From NCBI RefSeq assembly GCF_041431415.1, contig NZ_CP107845.1, positions 6,324,001-6,388,000 on the forward strand: 64,000 nt of DNA, written 5' to 3'. Below are positions 1 through 64,000 of this stretch, piece after piece (positions within the stretch are counted from its first letter, which is position 1; every line of letters starts with the position of its first letter). The translations under genes were made by a program, and so were the position numbers. The notes beneath the pieces are model-generated. The model was not told where the DNA came from. It ran no database searches and worked only from the letters and a program-made list of their open reading frames with translations. This DNA comes from Streptomyces sp. NBC_00513 (GTDB taxonomy: Bacteria; Actinomycetota; Actinomycetes; Streptomycetales; Streptomycetaceae).

Positions 1-866
1 GTCGCGCCCACCGCCACCGATCCGCCCACCGCGACGGGCAGATGCTTGACCGAGGCGTGGTGCCGGTAGCGGAAGTCCGGCCCGTACCGTTCCAGGGCGG
101 CCGCCGACCGGGCCACGATCGCCACGTCCAGGGTCGGCAGGGGCAGCGCCCAGGTGCCGGTCTCGCGGCTGTAGTGCGGGTGGCCGCCCGTGCCCCGTAC
201 CCGGCGCTCGGGCCGCCGCGGTTCGTGCAGCCGCCGCTCGCGGGCCGCGGCCAGGGTCTGCGGGCCCCGGCTCATGGCGGTGAGCGCGGAGGCCAGGGTG
301 CCGCCGGACAGCATCGCGTTGGAGCGCATGAACCCGTCCACGCGCAGCGGCACCCCGGCCGGCAGTCGACCCACCGTGAAGTACGCGCCGAGGTCGGCCG
401 GGATCGAGTCGAAGCCGCACGCGTGCACCAGCCGGGCGCCCGTCTCCCGGGCCCGCGCGTCGTGCTCGACGTACATCCGGTCGACGAACTCCGGCTCGCC
501 CGTGAGGTCGACGTAGTCGGTGCCCGCCTCGGCGCACGCCGCGACCAGTTCCGCCCCGTACCAGACGTACGGCCCGACGGTGCTGGCCAGGACCCGGGTG
601 GAGGACGCCAACTCCCGCAGGGTGTCGGGGTCGCCCGAGTCGGCGCGGATCAGTGGCAGGGCCGCGCAGGCCGGGTCGAGGGCGGCGAGCCGTTCGCGCA
701 GCCGCTCCAGTTTGCCGAGGTCCCGCCCCGCCAGGGCCCACCGGCAGTCTGCCGGGGCGTTCGCCGCCAGGTACTCGGCGGTGAGTGCCCCGACGAACCC
801 GGTGGCCCCGAAAAGCACGACGTCGTAAGCCCGTTCCGGATCGTGGTGCCGAACCCGCTCGTTCAT
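1..866 (-). CDS. Saccharopine dehydrogenase-like NADP-binding protein (trans-acting enoyl reductase type), 3' end beyond window
   Basis: The minus-strand frame opens at ATG 866 and stays open to the left edge (at least 288 codons), so the C-terminus is missing. The N-terminus reads MNERVRHHDPERAYDVVLFG followed by ATGFVG, a Rossmann dinucleotide-binding loop at about residues 15-26. Further on come WALAGRD, ASTVGPYVWYG, DLTGEPEFV and HACGFDSIPADLG, the order seen in saccharopine-dehydrogenase-like oxidoreductases that include the mycobacterial trans-acting enoyl reductases. Members act on diverse, often lipid, substrates, so the substrate cannot be read from the sequence. It is divergent from the MmcQ/YjbR gene at 983, leaving a short shared promoter region. 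Family assignment is firm; the specific reaction is unknown. Confidence 0.85.
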   Translation of the reverse strand, partial: MNERVRHHDPERAYDVVLFGATGFVGALTAEYLAANAPADCRWALAGRDLGKLERLRERLAALDPACAALPLIRADSGDPDTLRELASSTRVLASTVGPYVWYGAELVAACAEAGTDYVDLTGEPEFVDRMYVEHDARARETGARLVHACGFDSIPADLGAYFTVGRLPAGVPLRVDGFMRSNAMLSGGTLASALTAMSRGPQTLAAARERRLHEPRRPERRVRGTGGHPHYSRETGTWALPLPTLDVAIVARSAAALERYGPDFRYRHHASVKHLPVAVGGSVAVGA

Positions 867-982
867 GGACCGCTCCTCCCAGCTGGTGTCGGTGGCTGAG
901 GCTAGCGTGAGGGACGGCTGTCCGTACGGGCAGGTACGCGCCGGGCGCGCATCGCGCGGGTACCCGGGGCCGCCTGCGGTGA

Positions 983-1381
983 GTGGAGGTGTCGGTGAAG
1001 GCTGCGGTGCGCAAGTGGGAGGCGGTGCGAGGGTTCGCCCTCGGGTTGCCGGAGGCCGTCGAGGAGTTCCCCTGGGGGCCCGAGGACGCCGTGCTGAAGG
1101 TCAACAAGAAGATCTTCGTCTTCATGGGCAACACGGACGGTCCGCCGGGCATCTCCGTGAAACTGAAGGACGAGGCGCTCCACGGGCACGCCATGACCGC
1201 TCCCGGGGCCGAGCCGACCGGGTACGGACTGGGCCGGTCGGGATGGGTGTCCGTGCCGCTGGGGGAGAAGGGCGCGCCCTCGGTGGAGGTGCTGTGCGAG
1301 TGGGTGGAGGAGAGCTACCGGACCGTCGCCCTCAAACGGCACGTGAAGGAGCTGGACGCGCGAATCGAGGCAGATGGCTAA
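983..1381 (+). CDS. MmcQ/YjbR-family (CyaY-like fold) protein
   Basis: A 132-residue protein starting at GTG 983. The order of features is typical of the MmcQ/YjbR DUF419 family: an N-terminal helix (VRKWEAVRGFALGLPEA), then EEFPWG, a VLKVNKKIFVFM strand, substrate-like loops, and a C-terminal helix (VLCEWVEESYRTVALKRHV). These are small proteins with a CyaY-like fold and suspected nucleic-acid binding; their biochemical role is not established. GTG 992 a few codons downstream is an alternative start. The stop (TAA 1379-1381) overlaps the imperfect palindrome TAAGCGCTTG, which begins the control region of the following catabolic operon. Confidence 0.8.
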   Translation: MEVSVKAAVRKWEAVRGFALGLPEAVEEFPWGPEDAVLKVNKKIFVFMGNTDGPPGISVKLKDEALHGHAMTAPGAEPTGYGLGRSGWVSVPLGEKGAPSVEVLCEWVEESYRTVALKRHVKELDARIEADG

Positions 1382-1401
1382 GCGCTTGCTCTTGTGCTGA
1401 G

Positions 1402-1415
1402 TGGAACGCGTTCCT
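1402..1415. promoter_or_regulatory. KstR-like palindromic operator upstream of acyl-CoA operon
   Basis: TGGAACGCGTTCCT contains a perfect 12-bp palindrome (GGAACGCGTTCC) and matches the KstR consensus TnnAACnnGTTnnA at every fixed position except the last. A second near-palindrome, TAAGCGCTTG, lies at 1379-1388. Both fall between the MmcQ gene and the first gene of the operon starting at 1474, where a TetR-family repressor of lipid catabolism would bind. The binding protein is not encoded in this window, so the regulator's identity is inference. Confidence 0.5.
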
Positions 1416-1473
1416 AGCATCGCTGGTGTTACATCAGTTGTGTCACACCACGCACCAGGATGCTGGGGGCTCG

Positions 1474-2646
1474 ATGGCAGCGACAGGTACCGGGCACGGG
1501 AGCGCCGAGGGGACCGGCGACGGTGGCCGGAACGGCCCGCTCGCGGGCGTGCGCGTCGTCGAGCTCGCCGGCATCGGGCCGGGGCCGTTCGCCGCGATGG
1601 TCCTCGCGGACCTCGGGGCGGACGTCGTCCGGGTGGACCGGCCCGGAGGCGGCGGACTCGCCGTCGACCCGGCGTACGACATCACCAACCGCAACAAGCG
1701 CTCCGTCCTGCTCGACCTGAAGTCCGCCGAGGGCCCGGCCCGTGTCCTGGACCTGGTCGAGCGGGCCGACGTGCTCATCGAGGGGTTCCGGCCCGGGGTC
1801 GCCGAGCGCCTCGGCGTCGGCCCCGACGCGTGCCTCGCCCGCAACCCGAGACTGGTCTACGGCCGGATGACCGGCTGGGGCCAGGACGGCCCGCTCGCGC
1901 ACACGGCCGGGCACGACATCGCGTACATCGCCGTCACCGGCGCGCTCGGCATGATCGGGAACCCGGGCGAGCCCCCGGCCGTCCCCGCCAACCTCGTGGG
2001 GGACTACGCCGGCGGCTCCCTGTACCTGGTCATCGGGATCCTCGCCGCCCTCCGCCACGCGGGCACCCCCGACGGCACCGGACAGGTCGTCGACGCGGCC
2101 ATCGTGGACGGCACCGCCCACCTCACCTCGATGATCCACGGGATGATGGCCGCCGGCGGCTGGCAGGACCGGCGCGGGGCCAACCTGCTCGACGGCGGCT
2201 GCCCCTTCTACGGCACCTACGAGACCTCCGACGGGCAGTACATGGCCGTCGGCGCGCTGGAGCAGCAGTTCTACGACACATTCGTCGACCTGCTCGGCAT
2301 CGAGGACCGGGCCCCGGCCCGCAAGGACCTGGCCCGCTGGGGCGAACTCCGCGAGACGGTCGCCGCCCGCTTCAAGTCCCGTACCCGGCAGGAGTGGACG
2401 GCCGTCTTCGAGGGCAGCGACGCCTGCGTGGCGCCGGTCCTGTCCCTGGGCGAGGCGCCCGCGCACCCGCACCTCGCCGCCCGCGGCACCTTCACCGACG
2501 TCGGCGGGATCACCCAGCCCGCGCCCGCACCCCGCTTCTCCGCGACCGCCACGGCCGTCACCGGCGGGCCCGCCCTGCCGGGCGCGCACACCGAGTCCGT
2601 GGCGGCGGACTGGGACCTGCCGGCCCTGCTCGGGAAGGACGCCTGA
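1474..2646 (+). CDS. CaiB/BaiF family CoA transferase / alpha-methylacyl-CoA racemase
   Basis: A 390-residue class III CoA-transferase-fold protein from ATG 1474. The N-terminal Rossmann part reads PLAGVRVVELAGIGPGPFAAMVLADLGADVVRVDRP, given here in pieces: GVRVVELAGIGPGPF, then MVLADLGADVVRV. The motif NRNKRSVLLDLKS follows. The GWGQDGPLAHTAGHDI segment carries the His and Asp that in AMACR/MCR perform proton transfer at the alpha carbon. Overall similarity to alpha-methylacyl-CoA racemases is strong; family members also include true CoA transferases. As first gene of an operon with beta-oxidation enzymes it probably epimerises (2R)-methylacyl-CoA, for example from branched fatty acids or sterol side chains, before dehydrogenation. 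It overlaps the next start by ATGA. Confidence 0.88.
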   Translation: MAATGTGHGSAEGTGDGGRNGPLAGVRVVELAGIGPGPFAAMVLADLGADVVRVDRPGGGGLAVDPAYDITNRNKRSVLLDLKSAEGPARVLDLVERADVLIEGFRPGVAERLGVGPDACLARNPRLVYGRMTGWGQDGPLAHTAGHDIAYIAVTGALGMIGNPGEPPAVPANLVGDYAGGSLYLVIGILAALRHAGTPDGTGQVVDAAIVDGTAHLTSMIHGMMAAGGWQDRRGANLLDGGCPFYGTYETSDGQYMAVGALEQQFYDTFVDLLGIEDRAPARKDLARWGELRETVAARFKSRTRQEWTAVFEGSDACVAPVLSLGEAPAHPHLAARGTFTDVGGITQPAPAPRFSATATAVTGGPALPGAHTESVAADWDLPALLGKDA

Positions 2647-3671
2647 TGGAACTGTCCATGATGCTCGACTACGCGGGCGACCCGCGCCGGGCCGCCGACG
2701 AGGCGGCCGCGCTGGAGGCGGCCGGACTCGACGCCGTCTGGGTCGCGGAGGCCTGGGGCTTCGACTCGCCCACGATCATGGGGTACCTGGCCGCCCGCAC
2801 CGAGCGGATGAGAATCGGCTCGGCGATCCTCAACGTCTACTCCCGCACCCCCGCGCTCATCGCCCAGACCGCGGCCGGTCTCGACGCGATCTCCGGCGGC
2901 CGGGCCCTGCTGGGCCTCGGCGCCTCCGGCCCGCAGGTGGTCGAGGGGTGGCACGGGAAGCCGTACGACAAGCCGATCGGCCGGACCCGCGAGACCGTCG
3001 AACTGTGCCGCCGCATCTGGCGCCGCGAGACGATCGACCACCACGGGATCACCGACATGCCGCTGCCGCCCGAGAGGGGCGGCCGACACGGCAAACCGCT
3101 GAAGATCCTCACCCGACCGGTCCGCGACGCCGTCCCCGTCTACGTGGCCTCGCTCGGCCCCGCGAACGTGGCGATGACCGCCGAGATCGCCGACGGCTGG
3201 CTCCCCACCCTCTTCCTCCCCGAGAAGGCCGCGGACGTGTGGGGGAGCGCCCTCGCCCGGGGCGCGGTCAAGCGCTCCCCGGACCTCGGCCCGCTGGAGA
3301 CCGTCGCGGGCGGCCTCCTCGCCATCGGCGAGGACGCCGCCGCCGTACGCGACCTGGCGCGCCCGCAGATCGCCCTGTACGTCGGGGGGATGGGGGCGCC
3401 GGGCAAGAACTTCTACAACGACCTCGCCGTCGCCTACGGGTACGAGGAGGAGGCCCGGAAGATCCAGGAGCTCTACCTCTCCGGCCGCAAGCGCGACGCC
3501 GCGGCGGCCGTGCCCGACGAGTTCTGCGAGCTGATGACCCTGTGCGGCCCCGAGGGGTACGTGCGCGAGCGCGTCGAGGCCTTCCGCGCCGCCGGCGTCA
3601 CCATGCTCAACGTGACGCCCGTCGGACCCGAGCCGGCCCGGCTCATCGAGACCGTCAAGAACTGGCTGTGA
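2646..3671 (+). CDS. LLM-class flavin/F420-dependent oxidoreductase
   Basis: A 341-residue protein starting at ATG 2646 inside the preceding TGA (ATGA overlap), so translation is probably coupled. The sequence MELSMMLDYAGDPRRAADEA, then GLDAVWVAEAWGFDSPTIMG and RIGSAILNVYSRTPALIAQTA, is that of the luciferase-like TIM-barrel family, most like F420-dependent methylene-tetrahydromethanopterin-reductase-type oxidoreductases of actinomycetes. SGGRALLGLGASGPQVVEGWHG is the characteristic central stretch. The substrate is unknown. Its place between an acyl-CoA racemase and an acyl-CoA dehydrogenase suggests a redox step on a branched or cyclic acyl chain, but that is inference from context only. 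Confidence 0.88.
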   Translation: MELSMMLDYAGDPRRAADEAAALEAAGLDAVWVAEAWGFDSPTIMGYLAARTERMRIGSAILNVYSRTPALIAQTAAGLDAISGGRALLGLGASGPQVVEGWHGKPYDKPIGRTRETVELCRRIWRRETIDHHGITDMPLPPERGGRHGKPLKILTRPVRDAVPVYVASLGPANVAMTAEIADGWLPTLFLPEKAADVWGSALARGAVKRSPDLGPLETVAGGLLAIGEDAAAVRDLARPQIALYVGGMGAPGKNFYNDLAVAYGYEEEARKIQELYLSGRKRDAAAAVPDEFCELMTLCGPEGYVRERVEAFRAAGVTMLNVTPVGPEPARLIETVKNWL

Positions 3672-3682
3672 GGAGCCCATCC

Positions 3683-4825
3683 ATGAAGCGCCGGATCTTC
3701 GACGCCGACCACGAGGCGTTCCGCGACACCGTGCGCACCTTCCTGAACAAGGAGGTGCTGCCGCACTACGACGCCTGGGAGAAGGACGGCATCGTCAGCC
3801 GGGAGGCCTGGGTCGCGGCCGGCCGGCAGGGCCTGCTGGGCCTCGCCGTCCCGGAGGAGTACGGCGGCGGCGGCAACACCGACTTCCGCTACGCCGCCGT
3901 GATCGCCGAGGAGTTCACCCGGGCGGGCGCCGCCGGACTCGCGATCGGCCTGCACAACGACATCATCGGCCCGTACCTGACCTCGCTGGCCACCGAGGAG
4001 CAGAAACGCCGGTGGCTGCCGGGCTTCTGCAGCGGCGAGATCATCACCGCCATCGCGATGACCGAACCGGGCGCCGGCTCCGACCTCCAGGGGATCCGGA
4101 CCACGGCCGAGGACGCCGGCGACCACTGGGTGCTCAACGGCTCCAAGACGTTCATCTCCAACGGGATCCTCGCCGACCTCGTGATCGTGGTCGCCAAGAC
4201 CACCCCCGAGGGCGGGGCGCACGGCATGTCCCTGCTGGTCGTCGAACGGGGCGCGGAGGGCTTCGAGCGCGGCCGCAACCTCGACAAGATCGGCCAGAAG
4301 GCCCAGGACACCGCCGAACTGTTCTTCCACGACGTCCGGGTCCCGAAGGAGAACCTCCTCGGGGAACTCGACGGCGCGTTCGTCCACCTGATGACCAACC
4401 TCGCCCAGGAGCGGATGGGCATCGCGATGGCCGGCATAGCCGCCGCCGAATACCTGCTGGAGATCACCACCGCGTACGTCAAGGAACGCGAGGCCTTCGG
4501 CCGGCCGCTGTCCAAGCTCCAGCACATCCGGTTCGAGATCGCCGAGATGGCCACCGAGTGCGCCGTCACCCGCACCTTCCTCGACCGCTGCATCACCGAC
4601 CACTCCAACGGGGAACTGGACCACGTCCACGCCTCGATGGCCAAGTGGTGGGCCACCGAACTGCAGAAGCGGGTCGCCGACCGCTGCCTGCAACTGCACG
4701 GCGGCTACGGATACATGACCGAGTACCGGGTGGCGCGGGCCTTCGTCGACGGCCGCATCCAGACCATCTACGGCGGCACCACCGAGATCATGAAGGAGAT
4801 CATCGGCCGCTCCCTGCTGGGCTGA
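3683..4825 (+). CDS. Acyl-CoA dehydrogenase
   Basis: A 380-residue flavoprotein from ATG 3683, 11 bases after the preceding stop and preceded by GAGGAG. Visible landmarks: [16 protein letters not shown] at the N-terminus; [18 protein letters not shown], the flavin/substrate loop (residues about 128-145); [13 protein letters not shown]; the middle beta domain with [23 protein letters not shown]; and the C-terminal [16 protein letters not shown] plus [19 protein letters not shown]. It introduces the alpha,beta double bond in acyl-CoA thioesters with FAD, passing electrons to ETF. The residue at the MCAD-type C-terminal glutamate position (YEGT) is Gly, as in the isovaleryl/long-chain subgroups where the base sits elsewhere. 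Substrate is likely a branched or medium/long acyl-CoA. Confidence 0.93.
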
Positions 4826-4884
4826 CGCTCCCTTCCGACCGACCTCCCCGACCCACCCCTCCAGACCCTCGAAAGGCTTGACCA

Positions 4885-6099
4885 GTGAGCACCGAAGCGT
4901 ACGTATACGACGCGATCCGCACGCCGCGCGGCCGCGGCAAGGTCAACGGCTCCCTGCACGGCACCAAGCCGATCGACCTGGTCGTCGGCCTCATCCACGC
5001 CCTGCGCGAGCGCAACCCCGGCCTGGACCCGGGCACCATCGACGACATCGTCCTCGGTGTCGTCGGCCCGGTCGGCGACCAGGGATCCGACATCGCCCGC
5101 ATCGCGGCCATCGCCGCCGGGCTGCCGGACACCGTCGCGGGCGTCCAGGAGAACCGCTTCTGCGCCTCCGGCCTCGAAGCCGTCAACATGGCCGCCGCCA
5201 AGGTCCGTTCCGGCTGGGAGGACCTGGTCCTCGCCGGCGGCGTGGAATCCATGTCCCGCGTCCCGATGGCCTCCGACGGCGGCGCCTGGTTCGCCGACCC
5301 GATGACCAACTGGGACACCGGCTTCGTCCCGCAGGGCATCGGCGCCGACCTGATCGCCACCATCGAGGGCTTCTCCCGCCGCGACGTCGACGAGTACGCG
5401 GCCCTGTCCCAGGAGCGCGCCGCCGACGCCATCAAGGACGGCCGCTTCGCCAAGTCGGTCGTGCCCGTCACCGACCGCAACGGCCTGGTCGTCCTGGACC
5501 ACGACGAGTTCGTCCGCCCCGGCACCACGGCCGACACCCTCGCCAAGCTGAAGCCGTCCTTCGCGGACATCGGCGACCTCGGCGGCTTCGACGCCGTGGC
5601 CCTGCAGAAGTACCACTGGATCGAGAAGATCGACCACGTCCACCACGCCGGCAACTCCTCCGGCATCGTCGACGGCGCCTCCCTCGTCGCCATCGGCTCC
5701 CGCGAGGCCGGCGAGCGCAACGGACTCGCCCCCCGCGCCCGGATCGTCTCCGCGGCGGTGTCCGGCTCCGAGCCCACCATCATGCTCACGGGCCCCGCCC
5801 CCGCCACCCGCAAGGCCCTCGCCAAGGCCGGGCTGAGCATCGACGACATCGACCTCATCGAGATCAACGAGGCCTTCGCCGGCGTCGTGCTGCGCTTCGT
5901 CAAGGACATGGGCGTCTCCCTCGACAAGGTCAACGTCAACGGCGGCGCCATCGCGCTCGGCCACCCGCTGGGCGCCACCGGCGCGATGATCCTCGGCACG
6001 ATCGTCGACGAGCTGGAGCGCCAGGACAAGCGCTACGGCCTCGTGACCCTCTGCGTGGGCGGCGGCATGGGCGTCGCCACCATCGTCGAACGTCTCTGA
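4885..6099 (+). CDS. fadA: Acetyl-CoA C-acetyltransferase (beta-ketothiolase)
   Basis: A 404-residue thiolase starting at GTG 4885 with GAAAGG about 10 bases upstream. The nucleophilic cysteine is in [11 protein letters not shown] (about Cys93), the HEAF-type motif reads NEAFAG, the GHPLGATGA stretch carries the catalytic His, and the C-terminal CVGGGMG supplies the second Cys. It performs the thiolytic cleavage that ends each beta-oxidation round, or the reverse condensation. With the FadB-type protein immediately downstream it forms the usual fadAB pair; the pair follows racemase, oxidoreductase and dehydrogenase genes, completing a catabolic operon. Confidence 0.95.
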
Positions 6100-6155
6100 A
6101 CCGTCCCTGTATCCCAGACCCCGCCCCTGACACGGCCGACACGGAAGTAGCGAAC

Positions 6156-8327
6156 ATGAGCGAGTCCACCACGATCCGCTGGGAACAGGACGAGACCGGC
6201 GTCGTCACCCTCGTCCTCGACGACCCCGACCAGTCCGCCAACACGATGAACCAGGCCTTCAAGGACTCCATCGCGGCCATCGCCGACCGCGCCGAGGCCG
6301 AGAAGGACTCCATCCGCGGCATCGTCTTCACCTCCGCCAAGAAGACCTTCTTCGCCGGCGGCGACCTCAAGGACATGATCCGGCTCCGCCCCGAGGACGC
6401 CGGCCTGGCCTTCGACACCGGCACCGAGATCAAGCGCTCGCTGCGCCGCATCGAAACCCTCGGCAAGCCCGTCGTCGCCGCCATCAACGGCGCCGCCCTG
6501 GGCGGCGGTTACGAGATCTGTCTGGCCTCCCACCACCGCATCGCCCTCGACGCCCCCGGCTCCAAGATCGGCCTGCCCGAGGTCACCCTCGGCCTGCTCC
6601 CCGCCGGCGGCGGCGTCACCCGCACCGTGCGGCTGATGGGCATCGCCGACGCGCTCCTCAAGGTGCTGCTCCAGGGCACCCAGTACAACCCGCGGCGCGC
6701 CCTGGAGAACGGCCTCGTCCACGAACTGGCCGCCACCCCCGAGGAGATGCTCGTCAAGGCGCGCGCCTTCATCGACGCGAACCCCGAGTCGAAGCAGCCC
6801 TGGGACGTACCCGGCTACAAGATCCCGGGCGGCACGCCGTCCAACCCGCGCTTCGCCGCCAACCTCCCGGCGTTCCCCGCGAACCTCAAGAAGCAGCTGG
6901 GCGGCGCCCCCTACCCGGCGCCGCGCAACATCCTGGCCTGCGCCGTCGAGGGCTCCCAGGTCGACTTCGACACCGCGCTGACCATCGAGGCCCGGTACTT
7001 CACCGAGCTGGTCACCGGACAGACCGCCAAGAACATGATCCAGGCGTTCTTCTTCGACCTCCAGGCCGTCAACGCGGGCCGCAGCCGCCCGCAGGGCGTC
7101 GGCCCGCGCACGGTCCGCAAGGTCGCCGTCCTCGGGGCCGGGATGATGGGCGCGGGCATCGCCTACTCCTGCGCCCGCGCGGGCATCGACGTGGTCCTCA
7201 AGGACGTCACCGTCGAGGCCGCCGCCAAGGGCAAGGAGTACTCGCGCAAGCTGCTGGACAAGGCGGTCTCCCGGGGCCGGACCACCGAGGACCAGCGCGC
7301 CGAGCTGCTGGCCCGGATCACCCCGACCGGCGACGCCGCCGACCTCGCCGGCTGTGACGCCGTGATCGAGGCCGTCTTCGAGGACACCTCCCTCAAGCAC
7401 AAGGTGTTCCAGGAGATCCAGGACGTCGTCGAGCCCGACGCGCTGCTCTGCTCCAACACCTCCACCCTGCCCATCACGGGCCTGGCGGAAGGGGTCTCGC
7501 GCCCCGTCGACTTCATCGGCCTGCACTTCTTCTCGCCCGTCGACAAGATGCCGCTGGTCGAGATCATCAAGGGCGCGCAGACCGGCGACGAGGCCATCGC
7601 CCGCGCCTTCGACCTGGTCCGCCAGATCAACAAGACCCCGATCGTGGTCAACGACTCGCGCGGCTTCTTCACCTCGCGCGTCATCGGCCAGTTCATCAAC
7701 GAGGGCGTGGCGATGGTCGGCGAGGGCATCGAGCCCGCCTCCGTCGAACAGGCCGCCGCCCAGGCCGGTTACCCGGCCAAGGTGCTCTCCCTCATGGACG
7801 AGCTGACCCTGACCCTGCCCCGCAAGATCCGCAACGAGACCCGCAAGGCCTTCGAGGCCGAGGGCCGCGCCTGGGCCGAGCACCCGGCGGACACGGTCAT
7901 CGACCGGATGGTCGACGAGTTCGACCGCCCGGGGCGCAGCGGCGGCGGCGGCTTCTACGAGTACGACGAGGCGGGCAAGCGGACCCGCATCTGGTCCGGC
8001 CTGCGCGAGCACTTCACCAAGCCCGGCGCCGAGATCCCCTTCGAGGACATGAAGGAGCGGATGCTCTTCTCCGAGGCGCTGGACACCGTCCGCTGCCTCG
8101 ACGAGGGGGTGCTGACCTCGATCGCCGACGCCAACATCGGCTCCATCATGGGCATCGGTTTCCCGGCCTGGACCGGCGGCGTGATCCAGTACGTCAACGG
8201 CTACGAGGGCGGGCTGCCGGGCTTCGTCGCCCGCGCGCGGGAACTCGCGGAGAAGTACGGCGAGCGCTTCACCCCGCCGGCGTCGCTGGTGGCGAAGGCC
8301 GAGCGCGGCGAGACGTACGCCGACTGA
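6156..8327 (+). CDS. fadB: Multifunctional enoyl-CoA hydratase / 3-hydroxyacyl-CoA dehydrogenase (FadB/FadJ type)
   Basis: A 723-residue protein from ATG 6156. Residues about 1-310 form a crotonase domain with the oxyanion-hole segments FFAGGDLKDM and INGAALGGGYEICLA and the conserved GLPEVTLGLLPAGGG. The 3-hydroxyacyl-CoA dehydrogenase part begins near residue 327 with the NAD loop VLGAGMMGAGIAYS, followed by SNTSTLPI, FIGLHFFSPVDKMPLVEII and DSRGFFTSRV, then the C-terminal helical domains. It hydrates enoyl-CoA and oxidises the L-3-hydroxyacyl-CoA, feeding the thiolase encoded just upstream. The gene is the last of the operon; a strong hairpin follows at 8333. Confidence 0.95.
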   Translation: MSESTTIRWEQDETGVVTLVLDDPDQSANTMNQAFKDSIAAIADRAEAEKDSIRGIVFTSAKKTFFAGGDLKDMIRLRPEDAGLAFDTGTEIKRSLRRIETLGKPVVAAINGAALGGGYEICLASHHRIALDAPGSKIGLPEVTLGLLPAGGGVTRTVRLMGIADALLKVLLQGTQYNPRRALENGLVHELAATPEEMLVKARAFIDANPESKQPWDVPGYKIPGGTPSNPRFAANLPAFPANLKKQLGGAPYPAPRNILACAVEGSQVDFDTALTIEARYFTELVTGQTAKNMIQAFFFDLQAVNAGRSRPQGVGPRTVRKVAVLGAGMMGAGIAYSCARAGIDVVLKDVTVEAAAKGKEYSRKLLDKAVSRGRTTEDQRAELLARITPTGDAADLAGCDAVIEAVFEDTSLKHKVFQEIQDVVEPDALLCSNTSTLPITGLAEGVSRPVDFIGLHFFSPVDKMPLVEIIKGAQTGDEAIARAFDLVRQINKTPIVVNDSRGFFTSRVIGQFINEGVAMVGEGIEPASVEQAAAQAGYPAKVLSLMDELTLTLPRKIRNETRKAFEAEGRAWAEHPADTVIDRMVDEFDRPGRSGGGGFYEYDEAGKRTRIWSGLREHFTKPGAEIPFEDMKERMLFSEALDTVRCLDEGVLTSIADANIGSIMGIGFPAWTGGVIQYVNGYEGGLPGFVARARELAEKYGERFTPPASLVAKAERGETYAD

Positions 8328-8332
8328 TCGGC

Positions 8333-8373
8333 CGCCGCGCGGCCCCGGGGCGACACCCCGGGGCCGCGCGGCG
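8333..8373. terminator. Bidirectional hairpin terminator between convergent genes
   Basis: A perfect 18-bp inverted repeat (arms 8333-8350 and 8356-8373) with the 5-base loop CGACA. It lies six bases after the fadB stop and before the 3' end of the convergent gene at 8423, so it can stop transcription from both sides. There is no U tract, which is normal for streptomycete terminators. Confidence 0.8.
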
Positions 8374-8422
8374 CGGACGTCCGCGGCGGCGCGTCGGGCA
8401 TCCGCTCCGGGCGCCGCTCGCG

Positions 8423-9124
8423 TCAGGCGTCCCCGTGCGCGTCCTCGGATGCGTCCTCGGGTGCGGGGGAGTACAGGGAGGCGAACACGCCCCGGTGCGC
8501 GGCGCCGTCCGGCGCGGTCCACCCCGCGGTGACCCCTCCGGCGGCCTCGGCCGGTCCGGCGTCCGGCGCCAGTGGCGTCAGGACCCGCGCGACGGCGAGA
8601 CGGGTCCGCCCCGGGCCCGCCACCCGTACCTCCGTGTCCCGCGCGGAGTCGGACACCTCGGGGCGTTCCGCCGGGAGCAGCGCCGGGAGGCCCGGGCCGT
8701 CGAACCGGGCGGTGACGGACGGGTCGGGAGTGTCGGACTCGCTCTGCCGCTGCGGTACCGCCCGGCCCTGGAACAGGGCCAGCAACTCGGCCACGAGCAC
8801 CGGGTCATGGGCCCCGTCGTACACCCAGCGGGTCCCGAGCACGCCGTGCTCGGAGGTGCCGATCAGGGCCGCGTCGGCGCCGTCGAGCGGCGCTCCCCGG
8901 TAGGTGAGGGGCACGTGGTACGCGATCGGGTGCTCGCCCGAGTCGTCGGTGACCACCATGAACTCGATGCCCACCTCGCCCGCGGGATCGTCGAGTCGGA
9001 AACCGCCGGCCCGTGCCAGGTCGGGTGCGGCGCCGGTGGGGAGGTACCACGGTCGGTCCGGCAGCCAGGCAGCCAGGAGCTCCAGTTTGCCGGGGCTCAT
9101 CGTGGTCTTGTGGATGATCGCCAT
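8423..9124 (-). CDS. Maltokinase N-terminal cap-like domain protein
   Basis: A 233-residue protein starting at ATG 9124. The N-terminus MAIIHKTTMSPGKLELLAAW, then LPDRPWYLP, resembles the cap domain found at the front of mycobacterial and streptomycete maltokinases (Pep2/Mak) and similar stand-alone proteins. IEFMVVTDD, YHVPLTYRGAPL and the GTSEHGVLGTRWVYDGAHDPV segment complete that domain. No kinase lobe follows, so it is not a maltokinase itself. Stand-alone versions are common in streptomycetes with unknown function. The C-terminal 20 residues are Ala/Glu/Asp-rich. It ends convergently with fadB. Confidence 0.7.
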   Translation of the reverse strand: MAIIHKTTMSPGKLELLAAWLPDRPWYLPTGAAPDLARAGGFRLDDPAGEVGIEFMVVTDDSGEHPIAYHVPLTYRGAPLDGADAALIGTSEHGVLGTRWVYDGAHDPVLVAELLALFQGRAVPQRQSESDTPDPSVTARFDGPGLPALLPAERPEVSDSARDTEVRVAGPGRTRLAVARVLTPLAPDAGPAEAAGGVTAGWTAPDGAAHRGVFASLYSPAPEDASEDAHGDA

Positions 9125-9134
9125 GCGTCCGAAC

Positions 9135-9860
9135 CTACCCTTCCGGTTCGAACGCCGCCCGAAGTTCTTGCTTCAGTGAGCGTTGGAAGGCCGTCACCAG
9201 TGCCTGGACGACCATGGGTTGCATGTGCGCGGACAGCGCCTTCATGGACTCCACCCGTTCCGGATCGCTCTCGCCCTCGGTGAACGGACCCCACACCTCG
9301 TCCCGGAACAGCGCCGTCAACTCGTGGGCCGCGGTCCGCGCGTGCTCCAGCAACACGGTGCGGGCGGCCAGGATCGTCTCGTACGCGATCGGCACGTCCA
9401 GCAGCGCCACCCCGAGCCGCAACAGCCCCACGTCCACCCGGAAGCCCGCCGCGGTCGGCGCCAGCACGTTCATGGCGGTCAACCGGCGCAGGTCGCCGTC
9501 CGTCAGCGGCCTCCCGGCCCGCTTCTCCAGCTCCTCCCGCGAGGACTCCAACGGCGCGTCGGGCGCCCAGGTGGCCACCAACGCCCGGTGGATCGCCAGG
9601 TCGTGGGCGCTGAGGTCGTCCGGCAGCGCGTCCAGGTACCGCTCGATGGCCGACAGGGTCATGCCCTGGTGCTGCAACTCCTCGATCAGGGCCAACCGGG
9701 ACAGGTGCTCCGGCCCGTAGTGGCCCACCCGACGGGGGCCGATCACGGGAGGGGGCAAAAGTCCGCGCGTGCTGTAGAAACGTACGGTGCGGACGGTCAC
9801 ACCCGCCCGGGAGGCCAGCTCGTCGACGGTGAGCGTGGGTTCCGGTGCCTGGGTGGTCAT
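9135..9860 (-). CDS. MerR-family transcriptional regulator
   Basis: A 241-residue regulator from ATG 9860. The winged-helix motif is at residues about 10-45: LTVDELASRAGVTVRTVRFY followed by STRGLLPPP and GHYGPEHLSRLALIEELQHQGMTLS. The C-terminal effector half (about residues 100-241) is helical and has no cysteine cluster, so it is not a metal or SoxR-type sensor. It is divergent from the acyl-CoA synthetase at 10004, with 143 bp between them, and probably controls that gene and itself; an operator-like element is listed at 9953-9975. The gene at 8423 is co-directional 10 bases downstream and may be co-transcribed. Confidence 0.9.
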   Translation of the reverse strand: MTTQAPEPTLTVDELASRAGVTVRTVRFYSTRGLLPPPVIGPRRVGHYGPEHLSRLALIEELQHQGMTLSAIERYLDALPDDLSAHDLAIHRALVATWAPDAPLESSREELEKRAGRPLTDGDLRRLTAMNVLAPTAAGFRVDVGLLRLGVALLDVPIAYETILAARTVLLEHARTAAHELTALFRDEVWGPFTEGESDPERVESMKALSAHMQPMVVQALVTAFQRSLKQELRAAFEPEG

Positions 9861-9952
9861 GGTCGCCGCCTCGCTCTCTGATCGGCACGGCCTGTTCGGC
9901 ACGACCCGTTCATGCACAGCCTGCTTTCGGCACAGCCCTTTCGGTACCGAGG

Positions 9953-9975
9953 TTCAACAGTATTGCTGTCGCACC
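9953..9975. promoter_or_regulatory. Possible MerR-type operator/promoter spacer before acyl-CoA synthetase
   Basis: The short inverted repeat ACAGTATTGCTGT (9957-9969) lies directly behind a -35-like TTCAAC at 9953 in the divergent region. MerR proteins usually act on operators placed in long -35/-10 spacers, so this fits, but the repeat is only 4+4 bp and no convincing -10 is visible. Confidence 0.3.
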
Positions 9976-10003
9976 AACGATGTGAAACGGCCAGGAGCTG
10001 CCC

Positions 10004-11836
10004 ATGACCACGAACCTGCGACTGCCCGGACGACCCGAGGAACTCACCCTCCCCGCCCTGCTGGCCCGCAACGCGGCCGAACTCGGCGACCTGCCGGCCC
10101 TCTCGTGGCGCGAGGGACCCGGCTGGAAGACCCTCGACTGGAGCGAGGTCCGCCGCGAGGTCGCCGTCCTCGCCGCCGGCTACGCCGCCCTCGGCGTCGA
10201 GCGCGGCGAACACGTCCTGCTCATGATGGGCAACCGCCCCGAGCACTGGCTCACCGACCTGGCGCTCGTCCACCTCGGCGCGGTCCCCGTCACCGTGTAC
10301 GGCACCTCCGCGCCCGAACAGACAGCCCACATCGCCCGGCACAGCCGGGCGCGGGTCGCCGTCGTCGAGGGCGCCCGCGAACTCGCCCGCTGGGAACCCC
10401 TCCTCGCCGACGACACCGTCCCCCTGGAGCGGCTCGTCGTCGCCGAGGCCGCGGACGCCGGCCCCCACCACACCTACGCCTCCCTGTACGCGGGCGGCGC
10501 CCGGCTGCACCGCGCCGACGCCTTCGAGAAGGCCTGGCGGGAGACCCGCCCCGAGGACCCGCTGACCGTCGTCTACACCTCGGGCACCACCGGCGACCCC
10601 AAGGGGGTCCGGCTCACCCACCGCAACATCGTGCTCCAGGCCGTGCGCCTGGACGGCAACGTGGACCTGCCCGAACACGCCGAGCACATCTGTTACCTCC
10701 CCTTCGCGCACATCGCCGAACGCGTCCTCGGCATCTACCTCCCCCTCCTGCGCGCCGCGCACGTGCGGCTCTGCGCCGACCCCACCGCCGTCGCCGCGGC
10801 CGTGCGCGAGCTGCGCCCCGTGCAGTTCTTCGGGGTGCCCCGGGTGTGGGAGAAGCTCGCCGCCTCCGTACGGGCCGTCCTCGCACAGCTCCCCGAGGAG
10901 CAGCGCCGCGCCATCGAGGCCGCCAACGACCTGGCCCGGGAGCGCGCCGGCCACCGCGAGCGCGGCGAGGAGGTACCGGCGGCGCTCGAAGCCTCGTACG
11001 CCGCCGCCAAGGAACGGGTCCTGGACCCGCTGCTGGGGATGGCCGGGATGGACCGGCTCGTCTGGACGGCCAGCGCCACCGCACCGATGCCGATCGACGT
11101 CGTCCGCTTCTGGGCCGGCTGGGGCATCACCATCATGGACGCCTGGGGACTCACCGAGACCGCCGGCGTGTGCACCGTCAACCGCCCGGACCACTTCCGG
11201 CTCGGCTCCGTCGGCCGTCCGATCGACGGCCTGGAACTCAGGCTCGCCGAGGACGGCGAGATCCTCACCCGCGGCGCCACGGTCTTCGACGGCTACCTGC
11301 GGCCCGACGGGACGGTGGAGAGCGCCGCCGACCCCGAGGGCTGGTTCCCGACGGGGGACATCGGCCGGCTCGACGAGGACGGGTTCCTCTGGCTGACCGA
11401 CCGCAAGAAGGAACTGATCATCACCTCGAACGGCAAGAACGTATCGCCCGCCCTGGTGGAGAACACCGTCAAGGAGCACCCGCTGATCGGCCAGGCCCTG
11501 GTCCACGGCGACGGCCGCTCCTACCTGGTCGCCCTGCTGGTCCTGGACCCCGAACTGACACCCGTATGGGCGGCGGCCCGGGGCATCGAGGCCCCCACGC
11601 TCGGCGCGCTCGCCGAGCACCCCGCCGTCGTCGAGGAGATCGCCCGCGCGGTGACGGCGGCCAACGCCCGGCTCAACCGCACCGAGCAGATCAAGCGCTA
11701 CCGGCTGCTGACCGGGGAGTGGGGCCCCGAGACCGGGGAGCTCACGCCCTCCCTGAAACTGCGCCGCCGGGTGATCCGCGAGAAGTACGGAGAGCTGATC
11801 GAGGGGCTGTACGAGGCCCCGTACGACACGCCCTGA
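10004..11836 (+). CDS. AMP-dependent long-chain acyl-CoA synthetase
   Basis: A 610-residue adenylate-forming enzyme from ATG 10004 with CAGGAG upstream. The P-loop-like A3 motif YTSGTTGDPKGVRLTH is near residue 190. ITIMDAWGLTE (A5), PTGDIGRLDEDGFLWLTDRKK (A7-A8, here split as PTGDIGRLDEDG and FLWLTDRKKEL) and ITSNGKNVSPA are present, and the C-terminal Lys-containing NRTEQIKRYRLL closes the enzyme. It activates fatty acids to acyl-CoA with ATP through an acyl-AMP. It belongs to the FAA1/FadD15-like long form. It is divergently arranged with a MerR regulator, suggesting dedicated control. Confidence 0.92.
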   Translation: MTTNLRLPGRPEELTLPALLARNAAELGDLPALSWREGPGWKTLDWSEVRREVAVLAAGYAALGVERGEHVLLMMGNRPEHWLTDLALVHLGAVPVTVYGTSAPEQTAHIARHSRARVAVVEGARELARWEPLLADDTVPLERLVVAEAADAGPHHTYASLYAGGARLHRADAFEKAWRETRPEDPLTVVYTSGTTGDPKGVRLTHRNIVLQAVRLDGNVDLPEHAEHICYLPFAHIAERVLGIYLPLLRAAHVRLCADPTAVAAAVRELRPVQFFGVPRVWEKLAASVRAVLAQLPEEQRRAIEAANDLARERAGHRERGEEVPAALEASYAAAKERVLDPLLGMAGMDRLVWTASATAPMPIDVVRFWAGWGITIMDAWGLTETAGVCTVNRPDHFRLGSVGRPIDGLELRLAEDGEILTRGATVFDGYLRPDGTVESAADPEGWFPTGDIGRLDEDGFLWLTDRKKELIITSNGKNVSPALVENTVKEHPLIGQALVHGDGRSYLVALLVLDPELTPVWAAARGIEAPTLGALAEHPAVVEEIARAVTAANARLNRTEQIKRYRLLTGEWGPETGELTPSLKLRRRVIREKYGELIEGLYEAPYDTP

Positions 11837-11850
11837 CCCGTACGGCCCGG

Positions 11851-11894
11851 CCCTGACCGGTGGGCGACCCCGCGCCCACGCCCACCGGACAGGG
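11851..11894. terminator. Bidirectional hairpin terminator
   Basis: Arms 11851-11866 and 11879-11894 pair over 16 positions with a single A/A mismatch and a 12-base loop. It sits between the ends of the convergent acyl-CoA synthetase and methyltransferase genes. Confidence 0.8.
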
Positions 11895-11919
11895 CGGGGA
11901 TCGCCGGCCGGGGCCGCGG

Positions 11920-13053
11920 TCAGCGGCGGACCAACCGCCGCGGTTCGTCCAGCCACGCACGTTGGCCGTCGCCGTCCACGGTCACGCCGAAGCGAGTGAT
12001 GTGCGGCCGGCCGCTGACCTCGTACCAGGTGTACGCCGCTGTCACCTCGGCCCACAGATCGCGCGGCCCCCACGAGGTGACCGCGTCGTCCTCCCACCAG
12101 TCGCCGTACCGGACGATGGTGGCCGACGTGCCGGCCTCGTCGACGAACTGGACCCGCCGCTCGTCGTCGTCGCCGCGGTGCGAGGAGGAGACGTCCGGGA
12201 CGAGGAGACCCATGGCGAAGTCCTGGAGGTACCCGCCCGTCAAGGCCTGCGCGGGGTCGATCGGGGACCGCCGCCTCGTCGACTCCTCGGGGACGCGGAG
12301 GACGACGGCGGGCCGCTCGGAGCGGATCCACATGTACGCGGCCTCGCCGACGAACGCGCCCTGCGCCTTCGTGCCCGTACCGTCCACGCGGAGCCGCAGA
12401 AGCCCCGCGTTGCTGTAGGCCGTGCCGAACGGCGTCAGGATCACCCCGTCGGGCTTCGACTGCTCGATCCAGGCGTACGGCACCCGCCGTACGGCCGCCG
12501 TGTTGACGACCCGATCGAACGGCTCCCCGCCCGGGGCACCCTTCAGGCCGTCTCCGACGATCAGCTTCGGGTGATACCCGGCCGCCTTCAGGTTGGAGGC
12601 ACCCGTGCGGGCGAGTACCTCGTCGACCTCGATGGCGACCACCCGGTCCGATCCGACCCGCTCGCACAGCAGGGCCGTGTGATAGCCGGATCCGTATCCG
12701 ATCTCCAACACCCTTGATCCAGAGTCGAGTTCGAGGTGGCCGAGCTTGCGCATGACGATGTCGAGGGCCGACACGGAAGAGGTGAAATCGCCCGCGGCCG
12801 ACGCCGGCAGCCGTGCGCCGTCGTCCAACTGCGTGACCACGGACCGGTACGGGTCCCAGACCGCGCGATGCCAGGCCCGCGGATCCTCGTCGCGGTCGAC
12901 GAACTGCCAGAGCCCCTCGGCGTCCCGCACGGGAAGCCACACGGCCGAGGGGACGAAGGCCTCCCGGTCCACGTTGTCGAAGGCTTGTGCCAGCCAGGGC
13001 TCACGCAACAACCCGCCGGTCGCCAGGGCCTCGCGGCAGGTCGCGCGGTTCAC
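11920..13053 (-). CDS. Protein-L-isoaspartate O-methyltransferase-like enzyme with C-terminal extension
   Basis: A 377-residue protein whose GTG start at 13053 overlaps the stop of the 39-aa peptide gene (GTGA), so the two are probably translationally coupled. The N-terminal part (EPWLAQAFDNVDREAFVP, then FTSSVSALDIVMRKL) and the SAM motif VLEIGYGSGYHTALL (about residues 105-119), with VVAIEVDEVLA after it, are those of PCMT/PIMT. About 180 residues follow the catalytic domain, unlike housekeeping PIMT (about 210 aa) but like methyltransferases of RiPP clusters. Housekeeping PIMT methylates isoaspartate; cluster homologues (graspetides, lanthipeptides) methylate Asp to form aspartimide or isoAsp. 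The neighbouring peptide with Asp-Gly is the obvious candidate substrate. The frame stays open upstream to 13410, but that extension runs antisense through the small genes and has no homologous look. Confidence 0.85.
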   Translation of the reverse strand: MNRATCREALATGGLLREPWLAQAFDNVDREAFVPSAVWLPVRDAEGLWQFVDRDEDPRAWHRAVWDPYRSVVTQLDDGARLPASAAGDFTSSVSALDIVMRKLGHLELDSGSRVLEIGYGSGYHTALLCERVGSDRVVAIEVDEVLARTGASNLKAAGYHPKLIVGDGLKGAPGGEPFDRVVNTAAVRRVPYAWIEQSKPDGVILTPFGTAYSNAGLLRLRVDGTGTKAQGAFVGEAAYMWIRSERPAVVLRVPEESTRRRSPIDPAQALTGGYLQDFAMGLLVPDVSSSHRGDDDERRVQFVDEAGTSATIVRYGDWWEDDAVTSWGPRDLWAEVTAAYTWYEVSGRPHITRFGVTVDGDGQRAWLDEPRRLVRR

Positions 13054-13169
13054 TTCTTGTCCGGGGGCGGAGAGGAGGGCTGGGGCGAAGGGCGGCCCCC
13101 GTCCGGGCTCGCCGGAGTGGGCGGGGGTGTCCACGGCTTGTCCGCCGGCGGACCGTTGTGCTTGCCCAT
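13050..13169 (-). CDS. 39-aa Pro-rich peptide, candidate substrate of the PIMT-like methyltransferase
   Basis: ATG 13169 is preceded by GGGAGAAG at ideal distance and the ORF runs 39 codons to TGA 13052-13050, which overlaps the methyltransferase GTG. The peptide starts MGKHNGPPADKPWTPPPTP, continues with ASPDGGRPSPQPSSPPPDKK, and so is proline-rich and hydrophilic with Lys at both ends. It contains Asn5-Gly6 and Asp23-Gly24, the sequence contexts most prone to aspartimide/isoaspartate formation. There is no signal peptide, Cys, or obvious leader/core boundary. Strong SD, overlap on one side and membership in a compact operon support real expression. Function is unknown; a RiPP-like precursor is inference. 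Confidence 0.65.
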   Translation of the reverse strand: MGKHNGPPADKPWTPPPTPASPDGGRPSPQPSSPPPDKK

Positions 13170-13226
13170 GTTCTTCTCCCATCGTGGGGCGAAAGGTGCG
13201 AGGATGCCCGCCCGGTTGGGCGGGGC

Positions 13227-13307
13227 TCAGCGGATGCCGAGAAGGATCGCGGCGAGGAGACCGGCGACGATCGCGACGGACACGACCTGCCGCAGCCGCT
13301 CCGTCAC
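13227..13307 (-). CDS. 26-aa single-pass membrane peptide
   Basis: GTG 13307 overlaps the TGA of the upstream gene (GTGA), and the ORF encodes VTERLRQVVSVAIVAGLLAA followed by ILLGIR and TGA at 13229-13227. About 18 residues from VVSVAIV to ILLG form one hydrophobic helix, preceded by a basic/polar N-terminus (ERLRQ). It sits between the DUF6415-like gene and the Pro-rich peptide gene. Too short for homology judgement; overlap and clean hydrophobic pattern suggest it is real. A role as small membrane anchor, immunity or signalling peptide is only speculation. Confidence 0.55.
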   Translation of the reverse strand: MTERLRQVVSVAIVAGLLAAILLGIR

Positions 13308-13636
13308 CGGACCCCGCTCGACCGCCGCATGGCGAGGGCCGCGGCGAGGACGCGTGCGATGCGGGCCAGGTTCCGGGCGTGGTTCCAGTTCGCGTGGTCG
13401 GTGTCGCCACCCAGCGGGCCGACGTCGATGAAGTACGTCCACTCGACCAGGGCCGCTCCCACCCGCTCCGTTCGCTGATCGGCGGGCAGCGCCGTCACCG
13501 TGGCATGGAGGGTCTGCCCCGCGGTGATCAGATCGTCGACGAGACGGGCCACGCTCACGGCGTCGGGCCGATCCTCGTAGGAGGTCAGGGCCCTCGCGGC
13601 GAGTTCCTCGAAGTGCTGCGTGTCGTCGGGTGTCAT
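13304..13636 (-). CDS. DUF6415-like small protein
   Basis: A 110-residue protein from ATG 13636; the frame extends to an ATG at 13690, but that longer start would put the perfect inverted repeat 13646-13683 inside the gene, and GGGAGC lies just before 13636. The sequence is helical throughout: DTQHFEELAARALTSYE, VARLVDDLITAGQTLHATV, then DVGPLGGDTDHANWNHARNLARIARVL. The Asn-Trp-x-x-Ala-Arg-x-Leu-Ala stretch is what I recall from the DUF6415 'natural product biosynthesis' proteins of streptomycetes, which often follow XRE regulators. Function unknown. Its stop overlaps the next start. Confidence 0.6.
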   Translation of the reverse strand: MTPDDTQHFEELAARALTSYEDRPDAVSVARLVDDLITAGQTLHATVTALPADQRTERVGAALVEWTYFIDVGPLGGDTDHANWNHARNLARIARVLAAALAMRRSSGVR

Positions 13637-13645
13637 GGGAGTGCT

Positions 13646-13683
13646 CCCTACCGTCGTCAGTGGGTGGTAGGACGACGGTAGGG
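13646..13683. promoter_or_regulatory. Perfect 13-bp inverted repeat at the start of the DUF6415-PIMT operon
   Basis: CCCTACCGTCGTC (13646-13658) and GACGACGGTAGGG (13671-13683) are perfect inverted copies separated by 12 bases. The element sits between the XRE regulator stop (13725) and the DUF6415-like ATG (13636). In the minus-strand transcript its 3' arm runs into the Shine-Dalgarno region. It could be the operator of the XRE protein, an RNA hairpin masking the ribosome site, or a terminator of the regulator gene. Confidence 0.65.
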
Positions 13684-13724
13684 CCGGCACCGGGAGGGCA
13701 GGGACACAGATTGTGCCCCCTTGA

Positions 13725-14969
13725 TTACGCAGTCAACACGCCCAACCGGACGGCGAGTTCGGAGGCCCGTCGACGGCGCTGCGGAGACTTCGCCTCCGCC
13801 TCTTCCAGGATGATGCGGCGAGCATGCCCGTTGTACTGAATCGTCTCGGGCGCGGCCTCGTGGGCCTGCGCGAGCGTGGCCAGCGCCACGTCAGGCTGGC
13901 CGTCAAGGTGGTAGGCGCGTGCCTGCTCGATCCGGTGCCGGGCCCGGCGCGGTCGGGACGGGATTGTCTCCGCCTCCGCGCGAGCAGCCTGCCGTGCCGA
14001 CTCCCCGCCCGCGTGCAACTCGACGGCCACGGTCACCGCGTGAGCGCCGATGACCGACCGGGAGAAGCTCGTCACGGGGTGGAAGTAGTCGAAGGGTAGG
14101 GACTCGGCAAGGGCGCGCGCGCTGTCCCAGTACCTCCATGCCGTGCCCGTCTCGCCCCGGCGCGCGGCAGTGAGGCCGGCCTCGACGGTCAGCGCCCCCG
14201 CCACGGCCCGCACGTCCGCACCGGCGTCGGGAAGGAGAGGCGTCAGGTAGCGGAGCGTCTCCAGGGTGACGGCGTCGGCAGCGTCCAGGTGCGTGCTCTC
14301 GCGGTGGGCCTGCGTGGTCAGCCACGCGGCGAGACCGATGGCGTGCGGGTCCTCGGAGTCCTGGGCGGCCATCATGCCGCGCTCGGCCACACGCCAGACG
14401 AGAGGGGCATCGGGCTGGTAGGCGCAGAAGAACTGTGCAAGGAAGTAGACCTGTGCCAGCGAAGCCTGAGCGGCCTTCCTGTCGGCGACCGTGTCCGCCG
14501 CTCGGACCGTGGCCTGCGCGTCCTGGATGAGGTCCGGCAGCAGTGACCCGATGACGTCGCGGTGGTTCGGTGCGGAGTGCCGGGCCTGCCACGCTCGGGA
14601 CAGGCGGGCGGACAGGTGCTCGGTAGACGGAGCCTCGCGAGTACCACCGAGCTGCAGTGTGTTGAGGGCCTCGCGGACGGCGGCGAACCGCGGGTGTCCG
14701 GGCCCGGTGAACAGTGCGATGTGGATGGACTGATCCCCCGTGAGGTCGGAGAGGTTTCCGACACGGAGTACTTCGGCGACGCGAAGGATGATCGGCAGAG
14801 CCGGAGTCTTCAGTCGGCCGGTCTCAAGGGCCTTGACCCACGATCCGGACCGGCCGACGAGGCCACCGAGTTGATCGCGGGTGAGCCCACGGCGGTTGCG
14901 GAGGATCTGCAGTCTCTGGCCGAAGGCCAACTGTTCGCGGTACGGGTCCGGAGTAGCATCGGTGGACAT
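13725..14969 (-). CDS. XRE-family regulator with long helical C-terminal domain
   Basis: A 414-residue protein from ATG 14969. The helix-turn-helix lies at about residues 15-70: FGQRLQILRNRRGLTRDQLG, then GLVGRSGSWVKALETG and LPIILRVAEVLRV. The rest is a roughly 330-residue, all-helical, Ala-rich region of TPR-like repeats (for example AWLTTQAHRESTHLDAADAV and AVTVAVELHAGGESARQAAR). This architecture is common in streptomycete regulators next to small-peptide and secondary-metabolite genes, where the C-terminal domain is thought to sense a ligand. It is the first gene of the minus-strand group ending with the PIMT-like enzyme and probably governs it. Confidence 0.88.
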   Translation of the reverse strand: MSTDATPDPYREQLAFGQRLQILRNRRGLTRDQLGGLVGRSGSWVKALETGRLKTPALPIILRVAEVLRVGNLSDLTGDQSIHIALFTGPGHPRFAAVREALNTLQLGGTREAPSTEHLSARLSRAWQARHSAPNHRDVIGSLLPDLIQDAQATVRAADTVADRKAAQASLAQVYFLAQFFCAYQPDAPLVWRVAERGMMAAQDSEDPHAIGLAAWLTTQAHRESTHLDAADAVTLETLRYLTPLLPDAGADVRAVAGALTVEAGLTAARRGETGTAWRYWDSARALAESLPFDYFHPVTSFSRSVIGAHAVTVAVELHAGGESARQAARAEAETIPSRPRRARHRIEQARAYHLDGQPDVALATLAQAHEAAPETIQYNGHARRIILEEAEAKSPQRRRRASELAVRLGVLTA

Positions 14970-15050
14970 GGGCCTTGCCCCTCTCCTTGCAGCTCGACAC
15001 TGACAGGGTAGGGGGCAGGGCAGCTCTCGTGTGATCCGGAATGCGCGAAA

Positions 15051-15081
15051 GCGCCCTGCCCGCCCGAAGGCGAGAGGGCGC
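15051..15081 (-). terminator. Hairpin terminator after sphingomyelinase gene
   Basis: Nested hairpin: outer arms GCGCCCT (15051-15057) and AGGGCGC (15075-15081), inner arms CGCC/GGCG around a CGAA loop. It lies 76 bases downstream of the sphingomyelinase stop and upstream of the XRE regulator gene. Confidence 0.5.
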
Positions 15082-15156
15082 ATCGCCGGGCCCTGAATGC
15101 GCGGTTGCCGTGAGCCGGAGCCCACACCGCCGGACCGGAGCCTTGGGCCACCGCGC

Positions 15157-16146
15157 CTAGCGGCCGATCGTCGGGTAGTGGTCCGACAGGTTGGTGTACG
15201 TGTACGACGTGCCCCAGCTGGAGACGGTCCAGGGCGCCGACTGCTCCTTCACCACGTTGTTCTCCCAGGCCGCCGGGCGGGCGTTGCCCTTGCGGTAGAG
15301 CACGTAGTCCAGGTCCTCGCGGGGGTCCGTCGGGTAGCGGTAGTTCGCGATGGAGTTCTGTGCCGTGTCGAAGGAGTACGGGTGGCCCGTGCGCGAGTCG
15401 GCGCCGGCCAGGTCCGCGTCCGCGAGCATCGAGTTGTACTCGGGGGTGTGGGAGTCGACGTTCATGTCGCCCGCGACGATGACCTGTTCGTTCGCCGGAA
15501 TGTTCTTGCCGTCGAGGAACGCGTCGATGTTCTTGAACTGCCGGCTGCGCATCTGCGCCGCCTCGCCCGCGCCGCACCCCGGGTCGGTGGACTGGGCGTG
15601 GGTGCCTATCACGTGCACCCTCGCGCCGTTCACGTTCAGCACGGCGTACGCGAAGCCCTTGTTGGACCACCAGTCGGCGCCGCAGGCGTCCTTGTAGACG
15701 ACCTGCTCCTTGCGGACGATCGGCCACTTGCTCAGGATCGTGACGCCCCCGTCCTCCGGGGTGGTGGCGGAGTAGGCGCCGCCCGTGGCGTCCCAGCCGC
15801 TCTTGCTCCGGCCCACGACCGGGGTCTGGTAGGGGTACCGCGCGGCCGAGTTGGCCTTCAGCGCGTCCGAGGCGCCGTTGTCGAAGGCCTCCTGGAGCAC
15901 GACCACGTCGTGGCCCTGGTAGAAGGACGCCTTGGGGATCTCCGCCGCCCGGTGGTCCTGGCCCCAGTTCGGGTACAGGTTCTTGCTCATCAGGAACACG
16001 TTGTAGGTCAGAACGTCGAGCCGGGGGGTCGCGGCGCTCTCCGCGGCCGTGGCGGCCGGTGCGGTGGTGACGGCCAGCGCGCCGGCGGCGACCGCGGCGA
16101 CGGCCGTGGCGACGGCGCGACGAGAGCGGGGCGAGATCTGCAGCAT
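15157..16146 (-). CDS. Secreted sphingomyelin phosphodiesterase (neutral sphingomyelinase C)
   Basis: A 329-residue protein from ATG 16146, chosen because GGAG lies six bases upstream; ATG 16161 would add five residues. The first ~35 residues form a signal peptide (basic MLQISPRSRR, hydrophobic AVATAVAAVAAGALAV, cleavage near ATAAES). The mature protein is an endonuclease/exonuclease/phosphatase-fold enzyme: LTYNVFLM (Asn), VVLQEAFD (metal Glu), HVIGTHAQSTDPGC (His), VAGDMNVDSHTPEY (Asp/Asn) and the final LSDHYPTIGR (catalytic Asp-His). The sequence is close to bacterial Mg-dependent sphingomyelinases that split sphingomyelin to ceramide and phosphocholine outside the cell. Divergent from the MpaB-type gene. 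Confidence 0.9.
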   Translation of the reverse strand: MLQISPRSRRAVATAVAAVAAGALAVTTAPAATAAESAATPRLDVLTYNVFLMSKNLYPNWGQDHRAAEIPKASFYQGHDVVVLQEAFDNGASDALKANSAARYPYQTPVVGRSKSGWDATGGAYSATTPEDGGVTILSKWPIVRKEQVVYKDACGADWWSNKGFAYAVLNVNGARVHVIGTHAQSTDPGCGAGEAAQMRSRQFKNIDAFLDGKNIPANEQVIVAGDMNVDSHTPEYNSMLADADLAGADSRTGHPYSFDTAQNSIANYRYPTDPREDLDYVLYRKGNARPAAWENNVVKEQSAPWTVSSWGTSYTYTNLSDHYPTIGR

Positions 16147-16276
16147 GGAGGTCTCCATCATTCCTGCGGGGGAAGATCGACGCCGTCATACAAGCAGCAC
16201 CAGTTACCTCTGGGTAACACCCATGCAGAGACTTTCTGTCCGGGGGACGGCCGTCCGGTGCTCGCATACTTGTGTC

Positions 16277-17173
16277 ATGAAGCAGACGGACCCCGCATCC
16301 CCCATCGGACCGACGGCCGCGCGCCGCCCCGACCCCGAGCCACCCGCGCCCGGCGGAGTGCTGTGGACCATCGCCGGAGACGTCCGCGCGCTGCTCATGC
16401 TCCCCGCCGCCTTCATGATGCAGGTCGCCCACCCGGCCATCGGCGCCGGCGTCGACCAGTACTCGGTCTTCCGCACCGACCCCTGGGGGCGGGGCGAACG
16501 CTCGCTGCGCTCGGTCCAGCTCTGGGTGTACGGGGGCGACGAGGCCGCCGCCGAGGGCCGTCGGGTGCGCCGCCTCCACAAGGAGATCCAGGGCACCGAC
16601 ACCCGGGGCCGGCGCTACCACTCGCTCGACCCGGCCTGCTACTCCTGGGTCCACGCCACCGGCTTCCCGGTCTACCTGTACGCCGGGCGGTACCTGCTGC
16701 GCCGCTTCACCCCCGCCCAGGAGCGGCAGCTCTACCGCGAGTGGCTCCAGGTCGGCCGGATCCTCGGCATCCACGACCGGGACATGCCCCGGACCATCGA
16801 GGAGTACTGGGTCTACTACCGCCGGATGCTGGCCGAGGAGATCGAGTCCACCCCGGTCGCCCGCGAACTGGTCGCCACCGACGTGCCCCTGCCCCGCCCC
16901 GAGGGCGGCTCGCCGGCGGTCCGGCTCCTGCTGCGCCTGACCTGGCCGCTCCTGCGGACGGTGTTCCTGCGCTTCCGTGCCTTCGTCACCGCCGGCTACA
17001 TGCCGCCCGAGGCCCGCGCGGCCGTCGGGCTGGAGTGGACCCCGGCCCAGGAGCGCCGGCTGCGACGGTTCAGCACGGCCGTGCGGATCCTCGTACCGCT
17101 GCTCCCGGAGCGGCTGCGCTACCTGCCCATCGCCCGGGAGGCCCGGGCACGCCGACGCGCCGGCGCCCACTGA
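16277..17173 (+). CDS. Oxygenase MpaB-family protein (DUF2236)
   Basis: A 298-residue protein from ATG 16277. It shows the DUF2236 landmarks: VLWTIAGDVRALLMLPAAFM near the N-terminus, QVAHPAIGAGVDQYSVFRTDPWGR, VRRLHKEIQGTD, YSWVHATGFPVYLYAG and the central Glu/Tyr-rich IEEYWVYYRRM. The family includes the rubber oxygenase Lcp and MpaB of mycophenolic acid synthesis and binds haem through conserved His residues. A helical, soluble or membrane-associated haem oxygenase is expected; the substrate is unknown. It converges on the M1 peptidase across a palindrome-rich spacer. Confidence 0.82.
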   Translation: MKQTDPASPIGPTAARRPDPEPPAPGGVLWTIAGDVRALLMLPAAFMMQVAHPAIGAGVDQYSVFRTDPWGRGERSLRSVQLWVYGGDEAAAEGRRVRRLHKEIQGTDTRGRRYHSLDPACYSWVHATGFPVYLYAGRYLLRRFTPAQERQLYREWLQVGRILGIHDRDMPRTIEEYWVYYRRMLAEEIESTPVARELVATDVPLPRPEGGSPAVRLLLRLTWPLLRTVFLRFRAFVTAGYMPPEARAAVGLEWTPAQERRLRRFSTAVRILVPLLPERLRYLPIAREARARRRAGAH

Positions 17174-17192
17174 GGGACGCCGGCGCGTGCGG

Positions 17193-17218
17193 TCGACCGA
17201 TCCCCGGGGATCGGTCGA
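17193..17218. terminator. 26-bp perfect palindrome, likely bidirectional terminator
   Basis: Each arm is 13 bases (TCGACCGATCCCC and its exact complement), meeting at CCCCGGGG with no loop. It lies 20 bases after the MpaB-type stop and before the convergent M1 peptidase end. Confidence 0.6.
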
Positions 17219-17282
17219 GCGGGATCCCCGGGATCGGTCGAGCAGGACCCGGGGACAGCCGGGCCCGGCCCCGGGATCGACG
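17207..17282. repeat. Short repeats of GGGATCGGTCGAGC in convergent spacer
   Basis: The motif GGGATCGGTCGAGC occurs at 17207 and again at 17231, each followed by a GGGATCCC or GGACCCGG variant, and a related CCCGGGATCGACGGG ends the spacer. The copies can pair with one another and with the palindrome at 17193, giving several alternative hairpins. Confidence 0.55.
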
Positions 17283-17291
17283 GGATGTGGC

Positions 17292-18797
17292 TCAGTGGTC
17301 GTGGATCGAGTTCGTCGCGGCGATCTTCTTCCAGGACTTCGGCTCCACCGGCTCGACGGCCGGCGCCTTGAGCGAGCGGGCCGACGGGGAGGCGGCGGCC
17401 GGCGGGGCGAAGGCCGGCTTGCCGGGGGTGTACAGCCAGGTCTCGAAGAGCTGGGCGAGGGGCTTCTTGGAGATCTTCTCGGCGTAGCGGACGAAGTCCC
17501 CGACCTTCGCGTTGCCGTAGGCGCGCTCGGTCGGCCACCCCTTGAGGATCTGGAAGAACTTCTCGTCGCCGATCTCGTTGCGCAGCGCCTGGATGGCGAT
17601 TGCGCCACGGTCGTACACGGCGCCGTGGAACTGGTTCTCCGCGCCCGGGTCACCCGGCTTGACCTGCCAGAACGGGTCCTCGGCGGCGCGGGAGGCATAC
17701 GTCCACTCGGCCAGCTCCTGCGCCGTGCCCTCGCCCTCCTTCTCCGACCACAGCCACTGGCTGTACCGGGCGAAGCCCTCGTTGACCCAGATGTCCTTCC
17801 AGTTGTCCACGGACACGCTGTCGCCGTACCACTGGTGCGCCAGCTCGTGGACGACCACCGAGACGTTCGAGCCGTTGGCGAACTGCCTCGGGCTGTAGAA
17901 CGGCCGCGTCTGGGTCTCCAGCGCGAATCCGCTGGGCACGTTCGGGACGTAGCCTCCCAGCGCGTTGAACGGGTACGGGCCGAAGACCCCCTCCAACCAC
18001 TCCGCGACCTCGCCGGTCCGCTCCACGCTGGCGCGCGCCGCGCCGTCGTTGTCGCCGAGGTCCTTGCTGTACGCGTTCAGGATCGGCAGGCCGCTCGACG
18101 TCTTGTCGGTGGTGATGTCGAACTTGCCGATGGCGAGGGTGGCGAGGTAGGTGGCCTGCGGCTTGTTCGAGCGCCAGTTGTAGCGGGTCCAGCCGAGCTT
18201 CGACGTCTGCGACTGGAGCACGCCGTTGCTGATGGCCTGGGTGCCGTCCGGGACGTTGACGGACACGTCGAAGGTGGCCTTGTCGAGCGGGTGGTCGTTG
18301 CTGGGGAACCACCAGATCGCCGAGTCGGGCTCCTGGGCCGCCACGCCGCCGTCCGGGGTGCGCTGCCACGCCGACCAGCCGTCGACCTTGAACTCCGATG
18401 GCTTTCCGGCGTACTTGACGACGACGCTGGCCTGCTTGTTCCGCTGGAGCGGCTGGGCCGGCGTCACCTCCAGCTCCTGGGTGCCGGAGGTGGCGAACTT
18501 CGCCTTCACGCCGTTGACCCGGATCTCGCTCACCTTGAGGCCGAAGTCGAGGTTGAAGCGGGACAGGTCCTGGCGGGCCGTCGCCAGGAGGGTGGCGGTG
18601 CCCTCCAGGAGGTCCGTCTTCGGCTGGTACTGAAGGCGCAGGTCGTAGTGCGAGATGTCGTACCCGCCGTTGCCGCTCGCCGGGTAGTAGGTGTCGCCGA
18701 TACCCGCGGCGCCCGGGACGGAACTCGCCGCGGACGCCGGGATCACCAGCAGGAGGGAGGCGGCGAGCACGCTCGGGGCGATGACTTTCCGATGCAC
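17292..18797 (-). CDS. Secreted M1-family zinc aminopeptidase
   Basis: A 501-residue protein; GTG 18797 is preceded by GGAG at six bases and is preferred to the TTG at 18809. A signal peptide covers about residues 1-25 (VHRKVIAPSVLAASLLLVIP, then ASAASS). The M1 beta-saddle domain follows, then the catalytic domain with HELAHQWYGDSV and NEGFARYSQWLW, the HExxH-x18-E zinc site. The GAMEN-type exopeptidase motif is not obvious (GFALETQTRP occupies the position, as in secreted actinobacterial relatives). It trims N-terminal residues from peptides outside the cell. The C-terminal 40 residues are Ala/Pro/Lys-rich. Convergent with the MpaB-type gene. Confidence 0.92.
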   Translation of the reverse strand: MHRKVIAPSVLAASLLLVIPASAASSVPGAAGIGDTYYPASGNGGYDISHYDLRLQYQPKTDLLEGTATLLATARQDLSRFNLDFGLKVSEIRVNGVKAKFATSGTQELEVTPAQPLQRNKQASVVVKYAGKPSEFKVDGWSAWQRTPDGGVAAQEPDSAIWWFPSNDHPLDKATFDVSVNVPDGTQAISNGVLQSQTSKLGWTRYNWRSNKPQATYLATLAIGKFDITTDKTSSGLPILNAYSKDLGDNDGAARASVERTGEVAEWLEGVFGPYPFNALGGYVPNVPSGFALETQTRPFYSPRQFANGSNVSVVVHELAHQWYGDSVSVDNWKDIWVNEGFARYSQWLWSEKEGEGTAQELAEWTYASRAAEDPFWQVKPGDPGAENQFHGAVYDRGAIAIQALRNEIGDEKFFQILKGWPTERAYGNAKVGDFVRYAEKISKKPLAQLFETWLYTPGKPAFAPPAAASPSARSLKAPAVEPVEPKSWKKIAATNSIHDH

Positions 18798-19160
18798 GAA
18801 GAGCTCCAAGGGGTAGGGGAGACAGTTCCGTTCAGGGGTCTCGTCGTTCGACCGTATTCACGCGCGGTGCCCCACGTCATGTCCATGGCCCCTGCTGTCA
18901 CATGATCGCCATTCGGCCGTCACAGGTCGTCGATCGCGGACTCCGGCGTGTCGGGTGCCGTCCACCCGGCGGCGTCCACCCGGCGGCGTCCGGCCCGGCT
19001 CGGCCCGCTCACCCCGCCGGGGCGGTGCGAGCGCCTCGGCCCGCGGCCCCGCCGGCCCGCCGCGCGAGAAAGTCCGGAAAGGGTCGGGGCGCCACGGGAC
19101 GGGGGAGCACCCGTGAGGCGGGCGGGGAGGAATCCGGTATCGGGCGCCCCACCCACCACC
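18798..19160. other. Intergenic region between divergent M1 peptidase and SalK-like gene
   Basis: About 360 bp without a convincing gene. It holds the peptidase's upstream region, including TTCACGCGCGG and GTCACATGATCGCC, and several short direct repeats (GTCCACCCGGCGGCGTC appears twice, near 18959-18990). No terminator or RNA was recognised. A leaderless promoter for the gene at 19196 is listed separately. Confidence 0.5.
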
Positions 19161-19188
19161 TTGCGCCATACTAAGCAGTCGGTAATCT
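19161..19188 (+). promoter_or_regulatory. Promoter predicted to give a leaderless transcript
   Basis: TTGCGC (19161-19166) and TAATCT (19183-19188) are separated by 16 bp. The ATG at 19196 begins eight positions after the -10, where transcription would start, and no Shine-Dalgarno sequence precedes it. ACTAAGCAGTCGGTAA between the boxes resembles half of a TetR-type operator. Confidence 0.5.
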
Positions 19189-19195
19189 GCCGGGT

Positions 19196-20059
19196 ATGAC
19201 TCTTCCCCCACGCGCCGCCCGACACTGCTGGCATGCGGTGGTCAACCCCTTGCACGCCCTCATCTACTTCTCCCCGGACCTCGCGAAGGAGTTCGCCGCC
19301 CTCGGGGTCACCGACCGCGTCGCCGTCAACCTCGCCGGCCGGTCGGCCGCCATGGGCGCCGTCGGCCCCGGCACCGTGACCGCGACCTTCTACAACTACC
19401 GCCACGACCTCGTCGCCCGGCACCTGCCCGCCGTCTGGGACACCCTCACCCCCGAGCAGGCCCTCGCCGCCCGGCTCCGCGCCGCCGACTCCACCCTGCG
19501 CCGCCTCCTCGGCACCGAGACCATCGAGTCCGCGGAACTCGCGGAGACCGCCGACCTGGCCCTGTACGCCGCCGAGGGCTGCACCCGACACGCGCGCGTC
19601 CTGTACTCCGCCCACGCCGACCTGCCCGTCCCCGAGGAACCGCACCTGCGCCTGTGGCACGCGGCGACCCTGCTGCGCGAACACCGCGGAGACGGCCACC
19701 TCGCCGCCCTGCTGCTCGCCGGCCTCGACCCCGTCGAGGCGCTGATCAGCCACACCGCGACCGGCCGCGGCATGACCCCGAAGTGGCTCAGGGCCACGCG
19801 CGGCTGGGAACCGGCCGACCTGGAGGCGGCGGCCGACCGGCTGCGGGCCCGCGACGTCCTCGACGCGGACAACGAACTCACCGCACACGGCAAGGCCGTA
19901 CGGGAGGCACTGGAGGTCGACACCGACCGACTCGACGCCGCCCCGTACGAACACCTCGGCGCGAGCGGCCTGGCCCGCCTGGGCGAGCTCGGCGGAGCCC
20001 TCGCCGCGAAGGCCTTCGCGGCCGGCGCCTTCCCCCCGGACCTCATCGGCAAGGCCTGA
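19196..20059 (+). CDS. SCO6745/SalK-family protein
   Basis: A 287-residue protein from ATG 19196, apparently read from a leaderless mRNA. Landmarks are those of the actinobacterial SCO6745 ('SalK') family: AARHCWHAVVNPLHALIYFS at the N-terminus, FYNYRHDLVARHLPAVWD, LWHAATLLREHRGDGHLAAL and the C-terminal YEHLGASGLARLGE. The FxNYRHDLVxRHLP and WHAATxLREHRGDGH blocks are the family signatures, rich in His and Arg. A winged-helix-like C-terminal part has been suggested for the family. Biochemical function is unknown; the SalK name comes from a salinosporamide cluster homologue. Confidence 0.8.
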   Translation: MTLPPRAARHCWHAVVNPLHALIYFSPDLAKEFAALGVTDRVAVNLAGRSAAMGAVGPGTVTATFYNYRHDLVARHLPAVWDTLTPEQALAARLRAADSTLRRLLGTETIESAELAETADLALYAAEGCTRHARVLYSAHADLPVPEEPHLRLWHAATLLREHRGDGHLAALLLAGLDPVEALISHTATGRGMTPKWLRATRGWEPADLEAAADRLRARDVLDADNELTAHGKAVREALEVDTDRLDAAPYEHLGASGLARLGELGGALAAKAFAAGAFPPDLIGKA

Positions 20060-20177
20060 GAGGAGAGGCGGCGACCGGCGCGGGACACGGCTCCCGGCGT
20101 CCGTCACCGGCACCTGCCACAATTGGCAGCCTTCCGCGCATCCCATGCAGACGTACGAAGGCAGGCAGGACCGCACC

Positions 20178-22682
20178 GTGACGATGTCCATCGAAGGCAG
20201 GATCGCCGAGGAGCTCGGCGTACGGGAGCGGCAGGTCAAGGCCGCCGTCGAGCTGCTCGACGGCGGCTCGACCGTGCCGTTCATCGCTCGCTACCGCAAG
20301 GAGGCGACCGAGATGCTCGACGACGCCCAGTTGCGCACCCTGGAGGAGCGACTGCGGTACCTGCGCGAGCTGGAGGACCGCCGCGCGGCCATCCTCGATT
20401 CCGTGCGGGAACAGGGCAAGCTCGACGCCGAGCTGGAGGCCCGGATCAACGCGGCCGACACCAAGGCCCGGCTGGAGGACATCTACCTGCCCTTCAAGCC
20501 CAAGCGGCGCACCAAGGCGCAGATCGCCCGCGAGGCCGGCCTGGCGCCGCTCGCCGAGGGGCTGCTGGCCGACCCCTCCGTCGAACCGGCCGTCGCCGCC
20601 GCCGCGTTCGTGGACGCCGACAAGGGCGTCGCCGACCCGGCCGCCGCCCTGGAGGGCGCCCGCGCCATCCTCACCGAGACGTTCGCCGAGGACGCCGACC
20701 TCATCGGCGAGCTGCGCGAACGCATGTGGGGACGTGGCCGGCTCGCCTCGAAGGTCCGCGAGGGCAGGGAGGAGGCGGGCGCCAAGTTCGCCGATTACTT
20801 CGACTTCGCGGAACCCCTCACCGCTCTGCCCTCGCACCGGGTCCTGGCCATGCTCCGCGGCGAGAAGGAGGACGTCCTCAGCCTCGACCTGGAGCCGGAG
20901 GAGCCGAGCGACACGCCCGGCCCCTCCACGTACGAGGGCATGGTCGCGCGCCGCTTCGGCGTGGGCGACCGGGGCCGCCCGGGCGACAAGTGGCTCGCCG
21001 ACACCGTCCGCTGGGCCTGGCGCACGAAGATCCAGGTCCACCTGGGCATCGACCTGCGGACGCGGCTGCGGGCCGCCGCCGAGGACGAGGCCGTACGGGT
21101 CTTCGCGGCCAACCTGCGCGACCTGCTGCTCGCCGCGCCCGCCGGCACCCGCGCGACGCTCGGCCTGGACCCCGGCTTCCGTACCGGCGTCAAGGTGGCC
21201 GTCGTGGACGCGACCGGCAAGGTCGTGGCCACGGACGTGATCCACCCGCACGTCCCCGCCAACAGGTGGGACGAGTCCCTGGCGAAGCTGGCCCGGCTGG
21301 CCAAGGAGCACGCGGTCGACCTGATCGCCATCGGCAACGGCACGGCCTCCCGCGAGACCGACAAGCTGGCCGGCGACCTCATCACCCGCCACCCCGAGCT
21401 GGGGCTGACCAAGGTGATGGTGTCGGAGGCCGGCGCGTCCGTGTACTCCGCGTCCGCGTTCGCCTCGCAGGAACTCCCGGACATGGACGTGTCGTTGCGC
21501 GGTGCGGTCTCCATCGCCCGCCGCCTCCAGGACCCGCTGGCCGAACTCGTCAAGATCGACCCGAAGTCGATCGGCGTCGGCCAGTACCAGCACGACCTGT
21601 CCGAGGTGAAGCTCTCCCGTTCCCTCGACGCCGTGGTCGAGGACTGCGTGAACGGCGTCGGCGTCGACGTCAACACCGCCTCCGCGCCGCTGCTCTCACG
21701 GGTTTCGGGCATCAGCGGCGGCCTCGCCGAGAACATCGTGGCCCACCGCGACGCCAACGGCCCCTTCCGCAACCGCAAGGGCCTCAAGGACGTGGCCCGG
21801 CTGGGCCCGAAGGCCTACGAGCAGTGCGCGGGCTTCCTTCGGATCCGCGGCGGGGACGACCCGCTGGACTCCTCCAGCGTGCACCCCGAGGCGTACCCGG
21901 TGGTCCGTGCGATGGGTAAGACGGCGGGCGGCGAGGTGGCGTCCCTCATCGGCAACGGCACGGTCCTGAAGTCTCTGCGGCCCGAGCAGTTCGTCACCGA
22001 GACCTTCGGGCTGCCGACCGTCACGGACATCCTGCGCGAGCTGGAGAAGCCCGGTCGCGACCCCCGGCCCGCCTTCAAGACGGCGACCTTCAAGGAGGGC
22101 GTCGAGAAGATCGGCGACCTGGCCCCCGGGATGATCCTGGAGGGCGTCGTCACCAATGTGGCCGCCTTCGGGGCGTTCATCGACATCGGTGTCCACCAGG
22201 ACGGGTTGGCGCACGTCTCCGCGCTGTCGAAGACCTTCGTCAAGGACCCGCGGGACGTGGTCAAGCCGGGCGACATCGTCCGCGTGAAGGTCATGGACGT
22301 GGACATCCCGCGCAAGCGGATCTCGCTGACGCTGCGCCTGGAGGACGAGGCCGGGGCGGACCGTCCCGCCGGGGCGCCCCGGGACCGGGAGGAGCGCCGG
22401 GGCGGCGGCCGGCCCCCGCAGCAGCGGGGCGCGGCCCCGCAGGGCGGCCAAGGCGGCCAGAGCCGACGGGGCCAGGGTGGTCAGAGCGGTCAGGCGGGCC
22501 AGGGCGGTCAGGCGAACCAGGCCGGTCAGCGCCAAGGCGGCGGTCAGGGCCGGGGCGGTCAGGGCGGTCAGCGCCAGGGCGGCGGCCAGGGATCCGGAGC
22601 CCCGGCGCCCGCCAACAGCGCGATGGCCGACGCCCTGCGTCGGGCCGGCCTCACCGGCAAGGAGGAGCGCCGAGGCCGCTGA
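20178..22682 (+). CDS. tex: Tex-family RNA-binding transcription accessory protein with Gly/Gln-rich tail
   Basis: An 834-residue protein; GTG 20178 gives the usual start (VTMSIEGRIAEELGVRERQ). The N-terminal Tex domain contains TVPFIARYRKEATEMLDD and LPFKPKRRTKAQIAREAG. The YqgF/RNaseH-like part has LGLDPGFRTGVKVAVVD; the helix-hairpin-helix region reads VNTASAPLLSRVSGISGGLAEN; and the C-terminal S1 domain runs from GMILEGVVTNVAAFGAFIDI to DIPRKRISLTLR. Tex binds RNA and acts with RNA polymerase and stress responses. After the S1 domain comes a ~90-residue Gly/Gln/Arg-rich disordered tail of GGQ repeats, unusually long. Monocistronic as far as seen. Confidence 0.95.
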   Translation: MTMSIEGRIAEELGVRERQVKAAVELLDGGSTVPFIARYRKEATEMLDDAQLRTLEERLRYLRELEDRRAAILDSVREQGKLDAELEARINAADTKARLEDIYLPFKPKRRTKAQIAREAGLAPLAEGLLADPSVEPAVAAAAFVDADKGVADPAAALEGARAILTETFAEDADLIGELRERMWGRGRLASKVREGREEAGAKFADYFDFAEPLTALPSHRVLAMLRGEKEDVLSLDLEPEEPSDTPGPSTYEGMVARRFGVGDRGRPGDKWLADTVRWAWRTKIQVHLGIDLRTRLRAAAEDEAVRVFAANLRDLLLAAPAGTRATLGLDPGFRTGVKVAVVDATGKVVATDVIHPHVPANRWDESLAKLARLAKEHAVDLIAIGNGTASRETDKLAGDLITRHPELGLTKVMVSEAGASVYSASAFASQELPDMDVSLRGAVSIARRLQDPLAELVKIDPKSIGVGQYQHDLSEVKLSRSLDAVVEDCVNGVGVDVNTASAPLLSRVSGISGGLAENIVAHRDANGPFRNRKGLKDVARLGPKAYEQCAGFLRIRGGDDPLDSSSVHPEAYPVVRAMGKTAGGEVASLIGNGTVLKSLRPEQFVTETFGLPTVTDILRELEKPGRDPRPAFKTATFKEGVEKIGDLAPGMILEGVVTNVAAFGAFIDIGVHQDGLAHVSALSKTFVKDPRDVVKPGDIVRVKVMDVDIPRKRISLTLRLEDEAGADRPAGAPRDREERRGGGRPPQQRGAAPQGGQGGQSRRGQGGQSGQAGQGGQANQAGQRQGGGQGRGGQGGQRQGGGQGSGAPAPANSAMADALRRAGLTGKEERRGR

Positions 22683-22927
22683 CCGGGGCAGCGCGTGAGA
22701 TCACGCGGAGGATGGCCGAATAGGTTCTCCACACGGGGACATACCTTGCCAAGCACCTCAACTGATCTGTAGGGATGGTGGAACGCCCGTTCGTGACGCG
22801 CGGACGGGCTTCCGCTTTTCCCCTCAGGGGCCGAACTCCTCGGGGCCGTCCCATGGCACAGGATGTAATGCCCATGCCCACGCACACCTATGAACGCTGC
22901 CCGAGAAAGGGTCCGAAGAGGGAAGAC

Positions 22928-23431
22928 ATGCCCTATCGGAATCTCAGCCTGCGCAAACGGTGCGAGAACATTCTCGGCCATCTGGATCTGACGCATCCTT
23001 TTTCACTCGACAGCCTGTGCGCCCGGATGGAGGAGCAGCGCGGCCGCCCGATCCGACTGCACCCGCTGCCCAAGGAAGCGGCCGAGTCCGGGGTCTGCGG
23101 ACTGTGGGTGGGCACCGCCCGCGTCGACTACGTCTTCTACGAGGCCCAGACCACCCCCCTGCACCGCGAGCACATCGTGCTCCACGAACTGGGGCACATC
23201 CTCTTCGGTCACCACTCGCTGGAAGGCGAGGAGACCGACGGGCACGCCCCCGTGGTCCTGGGCCGCACCAACTACACCACGCGCCAGGAGCGGGAGGCCG
23301 AGATGCTCGCCAGCATGATCCGCATGCGCGCCGTCGGCCCCGGCCCGCGGCCCGGCACGGCCCACCGCGGCCCCCTCGCCCGGCTGGAGTCCGCCATGGG
23401 CTACGAACAGGGTGTGCGCGATGGCGGCTGA
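22928..23431 (+). CDS. ImmA/IrrE-family metallo-endopeptidase
   Basis: A 167-residue protein from ATG 22928 with AGGGAAG upstream; in-frame ATGs at 22853 and 22868 would add up to 25 residues without a better ribosome site. The zinc motif HIVLHELGHILFGHHS (HExxH, about residues 79-94) defines the ImmA/IrrE M78-like protease family. The family cleaves or senses repressors in phage (ImmA) and DNA-damage (IrrE/DdrO) switches. Here no repressor is adjacent; the gene overlaps by 11 bases the start of a membrane protein of the MAB_1171c type, a pairing repeated in streptomycetes, so the two probably work together. Confidence 0.87.
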   Translation: MPYRNLSLRKRCENILGHLDLTHPFSLDSLCARMEEQRGRPIRLHPLPKEAAESGVCGLWVGTARVDYVFYEAQTTPLHREHIVLHELGHILFGHHSLEGEETDGHAPVVLGRTNYTTRQEREAEMLASMIRMRAVGPGPRPGTAHRGPLARLESAMGYEQGVRDGG

Positions 23432-24605
23432 ACTGACCGCCATCGGCGACTGGCTCGCCGTCCCCAGCGTGGTGATCCTGTGGCTCGCCGTCCTGCTGCG
23501 AGCCCCCGGCGCCCTGCGCTCCCCGCAACAGCGCGGCCTGTGGCTCGCCGTCGCCACCGCCGCCGCGGCGATGACCCTGAACCTCCCCGCGGTCGTCGCC
23601 TACGCGACGAGCCGCGACACCGCATACGCCCACACCATCGGCCTGGTGCGCAACCTCATCGGTGTCCTCTCCGCGGGAGCGGTCCTCTACTTCGTGGCAG
23701 CCGCCACCCGCGGCCGCAGGCTCCAACTCGCCGCCTGGATCGGCACGTCGGCCTGGCTCGCCACCCTGGTCGCACTCGACGTCGTCGCGCCCGAACACGG
23801 CACCCACGCCATGCCGCCGGTCGGGGATCCCGTACCGTCCCTCGCCTACTGGCTGGTGCTGATCTCCGCCCACCTCGTGGCCAACACCGTCTGCGTGTAC
23901 GTCTGCCGGCGCTACAGCCGCCGGACCGAGAGCCGTGGACTCGCCCTGGGCCTGCGGCTGTTCGGCCTGGGTACCGCGCTGGCCGGCCTGTTCTGGTTCG
24001 CGTACCTCCTCAAGGCCCTGTTCGCCAACACCTGGGCCATGCCCGCCCTGCCGCTCATGATGAACCTGCACGGACTGCTGCGCGCCGCCGCGATCCTGGT
24101 GCCGACCCTCTTCGCGCTGCGCCGCACCACCGCCGACATCGCCACCGCCTGGCGACTGTGGCCCCTGTGGCGGGACCTGGTCCAGGCCGTGCCGCACGTG
24201 GTGCTCTCGGCCTCGCGGGCCGGGCGGGTCATGGAACTGCTGTGGCCGCCCATGCCGCGCCACCTGCTCGTGTACCGGAAGGTCATCGAGACGCGCGACG
24301 CCATCCTGATCCTCGGGGAGTACGTGGCCCCGGGCATACCGGAACTCGCCCGCAGCCACGTCGCCGAGAGCGGAATCCCCGAACAGCGGCGCACCGCGGC
24401 CGCGTTGGCGTGCGTACTCAAGGAAGCCCGACAGACCAAACTCGCGGGACTGCCCGGCCGGCAGCCGGGGGACACGGCGGTCCTGGAACTGCCGCCCGCG
24501 ATCCAGACCTCCGCCGAGGCGGGCGACCTGGAGGAGGAGGCCCGCTTCCTCGTCGACGTCGCGGAGGCCTACGCCTCACCCTCCACCACCGGCTTCACCC
24601 CCTGA
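23421..24605 (+). CDS. MAB_1171c-family membrane protein
   Basis: A 394-residue protein from ATG 23421, inside the 3' end of the protease gene. The first ~230 residues contain about seven hydrophobic segments: WLAVPSVVILWLAVLLR, GLWLAVATAAAAMTLNLPAV, LIGVLSAGAVLYFVAAA, LAAWIGTSAWLATLVALDVV, YWLVLISAHLVANTVCVYVC, GLGTALAGLFWFAYLLKALF and ALPLMMNLHGLLRAAAILV. A cytosolic domain of ~150 residues follows (ATAWRLWPLWRDLVQAVPHV, MPRHLLVYRKVIETRDAIL). The arrangement matches the MAB_1171c 'putative transporter' family, whose partner is usually an ImmA/IrrE or XRE protein. A role as membrane signal receiver is as likely as transport; nothing is proven. Confidence 0.75.
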   Translation: MAAELTAIGDWLAVPSVVILWLAVLLRAPGALRSPQQRGLWLAVATAAAAMTLNLPAVVAYATSRDTAYAHTIGLVRNLIGVLSAGAVLYFVAAATRGRRLQLAAWIGTSAWLATLVALDVVAPEHGTHAMPPVGDPVPSLAYWLVLISAHLVANTVCVYVCRRYSRRTESRGLALGLRLFGLGTALAGLFWFAYLLKALFANTWAMPALPLMMNLHGLLRAAAILVPTLFALRRTTADIATAWRLWPLWRDLVQAVPHVVLSASRAGRVMELLWPPMPRHLLVYRKVIETRDAILILGEYVAPGIPELARSHVAESGIPEQRRTAAALACVLKEARQTKLAGLPGRQPGDTAVLELPPAIQTSAEAGDLEEEARFLVDVAEAYASPSTTGFTP

Positions 24606-24662
24606 CCCGAGCCGACCCGACCCGCCCCACCGACCGTTCGACGACACGGAAGTGACGCTCTC

Positions 24663-25445
24663 TTGACCACCGTTCTGATCACCGGGGCCAACGCCGGCCT
24701 CGGCGCGGCCTTCGCGCGCGGATTCGCCGCCAAGGGCTGCGACCTGGTGCTCGTCGCCCGCGACAAGGACAGGCTCGACGCCGTCGCCGCGGAACTCGGC
24801 CGGGAGTTCGGCGTGACCTGCGAGGTACTGCCCGCCGACCTGCTCGACGCCGAGGAACGCGCGACGGTCGAGGACCGCCTCACGGACCGGGACCACCCCG
24901 TGGACATCCTGGTCAACAACGCCGGCTTCGGGCTGCCCGCACCCTTCCCGTACAGCCCGATCGCGGACGAGGAGCGCATGCTGGACCTCCTCGTCAAGGT
25001 CCCGCTGCGCCTCACCCACGCCCTCCTGCCCGGACTGCGCGAACGCCGCCGGGGCGCGGTGCTCAACGTCTCCTCCGTCGCGGGACTGCTGCCGACCGGG
25101 ACGTACGGGGCGGCCAAGGCCTGGGTCACCGCGTTCAGCGAGTCCCTGCGCGTCGACATGGAGCCGTACGGCGTCCGGGTGCTGGCGGTGGTCCCGGGCT
25201 TCACCCGCACCGAGTTCCAACAGCGCGCCGGGATGGACGTCAGCGCCCTGCGCGAGGCCGTGTGGCTGGAGCCGGACGCGGTGGTTGCCAAGGCCCTGCG
25301 GGACCTGGCCCGCCGCCGTCCGGTCAGCATCACGGGCCGGCGCTACCAGGCGTACGCGCTCGCCGTCCGCCACCTCCCGCGCGGGTTCGTCGCGCGGAAG
25401 ATGGCCCGCGAACGGCGCGCCCCCGGGCAGGGCGTCGCGCGGTGA
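24663..25445 (+). CDS. Short-chain dehydrogenase/reductase (SDR)
   Basis: A 260-residue classical-type SDR from TTG 24663, with GGAAG about 11 bases upstream. The NAD(P) loop TVLITGANAGLGAAFARGFA is at residues 3-22, the NNAG motif at about 82-90 (DILVNNAGFG), and the catalytic set NVSSVAG, then YGAAKAWV (Tyr-x-x-x-Lys) at about 138-160. The PGFTRTEF segment follows. The C-terminal RHLPRGFVARKMARERR suggests a short basic tail, as in membrane-associated reductases of the DltE/17-beta-HSD-like group. Substrate unknown. Confidence 0.9.
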   Translation: MTTVLITGANAGLGAAFARGFAAKGCDLVLVARDKDRLDAVAAELGREFGVTCEVLPADLLDAEERATVEDRLTDRDHPVDILVNNAGFGLPAPFPYSPIADEERMLDLLVKVPLRLTHALLPGLRERRRGAVLNVSSVAGLLPTGTYGAAKAWVTAFSESLRVDMEPYGVRVLAVVPGFTRTEFQQRAGMDVSALREAVWLEPDAVVAKALRDLARRRPVSITGRRYQAYALAVRHLPRGFVARKMARERRAPGQGVAR

Positions 25446-25460
25446 GGCCCGCGGCCGGAG

Positions 25461-25487
25461 GGCCGGGCCGCGACCGGGCGCCCGGCC
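25461..25487. terminator. Possible hairpin between convergent SDR and ABC-F genes
   Basis: GGCCGGG (25461-25467) and CCCGGCC (25481-25487) form a 7-bp stem over a GC-rich loop in the 66-bp convergent spacer. Weak but suitably placed. Confidence 0.35.
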
Positions 25488-25511
25488 CCACCGGCGGGAC
25501 GGCCCGGCGGA

Positions 25512-27149
25512 CTACAGCTCGGTGACCCTGCCGTCCGCGACCTCCAGGCGGCGGGTCACCTGGACCGCCTCCAGCATCCGCCGGTCGTGGGTGACCAACA
25601 GCAGGGTCCCCTCGTACGACTCCAACGCGGCCTCCAACTGCTCGATGGCCGCGAGGTCGAGGTGGTTGGTGGGCTCGTCGAGCACCAGCAGGTTCACCCC
25701 GCGACCCTGGAGCAGCGCCAGGGCCGCCCGGGTCCGCTCACCGGGGGAGAGGGTGGCGGCCGGACGCAGCACGTGCACCGCCTTCAGCCCGAACTTGGCG
25801 AGCAGGGTGCGGACTTCGGCGGGCTCGGTCTCCGGGACCGCCGCGCAGAAGGCCTCCAACAGCGGCTCGTCGCCCAGGAACAGTCCGCGGGCCTGATCGA
25901 CCTCGCCGACCAGGACACCCGAACCGAGCGTGGCCGAGCCCGAGTCGGGAGTGAGCCGGCCCAGCAGCAGGGCGAGCAGGGTGGACTTCCCGGCGCCGTT
26001 GGCCCCCGTGATCGCGACCCGGTCCGCCCAGTCGATCTGCAGGTGCGCCGGACCGAAGGTGAAGTCCCCCCGCCGGACGCTCGCCTCGCGCAGGGTGGCG
26101 ACCACCGAGCCGGAGCGCGGCGCCGCGGCGATCTCCATCCGCAGTTCCCACTCCTTGCGGGGCTCGTCCACCACCTCAAGCCGCTCGATCGCGCGCTGCG
26201 TCTGGCGGGCCTTGGAGGCCTGCTTCTCGCTGGCCTCGCTGCGGAACTTCTTGCCGATCTTGTCGTTGTCCGTGGCCTTGCGGCGGGCGTTCTTGACGCC
26301 CTTGTCCATCCAGCCGCGCTGCATCGCGGCCCGGCCCTCCAGCGCGGAGCGCTTGTCGGCGTACTCGTCGAACTCCTCGCGGGCGTGGCCGCGGGCCCGC
26401 TCGCGCTCCTCCAGGTAGGCGTCGTAGCCGCCGCCGTACAGGTTGACCTGCTGCTGTGCCAGGTCGAGCTCCAGCACCTTGGTGACGGTGCGGGTGAGGA
26501 ACTCGCGGTCGTGGCTGATGACGACCGTGCCCGCGCGCAGGCCCTTCACGAACCGCTCCAGCCGCTCCAGGCCGTCGAGGTCCAGGTCGTTGGTGGGCTC
26601 GTCCAGCAGGAACACGTCGTAGCGGGACAGGAGCAGGGACGCCAGACCGGCGCGGGCCGCCTGCCCGCCGGACAACGCCGTCATCGGAAGGTCCAGGCCG
26701 ACGGAGAGCCCGAGGTCGTCGGCGACCTCCTGGGCCCGCTCGTCGAGGTCGGCGCCGCCGAGGTTCAGCCACCGGTCGAGGGCCTCCGCGTACGCGTCGT
26801 CCGCGCCGGGCGTGCCGTCCACGAGCCCCTGCGTGGCGGCGTCCAGCTCGGCCTGCGCGTCGGCGACACCGGTGCGGCGGGCGAGGAACTCCCGGATCGA
26901 CTCGCCGTCGCGACGCTCGGGCTCCTGCGGGAGGTGCCCCACGGCGGCGGCGGGCGGCGACAGCCGCAGCTCGCCCGTCTCGGGTGTGTCCAGACCGGCG
27001 AGCAGGCGCAGCAGGGTGGACTTTCCGGCGCCGTTGACGCCGACGAGGCCGATGACGTCCCCGGGGGCGACGACGAGGTCGAGATCGGCGAACAGCGTGC
27101 GCTCACCGTGCGCGGCGGTGAGCTTCTTGGCGACGAGGGTTGCAGTCAT
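25512..27149 (-). CDS. ABC-F family ATPase (translation/antibiotic-resistance type)
   Basis: A 545-residue protein from ATG 27149 with two ABC domains and no membrane segments. Domain 1: GLVGVNGAGKSTLLRLLAGL (Walker A, about 35-54), ALSGGQAARAGLASLLLS (signature) and DVFLLDEPTNDLDLDGLERL (Walker B). Domain 2: ITGANGAGKSTLLALLLGRL, TLSPGERTRAALALLQ and LLVLDEPTNHLDLAAIEQL. The linker between them is highly charged (ERERARGHAREEFDEYADKR and more), as in ABC-F factors that bind the ribosomal E site. Such proteins either act in translation or protect ribosomes from antibiotics; which applies here cannot be told. Confidence 0.92.
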   Translation of the reverse strand: MTATLVAKKLTAAHGERTLFADLDLVVAPGDVIGLVGVNGAGKSTLLRLLAGLDTPETGELRLSPPAAAVGHLPQEPERRDGESIREFLARRTGVADAQAELDAATQGLVDGTPGADDAYAEALDRWLNLGGADLDERAQEVADDLGLSVGLDLPMTALSGGQAARAGLASLLLSRYDVFLLDEPTNDLDLDGLERLERFVKGLRAGTVVISHDREFLTRTVTKVLELDLAQQQVNLYGGGYDAYLEERERARGHAREEFDEYADKRSALEGRAAMQRGWMDKGVKNARRKATDNDKIGKKFRSEASEKQASKARQTQRAIERLEVVDEPRKEWELRMEIAAAPRSGSVVATLREASVRRGDFTFGPAHLQIDWADRVAITGANGAGKSTLLALLLGRLTPDSGSATLGSGVLVGEVDQARGLFLGDEPLLEAFCAAVPETEPAEVRTLLAKFGLKAVHVLRPAATLSPGERTRAALALLQGRGVNLLVLDEPTNHLDLAAIEQLEAALESYEGTLLLVTHDRRMLEAVQVTRRLEVADGRVTEL

Positions 27150-27206
27150 GATCTGCCGATCCTATCGGCGCCCGTACCCCGGCCGGCCGCTCGGTGGCCC
27201 GCCGGG

Positions 27207-28469
27207 TCAGGTACCCAGCACCCGCAGGCCCGCCCACAGCGCGGTGACCGCCGCCACGATCGCCGTCGGGGTGGTCAGCAGGCCCAGGCGGGTGAAGTCG
27301 CCCAGGGCCACCCGGTCCCCGTGCACGTGCAGCAGGCGCCGCCACAGCAGGGTGGCCAGCGAGCCCGCGTAGGTCAGGTTCGGCCCGATGTTGACGCCGA
27401 TCAGGACCGCCAGCACCGGGCCCGCCCCGCCCGGGGCGGCCAGCGGGAGCAGGGCCAGCACGGCGGGCAGATTGTTGATCAGGTTCGCCAGCACCGCGGC
27501 CACGGCCGCGACCGCGAGCAGCGCCGGCAGGGAGTCGCCGGCGGGCAGCACCGCGGCCAGGCCGTCGCCGAGGCCGTGGTCCACCACCCCCACGACCACC
27601 ACCCCCAGCGCGAGGACGAACAGGCAGAACGCGGGCGCGGCGGAGACCACGACCCGCCGGGGGGTCGTCTCCCGACGCCACAGCGCCCGTACGGCCAGGA
27701 CCAGCGTGCCGGCCAGCGCCGCCCAGACCGGGCTCGCCCCCGCGAAGGAGGCCACGGCGAAGCCGGCCAGGGTCAGCGCGAGCACCACCAGCGCGAAGCG
27801 GGGCATCGGTGCCTCCTCGGCCGCCTCCGGCACGTGCTCCGGCGGGACGCTCAGGTCGGCGCGGAAGTAGCGCCGGAACACCGCGTACTCCACGCCGATG
27901 GCCACCAGCCACGGCAGGGTCATCAGCGCGGCGAACCGGGTGAAGCTGAGGCCGCTCGCCGCGAAGGCGAGCAGATTGGTCAGGTTCGACACGGGCAGCA
28001 GCAGGGATGCCGTGTTCGCGAGGTGCGCGGTCGCGAAGACGTGGGGCCGGGGCCGTGCGCCGAGCCGGGCCGCCGTCGCCAGCACCACCGGGGTCAGCAG
28101 CACCACCGTCGCGTCCAGGCTCAGTGAGGCCGTGACCACGGAGGCGATGACGAAGACCCCGCCGAGCAGGGTCACCGGTCCGCGCCCGGCGGACCGGCGG
28201 GCCACGGCCGCGCCGGCGGCCCGGAAGAGCCCCTCGTCGGCGCACAACTGCGCGAGGGCCAGGATCACCGCGAGGAAGCCGACCACGGGCAGCAGTTCCC
28301 GGACCTGGGTCCACGCGTCGGCCGGCGGCACCACCCCGAGGGCGATGAGCAGGCCGGCCGCCGGCACGGCGGCCGTGGCCTCGGGCAGTCCGCGGGGGCG
28401 GACCACGGCGAAGGCCAGCACGGCGAGCAGCAGCGCGATCGAGAGGGATTCGGCGAGGACGGTGTTCAG
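27207..28469 (-). CDS. SLC13/ArsB-NhaD-superfamily permease
   Basis: A ~420-residue membrane protein with about eleven hydrophobic segments, beginning LAESLSIALLLAVLAFAVV. It has ArsB/NhaD/SLC13 hallmarks: DEGLFRAAG near residue 75, the re-entrant LANTASLLLPVSNLTNLLAF, and later NLINNLPAVLALLPLA and GVNIGPNLTYAGSLATLLW. These are ion-coupled transporters for arsenite, dicarboxylates, citrate or Na+/H+; the substrate is undetermined. Start choice is difficult: no ATG/GTG/TTG lies near the first helix. CTG 28469 has CGGAG seven bases before it and gives the family length; ATGs at 28565 and 28562 would add ~32 Arg/Pro-rich residues encoded by the tandem repeat at 28481-28519. Confidence 0.82.
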   Translation of the reverse strand: MNTVLAESLSIALLLAVLAFAVVRPRGLPEATAAVPAAGLLIALGVVPPADAWTQVRELLPVVGFLAVILALAQLCADEGLFRAAGAAVARRSAGRGPVTLLGGVFVIASVVTASLSLDATVVLLTPVVLATAARLGARPRPHVFATAHLANTASLLLPVSNLTNLLAFAASGLSFTRFAALMTLPWLVAIGVEYAVFRRYFRADLSVPPEHVPEAAEEAPMPRFALVVLALTLAGFAVASFAGASPVWAALAGTLVLAVRALWRRETTPRRVVVSAAPAFCLFVLALGVVVVGVVDHGLGDGLAAVLPAGDSLPALLAVAAVAAVLANLINNLPAVLALLPLAAPGGAGPVLAVLIGVNIGPNLTYAGSLATLLWRRLLHVHGDRVALGDFTRLGLLTTPTAIVAAVTALWAGLRVLGT

Positions 28470-28480
28470 GAGACTGCTCC

Positions 28481-28519
28481 GGGCGGTTCGGATGGTTCGG
28501 GCGGTTCGGATGGTTCGGG
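28481..28519. repeat. 18-bp tandem repeat upstream of the permease gene
   Basis: GGGCGGTTCGGATGGTTC occurs twice in direct tandem (28481-28498, 28499-28516) followed by GGG. If translated with the permease it would encode RTIRTARTIRTAR, which argues that it is upstream DNA rather than coding sequence. Confidence 0.7.
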
Positions 28520-28636
28520 CCGGCGGGCGCGGCCGGGCATGACAACCCGGACAGGATCGCATCATCGCCGGCGGTGTCCGGATAGGTGGGATGCCCGTCA
28601 TTGCGGCCATCACTCGCCGCGTCACACCATGGAGGC

Positions 28637-29602
28637 ATGTCGTCGCGAAACGTGTTGGTCGTCCTCTACGACGGCGTGCAGAGCCTGGACGTGACCGGTC
28701 CGGTGGAGGTGTTCGCCGCCGTCGCCCGCTTCCCGGGCCGCCGCGGGTACGCCATCCGTACCGTCTCCCCGGGCGGGTCGGCGGTCCGCACGAGCAGCGG
28801 CCTGACGCTCGTGCCGGACGGGGACCTGGAGAGTGCCCGGCCCGACGAGGACACCACGCTGCTGGTGCCCGGAGGGCGGTACACGGGGGACTTCGAACCC
28901 CGGATCACCGAGTGGCTGCGCGTGCACGGGGGTCACGCGGGGCGCCTGGTGTCGGTGTGCACGGGGGGACTGCTGCTGGCCGAGGCGGGCCTGCTGGACG
29001 GGCGCCGCGCGACCACGCACTGGATGGTGTGCGAGCAGCTGGCCAGGGACCATCCGGCCGTCACGGTGGAGCCGGACCCGATCTACGTGCGGGACGGACG
29101 GGTCACCACCTCGGCCGGGGTCACCGCCGGGATCGACCTCGCGCTCGCGCTGGTCGAGGAGGACCACGGGCGGGACACGGCGCTCGTGATCGCCCGGCAC
29201 CTGGTGGTGTTCCTGCGCCGCCCCGGCAACCAGGCCCAGTTCAGCGCCCAACTCGCGGCGCAGACCGCACGACGGGAGCCGTTGCGGGACGTACAGCAGT
29301 GGATCACCGAGCATCCGGACGAGGACCTCGGAGTGGAGGCGCTCGCGGCCCGCGCGGCCCTCTCGCCGCGGCACTTCGCGCGGGCCTTCCGGGCCGAGAC
29401 CGGGGTGACGCCCGGACGGTACGTCGAGCGGGTGCGGGTGGAGCACGCGCGGCGTTTGCTGGAGGAGGGCGTGGAGGGCGTGGCGCAGATCTCGCGGGCC
29501 TGCGGATACGGCACGCCGGAGGCGCTGCGCAGAGCCTTCGTGAAGACCCTGGGCCAGTCCCCGGCCGAGTACCGACGCCGCTTCGGCGGAGCCCCGGCGT
29601 GA
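28637..29602 (+). CDS. GlxA-family AraC-type transcriptional regulator
   Basis: A 321-residue protein from ATG 28637 with a perfect GGAGG six bases upstream. Residues 1-190 form a DJ-1/PfpI-like (GATase1) domain: VLVVLYDGVQSLDVTGPVEV, LLVPGGRYTG and VSVCTGGLLLAEAGLLDGRR, with the Cys in the nucleophile elbow. Residues about 220-320 are an AraC DNA-binding domain: DLGVEALAARAALSPRHFAR, GVTPGRYVERVRVEHARRLL and ISRACGYGTPEALRRAFVK. Such regulators respond to unknown ligands. It is followed 77 bases later by a stand-alone protein resembling its own N-terminal domain, likely in one transcription unit. Confidence 0.92.
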   Translation: MSSRNVLVVLYDGVQSLDVTGPVEVFAAVARFPGRRGYAIRTVSPGGSAVRTSSGLTLVPDGDLESARPDEDTTLLVPGGRYTGDFEPRITEWLRVHGGHAGRLVSVCTGGLLLAEAGLLDGRRATTHWMVCEQLARDHPAVTVEPDPIYVRDGRVTTSAGVTAGIDLALALVEEDHGRDTALVIARHLVVFLRRPGNQAQFSAQLAAQTARREPLRDVQQWITEHPDEDLGVEALAARAALSPRHFARAFRAETGVTPGRYVERVRVEHARRLLEEGVEGVAQISRACGYGTPEALRRAFVKTLGQSPAEYRRRFGGAPA

Positions 29603-29679
29603 CCGCGCGCCGCCGGGTCGACCACGAGTTTGCCGGGTGCGGGATCCCGCACCCGGACGATCACCGCTCAGGAGGAACC

Positions 29680-30318
29680 ATGCAGATCGCCGTACTGCTC
29701 TACGACGGGTTCACCGCCCTCGACGCCATCGGACCCTTCGACACCCTCGGTCGCCTCCAGGGCGCCGAGACCGTCTTCGTCTCCGAGCGTCCGGGGCCCG
29801 TGCGCACCGACAACGGGAGCCTCGCGCTCGTCGCCGACAAGTCGCTGGGCGAGGTGACCCGCCCGGACGTCATCGTCGTGCCCGGCGGCCCGCACCCCGA
29901 GAAGCAGATGGGCAACCCCGCCGTGCTCGACTGGCTGCGCGCGGTCGACGCCGGCACCACGTGGACCACCTCCGTGTGCACGGGCTCGCTCCTGCTGGCC
30001 GCCGCCGGCCTGCTCGACGGGCGGCGGGCCGCCGGCCACTGGCTGTACCTGGACCGACTGCCGGCGTTCGGCGCCGAACCCACCGGGGAACGGGTGGTCT
30101 TCGACGGCAAGTACGTGACGGCCGCCGGGGTGTCCTCCGGCATCGACATGGGGCTCACGCTGCTCGGCCGGATCGCGGGCGACGAGTTCGCGCAGATCGT
30201 CCAGCTGATGACCGAGTACGATCCGCAGCCGCCCTACGACGCCGGTTCCCCCGAGAAGGCCCCGGCCGAGATCGTCGCGATGCTGCGCGGGCTCAACGCG
30301 TCGGAGGCGTCCAGGTGA
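29680..30318 (+). CDS. DJ-1/PfpI-family protein (isonitrile hydratase-like)
   Basis: A 212-residue protein from ATG 29680, with AGGAGG at ideal distance. The sequence MQIAVLLYDGFTALDAIGPF, IVVPGGPHPEKQM and TSVCTGSLLLAAAGLLDGRR (Cys about residue 104) matches the InhA/isonitrile hydratase branch of the DJ-1 superfamily, which hydrates isonitriles to N-substituted formamides. Many members have other or no enzymatic activity. It parallels the N-terminal domain of the adjacent GlxA regulator. Its last 26 bases overlap the 3' end of the convergent enoyl-CoA hydratase gene. Confidence 0.83.
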   Translation: MQIAVLLYDGFTALDAIGPFDTLGRLQGAETVFVSERPGPVRTDNGSLALVADKSLGEVTRPDVIVVPGGPHPEKQMGNPAVLDWLRAVDAGTTWTTSVCTGSLLLAAAGLLDGRRAAGHWLYLDRLPAFGAEPTGERVVFDGKYVTAAGVSSGIDMGLTLLGRIAGDEFAQIVQLMTEYDPQPPYDAGSPEKAPAEIVAMLRGLNASEASR

Positions 30319-31042
30319 AGACGGGGGTCCGGCGTTCCAGGAACGCGGCCACGCCCTCCGCGGTGTCCCCGCTGCCGGCCGCCTGCGCCGACCAGTGGGC
30401 GTCCCGGTCCTCGCGGCCGTTCGCGAACTCCTTCGCGGCGGCCTGGGTGAGCGGGGAGCGTGACGTCAGGATCCGGGTGAACTCGGCGACGCGCTTGTCC
30501 AGTTCACCGGCCGGCAACAGCTCGTCGAGGAAGCCGGTGCGCAGCGCCCGATCGGCGTCGATCAACTCGGCTGAGAAGAGCAGGTACTTGGCCGTCGCCG
30601 GTCCCACGAGAGCGGCCAACCTCCGTGTCGAGGAAGCCGGGTAGACGATGCCGAGCTTCGCCGGGGTCACCCCGTACGAGGAGCCCTCCTCGGCGAACCG
30701 CAGGTCGCACGCGGCCGCCAGTTGACTGCCGCCGCCCACGCAGAAGCCCCGGATGGCGGCGAGCGTGGGTTTGGGGAAGGCGGCCAGCGCCTCCTCGGCC
30801 GCGACGGCCAGCGCCTGCGGATCGTCGGATCCCGTCAGCGAGGAGATGTCGGCGCCCGCGCAGAAGGTGGCCCCGGCGCCGGTCAGCACGAGGACCCGTA
30901 CGGCCGGGTCGGTCGCCAGGCCGGACAGCAGGCCCGGCAGGGCCCGCCACATGTCGGCCGTCATGGCGTTGCGCTTCGCGGGATGGGAGACGACGACGGT
31001 GGCGACCCCGCCGGCCACGCTGTGAAGGAGGGCTGCGTCCAT
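30293..31042 (-). CDS. Enoyl-CoA hydratase/isomerase family protein
   Basis: A 249-residue crotonase from ATG 31042. Crotonase signatures are visible: VVSHPAKRNAMTADMWRAL, the first oxyanion segment FCAGADISSL, the second IRGFCVGGGSQLAAACDLRF, and SSYGVTPAKLGIVYPASSTR, where catalytic glutamates usually lie; the second Glu position appears to be Ala/Ser, so the exact reaction (hydratase, isomerase, hydrolase) is uncertain. C-terminal helices (DADRALRTGFLDELLP, QAAAKEF) support trimer formation. It is convergent with, and overlaps by 26 bp, the PfpI gene. Confidence 0.88.
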   Translation of the reverse strand: MDAALLHSVAGGVATVVVSHPAKRNAMTADMWRALPGLLSGLATDPAVRVLVLTGAGATFCAGADISSLTGSDDPQALAVAAEEALAAFPKPTLAAIRGFCVGGGSQLAAACDLRFAEEGSSYGVTPAKLGIVYPASSTRRLAALVGPATAKYLLFSAELIDADRALRTGFLDELLPAGELDKRVAEFTRILTSRSPLTQAAAKEFANGREDRDAHWSAQAAGSGDTAEGVAAFLERRTPVFTWTPPTR

Positions 31043-31354
31043 GCGCCGGATGCTATCCCGGACCGTCGATCCCATGATCGGGGGAGTCGGTCCGGGTCAC
31101 CCGGCCTGGTCGGGGAGGACGGGACGGCGGCGGGGCCGGGCGCGGCGGGCGGGACGAGGCGGGCGGGACGCGCGAGACGTCCGAGAAGAGCGCATCGGGA
31201 GATCAGGAACGGTCGCACAACTGACTCCGTCATACGCCATCGGTCAGAAAGCGTCCGATTGGCGCTGACTTATGGTCAGTGATGCGGTCCGGACCAGGCC
31301 GGTGCCCACTCTTGACGCGTGGAGACGATCGAGCGCGAAGACGGGGGTCGGAAG
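31043..31354. other. Divergent intergenic region
   Basis: About 310 bp between the enoyl-CoA hydratase start and the ATPase start. The left two thirds is GC-rich low-complexity sequence (GGCGGGGCCGGGCGCGG and similar). The right part holds the short inverted repeat CTGACTTATGGTCAG (31265-31279) and two direct GGTCAG copies (about 31245, 31274). No coding potential or RNA gene was recognised. Confidence 0.45.
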
Positions 31355-31867
31355 ATGGACGACAGCGGGAACACCCCGCCGGCAGAGGGGGGTGAGCCGG
31401 AGGCTCCGGCCGACCCCCTCGCGTACGAGGGCGTGTGGCGATTCACCGCTCCCGCGGTAGAAGAATCCGTTCCTCAGGCTCGCCGGGCGGTCCGTGACCT
31501 GCTCGGCCGGCAGGGGGTGCCGGCCCATCAGGACCTGGTGTACTCCCTGCTGCTGATCGTCTCCGAACTGGTGACGAACTCCGTCCGGCACGCGGCCCTG
31601 CTCTCGCCCGAGGTCGCGGTCGAGGTCGCGGTGGGCCGCGCATGGGTACGGGTGGCCGTCGAGGACAACCACCCGTACCGCCCCAAAGCCCTTGAGGCCG
31701 ATTTCGGCCAGACCGGCGGACGGGGCCTGCTGCTCGTCCGGGAGATCACGCTGGAGGCCGGCGGGGTCTGCGACGTCGAGCACACCTCGACGGGCGGCAA
31801 GGTGATCTGGGCGGCGCTGCCGCTGACCGTCCCCACCGGGCCGTCGACCCCCGCCCCGCACGTGTGA
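31355..31867 (+). CDS. Anti-sigma-factor-like ATP-binding protein (HATPase_c_2)
   Basis: A 170-residue protein from ATG 31355; GTG 31319 is an in-frame alternative without a better ribosome site. The first ~30 residues are acidic and disordered. The GHKL ATPase fold follows: N box VYSLLLIVSELVTNSVRHAA, a VRVAVEDN strand, and the G box QTGGRGLLLVREI. These are the features of the RsbW/SpoIIAB-like family expanded in streptomycetes, which bind sigma factors or anti-anti-sigma partners and sometimes phosphorylate them. No sigma-factor gene is adjacent, as is usual for this group, so the partner is unknown. Confidence 0.87.
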   Translation: MDDSGNTPPAEGGEPEAPADPLAYEGVWRFTAPAVEESVPQARRAVRDLLGRQGVPAHQDLVYSLLLIVSELVTNSVRHAALLSPEVAVEVAVGRAWVRVAVEDNHPYRPKALEADFGQTGGRGLLLVREITLEAGGVCDVEHTSTGGKVIWAALPLTVPTGPSTPAPHV

Positions 31868-31912
31868 CCCACTCGCGCGGCAGGCGCCCGCGCCCGTGCG
31901 CCGGCGGGGGGA

Positions 31913-32512
31913 CTACCAGCCCGCGGCGTCCCCGGTCAGCTCGCGGATCGCGGGCCGGGCAGCGTCGAGCACGGTCATGAACCACGCCGAGAACGGCGCC
32001 TCGGCATGCCGCTTCACCAACTCGTCGGCGGTGACGAACGCCGTCTCCCCGACCTCTTCCGGATCGGGCCGCAGCTCAGCCTGGGCGAGTCCCACGAACA
32101 GGTGGTTGTACTCCTGCTCCACCAGACCCGACGCGGGGTCGGGGTGGTTGTAGCGCACCGTTCCCGCCTCGGCGAGCAGCGAGGGCGACAGCCCCAACTC
32201 CTCGTGGGTGCGCCGGGCGGCGGCCGCGAACGGCGACTCCCCGGGGTAGGGATGACCGCAGCAGGTGTTCGACCAGACGCCGGGGGAGTGGTACTTCCCC
32301 AGGGCCCGCCGCTGCAGCAGCAGCCGCCCCTGCTCGTCGAAGAGGAACACCGAGAACGCGCGGTGCAACAGACCGGGGGCCTGGTGGGCGGAGAGCTTCT
32401 CCGCCGTGCCGATGGTGTTGCCGGACTCGTCGACCAGTTCGAGCATGATCGCTTCTTGGATCCCGGTGCCGGTGGACGCGCTGTTCGCGGCGGTGGCTGG
32501 TGTGGTCGGCAT
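31913..32512 (-). CDS. idi: Isopentenyl-diphosphate delta-isomerase (type I)
   Basis: A 199-residue Nudix-fold enzyme; ATG 32512 is preceded by AAGGA, whereas ATG 32518 has its purine stretch too close. Conserved blocks: LHRAFSVFLFDEQGRLLLQR, YHSPGVWSNTCCGHPYPGE (the Cys-containing metal/active site), the Nudix-like RRTHEELGL, and YNHLFVGL. It interconverts IPP and DMAPP, supplying starter units for prenyl synthases. The hopanoid operon 9 kb away uses such precursors, although a functional link is inference. Confidence 0.95.
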   Translation of the reverse strand: MPTTPATAANSASTGTGIQEAIMLELVDESGNTIGTAEKLSAHQAPGLLHRAFSVFLFDEQGRLLLQRRALGKYHSPGVWSNTCCGHPYPGESPFAAAARRTHEELGLSPSLLAEAGTVRYNHPDPASGLVEQEYNHLFVGLAQAELRPDPEEVGETAFVTADELVKRHAEAPFSAWFMTVLDAARPAIRELTGDAAGW

Positions 32513-32671
32513 ACCCATCCTTCGCTTCGGACTTCGGCCTTCAAGTCTGCCGTACAAAAGCGGCTTGTCCCCACTTCGAACATCAGCGCACGTCCGCCCC
32601 CCGTCGCATGCTAGGCGGGCGACGGGGGGCGGATCACTCGGGCCCCGGCCGGACCGGGCCGGGCCGCCGCG

Positions 32672-34003
32672 TCAGACGCCGAACGGCGCCGGATAGGCGA
32701 TCGTGCCCGCGGGGATCGGCACGGTGTCGTCCAGCACGAGCGCCATCATCACCTCGTCGGGCACCTCGAAGGGCGCCCGGATCCCGAACCGGGACGCCGG
32801 CACGAAACCGAAGCGCGCGTAATACGCCGGATGCCCGAGGACGAGCACCAACGACTCCCCGCGCCCGCGGGCGTCCGCGAGGAGCGCCCGTACGACCGCG
32901 CTGCCCGCGCCCGAGCGGTGGACCGCGGGGTCGGCCGCCACGGGTGCGAGCGCGAGCGCCGGTGCGCCGGACACCTCGCAGCGGGTCAGCAGGGCGTGCG
33001 CCGCCGGCGATCCGTCCGGGCGCTCGGCCACGTACGACAGCCCCGGCAGCCAGGAGACGTCCGCGCGGAGGGCGTCGACCAGATCCGCCTCCAGGGGGGT
33101 CTCGAACGCCGCCAGGTTGACTTCGCGCACCCCCGGGACATCGGCGGCGGTCTCCGGGCGGGCCGGCCAGGCACCGCCGTCCCCGGCGGTCACCGGGCGC
33201 AGGACGTAGCCCGTGTACCCGTACTCGTGCCCGTGCCGTTCCCGTACGTCGAGCTCCTCGCGCACCGCGGCGGTCGCGGCACGGGCCGGGGCGCCGGCGG
33301 TCGGATCGTCGCAGGCGCGCACCCGCTCGCCGAGCGGACCGTAGTACTCGGCCCAGTCGGAGTCGGGCTGGTGGTGGACGCCCGACACCCGGTACCCGGC
33401 GACCTGGACGGCCGCGAGGTTGCGGGCGGTGGAGCGCAGCGGGTACTGGGGGTCCCAGAAGGCGCGTGCCCCCGCGGACGGCTCCTCGACGGTCCACTCG
33501 CACTCCGTCACCACGAGGGCGCCGCCGGGTGCGAGCAGGCGCTTCCACGACGCGAGCGCGCGGTCGAAGCCGACGATGTAGGCCGAACCCTCGGCCCAGA
33601 CGAGGTCGAAGGAGCCGTCCTCGCAGGTCAGCGCCCCCATGTCCGCGTTGACGGCATGGACACGGTCGCCGAGCCCGCGGGCCTCGGCCGCCTCGCGGAG
33701 CTCGTCGAGGAAGCCCTCGTACAGATCGACCGCGGTCACCTCGGCGCCCGCCTCGGCGGCGAGCAGCAGCGCGCCGCGGCCCGGACCGCAGCCCAGGTCC
33801 AGGACCCGGGGGCGCTCGGGCAGCGGCCCGCACAGGGACAGCAGGTGCCGGGTGGTCGCGTCGGAACCGGGGGACTGCCGGGGCAGGCCGCGGTGGAGCG
33901 TGAGGAAGGCCTCACGGAAAGCGGGGTCGCCGAAGTCGGCATCGCCGAAGTCGGGTGTGGAAGAGGAGGAGCCGGAAGGAATGGAACCGGTGTGGTCGGT
34001 CAA
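32672..34003 (-). CDS. Class I SAM-dependent methyltransferase fused to a GNAT acetyltransferase
   Basis: A 443-residue fusion from ATG 34003. Residues about 1-265 form a methyltransferase: SAM motif I PRVLDLGCGPGRGALLLAAE (about 66-85), VTAVDLYEGFLDEL, then DLVWAEGSAYIVGFD and GGALVVTECEW. Residues about 285-443 form a GNAT domain of the yhbS type: VPGVREVNLAAFETPLEADL, PVAADPAVHRSGAGSAVVRA (acetyl-CoA loop), and VLGHPAYYARFGFVPASRFG. The N-terminus has a DFGDADFGDPAF repeat. Both halves look complete, so this seems a true two-activity protein. Substrates unknown. A 27-codon ORF lies just upstream. Confidence 0.85.
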   Translation of the reverse strand: MTDHTGSIPSGSSSSTPDFGDADFGDPAFREAFLTLHRGLPRQSPGSDATTRHLLSLCGPLPERPRVLDLGCGPGRGALLLAAEAGAEVTAVDLYEGFLDELREAAEARGLGDRVHAVNADMGALTCEDGSFDLVWAEGSAYIVGFDRALASWKRLLAPGGALVVTECEWTVEEPSAGARAFWDPQYPLRSTARNLAAVQVAGYRVSGVHHQPDSDWAEYYGPLGERVRACDDPTAGAPARAATAAVREELDVRERHGHEYGYTGYVLRPVTAGDGGAWPARPETAADVPGVREVNLAAFETPLEADLVDALRADVSWLPGLSYVAERPDGSPAAHALLTRCEVSGAPALALAPVAADPAVHRSGAGSAVVRALLADARGRGESLVLVLGHPAYYARFGFVPASRFGIRAPFEVPDEVMMALVLDDTVPIPAGTIAYPAPFGV

Positions 34004-34052
34004 CGTGAACCCTCGGAACGGGGGCTCCGGCCGACGGGGCCGATCGGGGTGA

Positions 34053-34136
34053 TCAGGCCTGGCCGGACGCCCGGAGGAAGACGGGGATGTGTCGGAGCGC
34101 GTCGCTGCCCTCGGCGGCGACCTCTGCGACGGTCAT
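34053..34136 (-). CDS. Possible 27-aa leader/upstream peptide
   Basis: ATG 34136 follows AGAGGTGG at suitable spacing and the ORF encodes MTVAEVAAEGSDALRHIPVF followed by LRASGQA and TGA. It ends 49 bases before the start of the methyltransferase-GNAT gene. The amino-acid pattern (amphipathic, no low-complexity bias) looks more protein-like than chance, but the peptide is not recognised. It may be a regulatory leader or a small gene of its own. Confidence 0.4.
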   Translation of the reverse strand: MTVAEVAAEGSDALRHIPVFLRASGQA

Positions 34137-34406
34137 CAACCCACCTCTTTCTCGTCCGGTTCCGGTGCGGGACGTGTGCGCGAAGGTCGTACACGTCTGC
34201 GAGAAGCCTAACAGTCACGCGGTTTGTGATCCCCGAGCGTTCTCGTCGATGATGATCGCCACGGGGCCTCCCAGCCCGGGAACATTCGGCTTGTCGGAGC
34301 GCAAACGGGTGGTGAACCCCCGCTTCCATTCATCCGATAGCCTCTGCCGACGTGCCGCCGCCCCACGCGGCGGCCGTCCCGTGTTCGCTGCAAGGAGTGG
34401 GTTCGA

Positions 34407-36188
34407 CTGCCGACCGTCATCCTCACCGGCCTGCCGGTCCCCGGATCGCCGCTCGCCGACGAGCTGCGCACGTTGGGCTTCGACGTCCGCTCCGTCACCA
34501 GGCCCGAGGACACCGCCACCGCGCTGGCCGACGTACCGACCGAACAGCGGGTGGCCGTCGTCGACAGCGCGTTCGTCGGCCACGTGCACGCCCTGCGGCT
34601 CGCGCTCACCGACCCGCGCTTCGACGCCTGCGCCGTGACCGGCGCCTTCGCCGTCCAGGCCGCTGCCCGCGCCGCCCTGGACCTGGCCGCGGCCCTCCCC
34701 GAGAACGGCGCCGGCCCCTACCCCGACCGGCTCGCCGCCGCCGTCGAGGCCGCCGGGATCCCCGTGCAGCGGCCCGAGCTCGGCACCCTGGTCGCCGCCG
34801 TCCCCGCCGCCGGCCCGGAGCGCGCGAGCGCCGTCGCCGCCGTCGCCGCCGTGGACGACGAGGCCGTGCGGCTGCGGACCGCCGTGAAGTCCCGCGACGG
34901 GTTCTTCACCACCTTCTTCATCAGCCCGTACTCGCGCTACGTCGCCCGCTGGTGCGCGCGCCGCGGCCTGACCCCCAACCAGGTCACCACCGCCTCGCTG
35001 CTCACCGCGCTCGTCGCGGCCGGCTGCGCGGCCACCGGTGACCGCTGGGGCTACGTCGCGGCCGGTGTCCTCCTCCTCCTCTCCTTCGTACTGGACTGCG
35101 CCGACGGGCAGCTCGCCCGCTACTCCCTGCAGTACTCGACGCTGGGCGCCTGGCTCGACGCGACCTTCGACCGCGCGAAGGAGTACTCCTTCTACGCGGG
35201 CCTCGCGCTCGGCGCGGCCAGGAACGGCGACGACGTCTGGGCCCTGGCCCTCGGCGCGATGATCCTGATGACCTGCCGGCACATCGTCGACTTCTCCTTC
35301 AACGAGGCGAACCACGACGCCACGGCGAACACGAGCCCCACCGCCGCCCTCTCCGACCGGCTCGACAGCGTCGGCTGGACGGTCTGGGTCCGCCGGATGA
35401 TCATCCTGCCGATCGGCGAACGGTGGGCGATGATCGCCGTGCTGACCGCCGTCACCACCCCCCGGATCGTCTTCTACGCCCTGCTCATCGGCTGCGCCTT
35501 CGGCGCGCTGTACACCACCGCGGGCCGCGTGCTGCGCTCGCTGACCCGCAAGGCGAAGCGCACCGACCGCGCCGCCCAGGCGCTGGCCGACCTCGCCGAC
35601 TCGGGCCCGATCGCGACCCTCACCGGCCGGATCGTCGGCCGGATGGCGCCCGGCGCCGGCATCGCCGCCGCCCTCGTCGGCTCGGTCGCGCTGCTGTGGA
35701 CGGCCTGGGCGTACGAGTTCGGTGCCCGCCAGGTCGTCATCGCCGCCGTCTTCTACGCGGTCCTCGCCGGCGCCGCCGTCGCCCGCCCCCTCAAGGGCGC
35801 CCTCGACTGGCTCGTCCCGCCCGTCTTCCGGGCCGCCGAGTACACCACCGTATTGATCCTCGCGGCCAAGGCGGACGTCCCGGGAGCCCTCCCGGCGGCA
35901 TTCGGACTGGTCGCGGCGGTCGCCTACCATCACTACGACACGGTCTACCGCATCCGCGGTGGCACCGGGGCGCCCCCGCACTGGCTGGTGCGGACGATCG
36001 GCGGGCACGAGGGCCGGGTGCTGCTCACCGCGGCACTGGCCGCCGTCCTGGCCGAGCGCCCCGCGGACTTCCCCGTCGCGCTCACGGTCACGGCCGTGTT
36101 CGTGGCACTCGTGGTGCTCTCGGAGAGCATCCGGTTCTGGGTCTCCTCCGGAGCACCCGCCGTACATGACGAAGGAGAACCAGCATGA
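34407..36188 (+). CDS. CDP-alcohol phosphatidyltransferase with N-terminal extension domain
   Basis: A ~593-residue protein. No ATG/GTG/TTG lies between the in-frame TAG at 34338 and TTG 34473; CTG 34407 has AAGGAG nine bases upstream and gives LPTVILTGLPVPGSPLADEL, so CTG is proposed. Residues 1 to ~170 form an alpha/beta domain of unknown role. The transferase motif DxxDGxxARx8Gx3Dx3D is complete at about 230-255 (DCADGQLARY, LGAWLDATFD). Around it and after it lie about eight to ten hydrophobic segments. It should move a phospho-alcohol from a CDP-alcohol to an acceptor. First gene of a seven-gene run; its stop overlaps the next start (ATGA). Confidence 0.85.
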   Translation: MPTVILTGLPVPGSPLADELRTLGFDVRSVTRPEDTATALADVPTEQRVAVVDSAFVGHVHALRLALTDPRFDACAVTGAFAVQAAARAALDLAAALPENGAGPYPDRLAAAVEAAGIPVQRPELGTLVAAVPAAGPERASAVAAVAAVDDEAVRLRTAVKSRDGFFTTFFISPYSRYVARWCARRGLTPNQVTTASLLTALVAAGCAATGDRWGYVAAGVLLLLSFVLDCADGQLARYSLQYSTLGAWLDATFDRAKEYSFYAGLALGAARNGDDVWALALGAMILMTCRHIVDFSFNEANHDATANTSPTAALSDRLDSVGWTVWVRRMIILPIGERWAMIAVLTAVTTPRIVFYALLIGCAFGALYTTAGRVLRSLTRKAKRTDRAAQALADLADSGPIATLTGRIVGRMAPGAGIAAALVGSVALLWTAWAYEFGARQVVIAAVFYAVLAGAAVARPLKGALDWLVPPVFRAAEYTTVLILAAKADVPGALPAAFGLVAAVAYHHYDTVYRIRGGTGAPPHWLVRTIGGHEGRVLLTAALAAVLAERPADFPVALTVTAVFVALVVLSESIRFWVSSGAPAVHDEGEPA

Positions 36189-36937
36189 TCGGCCTTGTAC
36201 TCGCTGCCGGTGCCGGACGCCGTCTGCGTCCCTACACCGACACCCTGCCCAAGGCCCTCGTGCCCGTCGGTCCCGAGGGGGACGAGGAGAGCCTGACCGT
36301 CCTCGACCTCACCCTCGGCAACTTCGCCGAGGTCGGACTGACCGAGGTCGCGATCGTCGTCGGCTACCGCAAGGAAGCCGTGTACGAGCGCCGCGAGGCC
36401 CTGGAGGCCAAGTACGGCGTCAAGATCACGCTGATCGACAACGACAAGGCCGAGGAGTGGAACAACGCCTACTCCCTGTGGTGCGCGCGTGACGTCCTCA
36501 AGCGCGGCGTGATCCTCGCCAACGGCGACACCGTCCACCCGGTCTCCGTCGAGAAGACCCTGCTGGCCGCCCGAGGCCAGGGCCAGAAGATCATCCTCGC
36601 CCTCGACACGGTCAAGCAGCTGGCCGACGAGGAGATGAAGGTCATCACCGCCGACGGCCAGGGCGTGCGCAGGATCACCAAGCTGATGGAGCCGTCGGAG
36701 GCGACCGGCGAGTACATCGGCGTCACCCTGATCGAGCCGGAAGCCGCCGAGGAACTGGCGCGGGCGCTCCAGACCACCTTCGAGCGCGACCCCGACCTCT
36801 ACTACGAGGACGGCTACCAGCAGCTCGTCAACGACGGCTTCACCATCGACGTGGCCCCCATCGGCGACGTCAAGTGGGTCGAGATCGACAACCACGACGA
36901 CCTCGCCAAGGGCCGGACCATCGCATGCCAGTACTGA
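36185..36937 (+). CDS. Nucleotidyltransferase (phosphocholine/sugar-phosphate cytidylyltransferase-like)
   Basis: A 250-residue protein from ATG 36185. The N-terminal NTP-binding loop MIGLVLAAGAGRRLRPYTDT with LPKALVPVG is the hallmark of GlmU/LicC-type nucleotidyltransferases; VILANGDTVHPV carries the metal Asp, and WVEIDNHDDLAKG the C-terminal metal site. Placed between a CDP-alcohol transferase and a glycerol-1-phosphate-dehydrogenase-like gene, it most likely makes a CDP-activated alcohol phosphate from CTP. Which phosphate is used (glycerol-1-phosphate, inositol or another polyol) is not visible. Start and stop both overlap neighbours. Confidence 0.85.
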   Translation: MIGLVLAAGAGRRLRPYTDTLPKALVPVGPEGDEESLTVLDLTLGNFAEVGLTEVAIVVGYRKEAVYERREALEAKYGVKITLIDNDKAEEWNNAYSLWCARDVLKRGVILANGDTVHPVSVEKTLLAARGQGQKIILALDTVKQLADEEMKVITADGQGVRRITKLMEPSEATGEYIGVTLIEPEAAEELARALQTTFERDPDLYYEDGYQQLVNDGFTIDVAPIGDVKWVEIDNHDDLAKGRTIACQY

Positions 36938-37986
36938 CGCGGCTGATCCCCTCGCCCGTCGTCGTCGACATCAGCTGCGGCGCGATGGACGACCTGGCCG
37001 GCCTCCTGGCCGACCAGCGCGTCTCCGCGTCCGGCAAGCTTGCGATCGCGATCAGCGGGGGATCCGGCCAGGTGCTGCGCGCCAAGCTGGAGCCCGTCCT
37101 GCCGCACGCCGACTGGTACCCGGTCGTCGACGGCACCATCGACTCGGCGGTCAAGCTGGCCGACGACATAAAGGGCCGCCGCTACGACGCGGTCGTCGGA
37201 CTGGGCGGCGGCAAGATCATCGACGTGGCGAAGTACGCCGCGGCGCGGGTCGGGCTGCCCATGGTGGCCGTCGCCACCAACCTCTCCCACGACGGCATCT
37301 GCTCGCCGGTGTCCATCCTGGACAACGACAACGGCCGCGGTTCCTACGGCGTTCCCATGCCGATCGCGATGGTCATCGACCTCGACGTGATCAAGGACGC
37401 CCCGGCCCGCTTCGTCCGCGCGGGCATCGGCGACGCGATCTCCAACATCTCGGCCGTCGCCGACTGGGAGCTCTCGCACCGCCTCAACGGCGAGCCCGTC
37501 GACGGCCTGGCCGCCGCCATGGCCCGCACCGCCGGCGAGTCCGTGCTGCGCCACCCCGGCACGGTGGGCGACGACGAGTTCCTGACCGTGCTCTCGGAGG
37601 CCCTCGTGCTCTCCGGCATCGCCATGTCGATCAGCGGGGACACCCGCCCGTCGTCCGGCGCCTGCCACGAGATCAGCCACGCCTTCGACCTGCTCTACCC
37701 GGGACGCTCCGCGCTCCACGGCGAGCAGGTCGGCATCGGGGCGGCCTTCGCCATGCACCTGCGGGGAGCCAAGGAGCACTCCGCGCTCTTCGTCGAGGTG
37801 CTGCGCCGCCACGAGCTGCCCGTGCTGCCCGAGGAGATCGGGTTCAGCGTGGACGAGTTCGTCGCGGCCGTCGAGTACGCCCCCCAGACCCGACCTGGAC
37901 GCTTCACCATCCTGGAGCACCTCAACCTGTCCGCAGCCGAGATCAGGGATGCTTACGCCGACTATGTCCAAACCATCCGTAGCTGA
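36925..37986 (+). CDS. sn-Glycerol-1-phosphate dehydrogenase-like (EgsA/AraM) enzyme
   Basis: A 353-residue protein from ATG 36925, overlapping the preceding stop by 13 bases. It has the iron/zinc alcohol dehydrogenase fold: VVGLGGGKIIDVAKYAAARV (NAD loop), TNLSHDGICSPVSI, GDAISNISAV (metal Asp), SGACHEISHAFDLL and LHGEQVGIG (metal His residues). These blocks match archaeal G1PDH and Bacillus AraM/EgsA, which reduce dihydroxyacetone phosphate to sn-glycerol-1-phosphate with NAD(P)H. 2-deoxy-scyllo-inosose-type relatives share the fold but not these blocks. The product would be the substrate for the neighbouring cytidylyltransferase. Confidence 0.85.
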   Translation: MPVLTRLIPSPVVVDISCGAMDDLAGLLADQRVSASGKLAIAISGGSGQVLRAKLEPVLPHADWYPVVDGTIDSAVKLADDIKGRRYDAVVGLGGGKIIDVAKYAAARVGLPMVAVATNLSHDGICSPVSILDNDNGRGSYGVPMPIAMVIDLDVIKDAPARFVRAGIGDAISNISAVADWELSHRLNGEPVDGLAAAMARTAGESVLRHPGTVGDDEFLTVLSEALVLSGIAMSISGDTRPSSGACHEISHAFDLLYPGRSALHGEQVGIGAAFAMHLRGAKEHSALFVEVLRRHELPVLPEEIGFSVDEFVAAVEYAPQTRPGRFTILEHLNLSAAEIRDAYADYVQTIRS

Positions 37987-38743
37987 ACTCCGGCCCGTCG
38001 TTCACCCGCCGGGCGTCAAGGATCGACGCAGCGGCGAGCACTGGGGCGGACGCCTCTACATGCGCGAGATCTCCCTGCGCATCACCCGCGTCCTGGTCTC
38101 CACCAAGGTCACGCCCAACCAGCTGACCTACGTGATGACCGTGGCCGGAGTCCTCGCGGCCCCGGCCCTGCTGATCCCGGGCATCTGGGGCGCCGTCCTC
38201 GGCGTGATCATGGTCCAGCTCTACCTGCTGCTCGACTGCGTCGACGGCGAGGTCGCCCGCTGGAAGAAGCAGTTCTCGCTCTCCGGGGTGTACCTGGACC
38301 GCGTCGGCGCCTACCTGTGCGACGCCGCGGTGCTGGTCGGCTTCGGCCTGCGCGCCTCGGACCTGTGGGGCAGCGGGCGGATCGACTGGCTGTGGGCGTT
38401 CCTGGGCACCCTGGCGGCGCTCGGCGCGATCCTGATCAAGGCCGAGACCGATCTGGTCGGCGTCGCCCGGCACCAGGTCGGCAAGGCGCCCGTCAAGGAG
38501 GAGGCGTCGGAACCGCGCTCGTCCGGCATGGCGCTCGCGCGCCGGGCCGCCGCCGCGCTCAAGTTCCACCGGCTGATCCTGGGCATCGAGGCCTCGCTGC
38601 TCATCCTGCTGCTGGCCGTCGTCGACCAGGTCCGCGGCGACCTGTTCTACACCCGGCTCGGCGTCGCCGTGCTGGCCGGCATCGCCCTGCTGCAGACCCT
38701 GCTGCACCTGGTGTCGGTCCTGGCCTCCAGCAGGCTCAAGTGA
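37964..38743 (+). CDS. Second CDP-alcohol phosphatidyltransferase-like membrane protein, last motif Asp replaced
   Basis: A 259-residue protein from ATG 37964, overlapping the dehydrogenase gene by 23 bases. The entry helix VTPNQLTYVMTVAGVLAAPA and the motif DCVDGEVARWKKQFSLSGVY, then LDRVGAYLCD, follow the family pattern, but the fourth Asp of DxxDGxxARx8Gx3Dx3D, regarded as the catalytic base, is Ala (LDRVGA). An Asp four residues on might substitute. About five to six hydrophobic segments are present. It may use a different geometry, be a regulatory partner of the first transferase, or be inactive. Stop overlaps the next GTG. Confidence 0.8.
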   Translation: MSKPSVAELRPVVHPPGVKDRRSGEHWGGRLYMREISLRITRVLVSTKVTPNQLTYVMTVAGVLAAPALLIPGIWGAVLGVIMVQLYLLLDCVDGEVARWKKQFSLSGVYLDRVGAYLCDAAVLVGFGLRASDLWGSGRIDWLWAFLGTLAALGAILIKAETDLVGVARHQVGKAPVKEEASEPRSSGMALARRAAAALKFHRLILGIEASLLILLLAVVDQVRGDLFYTRLGVAVLAGIALLQTLLHLVSVLASSRLK

Positions 38744-39624
38744 CGACGCCGATGCGGCTGGGCGCCGTGATCATCACCATGGGCAACCGTCCCGACGAGC
38801 TCAAGGCGCTCCTCGACTCGGTGGCGCGCCAGGACGGCGCCCCCGTCGAGGTCGTCGTCGTCGGCCAGGGCGTCAAGGTCACCGGCCTGCCCGAGGGGGT
38901 CCGTACGGTCGACCTGCCCGAGAACCTGGGCATCCCCGGCGGCCGCAACGTCGGCATCGAGGCCTTCGGCCCCGGTGGCACCGACGTGGACGCCCTGCTC
39001 TTCCTGGACGACGACGGGCTGCTGGAACGCACCGACACCGCCGAACTGTGCCGGCAGGCCTTCGCCGAGGACCCCTCGCTCGGGATCGTCAGCTTCCGGA
39101 TCGCCGATCCGGACACCGGCGAGACCCAGCGGCGCCACGTGCCGCGGCTGCGCGCCTCCGACCCCATGCGTTCCTCCCGCGTGACCACCTTCCTGGGCGG
39201 CGCCAACGCCGTCCGCACGAGGGTGTTCGAGCAGGTCGGAGCGCTGCCGGGGGAGTTCTTCTACGCCCACGAGGAGACCGACCTGGCCTGGCGGGCACTC
39301 GACGCCGGGTGGCGGATCGACTACCGCGCGGACATGGTGCTGCTGCACCCGACGACGGCTCCGTCCCGGCACGCGGTCTACCACCGTATGGTGGCTCGTA
39401 ACCGGGTGTGGCTGGCCCGCCGGAATCTGCCCGCCCTCCTGGTACCGCTCTACCTGGGCGTCTGGATGGCCCTGACGCTCCTGCGCAAGCCGTCGGGACC
39501 GGCCCTCAAGGCCTGGTTCGGCGGGTTCAAGGAGGGCTGGACCACCCCGTGTGGTCCCAGACGCCCCATGAAGTGGCGTACGGTCTGGCGGCTGACCCGG
39601 CTCGGCCGACCACCTGTCATCTGA
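38740..39624 (+). CDS. Family 2 glycosyltransferase
   Basis: A 294-residue protein; GTG 38740 overlaps the preceding TGA (GTGA). The GT-A fold is visible: LGAVIITMGNRPDELKALLD at the N-terminus, VDLPENLGIPGGRNVGIEAF, the metal-binding LLFLDDDGLL (Asp-x-Asp type), FLGGANAVRTRVFEQVG, and the acceptor-side FFYAHEETDLAWRALDAGWR. The C-terminal LVPLYLGVWMALTLLRKPSG is membrane-associating. It probably adds a sugar to a lipid- or polymer-linked intermediate of the surrounding pathway before export by the ABC transporter encoded next. Confidence 0.88.
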   Translation: MTTPMRLGAVIITMGNRPDELKALLDSVARQDGAPVEVVVVGQGVKVTGLPEGVRTVDLPENLGIPGGRNVGIEAFGPGGTDVDALLFLDDDGLLERTDTAELCRQAFAEDPSLGIVSFRIADPDTGETQRRHVPRLRASDPMRSSRVTTFLGGANAVRTRVFEQVGALPGEFFYAHEETDLAWRALDAGWRIDYRADMVLLHPTTAPSRHAVYHRMVARNRVWLARRNLPALLVPLYLGVWMALTLLRKPSGPALKAWFGGFKEGWTTPCGPRRPMKWRTVWRLTRLGRPPVI

Positions 39625-39722
39625 CAAGCTCGCGTCTGGGAGCATGGGGCCTGATCAAGGGCCCCGTACTCCGGGTCCGATCCCCCCTTCTGCCGCATCT
39701 TGAAGACGGAAAGTTTCAACTT

Positions 39723-40652
39723 GTGAGTGACACAACCCACGACGGCGCCCTCGCCACGAGCAAGCCGCCGTCCGAAGACGCGGGGCTCGCCCCCGCGGAG
39801 CTCGCCAGGAAGTACGGCCTGTCCGTCAGCGGAGCCCGGCCCGGCCTGGGCGAGTACGTGCGGCAGCTCTGGGGCCGACGTCACTTCATCATGGCCTTCT
39901 CCCGGGCCAAGCTGGTGGCGCAGTACAGCCAGGCGAAGCTCGGGCAGATCTGGCAGGTGGCGACCCCGCTGCTGAACGCCCTGGTCTACTACCTGATTTT
40001 CGGCCTGATCCTGAACGCGGGCCGGGGCATGGAGAAGGGCGTTTACATCCCCTTCCTGGTGATGGGCATCTTCGTCTTCACCTTCACCCAGAACTCGGTG
40101 ATGGCGGGTGTCCGCGCGATCCCCGGCAACCTCGGTCTGGTCCGCGCCCTGCACTTCCCGCGCGCCTCGCTCCCCATCTCCTTCTCGATGCAGCAGCTCC
40201 AGCAGCTGATGTACTCGATGATCGTGGTGGTCATCGTCGCGGTGGCCTTCGGCAACTACCCGCAGTTGTCGTGGCTGCTGGTCATCCCGGCGCTGGCGCT
40301 GCAGTTCGTCTTCAACACCGGGCTGGCGCTGGTCTTCGCGCGGATGGGGTCCAAGACCCCCGACCTCGCGCAGCTGATGCCGTTCATCACGCGCACGTGG
40401 ATGTACGCCTCGGGTGTCATGTTCTCGATCAACGAGATGCTGAAGGACAAGCCGGCCTGGATCGCGGACGTCCTCCAGTGGAACCCCGCGGCCATCTACA
40501 TGGACCTCGTCCGCTTCGCGCTGATCGACGGCTACGGCCCGGAAAACCTGCCGCCGCACGTCTGGGGCTTCGCGGTCGGCTGGGCCGTTCTCACCGGCAT
40601 CGGCGGCTTCGTGTACTTCTGGAAGGCTGAGGAGCGTTACGGCCGTGGCTGA
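39723..40652 (+). CDS. ABC-2 type polysaccharide/teichoic-acid export permease (TagG/Wzm-like)
   Basis: A 309-residue protein from GTG 39723, 98 bases after the glycosyltransferase. A cytosolic N-terminus of ~60 residues leads into GRRHFIMAFSRAKLVAQYSQ and the LGQIWQVATPLLNALVYYLI helix typical of the ABC-2 family. Six hydrophobic segments follow, including GVYIPFLVMGIFVFTF, SMIVVVIVAVAF, WLLVIPALALQFVF and AVLTGIGGFVYF. Relatives export teichoic acids or O-antigens assembled on a lipid carrier. It forms a transporter with the overlapping ATPase gene. Confidence 0.9.
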   Translation: MSDTTHDGALATSKPPSEDAGLAPAELARKYGLSVSGARPGLGEYVRQLWGRRHFIMAFSRAKLVAQYSQAKLGQIWQVATPLLNALVYYLIFGLILNAGRGMEKGVYIPFLVMGIFVFTFTQNSVMAGVRAIPGNLGLVRALHFPRASLPISFSMQQLQQLMYSMIVVVIVAVAFGNYPQLSWLLVIPALALQFVFNTGLALVFARMGSKTPDLAQLMPFITRTWMYASGVMFSINEMLKDKPAWIADVLQWNPAAIYMDLVRFALIDGYGPENLPPHVWGFAVGWAVLTGIGGFVYFWKAEERYGRG

Positions 40653-41427
40653 GATCAAGAAGGGGCACGTCCCCACCGTCATCGCCGACGAGGTCCACAT
40701 CGTCTACCGGGTCAACACCGGCAGCTCCGGCAGGGGCAGCGCCACGGCGGCGCTGAGCAAGATACTCCGCCGGGGCAAGGGCGACTCCCCGGGCGTGCGC
40801 CGGGTCCACGCCGTACGCGGCGTCTCCTTCACCGCGTACCGCGGCGAGGCCATCGGGGTCATCGGCTCCAACGGTTCCGGCAAGTCCACCCTGCTGCGCG
40901 CCATCGCGGGGCTGCTGCCCTGCGAGTCCGGCAAGGTCTACACGGACGGCCAGCCCTCGCTGCTGGGCGTCAACGCCGCACTCATGAACGACCTGACCGG
41001 CGAACGCAACGTCGTCCTCGGCGGTCTGGCGATGGGCATGACGCGCGAGCAGATCAGGGAGCGCTACGACGACATCGTCGACTTCTCCGGGATCAACGAG
41101 AAGGGCGACTTCATCTCCCTGCCGATGCGCACGTACTCCTCGGGCATGGCGGCACGCCTGCGTTTCTCCATCGCCGCGGCCAAGGACCACGACGTCCTGA
41201 TGATCGACGAGGCGCTGGCGACCGGTGACCGCAAGTTCCAGGTCCGCTCGGAAGCCCGTATTCGCGAGCTGCGCGAGACGGCCGGAACGGTGTTCCTGGT
41301 GAGTCACAACAACAAGTCCATCCGCGACACCTGCGACCGCGTGCTGTGGTTGGAGAAGGGTGAGCTGCTGATGGACGGGCCCACCGAGGAAGTCGTCTCG
41401 GCATATGAGAAGGCCACCAGTCACTGA
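40645..41427 (+). CDS. ABC transporter ATPase for polysaccharide/teichoic acid export (TagH/Wzt-like)
   Basis: A 260-residue ATPase from GTG 40645, overlapping the permease stop by eight bases. Walker A is GVIGSNGSGKSTLLRAIAGL (about residues 71-90); the signature is the exporter-specific RTYSSGMAARLRFSIA instead of LSGGQ; Walker B is DVLMIDEALATGD; and the switch region is VFLVSHNNKSI. The Y-S-S-G-M variant and DEALATGD are diagnostic for Wzt/TagH-type exporters. There is no C-terminal carbohydrate-binding extension. Last gene of the run, followed by a strong terminator. Confidence 0.93.
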   Translation: MAEIKKGHVPTVIADEVHIVYRVNTGSSGRGSATAALSKILRRGKGDSPGVRRVHAVRGVSFTAYRGEAIGVIGSNGSGKSTLLRAIAGLLPCESGKVYTDGQPSLLGVNAALMNDLTGERNVVLGGLAMGMTREQIRERYDDIVDFSGINEKGDFISLPMRTYSSGMAARLRFSIAAAKDHDVLMIDEALATGDRKFQVRSEARIRELRETAGTVFLVSHNNKSIRDTCDRVLWLEKGELLMDGPTEEVVSAYEKATSH

Positions 41428-41463
41428 CAGGACGAGGTGCCTGTCAATGCCCGGTAATACCGC

Positions 41464-41494
41464 AGGCCCCTGCCGCTCCGTGCGGCGGGGGCCT
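41464..41494 (+). terminator. Hairpin terminator after the exporter operon
   Basis: AGGCCCCTGCCGC (41464-41476) pairs with GCGGCGGGGGCCT (41482-41494) with one mismatch and a 5-base loop, followed by TGGTGT. A smaller hairpin (TGACAGG/CCTGTCA, 41425-41446) overlaps the stop codon. It separates the exporter run from the hopanoid operon. Confidence 0.8.
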
Positions 41495-41718
41495 TGGTGT
41501 GACGGCGATTATTTCCGCCCTCCGACATTTGCTCGCGAAGCGAATACCCGATAGGCCTCCGCGACGTTGTACAGCGTAAGCTGGGGCAGTTCTCGATCAC
41601 ATCAAGAGGGGACGTTTCCCCACAGCCGAATGGCCGGGGGTACCCCGGGTAAAGTCCGGCGGCGTGTCCGAAATAGGATGCCTTGGGTCGGCAGTGTAGA
41701 ACGGGAGATGTGACGGCA
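41495..41718. other. Hopanoid operon upstream region
   Basis: About 220 bp without a gene. It contains several weak promoter-like hexamers (TTGCTC and TAGGCC at 17-bp spacing near 41530; TAAGCT near 41576; TGTAGAAC near 41696) and the palindromic GGGGTACCCC at 41637-41646. None is convincing alone, but the operon promoter must lie here or in the preceding run. Confidence 0.4.
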
Positions 41719-41784
41719 ATGGCTACGGGAATTCTCCGGCCCCCAAACACTGTGGCCGTCCCCGCCCCGGGCGGCGGGCGGTGA
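41719..41784 (+). CDS. Possible 21-aa leader peptide coupled to hpnC
   Basis: ATG 41719 opens a 21-codon ORF (MATGILRPPNTVAVPAPGGG plus R) whose TGA overlaps the GTG start of hpnC (GTGA at 41781-41784). GGGAG lies about ten bases upstream of its ATG, while hpnC itself has no usable Shine-Dalgarno sequence. The arrangement suggests that ribosomes reach hpnC by reinitiation from this peptide. Confidence 0.4.
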   Translation: MATGILRPPNTVAVPAPGGGR

Positions 41785-42728
41785 GCCCCGGGCACGGTAT
41801 CCGTGGTCGACGGCACCCGGTCCCCGCGACGTCCGACGCCCACACGAGCCTCACGCTCGACAAGGCCCGGACGGAGAACTTCCCCGTCGCCCCCGCCTTC
41901 CTGCCCCGCGCCTGGCGCGACGGGCTGACGGCGGTGTACGGCTACGCCCGACTCGTCGACGACATCGGCGACGGCGACCTCGCCCCCGGCGGCCACGACG
42001 CCGTCCTGCTCGGCCTCGACCCGGAGGCCTCGGACGACCGGCTCGCCATGCTCGACGCCTTCGAGGCCGACCTGAAGCGCGTCTTCGCGGGCGCCGACGG
42101 CCCCCCGCGGCACCCCCTGCTGCGGGCCCTGCGGCCCGTGGTCCGCGCGCACGACCTCACCCCCGAGCCCTTCCTCGGTCTGATCGAGGCCAACCGTCAG
42201 GACCAACGGGTCGCCCGCTACGAGACGTACGGGGACCTGCTCGCCTACTGCGAGCTGTCCGCGAACCCCGTCGGCCGCCTCGTGCTCGCCCTCACCGGGA
42301 CGGCGACCCCCGAGCGGATCCGACGCTCCGACGCCGTCTGCACCGCACTCCAGATCGCCGAGCACCTCCAGGACGTCGCCGAGGACCTCGGCCGCGACCG
42401 GATCTACCTCCCGGCCGAGGACATGCGCCGCTTCCACGTGTCCGAGGTCGACCTCAAGGCCCCCACCGCAGGAGCGTCCGTACGCTCCCTCATCGCATTC
42501 GAAACCGTGCGCGCCCGGGACCTCCTGAATGAAGGCACCCCCCTCGTGGGTAGCGTCCACGGCAGGCTCCGACTGCTGCTCGCGGGGTTCGTGGGGGGCG
42601 GGCGCGCCGCCCTGCGAGCCGTCACCGACGCCGGTTTCGACGTACTTCCCGGCCCGCCCAAGCCCACCGGGAGCGGCCTGCTCCGCGAGGTGGCCGCCGT
42701 CCTGCGCACAGCGCCGAGAAAGGGGTGA
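41781..42728 (+). CDS. hpnC: Hydroxysqualene synthase HpnC
   Basis: A 315-residue trans-isoprenyl synthase from GTG 41781. NFPVAPAFLPRAWRDGLTAV and the first Asp-rich motif YARLVDDIGDGDL identify the HpnC branch; the second motif region reads LQIAEHLQDVAEDLGRDRIY. With HpnD and HpnE it forms the three-step bacterial squalene route: HpnD makes presqualene diphosphate from two farnesyl diphosphates, HpnC converts it to hydroxysqualene, HpnE reduces this to squalene. First gene of the hopanoid operon; its stop overlaps the hpnD start (GTGA). Confidence 0.93.
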   Translation: MSPGHGIRGRRHPVPATSDAHTSLTLDKARTENFPVAPAFLPRAWRDGLTAVYGYARLVDDIGDGDLAPGGHDAVLLGLDPEASDDRLAMLDAFEADLKRVFAGADGPPRHPLLRALRPVVRAHDLTPEPFLGLIEANRQDQRVARYETYGDLLAYCELSANPVGRLVLALTGTATPERIRRSDAVCTALQIAEHLQDVAEDLGRDRIYLPAEDMRRFHVSEVDLKAPTAGASVRSLIAFETVRARDLLNEGTPLVGSVHGRLRLLLAGFVGGGRAALRAVTDAGFDVLPGPPKPTGSGLLREVAAVLRTAPRKG

Positions 42729-43684
42729 GCCCCAACGTGGAGGGCCCCACACACGCGTCCACACCGTCCGCGCCGGTCCAGGCCGCCTACGGCTACTGCG
42801 AGGCAGTCACCGGCTCGCAGGCCCGCAACTTCGCGTACGGCATCAGGCTGCTGCCCAACGACAAGCGGCAGGCCATGTCCGCGCTGTACGCGTTCTCGCG
42901 CCGCGTCGACGACATCGGCGACGGCACGCTGGCGCCCGACGCCAAGCTGGTCCGGTTGGAGGAGACCCGCGCCCTCCTGGGCCGGATCCGCGCCGAGGAG
43001 ATCGACGAGGACGACACCGACCCCGTCGCCGTCGCCCTCGCCCACGCCGCGCGCCGCTTCCCGATCCCCCTGGGCGGACTCGACGAACTCATCGACGGCG
43101 TCCTGATGGACGTGCGCGGCGAGAGCTACGAGACCTGGGACGACCTCAAGGTCTACTGCCGCTGCGTCGCGGGCGCCATCGGACGCCTCTCGCTCGGCGT
43201 GTTCGGCACCGCCCCCGGCGCGCACGACGCCGAGCGGGCCGGCGAGTACGCCGACACCCTCGGCCTCGCCCTGCAACTCACCAACATCCTCAGGGACGTT
43301 CGCGAGGACGCCGGCAACGGACGCACCTACCTCCCGGCCGAGGACCTCGCCAAGTTCGGCTGCTCCGAGGGCTTCCGCAGCGAGCGGATGTCCGCCGGCG
43401 CCGACTTCGCCGGCCTCGTCCACCACGAAGTCCGGCGCGCCCGCGCCCTGTTCGTCGAGGGCTACCGACTGCTGCCCATGCTCGACCGGCGCAGCGGTGC
43501 CTGCGTCGCCGCCATGGCCGGCATCTACCGCCGCCTCCTCGACCGCATCGAGCGCGAGCCCGACGCCGTGCTGCGCGGACGCGTCTCGCTGCCCACGCAC
43601 GAGAAGGCGTACGTCGCCGTACGCGGCCTCTCCGGCCTCGACGCCCGGACCGTCTCCCGGCAGAGCACCAGGAGGCGGCCTTGA
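42725..43684 (+). CDS. hpnD: Presqualene diphosphate synthase HpnD
   Basis: A 319-residue enzyme from GTG 42725 overlapping the hpnC stop. ARNFAYGIRLLPNDKRQAMS, ALYAFSRRVDDIGDG (first Asp-rich motif), IDGVLMDVRGESYETWDDL and LALQLTNILRDVREDAGNGR (second Asp-rich motif, DxxED) match HpnD/phytoene-synthase-like enzymes. It condenses two farnesyl diphosphates head-to-head to presqualene diphosphate. It lies between hpnC and a small ORF that bridges to hpnE by overlapping stop-start codons. Confidence 0.94.
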   Translation: MSPNVEGPTHASTPSAPVQAAYGYCEAVTGSQARNFAYGIRLLPNDKRQAMSALYAFSRRVDDIGDGTLAPDAKLVRLEETRALLGRIRAEEIDEDDTDPVAVALAHAARRFPIPLGGLDELIDGVLMDVRGESYETWDDLKVYCRCVAGAIGRLSLGVFGTAPGAHDAERAGEYADTLGLALQLTNILRDVREDAGNGRTYLPAEDLAKFGCSEGFRSERMSAGADFAGLVHHEVRRARALFVEGYRLLPMLDRRSGACVAAMAGIYRRLLDRIEREPDAVLRGRVSLPTHEKAYVAVRGLSGLDARTVSRQSTRRRP

Positions 43685-43812
43685 CGGCGCGGGCCGGCCT
43701 CGACCGCGACGGCCGCGCCCGGACCGGGGCAACCCCGCCGCCGGCCGGGGCGTCTGACGAGGTAATGGACCGGACCAATGGGGCCCCGAAGGTCGACGAG
43801 GAGGACGCATGA
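43681..43812 (+). CDS. Small ORF between hpnD and hpnE (43 aa)
   Basis: TTG 43681 overlaps the hpnD stop (TTGA) and the ORF's TGA overlaps the hpnE ATG (ATGA), so it could link translation of the two genes. It encodes LTARAGLDRDGRARTGATPP, then PAGASDEVMDRTNGAPKVDEEDA: a basic first half and acidic second half, with no membrane segment or domain. I recall a small gene of unknown function at this place in the S. coelicolor cluster (DUF6380-like), but similarity cannot be confirmed here. It may simply be the hpnE leader region. Confidence 0.4.
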   Translation: MTARAGLDRDGRARTGATPPPAGASDEVMDRTNGAPKVDEEDA

Positions 43813-45182
43813 CCGCCAACCACGCGGTGGTCGTCGGCGGAGGCCTGGCCGGTGTCACCACCGCCCTGGAACTCGCCGACGCCGGCATGCGGGTGACCCT
43901 CCTGGAGAGCCGCCCCCGACTCGGCGGACTCGCCTTCTCCTTCAAGCGCGGCGAGCTGACCGTGGACAACGGCCAGCACGTCTACCTGCGTTGCTGCACC
44001 GCCTACCGGTGGTTCCTCGACCGCGTCGACGGCGCCGCCCTCGCCCCCCTCCAGAACCGGCTCGACGTACCCGTACTGGACGTCGCGCACCCCCGGGGGC
44101 CGCGCCTGGGCAGGCTGCGCCGCAGCGCCCTGCCCGTGCCCCTGCACCTGGCCTCCTCCCTGGCCCGCTACCCGCACCTCACCCTCGCCGAACGGGCGAG
44201 CGTCGGACGCGCCGCCCTCGCGCTGCGCCGCCTCGACCCCGCCGACCCGGCGCTCGACGGCGTGGACTTCGCGACCTGGCTCGGCCGTCACGGCCAATCC
44301 CCGCGCACCATCGAGGCGTTGTGGGACCTCGTCGGCATCGCCACCCTCAACGCCACCGCCGACCAGTCGTCGTTGGGGCTGGCCGCCAAGGTCTTCAAGA
44401 CCGGCCTGCTGTCCGAGAACGGCGCCGCCGACATCGGCTGGGCCCGCGTCCCGCTCGGCGACCTCCACGACGTCCTCGCCCGCAAGGCGCTCGACGCGGC
44501 CGGCGTGCGCACCGAGCTGCGGACCCGCGTCACCTGCCTGTCGCGGCTGGAGTCCGGCAGTTGGCGGGTCGACACCGAGAGCGAATCGCTCGACGCGGAC
44601 ACCGTGGTCCTGGCCGTCCCCCAACGCGAGGCGCACGCGTTGTTGCCGCCCGGGGCCCTCGCCGACCCCGACAAGCTCCTCGACATCGCCACGGCCCCCA
44701 TCCTCAACGTCCACGTCGTCTACGACCGCAAGGTCCTCAGGCAGCCCTTCTTCGCCGCGCTCGGCACCCCGGTCCAATGGGTCTTCGACCGCACCGACGC
44801 CTCCGGGCTCACCGACGGCGGCCAGTACCTCGCCCTGTCCCAGTCGGTGGCCCAGGACGACATCGACGAACCCGTCTCGGTCCTGCGGGCCAAGTACCTG
44901 CCCGAGTTGGAGCGACTGCTGCCCGCCGCGCGCGGCGCGAAGGTACGGGACTTCTTCGTCACCCGGGAGCGGACCGCGACCTTCGCCCCCACCCCCGGAG
45001 TCGGCCGGCTGCGACCCGGTGCCCGGACCGACACGCCGGGACTCTTTCTCGCCGGTGCGTGGACCGCCACCGGTTGGCCCGCGACCATGGAGAGCGCCGT
45101 CCGAAGCGGACTGGCCGCGGCACACGCCGCGCTCGCCGGTCTCGACCGCCGGCGTGAACACCCGCTGCGGGAGGCGGTATGA
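43809..45182 (+). CDS. hpnE: Hydroxysqualene dehydroxylase HpnE (FAD-dependent)
   Basis: A 457-residue flavoprotein from ATG 43809. The FAD-binding loop AVVVGGGLAGVTTALELADA and MRVTLLESRPRLGGLAFSFK open the protein; VDNGQHVYLRCC follows; and the C-terminal FLAGAWTATGWPATMESAVR is the second FAD contact seen in phytoene-desaturase-like amine oxidases. It removes the hydroxyl of hydroxysqualene with NADPH/FAD to yield squalene for the cyclase. Overlaps both neighbours by four bases. Confidence 0.94.
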   Translation: MTANHAVVVGGGLAGVTTALELADAGMRVTLLESRPRLGGLAFSFKRGELTVDNGQHVYLRCCTAYRWFLDRVDGAALAPLQNRLDVPVLDVAHPRGPRLGRLRRSALPVPLHLASSLARYPHLTLAERASVGRAALALRRLDPADPALDGVDFATWLGRHGQSPRTIEALWDLVGIATLNATADQSSLGLAAKVFKTGLLSENGAADIGWARVPLGDLHDVLARKALDAAGVRTELRTRVTCLSRLESGSWRVDTESESLDADTVVLAVPQREAHALLPPGALADPDKLLDIATAPILNVHVVYDRKVLRQPFFAALGTPVQWVFDRTDASGLTDGGQYLALSQSVAQDDIDEPVSVLRAKYLPELERLLPAARGAKVRDFFVTRERTATFAPTPGVGRLRPGARTDTPGLFLAGAWTATGWPATMESAVRSGLAAAHAALAGLDRRREHPLREAV

Positions 45183-46342
45183 CGAGCATCGACATCACCG
45201 CCGCAGCGCGCGCAGCACGTACACGTACAGGAACCAGAGGAGAGCCAGTGAACCCGGGGAATCCGGCTGTCGAGAACGCGGATGCCAGTGTGGGCACGGC
45301 CGGTGGGGAGAAGGCGGACACCGTCGCCCTGCTGGAGCGTGGCCGCGCACTGTCCACGCCCGTGCTCCGCGCCGCCGTGGAACGGCTCGCATCGCCCATG
45401 GACACCGTCGCCGCCTACCACTTCGGCTGGATCGACGCCCACGGCAACCCGGCGGACGGCGACGGGGGCAAGGCGATCCGCCCCGCCCTCGCCCTGCTCT
45501 CCGCGGAGGCCGCGGGCGCCGCGCCCGAGGTCGGCGTCCCGGGAGCCGTGGCCGTCGAACTCGTCCACAACTTCTCGCTGCTGCACGACGACCTGATGGA
45601 CGGCGACGAGCAGCGCCGACACCGCGACACCGTGTGGAAGGTGCACGGCCCGGCCCTCGCGATCCTGGTCGGCGATGCCCTCTTCGCCCTCGCCAACGAG
45701 GTCCTGCTGGAACTGGGCACCGTCGAGGCCGGACGCGCCACCCGCCGGTTGACCACCGCCAGCCGCAAGCTCATCGACGGCCAGGCCCAGGACATCTCGT
45801 ACGAGCACCGCGAGCGCGTCAGCGTCGAGGAGTGCCTGGAGATGGAGGGCAACAAGACCGGCGCCCTGCTCGCCTGCGCGGTCTCGATCGGCGCGGTGCT
45901 CGGCGGCGCGGACGACCGCACCGCCGACAAGCTGGAGGAGTACGGCTACCACCTCGGCCTCGCCTTCCAGGCCGTCGACGACCTGCTCGGCATCTGGGGA
46001 GACCCGGAGACCACCGGCAAGCAGACGTGGAGCGACCTGCGTCAGCGCAAGAAGTCCCTGCCGGTGGTCGCCGCCCTCGCGGCAGGTGGCCCGGCGGCCG
46101 AGGAACTCGGCGAGCTGCTCGCCGCCGACGCCAAGAGCAACGACTTCGAGAACTTCTCGGAGGAGGAGTTCGCGGCGCGCGCCGCCCTGATCGACGCGGC
46201 CGGCGGCCGTGAGTGGACCGCCGAGGAGGCGCGCCGCCAGCACACGATCGCCATCCGCGCGCTCGATGACGTCGACATGCCGCAGCGGGTACGCGAACAG
46301 CTCGTCGCCCTCGCCGACTTCGTCGTCGTGCGCAAGAGGTGA
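45179..46342 (+). CDS. Polyprenyl (farnesyl-type) diphosphate synthase
   Basis: A 387-residue protein; ATG 45179 overlaps the hpnE stop and has GGGAGG four bases upstream. GTG 45248, also with a good ribosome site (AGGAG), would drop 23 low-complexity residues. The first Asp-rich motif is NFSLLHDDLMDGDEQRR (about 133-149) and the second LAFQAVDDLLGIWGD (about 260-275). GGKAIRPALALLS precedes them. The residues before the first DDxxD determine chain length; from the pathway it should supply C15 farnesyl diphosphate to HpnD. C-terminal RVREQLVALADFVVVRKR is typical. Confidence 0.92.
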   Translation: MTSIDITAAARAARTRTGTRGEPVNPGNPAVENADASVGTAGGEKADTVALLERGRALSTPVLRAAVERLASPMDTVAAYHFGWIDAHGNPADGDGGKAIRPALALLSAEAAGAAPEVGVPGAVAVELVHNFSLLHDDLMDGDEQRRHRDTVWKVHGPALAILVGDALFALANEVLLELGTVEAGRATRRLTTASRKLIDGQAQDISYEHRERVSVEECLEMEGNKTGALLACAVSIGAVLGGADDRTADKLEEYGYHLGLAFQAVDDLLGIWGDPETTGKQTWSDLRQRKKSLPVVAALAAGGPAAEELGELLAADAKSNDFENFSEEEFAARAALIDAAGGREWTAEEARRQHTIAIRALDDVDMPQRVREQLVALADFVVVRKR

Positions 46343-46475
46343 TCGCCACCCGTACGTGGATATGAATCGCGAGTCGCCGGCCGGCGCCGCCAACCGACGG
46401 GCATCACGCCCGGGCGCGCACCGGCCGACGGCAGACCCCAGCACAGCAGAGGACACTGCAACGTAAGGGGAAGCC

Positions 46476-48623
46476 ATGACAGCGACGACCGACGGTGGTG
46501 CGGGTTCCCGCGGCACCGAAGCGGACCACGGCACCGCGACACACACCGCGGCCGCCACCACGGGGCCGCCTGGCCCTGCACCGGCCGGGGTCCGGGAACG
46601 GCCGGGCCCCGGGACACACCCCGGCCCGACGCCGACCGGATCCGCGCCATCGACCGGATCCGCGCCAACGACCGGGTCCCCGAAGCCGGGTGGGGCCGAG
46701 GACGCACGGGAAGCCGTGGCGCGCGCCGTCCACCACCTGCTGGGCCGCCAGGACCCGGCCGGCTGGTGGAAGGGCGACCTGGAGACCAACGTCACCATGG
46801 ACGCGGAGGACCTGCTGCTGCGGCAGTTCCTCGGCATCCGGGACGAGGCCACCACCCGGGCCGCGGCACTCTTCATCCGCGGCGAACAGGAGAGCGACGG
46901 CACCTGGGCCACCTTCCACGGGGGCCCGTCCGACCTCTCCGCCACCATCGAGGCGTACGTGGCCCTGCGCCTCGCGGGGGACGACCCGGACGCCCCGCAC
47001 ATGGCCCGCGCCTCCGCCTGGATCCGGGGCCACGGAGGCATCGCGGCCGCCCGGGTCTTCACCCGGATCTGGCTGGCGCTCTTCGGTTGGTGGAGCTGGG
47101 ACCACCTCCCCGAACTCCCGCCGGAGCTGGTCTTCCTCCCGTCCTGGATGCCGCTGAACATCTACGACTTCGGCTGCTGGGCCCGCCAGACCATCGTTCC
47201 GCTCACCGTGGTATCCGCACTGCGGCCGGTGCGCCCGGCGCCGTTCGCGTTGGACGAACTGCACGCCGACGCGCGGGCGCCCTTCCCCGCGGTGAAGCTC
47301 GCCGCGTTGGCGAGTTGGGATGGGCTGTTCCAGCGGATGGACAAGGCCCTGCACGTCTACCGGCGTTTCGCACCGCGCCGGTTGCGCGAGGCGGCGATGG
47401 CCGCCGCCGGCCGGTGGATCGTCGACCGTCAGGAGAGCGACGGCTGTTGGGGCGGCATCCAGCCCCCCGCCGTGTACTCCGTGATCGCCCTGCACCTGCT
47501 CGGCCACGACCTCCGGCACCCGGTGATGCGGGCGGGGCTGGAGTCCCTCGACCGGTTCGCCGTGTGGCGCGAGGACGGCGCCAGGATGATCGAGGCCTGC
47601 CAGTCACCTGTCTGGGACACCTGTCTCGCCGCCATCGCGCTGGCCGACGCGGGCGTCGCACCCGACCATCCGGCCCTCGTCAAGGCGGCCGACTGGATGC
47701 TCGGCGAGGAGATCACCCGGACCGGTGACTGGTCGGTCCGACGCCCCGGACTCGCCCCCGGTGGCTGGGCGTTCGAGTTCCACAACGACAACTACCCCGA
47801 CATCGACGACACGGCCGAGGTGGTCCTGGCCCTGCGCCGGATCCGCCACCCCGAGCCCGCGCGCGTCGAGGCCGCCATCGCCCGGGGGGTGGCCTGGACG
47901 CTCGGCATGCAGTCCCGCAACGGGGCCTGGGGCGCCTTCGACGCCGACAACACCAGCCCGTACCCGAACAAGTTGCCCTTCTGCGACTTCGGCGAGGTGA
48001 CCGACCCCCCGTCGGCCGACGTCACGGCCCACGTCGTGGAGATGCTCGCCGTCGAGGGGAAGTCCGCCGAGCCGCGGACCCGTCGCGGCATCGCCTGGCT
48101 GCTGGCCGAACAGGAGCCGGAGGGAGGCTGGTTCGGCCGCTGGGGCACCAACTACGTGTACGGCACCGGATCGGTGGTCCCCGCCCTGACGGCCGCCGGG
48201 ATGCCCCTCTCGCACCCCGCGATCAGGCGGGCGGCGGGCTGGCTGGAGACCGTACAGAACGAGGACGGGGGCTGGGGCGAGGACCAGCGGTCCTACCACG
48301 ACCCGTCATGGGCCGGGAAGGGCGCCTCCACTCCCTCGCAGACCGCCTGGGCGCTCATGGCGCTGCTGTCGGCCGGCGAGCGCGACGGCGCGGCCGTGGA
48401 GCGGGGCATCGCCTACCTGGTCCGCACCCAGGAGGAGGACGGCTCCTGGGACGAGCCGTACTTCACCGGCACCGGCTTTCCCTGGGACTTCTCCATCAAC
48501 TACCACCTGTACCGGCAGGTCTTCCCGCTCACCGCCCTCGGACGCTACCTGTACGGCGAACCCTTCGGCCCCGACGGCCGGTCGGGCGGACCGACCGGGG
48601 CCCTCGCGCGGGAGGCCCGATGA
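46476..48623 (+). CDS. shc: Squalene-hopene cyclase
   Basis: A 715-residue terpene cyclase from ATG 46476 with AAGGGGAAG upstream. The catalytic DxDD motif is in YPDIDDTAEVVLALRR (near residue 442). Several QW repeats are visible, for example QESDGCWGGIQPPAVYS, QSRNGAWGAFDADN, EPEGGWFGRWGTNYVYGT and QNEDGGWGEDQRSYHD. It protonates and folds squalene into hopene/hopanol at the membrane. The first ~75 residues are an Ala/Gly/Pro/Thr-rich extension containing a GSAPSTGSAPTTGS repeat. The 133-bp gap before it is the only sizeable space in the operon and may hold an internal promoter. Confidence 0.96.
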   Translation: MTATTDGGAGSRGTEADHGTATHTAAATTGPPGPAPAGVRERPGPGTHPGPTPTGSAPSTGSAPTTGSPKPGGAEDAREAVARAVHHLLGRQDPAGWWKGDLETNVTMDAEDLLLRQFLGIRDEATTRAAALFIRGEQESDGTWATFHGGPSDLSATIEAYVALRLAGDDPDAPHMARASAWIRGHGGIAAARVFTRIWLALFGWWSWDHLPELPPELVFLPSWMPLNIYDFGCWARQTIVPLTVVSALRPVRPAPFALDELHADARAPFPAVKLAALASWDGLFQRMDKALHVYRRFAPRRLREAAMAAAGRWIVDRQESDGCWGGIQPPAVYSVIALHLLGHDLRHPVMRAGLESLDRFAVWREDGARMIEACQSPVWDTCLAAIALADAGVAPDHPALVKAADWMLGEEITRTGDWSVRRPGLAPGGWAFEFHNDNYPDIDDTAEVVLALRRIRHPEPARVEAAIARGVAWTLGMQSRNGAWGAFDADNTSPYPNKLPFCDFGEVTDPPSADVTAHVVEMLAVEGKSAEPRTRRGIAWLLAEQEPEGGWFGRWGTNYVYGTGSVVPALTAAGMPLSHPAIRRAAGWLETVQNEDGGWGEDQRSYHDPSWAGKGASTPSQTAWALMALLSAGERDGAAVERGIAYLVRTQEEDGSWDEPYFTGTGFPWDFSINYHLYRQVFPLTALGRYLYGEPFGPDGRSGGPTGALAREAR
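46634..46678 (+). repeat. 18-bp direct repeat within the shc N-terminal extension
   Basis: GACCGGATCCGCGCCATC and GACCGGATCCGCGCCAAC follow each other in frame, with a third partial copy (GACCGGGTCC), encoding repeated TGSAP units. The repeat number may vary between strains without affecting the cyclase domain. Confidence 0.65.
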
Positions 48624-49288
48624 CCGCGGCCCGGTCGCCCCGGGCCGATCCCGCGCTGCTGGTCGCCTGCGCCCTGCGCATCGAACGCCTGGCCCTGCGC
48701 GGCGGCGGCGAACGCGGCTCGCCCGCCCCGTACACCGTCCTGCGGACCGGCATGGGCCCGCGCGCCGCCGACGCCGCCGTCGGCCGGGCGCTCGCCGGCC
48801 CGGGGATGGAGCGGGCCGCCGTGCTCGCCACCGGCTTCTGCGCCGGGCTGGTACCCGGCATGAACCCGGGCGACCTGGTCGTCGCCGAGGAGACCCGGGA
48901 CCCCCGCGGCACCGTCGCCTGCGACGGCACCGCCCTGCTCGCCGAGGCACTGGCCCGGGCCGTTCCCGGCCGGACCGTGCACCTCGGCGCGTTGACCGGA
49001 TCCGACCACGTGGTCCGCGGCCAGGAGCGCGCGCACCTGCGCGCCACCGGCGCCGTCGCGGTCGACATGGAATCGGCGGCCACCCTGTGGACCGCCGCCC
49101 GCGGCCCCACCGCCGAACCCGGCGCGAACCGCCCGGTTGCGGCCGTCCGGGTGATCGTGGACGCTCCGGAGCACGAGCTCGTCCGTATCGGCACGGTGCG
49201 CGGAGGAATATCGGCTTTCCGCGTGTTGCGTGCCGTACTGCCCGCGTTTCATGACTGGCACCGTTCTTTGCTGCTCCCCAGGAGGTGA
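48620..49288 (+). CDS. hpnG: Adenosylhopane nucleosidase/phosphorylase HpnG
   Basis: A 222-residue nucleoside-phosphorylase-fold protein from ATG 48620, overlapping the shc stop (ATGA). LLVACALRIERLALR, TVLRTGMGPRAADAAVGRAL, LATGFCAGLVPGMNPGDLVV and GAVAVDMESAATLW (the purine/ribose-binding Met-Glu) are the MTAN/PNP-family signatures. In hopanoid pathways HpnG removes adenine from adenosylhopane to yield ribosylhopane or its phosphate. It lies directly before hpnH, whose product it uses; the stop overlaps the ribosome site region of hpnH. Confidence 0.92.
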   Translation: MTAARSPRADPALLVACALRIERLALRGGGERGSPAPYTVLRTGMGPRAADAAVGRALAGPGMERAAVLATGFCAGLVPGMNPGDLVVAEETRDPRGTVACDGTALLAEALARAVPGRTVHLGALTGSDHVVRGQERAHLRATGAVAVDMESAATLWTAARGPTAEPGANRPVAAVRVIVDAPEHELVRIGTVRGGISAFRVLRAVLPAFHDWHRSLLLPRR

Positions 49289-49293
49289 GCCAG

Positions 49294-50325
49294 ATGGCCA
49301 TGCCGTTGCGACAGTCCATCAGGGTCGGGACCTATCTTCTCGAACAGAAGCTCCGCAAGGTCGAGAAGTTCCCTTTGATCGTCGAACTGGAGCCGCTCTA
49401 CGCCTGCAACCTGGCCTGCGAGGGGTGCGGGAAGATCCAGCACCCGGCGGGCGTCCTCAAGCAGCGCATGCCGGTCGCCCAGGCGGTCGGCGCCGTCCTG
49501 GAGTCCGGGGCGCCCATGGTCTCCATCGCCGGTGGCGAGCCCTTGATGCATCCGCAGATCGACGAGATCGTCCGTCAATTGGTGGCCAAGCGGAAGTACG
49601 TCTTCCTCTGCACCAACGCGGTGCTCCTCCGCAAGAAGATCGAGAAGTTCACCCCGTCCCCCTATTTCGCCTTCGCCGTGCACATCGACGGCCTGCGCGA
49701 GCGACACGACGAGTCGGTGGCCAAGGAAGGCGTCTTCGACGAGGCCGTGGCGGCCATCAAGGAGGCGAAGAAGCGCGGATTCCGGGTCACCACGAACTCC
49801 ACCTTCTTCAACACCGACACCCCCCAGACCATCATCGAGGTGCTGAACTACCTCAATGACGACCTGGAGGTGGACGAGATGATGATCTCGCCCGCCTACG
49901 CGTACGAAAAGGCGCCCGACCAGGAACACTTCCTCGGAGTGGAACAGACCCGCGAACTCTTCAAGAAGGCCTTCGCGGGCGGCAACCGGCGCCGCTGGCG
50001 GCTCAACCACTCACCGCTCTTCCTGGACTTCCTGGAAGGCAAGGCCGATTTCCCCTGCACCGCGTGGGCCATTCCGAATTACTCGCTCTTCGGTTGGCAG
50101 CGCCCCTGCTATCTGATGAGCGACGGATACGTCCCCACGTACCGGGAGCTGATCGAGGACACCGACTGGAGCAAGTACGGCCGGGGCAAGGACCCGCGCT
50201 GCGCGAACTGCATGGCGCACTGCGGCTACGAACCCACCGCCGTCCTCGCCACCATGGGCTCCCTCAAGGAATCCCTGCGCGCGGCCCGGGAGACCATCGG
50301 CGGCAGCCGGGGCACGTCGGCATGA
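49294..50325 (+). CDS. hpnH: Adenosyl-hopene transferase HpnH (radical SAM)
   Basis: A 343-residue radical SAM enzyme. ATG 49294 is chosen because AGGAGGTGA precedes it at ideal distance and it yields the family start MAMPLRQSIRVGTYLLEQ. The [4Fe-4S] motif CxxxCxxC is ACNLACEGCGKIQHP (Cys38, Cys42, Cys45), followed by VSIAGGEPLMHP. Extra cysteines (CANCMAHCGYEP) near the C-terminus are typical of HpnH. It adds 5'-deoxyadenosyl to hopene, giving adenosylhopane. Its stop overlaps the hpnO start, so HpnH and HpnO are coupled directly. Confidence 0.96.
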   Translation: MAMPLRQSIRVGTYLLEQKLRKVEKFPLIVELEPLYACNLACEGCGKIQHPAGVLKQRMPVAQAVGAVLESGAPMVSIAGGEPLMHPQIDEIVRQLVAKRKYVFLCTNAVLLRKKIEKFTPSPYFAFAVHIDGLRERHDESVAKEGVFDEAVAAIKEAKKRGFRVTTNSTFFNTDTPQTIIEVLNYLNDDLEVDEMMISPAYAYEKAPDQEHFLGVEQTRELFKKAFAGGNRRRWRLNHSPLFLDFLEGKADFPCTAWAIPNYSLFGWQRPCYLMSDGYVPTYRELIEDTDWSKYGRGKDPRCANCMAHCGYEPTAVLATMGSLKESLRAARETIGGSRGTSA

Positions 50326-51737
50326 GCGCCGGCCACGTGGGGGAGGGCGGCCGGGGCACGGGCTTCGACCTCGGCGCCCTGCTGGCCGAACGCGGTGGAG
50401 AGCGGTACGAGCTGCACAGCCGCCACCTCAACCACCAGTTGCCCCGGATGCTGCGCACCATCGGCTTCGACAAGGTCTACGAGCGGGCCGAGGGAGCCCA
50501 CTTCTTCGACGCCGAGGGCAACGACTACCTGGACATGCTCGCCGGGTTCGGGGTGATGGGGCTGGGCCGCCACCACCCCGTGGTCCGGCGCGCCCTGCAC
50601 GACGTGCTGGACGCGCAGCTCGCCGACCTCACCCGCTTCGACTGCCAGCCGCTGCCCGGACTGCTCGCGGAGAAGCTGCTGTCGTACAGTCCGCACCTGG
50701 ACCGGGTCTTCTTCGGCAACAGCGGCACCGAGGCGGTGGAGACGGCCCTGAAGTTCGCCCGGTACGCCACCGGGCGGCCCAGGGTCCTCTACTGCGACCA
50801 CGCCTTCCACGGCCTCACCACCGGCTCGCTCTCGGTCAACGGGGAGGACGGCTTCCGGGACGGGTTCGCCCCGCTGCTGCCCGACACGAGGATCGCGCTG
50901 GGAGACCTCGCCGCGCTGGAGCGCGAACTGCGGCGGGGCGACGTGGCCGCCCTCGTCGTCGAACCGATCCAGGGCAAGGGCGTGCTGGCCGCCCCGCCCG
51001 GGTTCCTGCTCGCCGCACAGGAACTGCTGCACCGGCACAAGGCGCTGCTGATCGCGGACGAGGTGCAGACCGGCCTCGGACGTACCGGTGACTTCTACGC
51101 CTATCAGCACGAACCCGGCGTGGAACCGGACCTGGTGTGCGTCGCCAAGGCCCTGTCCGGGGGGTACGTGCCCGTCGGCGCCACCCTCGGCAAGGACTGG
51201 ATCTTCAAGAAGGTCTACTCCTCGATGGACCGGGTCCTGGTGCACTCCGCCAGCTTCGGATCCAACGCACAGGCGATGGCGGCCGGACTGGCGGTGCTCT
51301 CCGTCATGGACGACGAGGCACTGGTGGCCCGCGCGCGAACGACGGGCGACCTGCTGCGCGGGCGGCTCGCCGCGCTGGTGGACGAGTACGAGCTGCTGCA
51401 CGAGGTGCGCGGTCGCGGCCTGATGATCGGCATCGAGTTCGGCCGACCGTCCTCGCTGGGGCTGCGCAGCCGTTGGACGATGCTCCAGGCGGCCCGCAAG
51501 GGGCTCTTCGCGCAGATGGTCGTGGTGCCGCTGCTCCAGAAGCACCGGATCCTCACCCAGGTCTCCGGGGATCATCTGGAGGTCATCAAGCTCATTCCGC
51601 CGCTGATCGTGGACGAGCGGGACGTCGACCGGTTCGTCGGCGCCTTCCGTGAGGTCATGGACGAGGCGCACGGCGGGGGCGGGCTGATGTGGGAGTTCGG
51701 CCGGACACTGGTGAAGCAGGCCGTCGGCAACCGCTGA
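50322..51737 (+). CDS. hpnO: Aminotransferase HpnO (aminobacteriohopanetriol formation)
   Basis: A 471-residue class III PLP aminotransferase from ATG 50322. FFGNSGTEAVETALKFARYA (PLP phosphate contacts), ALLIADEVQTGLGRTGDF (Asp to pyridine N) and VCVAKALSGGYVPVGATLGK (Schiff-base Lys near residue 276) are clear. In hopanoid producers HpnO aminates ribosylhopane-derived aldehyde to 35-aminobacteriohopane-32,33,34-triol. Last gene of the operon; it meets a convergent tyrosine phosphatase gene after 39 bases. Confidence 0.92.
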   Translation: MSAGHVGEGGRGTGFDLGALLAERGGERYELHSRHLNHQLPRMLRTIGFDKVYERAEGAHFFDAEGNDYLDMLAGFGVMGLGRHHPVVRRALHDVLDAQLADLTRFDCQPLPGLLAEKLLSYSPHLDRVFFGNSGTEAVETALKFARYATGRPRVLYCDHAFHGLTTGSLSVNGEDGFRDGFAPLLPDTRIALGDLAALERELRRGDVAALVVEPIQGKGVLAAPPGFLLAAQELLHRHKALLIADEVQTGLGRTGDFYAYQHEPGVEPDLVCVAKALSGGYVPVGATLGKDWIFKKVYSSMDRVLVHSASFGSNAQAMAAGLAVLSVMDDEALVARARTTGDLLRGRLAALVDEYELLHEVRGRGLMIGIEFGRPSSLGLRSRWTMLQAARKGLFAQMVVVPLLQKHRILTQVSGDHLEVIKLIPPLIVDERDVDRFVGAFREVMDEAHGGGGLMWEFGRTLVKQAVGNR

Positions 51738-51776
51738 CGGCCCGCTTCCACCCGGCGGTGTCCGCCGTCGACGGAA

Positions 51777-52592
51777 TCAGACCGGCTCTTCCAGGAGCCG
51801 GTCACGCAGCCGGTCGAGGGTCTCGGGCGTCAGCCCGAGACCCTCCGTCAGATAGCCGTCCACCCCGCCCCAGGTCTCGTCGACGACCTCGAACGCGGCG
51901 CCCAGGTACTCGGCGCGGGCGTCGAAGAGCGGGGCGAGCAGGGCCATGACCTCGGGCGAACGGGCCTCGGGCGCGTCGCTGCCGCGGCGGACCCGGTAGC
52001 GGTTGTGCGGGGCGTTCGACTCCAGGTAGTCCGCCACGATCACCTCGCGTTCCACCCCGAGCGCGAGCAGGGTGACGGCGATCGACAGGCCGGCCCGGTC
52101 CTTGCCCGCCGCGCAGTGCATCAGGGCGGGGAGGCTCTCCTCGGCGAGGGAGCGGACGACCCGACCGTGTTCGACGGTCCGGTTCCGGATGATGCCGCGG
52201 TAGGAGTTCTCCATCCGGGCGACGGCCTTTCCGTCACCCAGTACGGCATTCAGCTGGTCGAGGTCGCCGTCGCGGACCATCGTCCAGAACTCCCGACCGT
52301 CGGCGGGGTCCGAGAGGGGGATGTTCACGTTCCGGACTCCGGGCAGTTCCACGTCCTGCCCTTCCAGTGCGTGATCGGCGTCGTTGCGGAAGTCGAAGAC
52401 CGTGTGCAGTCCGAGCGATACGAGGAACTGTGCATCGGTTTCGGTGGCATGTGCGAGATGTCCGCTTCGGAAGAGTCGTCCTGACCTGACCCTCCGTCCG
52501 TCGGTGGTCGTCAGCCCGCCCACGTCACGGAAGTTGCGCACTCCGGACAGTTCGGGCGTCGCGGACGGGGTTCGGGGTATCTGCCGGGTCAA
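51777..52592 (-). CDS. Tyrosine-protein phosphatase (PtpB/SidC-like, Y_phosphatase3)
   Basis: A 271-residue protein from TTG 52592, which has GGAGGAA at good distance. The N-terminal ELSGVRNFRDVGGLTTTDGR and VRSGRLFRSGHLAHAT, and the P-loop LMHCAAGKDRAGLSIAVTLL (HCxxGKDRxG, about residues 157-176), define the Y_phosphatase3/MptpB-like family, which acts on phosphotyrosine, phosphoserine or phosphoinositides. There is no signal peptide. Its role is not evident from the neighbours. Confidence 0.92.
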   Translation of the reverse strand: MTRQIPRTPSATPELSGVRNFRDVGGLTTTDGRRVRSGRLFRSGHLAHATETDAQFLVSLGLHTVFDFRNDADHALEGQDVELPGVRNVNIPLSDPADGREFWTMVRDGDLDQLNAVLGDGKAVARMENSYRGIIRNRTVEHGRVVRSLAEESLPALMHCAAGKDRAGLSIAVTLLALGVEREVIVADYLESNAPHNRYRVRRGSDAPEARSPEVMALLAPLFDARAEYLGAAFEVVDETWGGVDGYLTEGLGLTPETLDRLRDRLLEEPV

Positions 52593-52830
52593 GGGGGTTC
52601 CTCCGCGTCGTCGTGAGGTGTCCGAATTACACTACTTGGGAACAACTTGCCATAAGCGGCGGCGAGATCGCGCCAGGATCCGTGAGCCAGATCATACGGT
52701 GACCGTGCGTGCCTGATCACGAAACTCGAATTGCCATGTGGCGAGGGTTGTTGATGGCTCGGAATGGACAGAGGGTGACGGGAATTTCGTCGTCCCCCCA
52801 TGTCTGGGATTCCGTCAGGAAATTCATGGC
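52593..52830. other. Intergenic region upstream of riboswitch
   Basis: About 240 bp between the phosphatase start and the riboswitch promoter. It is less GC-rich than average and contains no convincing gene; phosphatase promoter elements must be on its minus strand. No repeats of note. Confidence 0.4.
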
Positions 52831-52859
52831 TTGTTGTGTACGGCAGGACTCGATTACCT
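52831..52859 (+). promoter_or_regulatory. Promoter of the riboswitch-peptidase transcript
   Basis: TTGTTG (52831-52836) and TTACCT (52854-52859) with 17-bp spacing, placing the start of transcription near 52866, just before the aptamer. Confidence 0.45.
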
Positions 52860-52877
52860 TCGCGATCGATCCGGGTG

Positions 52878-53080
52878 GACCGCCTAATCCTGCCGCCGCC
52901 CGGGAACCCCACCCGACTATTCACGCGCGCGGCAGGAGCGGGGGAACCAGGTAAGCCGCCGTTCCGGGCCTCGTCTCCGGGACGGCTAGGGGTGAAGCAG
53001 CGCTTCGGCCGTCGTCACCGACGCCGATGCGCGGCCGGACATCTCCAGTCCGAACCCGACAGCTCACCTCGCAGGCGTCG
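52878..53080 (+). ncRNA. c-di-AMP riboswitch (ydaO/yuaA leader)
   Basis: The 5' region of the LysM/M23 gene carries the conserved blocks of the ydaO-type c-di-AMP riboswitch as found in streptomycetes: GGCAGGAGCGGGGGAACCAGG at 52932-52952 (shown here as AGGAGCGGGGGAACCAGG), GGGGTGAAGC at 52989-52998, and GAACCCGACAGCTCACCTCG followed by CAGGCG at 53052-53077. CGCCT near 52881 can pair with AGGCG near 53073 to close the aptamer. In actinomycetes this riboswitch controls cell-wall hydrolase genes such as rpfA, normally switching them off when c-di-AMP is high. The gene start lies 15 bases downstream. Confidence 0.88.
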
Positions 53081-53094
53081 GAGAGGAATTCGCC

Positions 53095-54144
53095 ATGCCC
53101 GCAAAGGGTAAGCACCGCCGTCCGAAGACCAGTTCCCTGTCCCGCGGGTTCGCCGTCGCGGGAACCGGTGGTGCGGCTCTCGCCCTGCCGCTGATCGGAG
53201 CCGCCGGCGCCCACGCGGCCGGCGCGCCCGCGGCGGCCCCCGCCGCCGCGCCCGTGTCGGCCCCGGACGCGGCGCCCGTGTCGGCCCCGCAGTCCCCGGA
53301 GTCCTTCCAGGCCCCCCAGGCCGCTCCCGTCGCCGCGAAGGCCTCCCCGACCGTCTACACCGTCGTGTCGGGCGACTACCTCTCGAAGATCGCCGCCGAC
53401 CGCCGGATCTCCGGTGGCTGGGAGCGGCTGTACGCCGACAACCGGCAGGCCGTCGGCTCCGACCCCTCGATGATCCACCCCGGCCTGAAGCTGACCCTCG
53501 GCGCGGCCGCACCCGCCGCCGAGTCGGCCCCCGCCCCGGCCCGCCCGTCGCAGTCGCAGTCGCGCTCCGGCAAGGCCGCCGCCGCCCCCGCTCCGAAGTC
53601 GCCCGACCGGTCCTCCGGCGCCGCTCAGGCCGGCTCCGACGACGGCTCCGCGACCAAGACCCCCGCCAAGCGGCCCGCGGCCTCCGGCGGTCAGGGCGGT
53701 GACACCTCCGGCGACACCTCCGCGAACGCCGGTACGGGCACCGGCTTCGTCGCCCCGGTCGGCGGCGGGATCTCCACCCAGTACCGCGCCTCCGGCGCCA
53801 TGTGGTCCTCCGGTTACCACACCGGCGTGGACTTCATCGCGAGCTCCGGCACCACCGTCAAGGCCGTCGGCGCGGGCACCGTCGTCTCCGCCGGATGGGG
53901 CGGCGCGTACGGCAACGAGGTCGTGATCCGGCACGCGGACGGCAAGTACTCGCAGTACGGCCACATGTCCTCGCTGTCCGTCTCGACCGGCCAGAGCGTC
54001 ACGCCCGGACAGCGGATCGGGCTCTCCGGCTCCACCGGCAACTCCTCCGGCCCGCACCTCCACTTCGAGATCCGCACCGGTCCGTCCTACGGCTCGGACG
54101 TCGACCCGCTGGCCTACCTCCGCTCGAAGGGCGTCAGCATCTGA
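53095..54144 (+). CDS. Secreted LysM / M23 peptidoglycan endopeptidase
   Basis: A 349-residue protein from ATG 53095 with GGAGAGGA upstream. The signal peptide is about 42 residues (basic MPAKGKHRRPK, hydrophobic GFAVAGTGGAALALPLIGAA, cleavage near AHAAGA). An Ala/Pro linker precedes one LysM domain (VYTVVSGDYLSKIAADRRIS to PGLKLTLG, about 87-135). A long Ser/Ala/Pro-rich linker leads to the M23 domain: GYHTGVDFIA (zinc His/Asp), GNEVVIRHADGKYSQYGHMS and GPHLHFEIR (zinc His). It cleaves peptide cross-links in peptidoglycan outside the cell and is controlled by the c-di-AMP riboswitch just upstream. Confidence 0.94.
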   Translation: MPAKGKHRRPKTSSLSRGFAVAGTGGAALALPLIGAAGAHAAGAPAAAPAAAPVSAPDAAPVSAPQSPESFQAPQAAPVAAKASPTVYTVVSGDYLSKIAADRRISGGWERLYADNRQAVGSDPSMIHPGLKLTLGAAAPAAESAPAPARPSQSQSRSGKAAAAPAPKSPDRSSGAAQAGSDDGSATKTPAKRPAASGGQGGDTSGDTSANAGTGTGFVAPVGGGISTQYRASGAMWSSGYHTGVDFIASSGTTVKAVGAGTVVSAGWGGAYGNEVVIRHADGKYSQYGHMSSLSVSTGQSVTPGQRIGLSGSTGNSSGPHLHFEIRTGPSYGSDVDPLAYLRSKGVSI

Positions 54145-54170
54145 CGCACGACCCGCAGGAGCACGGACAC

Positions 54171-54208
54171 GCGTGAGGCCGGGACCCGAGGGGGTCCCGG
54201 CCTCACGC
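54171..54208 (+). terminator. Strong hairpin terminator after M23 peptidase gene
   Basis: Perfect 17-bp arms (54171-54187 and 54192-54208) with a GAGG loop, followed by GATTCTTATTCC. Confidence 0.88.
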
Positions 54209-54306
54209 GATTCTTATTCCGCGTATGCATGGTGGGATAGATCACGGTCCGTCAACCCCTCATTACGTTGGCGTAGGTCGGCCGCGGGGGTGAAGGATGT
54301 CGAGCT

Positions 54307-55092
54307 GTGGCAGCGACGAAGACGACACTCAAGACCATCGGCTCGTACGCGGCGATCGGGGACAGCTTCACCGAGGGCGTGGGGGACCCGGGACCCGGGG
54401 ATTCACATCTCGGCTGGGCCGACCGGCTGGCCGTACTCCTGGCCGATCGGCGCGAAGAACACGATTTCCGGTACGCCAACCTGGCCGTGCGCGGAAAGCT
54501 CCTCGACCAGATCGTGGCCGACCAGGTACCCAGGGCCAAAGCCCTCGCGCCGGACCTGGTCACCTTCTGTGCGGGCGGCAACGACATCATCCGGCCGGGC
54601 AGCGACCCGGACGCCACGGCTGAGCGATTCGAGGCGGCCGTGGCCGACCTCGTGGGCTCCGTCGGGCAGGTCATGATCACGACCGGATTCGACACCCGGG
54701 GCGTACCGGTCCTGCGGTACATGCGGGGCAAGATCGCCACGTACAACGCACACGTGCGGGCCGTGGCGGACAAGTACGACTGCCCGGTCCTCGACCTGTG
54801 GTCCCTGAAGTCCGTACAGGACCGACGGGCCTGGGACGGCGACCGACTGCACCTCTCGCCCGAGGGCCACACCCGCGTCGCGCTGCGCGCCGCGCAGGTG
54901 CTCGGCCTGGACGTGCCGACCGACCCGGACCAGCCGTGGCCGCCGGAGCGACCGCGCGGATCGGTGGACGTGACGCGGGACAACATCCAGTGGGCGCGCG
55001 AGCACCTGGTCCCCTGGATCGGCCGAAGGCTGCGCGGGGAGTCCTCCGGGGACCACGTCGAGGCCAAGCGCCCCGACCTGCTGCCCCTGTAG
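54307..55092 (+). CDS. SGNH/GDSL hydrolase
   Basis: A 261-residue protein from GTG 54307. SGNH blocks: block I YAAIGDSFTEGVGDPGPGD (Ser about residue 20), block II Gly in NLAVRGKLLDQ, block III VTFCAGGNDIIRPG (Asn), block V WDGDRLHLSPEGHTRVALRA (Asp-x-x-His). No signal peptide is visible, so it is probably a cytoplasmic esterase/lipase. The C-terminal ~50 residues (VTRDNIQWAREHLVPWIGRR) are common to actinobacterial relatives. Substrate unknown. Confidence 0.92.
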   Translation: MAATKTTLKTIGSYAAIGDSFTEGVGDPGPGDSHLGWADRLAVLLADRREEHDFRYANLAVRGKLLDQIVADQVPRAKALAPDLVTFCAGGNDIIRPGSDPDATAERFEAAVADLVGSVGQVMITTGFDTRGVPVLRYMRGKIATYNAHVRAVADKYDCPVLDLWSLKSVQDRRAWDGDRLHLSPEGHTRVALRAAQVLGLDVPTDPDQPWPPERPRGSVDVTRDNIQWAREHLVPWIGRRLRGESSGDHVEAKRPDLLPL

Positions 55093-55278
55093 GACCAGGG
55101 CTGGAGGACCAGGCCCGTGGGAACCGAGCCTGTAGGACCGAGGGGGATCCGCCGGCCGGGTCGCGGGAGGGCGGGCCCGGGGAGCCGGTCGGTGCCGAGC
55201 GGAATCCTTCGGGGTCGGTGCGCGTTGGGATGGTCGTAGACGTACGACCGTCCCGCCCCGATCCACCCTGGAGGCGCC

Positions 55279-56493
55279 TTGACCGGCTCCCGTCCCCTGC
55301 GTCCCCGGCTGCGCGCCCTGCGGCCCGAAGCCTTCGGCGCGGATCCGTCAGGCGCGCGCCTGGAGCGGATCCGCCGCTCGCCGAACTTCGCCGACGGCGT
55401 CTTCCAGAACCCGGTCGGCGCCCGGACCAGGCCCTCCGGCTCGATGGCGGAGTTCGCCAAGATCTACTTCCACAAGGAACAGCGGATCAGGCGAAGCCCC
55501 TCCGGCGCCGTCCCGGTCTATCCGACGACCCTCGCCGAACTGGCGAAGCCGCCGCTCAGCGGGTTGCGCCTGACCTGGATGGGGCACTCCAGCGTGCTCG
55601 CCGAGATCGACGGCCGCAGGGTGCTCTTCGATCCGGTGTGGGGCGAGCGGTGCTCCCCCTTCCCCTTCGCCGGACCCAAGCGGCTGCACCCCGTGCCCGT
55701 ACCGCTGGCCTCCCTGGGCGAGGTGGACGTGGTCGTGATCTCGCACGACCACTACGACCACCTCGACCTTCCGACGATCAAGGCCCTGGCCGGTCGGGAC
55801 ATCGTCTTCGCCGTCCCGCTGGGCGTCGGAGCCCACCTGGAGCGCTGGGGAGTCCCCGCCGACCGGATCCGCGAGCTCGACTGGAACGAGACCACCGAGG
55901 TCGCCGGGCTCTCGCTGACGGCCACCCCGGCCCGGCACTTCTGCGGTCGGGGGCTGCGCAACCAGCAGTTCACCCTGTGGGCCTCCTGGGTCGTCGCGGG
56001 GGAGCGGCACCGGATCTACCACAGCGGTGACACCGGCTACTTCCCCGGCTTCAAGGAGATCGGCGCGACGCACGGTCCCTTCGACGCCACGATGATCCAG
56101 ATCGGCGCGTACTCCGAGTACTGGAGCGAGATCCACATGACGCCGCAGGAGGGCATGCAGGCCCACCTGGACCTCCAGGGCGGCATCCCGCACGGCACGA
56201 TGCTGCCCATCCACTGGGGCACGTTCAACCTGGCCCTGCACCCCTGGGACGAACCCGGCGAGGGCACGGTGACCGCCTCCCGGGAGACCGGCTCCGCCAT
56301 CGCCCTGCCGGTACCGGGCCAGCCGTTCGAACCGGGCGCCTCCGACGCGCCGGTCGAACCGTGGTGGCGGCCCTTCGTCGCCGCCGAACCCGCCCCCGCC
56401 CCCGCGACGACGGCCGCGCCGGCGGCCCCCGCGCGAACCGCGTCGGCCCCGGCCGTCACCGGCCGGGAGGAGTCGGAGGCCGTCGGGTCGTAG
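55279..56493 (+). CDS. MBL-fold metallohydrolase (NAPE-PLD/UlaG-like)
   Basis: A 404-residue protein; TTG 55279 has GGAGG four bases upstream. N-terminal RRSPNFADGVFQNPVGARTR and LRLTWMGHSSVLAEIDGRRV, the metal motif VVISHDHYDHLDLPTIKAL (HxHxDH), ATPARHFCGRG, IYHSGDTGYFPGFKEIG (Asp) and LPIHWGTFNLALHPWDEP (His) match N-acyl-phosphatidylethanolamine phospholipase D-like beta-lactamase-fold hydrolases. The likely substrates are phosphodiesters or lactones, but this is not determined. The C-terminal ~60 residues are an Ala/Pro-rich tail. Confidence 0.9.
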   Translation: MTGSRPLRPRLRALRPEAFGADPSGARLERIRRSPNFADGVFQNPVGARTRPSGSMAEFAKIYFHKEQRIRRSPSGAVPVYPTTLAELAKPPLSGLRLTWMGHSSVLAEIDGRRVLFDPVWGERCSPFPFAGPKRLHPVPVPLASLGEVDVVVISHDHYDHLDLPTIKALAGRDIVFAVPLGVGAHLERWGVPADRIRELDWNETTEVAGLSLTATPARHFCGRGLRNQQFTLWASWVVAGERHRIYHSGDTGYFPGFKEIGATHGPFDATMIQIGAYSEYWSEIHMTPQEGMQAHLDLQGGIPHGTMLPIHWGTFNLALHPWDEPGEGTVTASRETGSAIALPVPGQPFEPGASDAPVEPWWRPFVAAEPAPAPATTAAPAAPARTASAPAVTGREESEAVGS

Positions 56494-56766
56494 CTCTTTC
56501 GCCACCCGGGGCCCGGGGCGGCCCCGGTCCTCGCCGGGAGCGCGGGCGCGCGCTCGGACGGCGTACGCCCCGTCCTGCCCGGGCGTATGCGCTCCCGGCG
56601 GATTCGGGCTGTCGTACGAGCGCTCCGTCGCAAGCGGGAAGCACCCCCGCCAAGTTCCCCGACTGACGGTCCCGGGCGGGAGAGTGCGGTCTAGCGTGGG
56701 TATCCGGTGATCAACGCCGGGCCTCGGCACATCCGGGGGCCCGGGCCCCACGTACCGAGGACGCCG

Positions 56767-58533
56767 ATGTCCGGACTTCGCGCCGCCCGCCACTCCCCGT
56801 CGAGACACGCCGCCACCGGTCCCGGCCGGCAGATACGCCCCCAGATGCTCCGCGCCACCGTCCTGCCCACCCTCGCCGCGGGACTCAGCGGCGCGGCCGC
56901 GGTGATCTTCACGCTCCAGCTCGGCGGAGGCGCCGGCGACCGGGACGTTCGTCTGTGGCCGGTCCTCGGCGGCTGCGCCCTGCTCGTGGTCGGTGCCCTC
57001 GCCGCGGCCCTGCTGGGCGGGCAACGCGCGGCGAAAGCCGTCCGCGACCGATGCGAGGCCCTGCGCCGCTCCAGCGTGCGCGGCCGGCAGGAACTGCGGA
57101 CGGCCGCCGAACGGCTGGAACGGGGCGAGGCCGCGGCCCGCCCGGTACGCGGCGGACCGAGCGGGCCGCCGCCGCACACCGACCCGGCGGGGGTGGACGA
57201 GTTCTGGCTGCTCTCCCAGGAGCTCCGGGGCGCCCGGGAACAGGCGCACACGACCCTCGTCCGGCTGGCCGGCCCGGTCACCCCGTCCGACAGCGACCGC
57301 AAGGTCGAGGTCTTCGTCAACCTCGCGCGCCGCCTCCAGTCCCTGGTGCACCGCGAGATCGCCCTCCTCGACGACCTGGAGGACACCGTCGAGGACCCCG
57401 ACCTGCTCAAGGAGCTCTTCCACGTCGATCACCTCGCCACCCGGATCCGCCGCCACGCCGAGAACCTCGCCGTGCTCGGCGGCGCCCCCTCCCGGCGCCA
57501 GTGGACCCGCCCCATCGATCTGGGCGAGGTGCTGCGCTCCTCCGTCGCGGAGGTCGAGCAGTACACGCGGGTGAAGGTGGTGCCCCCGGCGGGCGGCACC
57601 GTCCGGGGGCACGCCGTCGCGGACGTGGTGCACCTGCTGGCCGAACTCGTCGAGAACGCCACCGTCTTCTCCGCCCCCGACACCGACGTGACGGTGCGCG
57701 CCGAGCGCGTGACCGCCGGGGTCGCGGTCGAGGTGGAGGACCGGGGACTGGGCATGCCGGTCGAGGAACAGCACCGGATGAACGCCTTGCTGGGCGATCC
57801 CGACCAGGTCAACGTCCGGCACCTGCTGGCGGACGGTCGGATCGGCCTGTTCGTGGTCGCGGCGCTGGCCCGGCGGCACGGGATCGCCGTCGAGCTCAAG
57901 TCCAACATCTACGGCGGGGTGCTCGCCGTGCTCGTGTTGCCGCAGGAGCTGTTGGGCGCGCAGGCCCCGAGCGCCGCCGACGTGCTGGGGGGCGGCTCCC
58001 GGGCCGGCTCATGGGGATCCGGCGACATGGACCCGATGTTGCCGCCGGCGCCCGTACGGGTGTCCGCCCAGCCGTACCCGTCCGAGAGCCTCGCGTCCGA
58101 GGGCCAGGGGGCCGAGAAGTACGCGTCCGAGAGCCACCGGTCCGAGTCCGTCGGCCCGCGTCCGGCCGTGTCGACGTGGGACCCGTCCCTGCCGGGGTCC
58201 TCGGCTCCTCCCGTCCCGGCGGGCGATCCTGAACCGACGCGGGCGGAGTTCGTGCCGACCGGGGTCGTGTCGACGGGGGCGGTGCCGCCCGAGTACGCGG
58301 CCGAGGCCGCCGGGGTGTTCCTCGGCACGGTCGTCCCCGCCACCGGGATCGGCGCGGACACGGATCCGCCGCCACTGCCCCGACGCCACGCCCGCCCCCA
58401 TCCCGTCCCCGAGCCCGGCGAGGCCGCCGGCCCCGGTCGTGCGCCCGATGCCGAACCGCCCGTTCACGACCCCGGGTTGATGGCGGCCTTCCAGCGGGGC
58501 TTCGGTCTCGCCCGATCGGAGGGGCCCGCATGA
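56767..58533 (+). CDS. Conservon sensor-kinase-like ATPase (CvnA type)
   Basis: A 588-residue protein from ATG 56767 with GAGG upstream. Two hydrophobic segments near the N-terminus (MLRATVLPTLAAGLSGAAAV and VLGGCALLVVGALAAALLGG) anchor it. A helical region with VFVNLARRLQSLVHREIALL and LFHVDHLATRIRRHAENLAV (His in the dimerisation-like helix) precedes the GHKL ATPase: LLAELVENATVFSAPDTDVT (N box), VEDRGLGMP and GRIGLFVVAALARRHGIAVE. After residue ~400 comes a long Pro/Ser/Ala-rich tail. CvnA proteins act with CvnB, CvnC and the GTPase CvnD in membrane signalling. Its stop overlaps the cvnB-like start. Confidence 0.9.
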   Translation: MSGLRAARHSPSRHAATGPGRQIRPQMLRATVLPTLAAGLSGAAAVIFTLQLGGGAGDRDVRLWPVLGGCALLVVGALAAALLGGQRAAKAVRDRCEALRRSSVRGRQELRTAAERLERGEAAARPVRGGPSGPPPHTDPAGVDEFWLLSQELRGAREQAHTTLVRLAGPVTPSDSDRKVEVFVNLARRLQSLVHREIALLDDLEDTVEDPDLLKELFHVDHLATRIRRHAENLAVLGGAPSRRQWTRPIDLGEVLRSSVAEVEQYTRVKVVPPAGGTVRGHAVADVVHLLAELVENATVFSAPDTDVTVRAERVTAGVAVEVEDRGLGMPVEEQHRMNALLGDPDQVNVRHLLADGRIGLFVVAALARRHGIAVELKSNIYGGVLAVLVLPQELLGAQAPSAADVLGGGSRAGSWGSGDMDPMLPPAPVRVSAQPYPSESLASEGQGAEKYASESHRSESVGPRPAVSTWDPSLPGSSAPPVPAGDPEPTRAEFVPTGVVSTGAVPPEYAAEAAGVFLGTVVPATGIGADTDPPPLPRRHARPHPVPEPGEAAGPGRAPDAEPPVHDPGLMAAFQRGFGLARSEGPA

Positions 58534-59027
58534 CCGCGATCCCCACCCCTCGCACCACCCCCACCCCACACCTCGGCAAGGAGCACACCCCCATGGGCGG
58601 CGAAGTGGCGACGAAGACAGTCAGGCTCTCCGATCTCGACTGGCTGCTCAGCGGGCTGGTCCAGCGGGTGCCGTACACCCGCGGCGCCGTCCTGCTCACC
58701 GCGGACGGACTCGTCACCTGCGCGTACGGACTGGACGCCGACGACGCCGACCACATGGCGGCGCTGGCCTGCGGGATCTACTCCCTCGGGCGCGGGGCAG
58801 GTGCCCGGTTCGCGGGCGGCGCGGAGGTCCGGCAGGTGGTGGTCGAACTGGACACGGCCCTCGTCTTCGTGTCGGCGGCCGGCTCCGGAACCTGTCTGGC
58901 GGTGCTCGCGGACGGGGAGGCCGACGCGGGGGTCCTCGGCTACGAGATGGCGATGATGGTCAAGAGCGTCCGTCCGTACCTGTCGGCGACGCCGAGGCGG
59001 CCCGTCGCCGCCGACGCGGAGCGATGA
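58530..59027 (+). CDS. Roadblock/LC7-domain protein (CvnB type)
   Basis: A 165-residue protein from ATG 58530, overlapping the cvnA-like stop (ATGA); ATG 58593, with AAGGAG upstream, would give 144 residues beginning MGGEVATKTVRLSDLDWLL. The roadblock fold is visible: LSGLVQRVPYTRGAVLLTAD, MAALACGIYSLGRGAGARFA, VVVELDTALVFVSAAGSG and MMVKSVRPYL. CvnB proteins are MglB-like and act on the GTPase CvnD as part of a membrane complex with CvnA and CvnC. Confidence 0.92.
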   Translation: MTAIPTPRTTPTPHLGKEHTPMGGEVATKTVRLSDLDWLLSGLVQRVPYTRGAVLLTADGLVTCAYGLDADDADHMAALACGIYSLGRGAGARFAGGAEVRQVVVELDTALVFVSAAGSGTCLAVLADGEADAGVLGYEMAMMVKSVRPYLSATPRRPVAADAER

Positions 59028-59458
59028 GGACCCGCATCGGGGGGACGCGGATCGGGGGGACGCGCACCATCGGCGCGGGACGGGACACCCCGTGGCTCGA
59101 CGACACGGCGGGCCGGGTGACGCGCCCGTACACCGCGAGCGGCGGGCGGACCCGACCGGCCGTCGCACTCGATCTGCTCTCGCTGGTGACGGCGACCGGC
59201 GTACGCCCGCGTGCGCCGCTCGGACCCGAACACACCCTCGTCCTGCGCCTGTGCGCGGGCGTGGCGGCGGTCACGGTCGCCGAGATGGCGGGACACCTGC
59301 GGCTCCCGACGGCGGTGGTGAAGGTACTGCTCGGCGACCTGCTCGAACACGGGGCCGTCACGGCGCAGGCGCCGCGGCACCTGGACGGCGCCGCACTGAT
59401 CGCCGACGACCAGACCCTGCTGCGGGCGGTCCTCGAAGGACTGCACCGCTGCCTGTGA
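59024..59458 (+). CDS. DUF742 protein (CvnC type)
   Basis: A 144-residue protein from ATG 59024, overlapping the previous stop. After a repetitive RIGGTRIGGTR start it contains GRVTRPYTASGGRTRPAVAL and LDLLSLVTA, the DUF742 opening, and a winged-helix-like HTLVLRLCAGVAAVTVAEMA then LRLPTAVVKVLLGDLLEHG with AVTAQAP. CvnC is the third component of conservons. In the usual order a GTPase gene (cvnD) follows with overlapping codons; here none does. Confidence 0.92.
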   Translation: MRTRIGGTRIGGTRTIGAGRDTPWLDDTAGRVTRPYTASGGRTRPAVALDLLSLVTATGVRPRAPLGPEHTLVLRLCAGVAAVTVAEMAGHLRLPTAVVKVLLGDLLEHGAVTAQAPRHLDGAALIADDQTLLRAVLEGLHRCL

Positions 59459-59570
59459 CGACCGCCCCGGCCCCGCCCGCTCCGCCGTCAGGCGGTCACG
59501 GCCGGGGCCGGGTCGGGCAGCGCCACCCGCGCCGCCCGACCCATCACGCTCTCGGATCCGGGGGAACCGC

Positions 59571-60122
59571 ATGACCCTGTACGCATCGACCGGCCGGCCG
59601 CTCCTCACCCCCGTGGACCGGGAGGCGCCCGCGCGCACCCCGCGCCTGCGTGAACTGGGCCTGGGGGAAAGGGCGGACCGGGAACTGGACGCCTTCGCGC
59701 AACGCGTCGCCGAGACACTGGAGACGCCCTACGCGGGCGTCAACTTCATGGGGGAGGAGCGGCAGTTCTTCGCCGGACTGCACCGCAGGCCCGACGCCCC
59801 GCGGCGCGGCTATCCGGCGCGCTCCCTGCCCCGGGACCACGGGTACTGCCCGCACGTGGTCGTCCGGCGGCGGGCGCTGGCCCTGGAGGACGTACGGGAC
59901 TTCGCACGCTTCGCCGGGAACGCCGTCGTGGACGGCAGCGGCGTACGGTCCTACCTGGGAGCCCCGTTGACGGACCGTCGGGGGTTCGTCCTGGGGACGG
60001 TGTGCGCCGTGGACCTGGTGCCGAGAGGCTGGGGACTGGAGGGACTGGCGACGCTGAAGGGCCTCGCGGCGGAACTGATCGAGCTGGTGCACACGCGCGA
60101 GGACCGACAAGGCACCCCCTAG
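59571..60122 (+). CDS. GAF-domain protein following the cvnABC set
   Basis: A 183-residue protein from ATG 59571 with GGGGGAA upstream, 112 bases after the cvnC-like stop. One GAF domain covers most of the length: FAQRVAETLETPYAGVNFMG, ERQFFAGLHRR, LPRDHGYCPHVVVRRRALAL, YLGAPLTDRRGFVLGTVCAV. No output domain is attached. GAF proteins of this type are found beside some conservons and are thought to sense small ligands or redox state. The single Cys in HGYCPHV is conserved in such sensors as far as I recall. Confidence 0.88.
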   Translation: MTLYASTGRPLLTPVDREAPARTPRLRELGLGERADRELDAFAQRVAETLETPYAGVNFMGEERQFFAGLHRRPDAPRRGYPARSLPRDHGYCPHVVVRRRALALEDVRDFARFAGNAVVDGSGVRSYLGAPLTDRRGFVLGTVCAVDLVPRGWGLEGLATLKGLAAELIELVHTREDRQGTP

Positions 60123-60132
60123 GCTCCCGGCC

Positions 60133-61038
60133 TCAGGCGCGGGGGTCGAGGAAGGCCGCGATCCGCTTCCGCAGTCCGGCGGGATCCAGCCCGTGCGCCG
60201 AGGTGTGTTCGTCGATGGTGCCGTAGCGGCGGAGTTCGGCCCGCGAGACGCCGAGGCCCAGGACGCGGTGGGGGAGATCGGCGAGGGCGTCGTTGGCGGC
60301 GGCCGTGGACGTGCCGGCCAGGTACGGCTCGACGAGCACGACGTCGGCCGGCCCGGAGCCGACGGCCGCGCGCAGCGCCGCGTCGTCGAAGGGCCGCACG
60401 GTCGTCGCGTAGAGGACCGTGACGTCCATGTCCCGCGTCGCGGCCAACACGTTGTCCAACAGCGGTCCGACGGCGAGCACCACGCCGCCGCTGCCCTGGC
60501 GCACCGTCTGGAAGCCCAGGCCGGAGAAGGGGCGCGACCGGCTGTTCTCCTGTGCGGAGAGCCGGACGTACACCCGGTCGTCGCCGGCGGCGTAGGCGTG
60601 GCGCAGGAGTGCCTCGGCCTCGTCGGGATGGCCGGGCACGTGGATCGTCCAGCCTTCGAGCGTGTCCATCAGGGCGACATCGCCCGGTGACATGTGGGTG
60701 AAGCCGCCGGCGGGCCAGTCGTAGCTCGCACTCGCGCTGACCAGCACACCACCGGTGCCCTGATGCCCGAAGTCCAACTTGACCTGCTCGAACGGCCGCT
60801 CCACGAGGAAACTCGCGAAAGTGTGCATGATCGGGCGCATCCCGGTGAGGGCCAAACCTCCACCGACGCCCACGAGCAACTGCTCACGGATCCCCACGTT
60901 GACGACCCGGTCCGGGTGACGTACCCGGGCCGGACGGAATCCGTCCATGGTGATCTCGGCGAGTACGAGGGCCAGCCGGGGATCCTCGTCGAGCAGCCGT
61001 GACGTGACCGCGATGAACCGTTCCCGCATGGTGTCCAT
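60133..61038 (-). CDS. Transketolase, C-terminal subunit (split type)
   Basis: A 301-residue protein from ATG 61038 with GGGAAG upstream. It holds the pyrimidine-binding and C-terminal domains: LALVLAEITMDGF, DRVVNVGIREQLLVGVGGGL (with the catalytic Glu in GIREQ), MRPIMHTFASFLVERPFEQV, FTHMSPGDVALMDTLEGWTI and VLYATTVRPFDDAALRAAVG. Together with the upstream gene it makes an alpha2beta2-type thiamine-diphosphate enzyme. Split transketolases occur in archaea and in actinobacterial specialised pathways; the actual sugar substrate here is unknown. The 113-bp gap between the halves contains a repeat array. Confidence 0.9.
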   Translation of the reverse strand: MDTMRERFIAVTSRLLDEDPRLALVLAEITMDGFRPARVRHPDRVVNVGIREQLLVGVGGGLALTGMRPIMHTFASFLVERPFEQVKLDFGHQGTGGVLVSASASYDWPAGGFTHMSPGDVALMDTLEGWTIHVPGHPDEAEALLRHAYAAGDDRVYVRLSAQENSRSRPFSGLGFQTVRQGSGGVVLAVGPLLDNVLAATRDMDVTVLYATTVRPFDDAALRAAVGSGPADVVLVEPYLAGTSTAAANDALADLPHRVLGLGVSRAELRRYGTIDEHTSAHGLDPAGLRKRIAAFLDPRA

Positions 61039-61070
61039 GTTCTTCCCTGCCCCTTGGCTTCTGCTTCTCA

Positions 61071-61154
61071 GGACGTCCGATCCGGACGTCGGTGATCTCG
61101 ACGTCGGTGATCGGGACGTCGGTGATCCGGATGTCTGATCCGGATGTCTGGTCA
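61071..61154. repeat. Six-unit tandem repeat between transketolase halves
   Basis: Successive units of 13, 15, 15, 15, 13 and 13 bases, the central ones being xGACGTCGGTGATCx, start at 61071, 61084, 61099, 61114, 61129 and 61142. The last unit overlaps the stop codon of the upstream (N-terminal) subunit gene. The array lies in the leader of the C-terminal subunit gene and may act in RNA folding, protein binding, or have arisen by slippage. Confidence 0.8.
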
Positions 61155-61853
61155 GAACTTCTTCTCGACGCGTGCGACGACGGCATGCGGTCGACCCGGA
61201 TGCGGCAGGGTGAAGGCCGCGTGCAGGGCCTCGTGGTCCCGTCCGTCGACGGTGACCGCAGACCAACCCGCCGCCTCGAAGCGAGAGGCGATCCCGCCCG
61301 GCCATCCGTGGGTCGCGGAGTCGTTGTCGATCACCACCGTGTGCAGCCGGTCCAGGCCGGCCGAACCCGCGTGGGCGAGCGCCTCGTGGTTGCTGCCCTC
61401 ATCGAGCTCGGCGTCCCCGATCAGCACCCAGACCGCCTGTTCGTCCAAGCCCTGCGCCCGCAGCCCGAGCGCGCTGCCGACCGCCAGGGGCAGGCCGTGC
61501 CCGAGCGAACCGCTGCCGATCTCCACGCCCGGAATCAGGGTGCGGTCCGGGTGGTGGCCGAGTGGAGAGTCGTACGAGCCGAACCCGCTCAGCCACTCGA
61601 CGGGGAAGAACCCCTTGGCGGCGAGCACCGCGTAGTAAGCCATGGGTCCGTGTCCCTTGGAGAGCAGGAACCGGTCCCGCTCGGGATCCCGGGCGGATGC
61701 GGGCCCCACCCGCAACACCCGGTCGTAGAGCACCCACAACACGTCGAGCGTGGACGTGGCGGCGGGTCCGTGCTTCTCTGCCCCGGTCATGAGGGCGATG
61801 AGCCGGCCCAGGTCTTCGTGGCGGAGCCCGGTGTCCGCGGTTGCCTGTGTCAT
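61152..61853 (-). CDS. Transketolase, N-terminal (thiamine-diphosphate binding) subunit
   Basis: A 233-residue protein from ATG 61853. The diphosphate-binding domain is clear: AEKHGPAATSTLDVLWVLYD, FLLSKGHGPMAYYAVLAAKG, GVEIGSGSLGHGLPLAVGSA and the ThDP motif VLIGDAELDEGSNHEALAHA followed by LHTVVIDN. It pairs with the C-terminal subunit encoded downstream. A promoter with a 19-bp spacer containing a SoxR-like palindrome ends about seven bases before the ATG, and no Shine-Dalgarno sequence precedes it, so a leaderless transcript is expected. Confidence 0.9.
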   Translation of the reverse strand: MTQATADTGLRHEDLGRLIALMTGAEKHGPAATSTLDVLWVLYDRVLRVGPASARDPERDRFLLSKGHGPMAYYAVLAAKGFFPVEWLSGFGSYDSPLGHHPDRTLIPGVEIGSGSLGHGLPLAVGSALGLRAQGLDEQAVWVLIGDAELDEGSNHEALAHAGSAGLDRLHTVVIDNDSATHGWPGGIASRFEAAGWSAVTVDGRDHEALHAAFTLPHPGRPHAVVARVEKKF

Positions 61854-61868
61854 GCGTCCAACCGTGCA

Positions 61869-61888
61869 ACCTCAAGTCGACTTGAGGT
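61869..61888 (-). promoter_or_regulatory. SoxR/MerR-type operator-promoter of the split transketolase
   Basis: ACCTCAAGTCGACTTGAGGT is a perfect 20-bp palindrome and matches the SoxR box (CCTCAAGTtaACTTGAGG in enterobacteria) except at the centre. On the minus strand TTGACC overlaps its start as a -35, followed by a 19-bp spacer and CACGGT as a weak -10, the long-spacer geometry of MerR-family-activated promoters. The gene for the regulator is not in this window. Confidence 0.75.
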
Positions 61889-62067
61889 CAAGCGGTCGTC
61901 ACGGCAACCGTCCTGCCGGCTGTCGGGCGTCCGTGCGGCGTCCGGGGGTCGGGCCCGGGGGTCGGTCCGTGGATCGGGTCCGGGAAAGGTGCGCGCGACC
62001 ACCCTCCGAAGTGCGGTATTGTTCTCGTGCCAGTTCAACCAGGGGAAACCCCCAGGTCAGCGGGCAT

Positions 62068-62141
<74 letters not shown>

Positions 62142-62169
62142 CTAGAGGTTCGCCTCGTGGTCGTAGATC

Positions 62170-62203
62170 AGAGCCCTGCCTCACTTCGGTGAGGCAGGGC
62201 TCT
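62170..62203 (+). terminator. Terminator of tRNA-Pro
   Basis: Perfect 15-bp stem (62170-62184 and 62189-62203) closed by a TTCG tetraloop and followed by TGTCGTT. Confidence 0.88.
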
Positions 62204-62360
62204 TGTCGTTCCCTGGGTGTGGCGTCACATTTCGACGGCGCAGGGCGGCGAGTGGCTCCTCGACTTCGTCCGGACTCGCATTCAAGCGGGCGAATGCATG
62301 GGCGCGTTACATGCATTTGCGTTCGGGGGAGGGGAGGATAGGTCTTCCCGCTTCGGCGCA

Positions 62361-62603
62361 CTAGCCGACGTAGTGCCCCATAGGGCAATGGGTTTCTTCT
62401 GGATCCATGGAGCGATTGCATGTCGGGCATATTTTGACGCGACCCGAACTCGTCCCGTGGAGCACGCCAAAGAACTCCTTGAGTGATCGGCCTGCTTTTC
62501 GTTGGGCCTTGGGTATGGTTTCAAAAGGACTTCGCTTCACCGGTGCACTGTCGACTTCTGGCGGAGGAGGCCTCTTGCCGAGGAGCAGGTCCCTGAGTCC
62601 CAT
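62361..62603 (-). CDS. Small zinc-ribbon-like protein, unknown function
   Basis: An 80-residue protein from ATG 62603, which has an excellent AGGAGG upstream; the frame is open further to 62669 without a comparable start. The N-terminus is MGLRDLLLGKRPPPPEVDSA, the middle basic and helical (AQRKAGRSLKEFFGVL), and the C-terminus a metal-binding ribbon, ICPTCNRSMDPEETHCPMGH followed by YVG (Cys-x2-Cys ... Cys-x3-His). Codon use is less extreme than in the rest of the window. Possibly co-regulated or acquired with the pentapeptide-repeat gene nearby. Not recognised as a known family. Confidence 0.65.
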   Translation of the reverse strand: MGLRDLLLGKRPPPPEVDSAPVKRSPFETIPKAQRKAGRSLKEFFGVLHGTSSGRVKICPTCNRSMDPEETHCPMGHYVG

Positions 62604-62748
62604 TTCTTCCTCCTGGAGTCGCCGTAAGGGCGCCAAGCGTCGAATGGCTACCGGCGAATGCTTGGTCATGCCCGGGGTTGTGACCCCATGGGTAAACCAT
62701 CAACGATGCCGAGTTCGCCTTATCGCCTCGCCATCCGCATCCTGCTCA

Positions 62749-63441
62749 TCACCTCGTTCGCTCCCCTCCCTCCCACAGAGTGCAGTCGGGAGCCTCCTCG
62801 CCGCCTTCGAAGTCGTCGGGCCCATCGTTCATGACGATGACCGTGGCGAGCATTTCCTTGTCAACGCCTTTGGGCCAGCACGTGTGCGCGTCCACCTTCG
62901 CTCCCTTGAACGAGGTTTCATCGCCGTTGACAACTGCGAGGGTGAGATTGGCGCTCCTCAGATCGGCTCCGTCGAGGTTGGTGCCTATCAGGCTTGCTTC
63001 GTAGAGGTTGGCCCCGATCAGGTTCGCGCCCTGCAGATCGGCGCCCTCGAAGTGAGATCGCTCCAGGTATGTATCCTGAAATTGACCGTTCTGTACTTTG
63101 ACCCCCCTGAAATCCGCGTTGTGCATCAGCTTGCCGCTGAAATTGATCCCCTCGATATTGCGATTGCCGGGGGTGAATCCTGGCATGGCCTCGACGATTT
63201 CAACGTTCGCGCGCCACGTCGCATACTTCTGGCTCTCCTCGATCTGCTTGTCCAGAAAGAGAGCCGACACTCCGATCGCGATGCCGGTAATCAACCCGCC
63301 CCCGATGCCGGCGAGCACTTCAATCCTGGGTTCGCGCTCCGGCTCCCTGACGGCCATACGCCAAGCAAAGACCGCACCCGCCGCGCCGAGAATACCGAGC
63401 AGAATCAGAAATCCGAGCAGAGCCCACGCTATGCCAGGCAT
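62749..63441 (-). CDS. Membrane-anchored pentapeptide-repeat protein
   Basis: A 230-residue protein; ATG 63441 is preceded by GGATGA, and the frame is open to 63516. Two hydrophobic helices come first (IAWALLGFLILLGILGAAGA and VLAGIGGGLITGIAIGVSAL), then a short linker, then pentapeptide repeats from about residue 95: NFSGKLMHNADFRGVKVQNG and FEGADLQGANLIGANLYEAS, then LIGTNLDGADLRSANLT. These form a right-handed beta helix. The C-terminal acidic tail carries two Cys. Function unknown; such proteins occur in accessory and defence-related DNA. Composition is lower in GC than neighbours to the left. Confidence 0.82.
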   Translation of the reverse strand: MPGIAWALLGFLILLGILGAAGAVFAWRMAVREPEREPRIEVLAGIGGGLITGIAIGVSALFLDKQIEESQKYATWRANVEIVEAMPGFTPGNRNIEGINFSGKLMHNADFRGVKVQNGQFQDTYLERSHFEGADLQGANLIGANLYEASLIGTNLDGADLRSANLTLAVVNGDETSFKGAKVDAHTCWPKGVDKEMLATVIVMNDGPDDFEGGEEAPDCTLWEGGERTR

Positions 63442-64000
63442 GAGGTCATCCCCAATACGATGGATCGGGCGAAAATGCCTCACTTCCTCTGTACCCCTGC
63501 TCCCGAGAGATCGCAAGCGCTACGCCCCGAGTGGAGCGATGGTTGAATCTTCCTGGTTTACCCACGCGCCGGGGAATGGTTGAAGACGGCAGTTAATTTG
63601 CTGTCATCCCGAGCCGGGTGCCCAGTGAACAGAATGGGGATTCAGTGCCGCGCTTCGCGGAACTGCGGCTGGCCGTCCCCGCCGGTGGGCCTGGCTGGGG
63701 TAGGCGCTGCCCGTCCGAGGGTGCCTGGTGGCCTCGCGTGATGATCGGCATGCGGCAGGGCCCTGGTGCGGGCCCACCACTCACGGTCATCGGCCGGTAA
63801 CGGCAACGCTCAACGGCTGATGGTCCCTTCGTCCCGCCCGAGGGGCCGCGTGTGCCGGTCATCGGTACGCCATGGGTGGGGGTGATGACGGGCGACGGGC
63901 GAGGCGCTCGCCACATTCGAGCCACCTGCCATCGGTGATGTGTACCAGCTCCGTTAACATGTTCGAGCAGACAATGATCACAGGTCTTATTTATATAAAT
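63442..64000. other. Right-edge region without convincing gene
   Basis: About 560 bp. Open frames here (for example 63593-63925 minus and 63618-63800 plus) are Pro/Gly/Arg-rich, lack ribosome sites and do not resemble proteins. The last 60 bases become AT-rich, ending in the 12-bp palindrome ATTTATATAAAT (63989-64000), which is exceptional for this genome. Confidence 0.5.

Follow-up and report, generated by a model that had tools for sequence, protein, structure and literature searches.

A Streptomyces gene unit that probably makes CDP-glycerol from an archaeal-type glycerol phosphate for a surface molecule

The closest described systems are the TagD-TagB/TagF-TagGH pathway of wall teichoic acid synthesis in Bacillus; the EgsA/AraM and PcrB/GGGPS enzymes of archaeal and Bacillus ether lipids based on sn-glycerol-1-phosphate (G1P); the nucleotidyltransferases IPCT (with DIPPS), LicC and PntC; and the eukaryotic transferases CPT1/CEPT1. 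For Streptomyces, a syntenic region crtB-tagH-tagG-araM with Clusters 14531, 14532 and 14538 is listed in the accessible part of PMC13118837, which ties it to teichoic acid biosynthesis and secondary metabolism. That region is almost certainly the same locus as the seven genes analysed here, and its description in that part of the source gives no function, TagD absence or product. The initial annotation knew of no characterised product; this stands for the part of the source available, although the region itself had already been listed. The open-licence PMC literature, as far as its accessible parts go, yielded no description of CDP-glycerol made from G1P or of a product of this cluster, which does not prove that none has been published. 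The first teichoic-acid gene, tagO, resisted deletion in S. coelicolor according to the accessible part of PMC7300013; enzymes of a genus-wide envelope pathway would therefore also be of practical interest. We propose that the seven-gene set probably makes CDP-glycerol from archaeal-type glycerol phosphate for a surface molecule, and that this G1P route may take the place of TagD, the enzyme known from textbook teichoic-acid synthesis.

The seven-gene unit and its conservation

The window, the whole stretch of DNA that was analysed, comprises 64,000 nucleotides from Streptomyces sp. NBC_00513. ORF reading places seven intact + strand genes, P1–P7, at 34407-41427, with the following features:

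34392..34397, + strand: AAGGAG ribosome-binding site preceding the CTG start of P1, read from the sequence
34407..36188, + strand: P1, CDP-alcohol phosphotransferase of 593 aa that carries a nucleotidyltransferase-like domain at its N-terminus and DUF5941 at its C-terminus
36185..36937, + strand: P2, nucleotidyltransferase of 250 aa, predicted to act as a CTP:glycerol-1-phosphate cytidylyltransferase
36925..37986, + strand: P3, glycerol-1-phosphate-dehydrogenase-like enzyme, 353 aa
37964..38743, + strand: P4, the second CDP-alcohol phosphotransferase, 259 aa, with Ala for the fourth Asp of the motif
38740..39624, + strand: P5, GT2 glycosyltransferase (PF00535, E 5.1e-9)
39723..40652, + strand: P6, ABC-2 permease, TagG/Wzm-like (PF01061, E 6.6e-14)
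40645..41427, + strand: P7, ABC ATPase, TagH/Wzt-like (NF010066 TagH, 172.5 bits)
41781..46342, + strand: presumably hpnC, hpnD, hpnE and a polyprenyl synthase (hopanoid side), neighbours judged to lie outside the unit

The start codons of P1–P7 are predicted, having been picked from overlaps and homology; with its CTG start, P1 has a length of 593 aa that matches the annotation of many relatives. Consecutive genes overlap by 4 nt (P1/P2), 13 nt (P2/P3), 23 nt (P3/P4), 4 nt (P4/P5) and 8 nt (P6/P7), and a 98-nt gap separates P5 from P6. A Pfam scan, for which P3, P4 and P6 were given slightly shifted starts, confirmed the class of every gene, and the initial observation of a seven-gene set, its first five genes joined by overlapping codons, holds.

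P3 is present in 101/101 sampled Streptomyces genomes. By tblastn, on which all synteny claims here are based, P1–P7 occur in order in 10/10 further Streptomyces loci. P2 lies next upstream of P3 on the same strand in 80/80 named relatives, with -3 to 182 nt between the aligned ends, and adjoins P3 in 23 of the 24 class genomes outside Streptomyces that have a P3 ortholog (the exception is L014). Because the order is kept in the Streptomyces loci and the P2-P3 pairing in both of the wider sets, the arrangement is not a product of chance, and the earlier view that a G1PDH-like enzyme, a nucleotidyltransferase, CDP-alcohol transferases and a TagGH-like exporter form one unit is borne out. The nearest named homolog of P3, at 94% identity, comes from Streptomyces, as does that of P1. 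Six Streptomyces carry second P3 copies (five from the 101-genome sample, one from the class set); these copies adjoin L21-Obg in 6/6 and have a PF04464 match within 10 kb in 4/6.

The unit had also been noted to lie next to hopanoid genes, and hpnC indeed follows P7 by 0.2-3.5 kb in 13/13 Streptomyces loci of sufficient length, as would suit a cluster whose products modify a glycerol or sugar attached to a hopanoid, or export it. However, hpn genes are missing at outgroup loci that retain P3 (0/80 named and 0/24 class outgroup loci, in flanks that reach 10 kb at most and are often shorter). With adjacency seen in Streptomyces loci only, we reject a hopanoid role, to which we attach hardly any credence.

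A predicted dehydrogenase and cytidylyltransferase pair

Among NCBIfam models, P3 scores highest with the G1PDH model NF002022 (245.6 bits; the top-scoring glycerol dehydrogenase model gives 86.6), which leads by 159 bits yet stays under its equivalog cut-off of 413; hence the name G1PDH-like. P3 also passes the cut-off of PF13685 Fe-ADH_2 (102.7 bits, cut-off 28), its best PDB match is the G1PDH 4rgq (E 9.7e-44), and the solved structures closest to it in sequence are those of G1PDHs. D121, H246 and H262 (first-row numbering), at positions aligned to 4rgq, are invariant in 10 aligned sequences, the window included; we take these Asp/His/His residues to be metal ligands, their positions coming from the 4rgq alignment. 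From its sequence, P3 is predicted to reduce DHAP to sn-glycerol-1-phosphate.

The G1PDH homology would also suit an enzyme that feeds an archaeal-type ether lipid, as the accessible part of PMC6431249 suggests for Streptomyces, a genus that it counts among those with species having all three archaeal lipid genes. PcrB/GGGPS (PF01884), however, was found in 0/101 Streptomyces genomes at E <= 0.001, the genome of the window included, with the control detected in B. subtilis and four archaea; this absence therefore counts against the published suggestion. The constant partner of P3, moreover, is the nucleotidyltransferase P2. An archaeal ether-lipid role is thus disfavoured, and we regard it as very improbable.

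P2 carries PF00483 and has no match to TIGR01518 or PF01467 at E <= 0.01; its identification as TagD is rejected, since it belongs to another family. Among the structural matches listed, its nearest folds include LicC, IPCT and PntC, enzymes that join CTP to small-alcohol phosphates or phosphonates, closely trailed by UDP-glucose pyrophosphorylases. The former label "LicC/TagD-like" is therefore kept for the sugar-nucleotidyltransferase fold of LicC/IPCT/PntC and dropped for TagD, which is absent over cut-off in these genomes. We predict that P2 uses CTP and an alcohol phosphate, specifically glycerol-1-phosphate.

The transferases and the exporter

P1 matches PF01066 (E 2e-9) and PF19365 (DUF5941; E 2.8e-91), and its motif DCADGQLAR-x8-GAWLDATFD has all four Asp, satisfying the pattern DxxDGxxARx8GxxxDxxxD. 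In some genomes one gene encodes both the CDP-OH domain and DUF5941; in others they are adjoining genes, DUF5941 being a separate reading frame in 38/51 loci with a match. P4 matches PF01066 as well (E 1.7e-7; 32.2 bits, cut-off 22), and in its motif, DCVDGEVAR-x8-GVYLDRVGA, the fourth Asp, which we take to be the proposed base, has become Ala. In a scan that required the first three Asp, and in which a few loci repeat one genome, the fourth Asp was retained in 53/53 P1-class matches; the position was Ala or His in 79/79 P4-class matches and Asp in 97/97 other matches at the same loci. Both of the CDP-alcohol transferases first recognised thus belong to PF01066, but they are not equivalent, P4 having exchanged its fourth motif Asp for His or Ala.

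In an AF2 model of P1, the CDP-OH domain and DUF5941 may have a CPT1-like fold: they superpose on CPT1/CEPT1, with a Z inflated by helical models and residues outside 1-150 and 162-381 barely tested. Such a likeness bears on a Kennedy-type lipid pathway, in which P1, as the bacterial CPT1/CEPT1 counterpart, would use CDP-glycerol to attach glycerol-1-phosphate to diacylglycerol or to a glycolipid, P6-P7 would export the phosphoglycerol lipid and the teichoic context would be secondary. We consider this pathway unlikely: besides the limits of the superposition, Foldseek places AF2299 first for the P1 model and CPT1 at E 6.4e-3 (among the matches listed), the sequence profile of P1 reaches CPT1 at E 0.005, the P6-P7 pair resembles polymer exporters, and LCP and TagF neighbours suit polymers better.

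The top models of P1 and P4 are archaetidylinositol-phosphate synthase and the Thermococcales inositol-P cytidylyltransferase/DIPP synthase, and the latter is also P2's fourth model, behind three sugar nucleotidyltransferases. These matches would agree with a P2 that activates another alcohol phosphate (e.g. inositol-1-phosphate) or a sugar phosphate, with G1P as acceptor and a product resembling glycerophospho-inositol, in the manner of archaeal solute synthesis. However, the scores are 25-62 bits with curated cut-offs of 170-580, P2-P3 adjoin PF04464 genes without P1/P4 at locus L042 and at the second P3 copies, and the complementarity with TagD described below is not predicted by an inositol route, which we judge improbable.

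P6-P7 form an ABC-2 permease and ABC ATPase pair, with PF01061 and PF00005 over cut-off. The best NCBIfam model of P6 is the galactan permease NF050109, at 58.7 bits (cut-off 380), and the NF010066 TagH score of P7 is the best of 183 models and under the cut-off of 320. On sequence grounds, P7 is predicted to work like a TagH/Wzt ATPase and is not filed as TagH.

Teichoic-acid context and the proposed pathway

Outside Streptomyces, P3 loci adjoin teichoic-acid genes, namely PF04464 (337 bits at L042 and 404 bits at L016), ribitol-P cytidylyltransferase-SDR (IspD-SDR), GDPD, LCP ligases and GLF. The 80 named loci include 36 with IspD-SDR matches, 34 with LCP, 15 with GDPD and 16 with a TarL-type neighbour that resembles PF04464 weakly (its query scores 30 bits). 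The teichoic-acid leaning of the initial annotation is supported by these neighbourhoods (PF04464, IspD-SDR, LCP).

In plain counts of 148 class genomes that ignore kinship, with cut-offs set after the lists were inspected (P3 >300 bits, TagD >100 bits, strong PF04464 at E <= 1e-70), P3 occurs in 35 genomes, TagD in 9 and both in 0, and strong PF04464 in 32/35 P3 genomes versus 13/113 others, or 21/24 versus 13/113 without Streptomyces. At E <= 0.001, the same set holds P3-like matches in 74 genomes, TIGR01518 in 53 and PF04464 in 66. None of the 148 reaches the NCBIfam cut-off of 165.4 for TIGR01518 (best 164.9), so that "TagD" in this set means >100 bits. The TagD cut-off is passed in 0/25 P3 genomes behind named loci (25 chosen of 80; best 45.8 bits), 24 of which have strong PF04464, and in 0/101 Streptomyces genomes, of which 96 have any PF04464 match. 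The genome of the window encodes a PF04464 glycerophosphotransferase (G000:C1:2898595-2899686, E 5.3e-101), and its best TIGR01518 match reaches 68.7 bits (cut-off 165.4), with 65.8 bits for that protein on the HldE domain model; the TIGR01518 match at G000:C1:5338781 (68.3 bits) was rejected as TagD, being under the cut-off and scoring almost as well as HldE. The five Streptomyces without a PF04464 match keep all seven genes, which weakens the notion that the whole unit serves TagF polymers. To our knowledge, the described wall polymers of S. coelicolor are not poly(glycerol phosphate).

We favour, with reasonable though not strong confidence, a self-contained G1P-based CDP-glycerol pathway for a cell-envelope phosphodiester. 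From gene content, conservation, the lack of a TagD over cut-off, co-occurrence and residue changes, we infer all catalytic steps, as well as which enantiomer, acceptor and product are involved. P3 would convert dihydroxyacetone phosphate to G1P, and P2 would join G1P and CTP into a CDP-glycerol that mirrors the usual one, replacing the unrelated TagD. The acceptor to which P1 would then transfer glycerol-1-phosphate would lie in the membrane and is most likely either a sugar carried on a lipid or a glycolipid of the diacylglycerol type. P4, although it has lost a catalytic Asp, would act as a divergent partner of P1 or as the second transferase; P5 would add a sugar, and P7-P6 would flip the product outward. 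TagF-type (PF04464) polymerases elsewhere in the genome may be further users of the same CDP-glycerol, and their teichoic acids would therefore carry glycerol-1-phosphate units.

If true, this pathway would explain the source of CDP-glycerol in Streptomyces, where no TagD is found over cut-off, as well as the use of a G1P dehydrogenase in Actinomycetes without archaeal-like membranes, and so would bear on the lipid divide; it also predicts wall polymers of opposite handedness, open to probing with GlpQ, an enzyme stereospecific for Gro3P (PMC7086022). More tentatively, and with doubt outweighing confidence, we envision that, in Streptomyces and related Actinomycetes, a CPT1-like transferase (CDP-alcohol domain and DUF5941) uses the mirror-image CDP-glycerol to build an envelope component of universal occurrence, that teichoic-acid polymers made intracellularly have the handedness of lipoteichoic acid, and that the bacterial G1PDHs of this group are envelope polymer enzymes rather than archaeal-lipid relics.

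With the Bacillus wall teichoic acid pathway, the system proposed here would share the predicted CDP-glycerol donor, a genomic PF04464 polymerase, a TagGH-type exporter and, beside relatives, LCP ligases; it differs in having no TagD over cut-off and an unrelated P3-P2 pair predicted in its place, in a substrate predicted to be sn-glycerol-1-phosphate rather than sn-glycerol-3-phosphate, and in a unit that holds two CDP-alcohol transferases. A G1PDH family enzyme is common to this locus and to the EgsA/AraM and PcrB/GGGPS systems, whereas Streptomyces has no PcrB/GGGPS match (101/101) and its G1P is predicted to be CTP-activated. IPCT-DIPPS, LicC and PntC have the fold of P2, and there too a nucleotidyltransferase is paired with a CDP-alcohol transferase; P2, in contrast, is linked to a G1PDH-like enzyme, is not fused and, by prediction, acts on a different substrate. 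Finally, the CDP-OH domain and DUF5941 of P1 tentatively superpose, as modelled, on eukaryotic CPT1/CEPT1, whereas there is scarcely any sequence similarity, P1 adds an N-terminal nucleotidyltransferase-like domain, and many relatives have two genes in its place.

Gene classes and reading frames of the unit

6.324–6.388 Mb of contig C1 (8.62-Mb genome): span of the window
34407–41427 of the window, + strand: seven-gene unit, P1–P7

The gene classes assigned in the initial annotation were borne out by Pfam, namely CDP-OH_P_transf plus DUF5941 (P1), NTP_transferase (P2), Fe-ADH_2 (P3, glycerol-1-phosphate-dehydrogenase-like), CDP-OH_P_transf (P4), Glycos_transf_2 (P5), ABC2_membrane (P6) and ABC_tran (P7). 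Neighbouring genes within P1–P5 overlap by 4 to 23 nt; a 98-nt gap separates P5 from P6, which overlaps P7 by 8 nt. The CTG at 34407 is very likely the start codon of P1: it is preceded by AAGGAG, and the P1 length of 593 aa is also annotated in many relatives. The mechanical ORF list starts P1 at a TTG 22 codons downstream. Streptomyces supplies the nearest named homologs of both P3 and P1. Upstream lies a divergent gene (31913–32557), which we take to be isopentenyl diphosphate isomerase-like and which also neighbours the unit in many Streptomyces loci.

In the P4 subfamily (37964–38743 and homologs in L004–L145), the fourth motif Asp is replaced by His or Ala in 79/79 matches, usually with a Glu or Asp four residues beyond, and it is retained in all 97 other motif matches in these loci. 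DUF5941 forms its own reading frame in 38 of the 51 loci with a match (L023–L122, between P1 and P2); in L041, L120 and the four Streptomyces loci it is instead part of the CDP-alcohol transferase frame.

Distribution and neighbourhood of P3

P3 was found in 101/101 Streptomyces genomes, the best score per genome always being at least 521 bits. Across the 148-genome class sample, orthologs above 300 bits occur in 35 genomes and P3-like proteins at E ≤ 0.001 in 74. The named relatives, the 80 best-scoring among at least 572 confirmed ones, include Nocardioidaceae, Micromonosporaceae, Streptosporangiaceae, Thermomonosporaceae, others and one Thermoleophilaceae MAG. Among these best 80, P2 lies immediately 5' of P3 at every locus (aligned ends −3 to 182 nt apart), and nearby are P4 (38), P5 (37), P1 (36), IspD-SDR (36), LCP ligase (34), TarL-type (16) and GDPD (15) genes. 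In 39 of the 80 (all among loci L046–L121), mostly Micromonosporaceae by name, a trio of P2, P3 and another CDP-alcohol transferase (CDPOHx) replaces the P4–P5 arrangement; L039 likewise has such a trio, with P4 and P5 absent nearby.

Pfam placed PF04464 (TagF-type glycerophosphotransferase), LytR_cpsA_psr, GLF and IspD-adh_short among the P3 neighbours (20 class outgroup neighbours), and hpn genes were seen near P3 at 0/104 outgroup loci (flanks up to 10 kb, many shorter). The unit adjoins exporter genes in G067 (1.2 Mb, 76% complete; L027) and G096 (1.0 Mb, 60% complete; L031). L014 (G079) is the sole non-Streptomyces class locus with P3–P4–P5 and no detectable P2; G079 holds more P3 fragments on other contigs.

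Six other Streptomyces (G175, G191, G239, G249, G259 and G133) carry a second P3, which adjoins L21 and Obg genes in 6/6 fetched stretches (L126–L131). RNase E lies on its opposite side in L127, L129 and L131 (by Pfam) and in L128; L130 gave no RNase E match, and the L126 stretch starts within P2. The second copy is paired with P2 in 4/6 (L126, L127, L128, L130). PF04464 matches within 10 kb of it in 4/6 (G133, G191, G239, G259); none was seen near it in L128 or L130. In our genome, ~6 kb separates the single PF04464 gene from obg, and a TarS-linker glycosyltransferase sits between the two (L132).

Co-occurrence with TagD and TagF-type enzymes

TagD-like proteins (TIGR01518 >100 bits; NCBIfam cut-off 165.4, best class score 164.9) occur in 9/148 class genomes, none of which has P3; P2 scores at most 22 bits in all nine, and four lack strong PF04464. 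Strong PF04464 (E ≤ 1e-70) occurs in 45/148, of which 32 have P3, five have TagD and eight neither, these thresholds having been set after the lists were seen. The association of P3 with PF04464 (Fisher p = 1e-18; 5e-13 without Streptomyces) is uncorrected for ancestry in both cases. Among the eight, G097 has P2 at a contig end; the other seven (G028, G029, G046, G080, G106, G116 and G138) lack both TagD and P2–P3, which implies a different source of CDP-glycerol or a different donor. G138 has a weak P2-like protein ~3 kb from PF04464. Strong PF04464 was present in 24 of 25 genomes picked from the 80 named loci, with TIGR01518 at most 45.8 bits. All 16 searched named genomes with the CDPOHx trio have a PF04464 match elsewhere, in one case a weak one. 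The highest TIGR01518 score in the 101 Streptomyces genomes was 70.4 bits.

Proposed pathway and known systems

The reading we favour is that P3 would reduce DHAP to G1P, which P2 would couple with CTP to give CDP-glycerol; P1 and P4 would carry out the transfer onto a membrane acceptor, P5 would add a glycosylation step, and P7–P6 would export the product. TagF enzymes, where a genome has them, would be additional CDP-glycerol clients. That the whole unit serves TagF polymers is a weakened reading, as the polymers described for S. coelicolor are teichulosonic acid and PDP (PMC7831098, in excerpt) and the 5/101 Streptomyces without a PF04464 match still carry all seven genes. For these reasons we assign the universal role to the transferases of the unit itself, which may make a linkage unit or glycolipid.

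Excerpts of earlier work list a Streptomyces syntenic region made up of crtB, tagH, tagG, araM and three further conserved clusters (PMC13118837), and suggest that archaeal-like lipids are possible for bacteria including Streptomyces (PMC6431249, in part); GGGPS (PF01884) was found in 0/101 of our Streptomyces genomes, and the species meant there may fall outside this sample. AraM is regarded, in a portion of PMC8262930, as an exception of Bacillales. Two Gram-negative capsule polymerases show that enzymes of the TagF type are able to use the G1P enantiomer (PMC5974469, excerpt), and in Bacillus wall teichoic acid is built of Gro3P and lipoteichoic acid of Gro1P (PMC7086022, excerpt).
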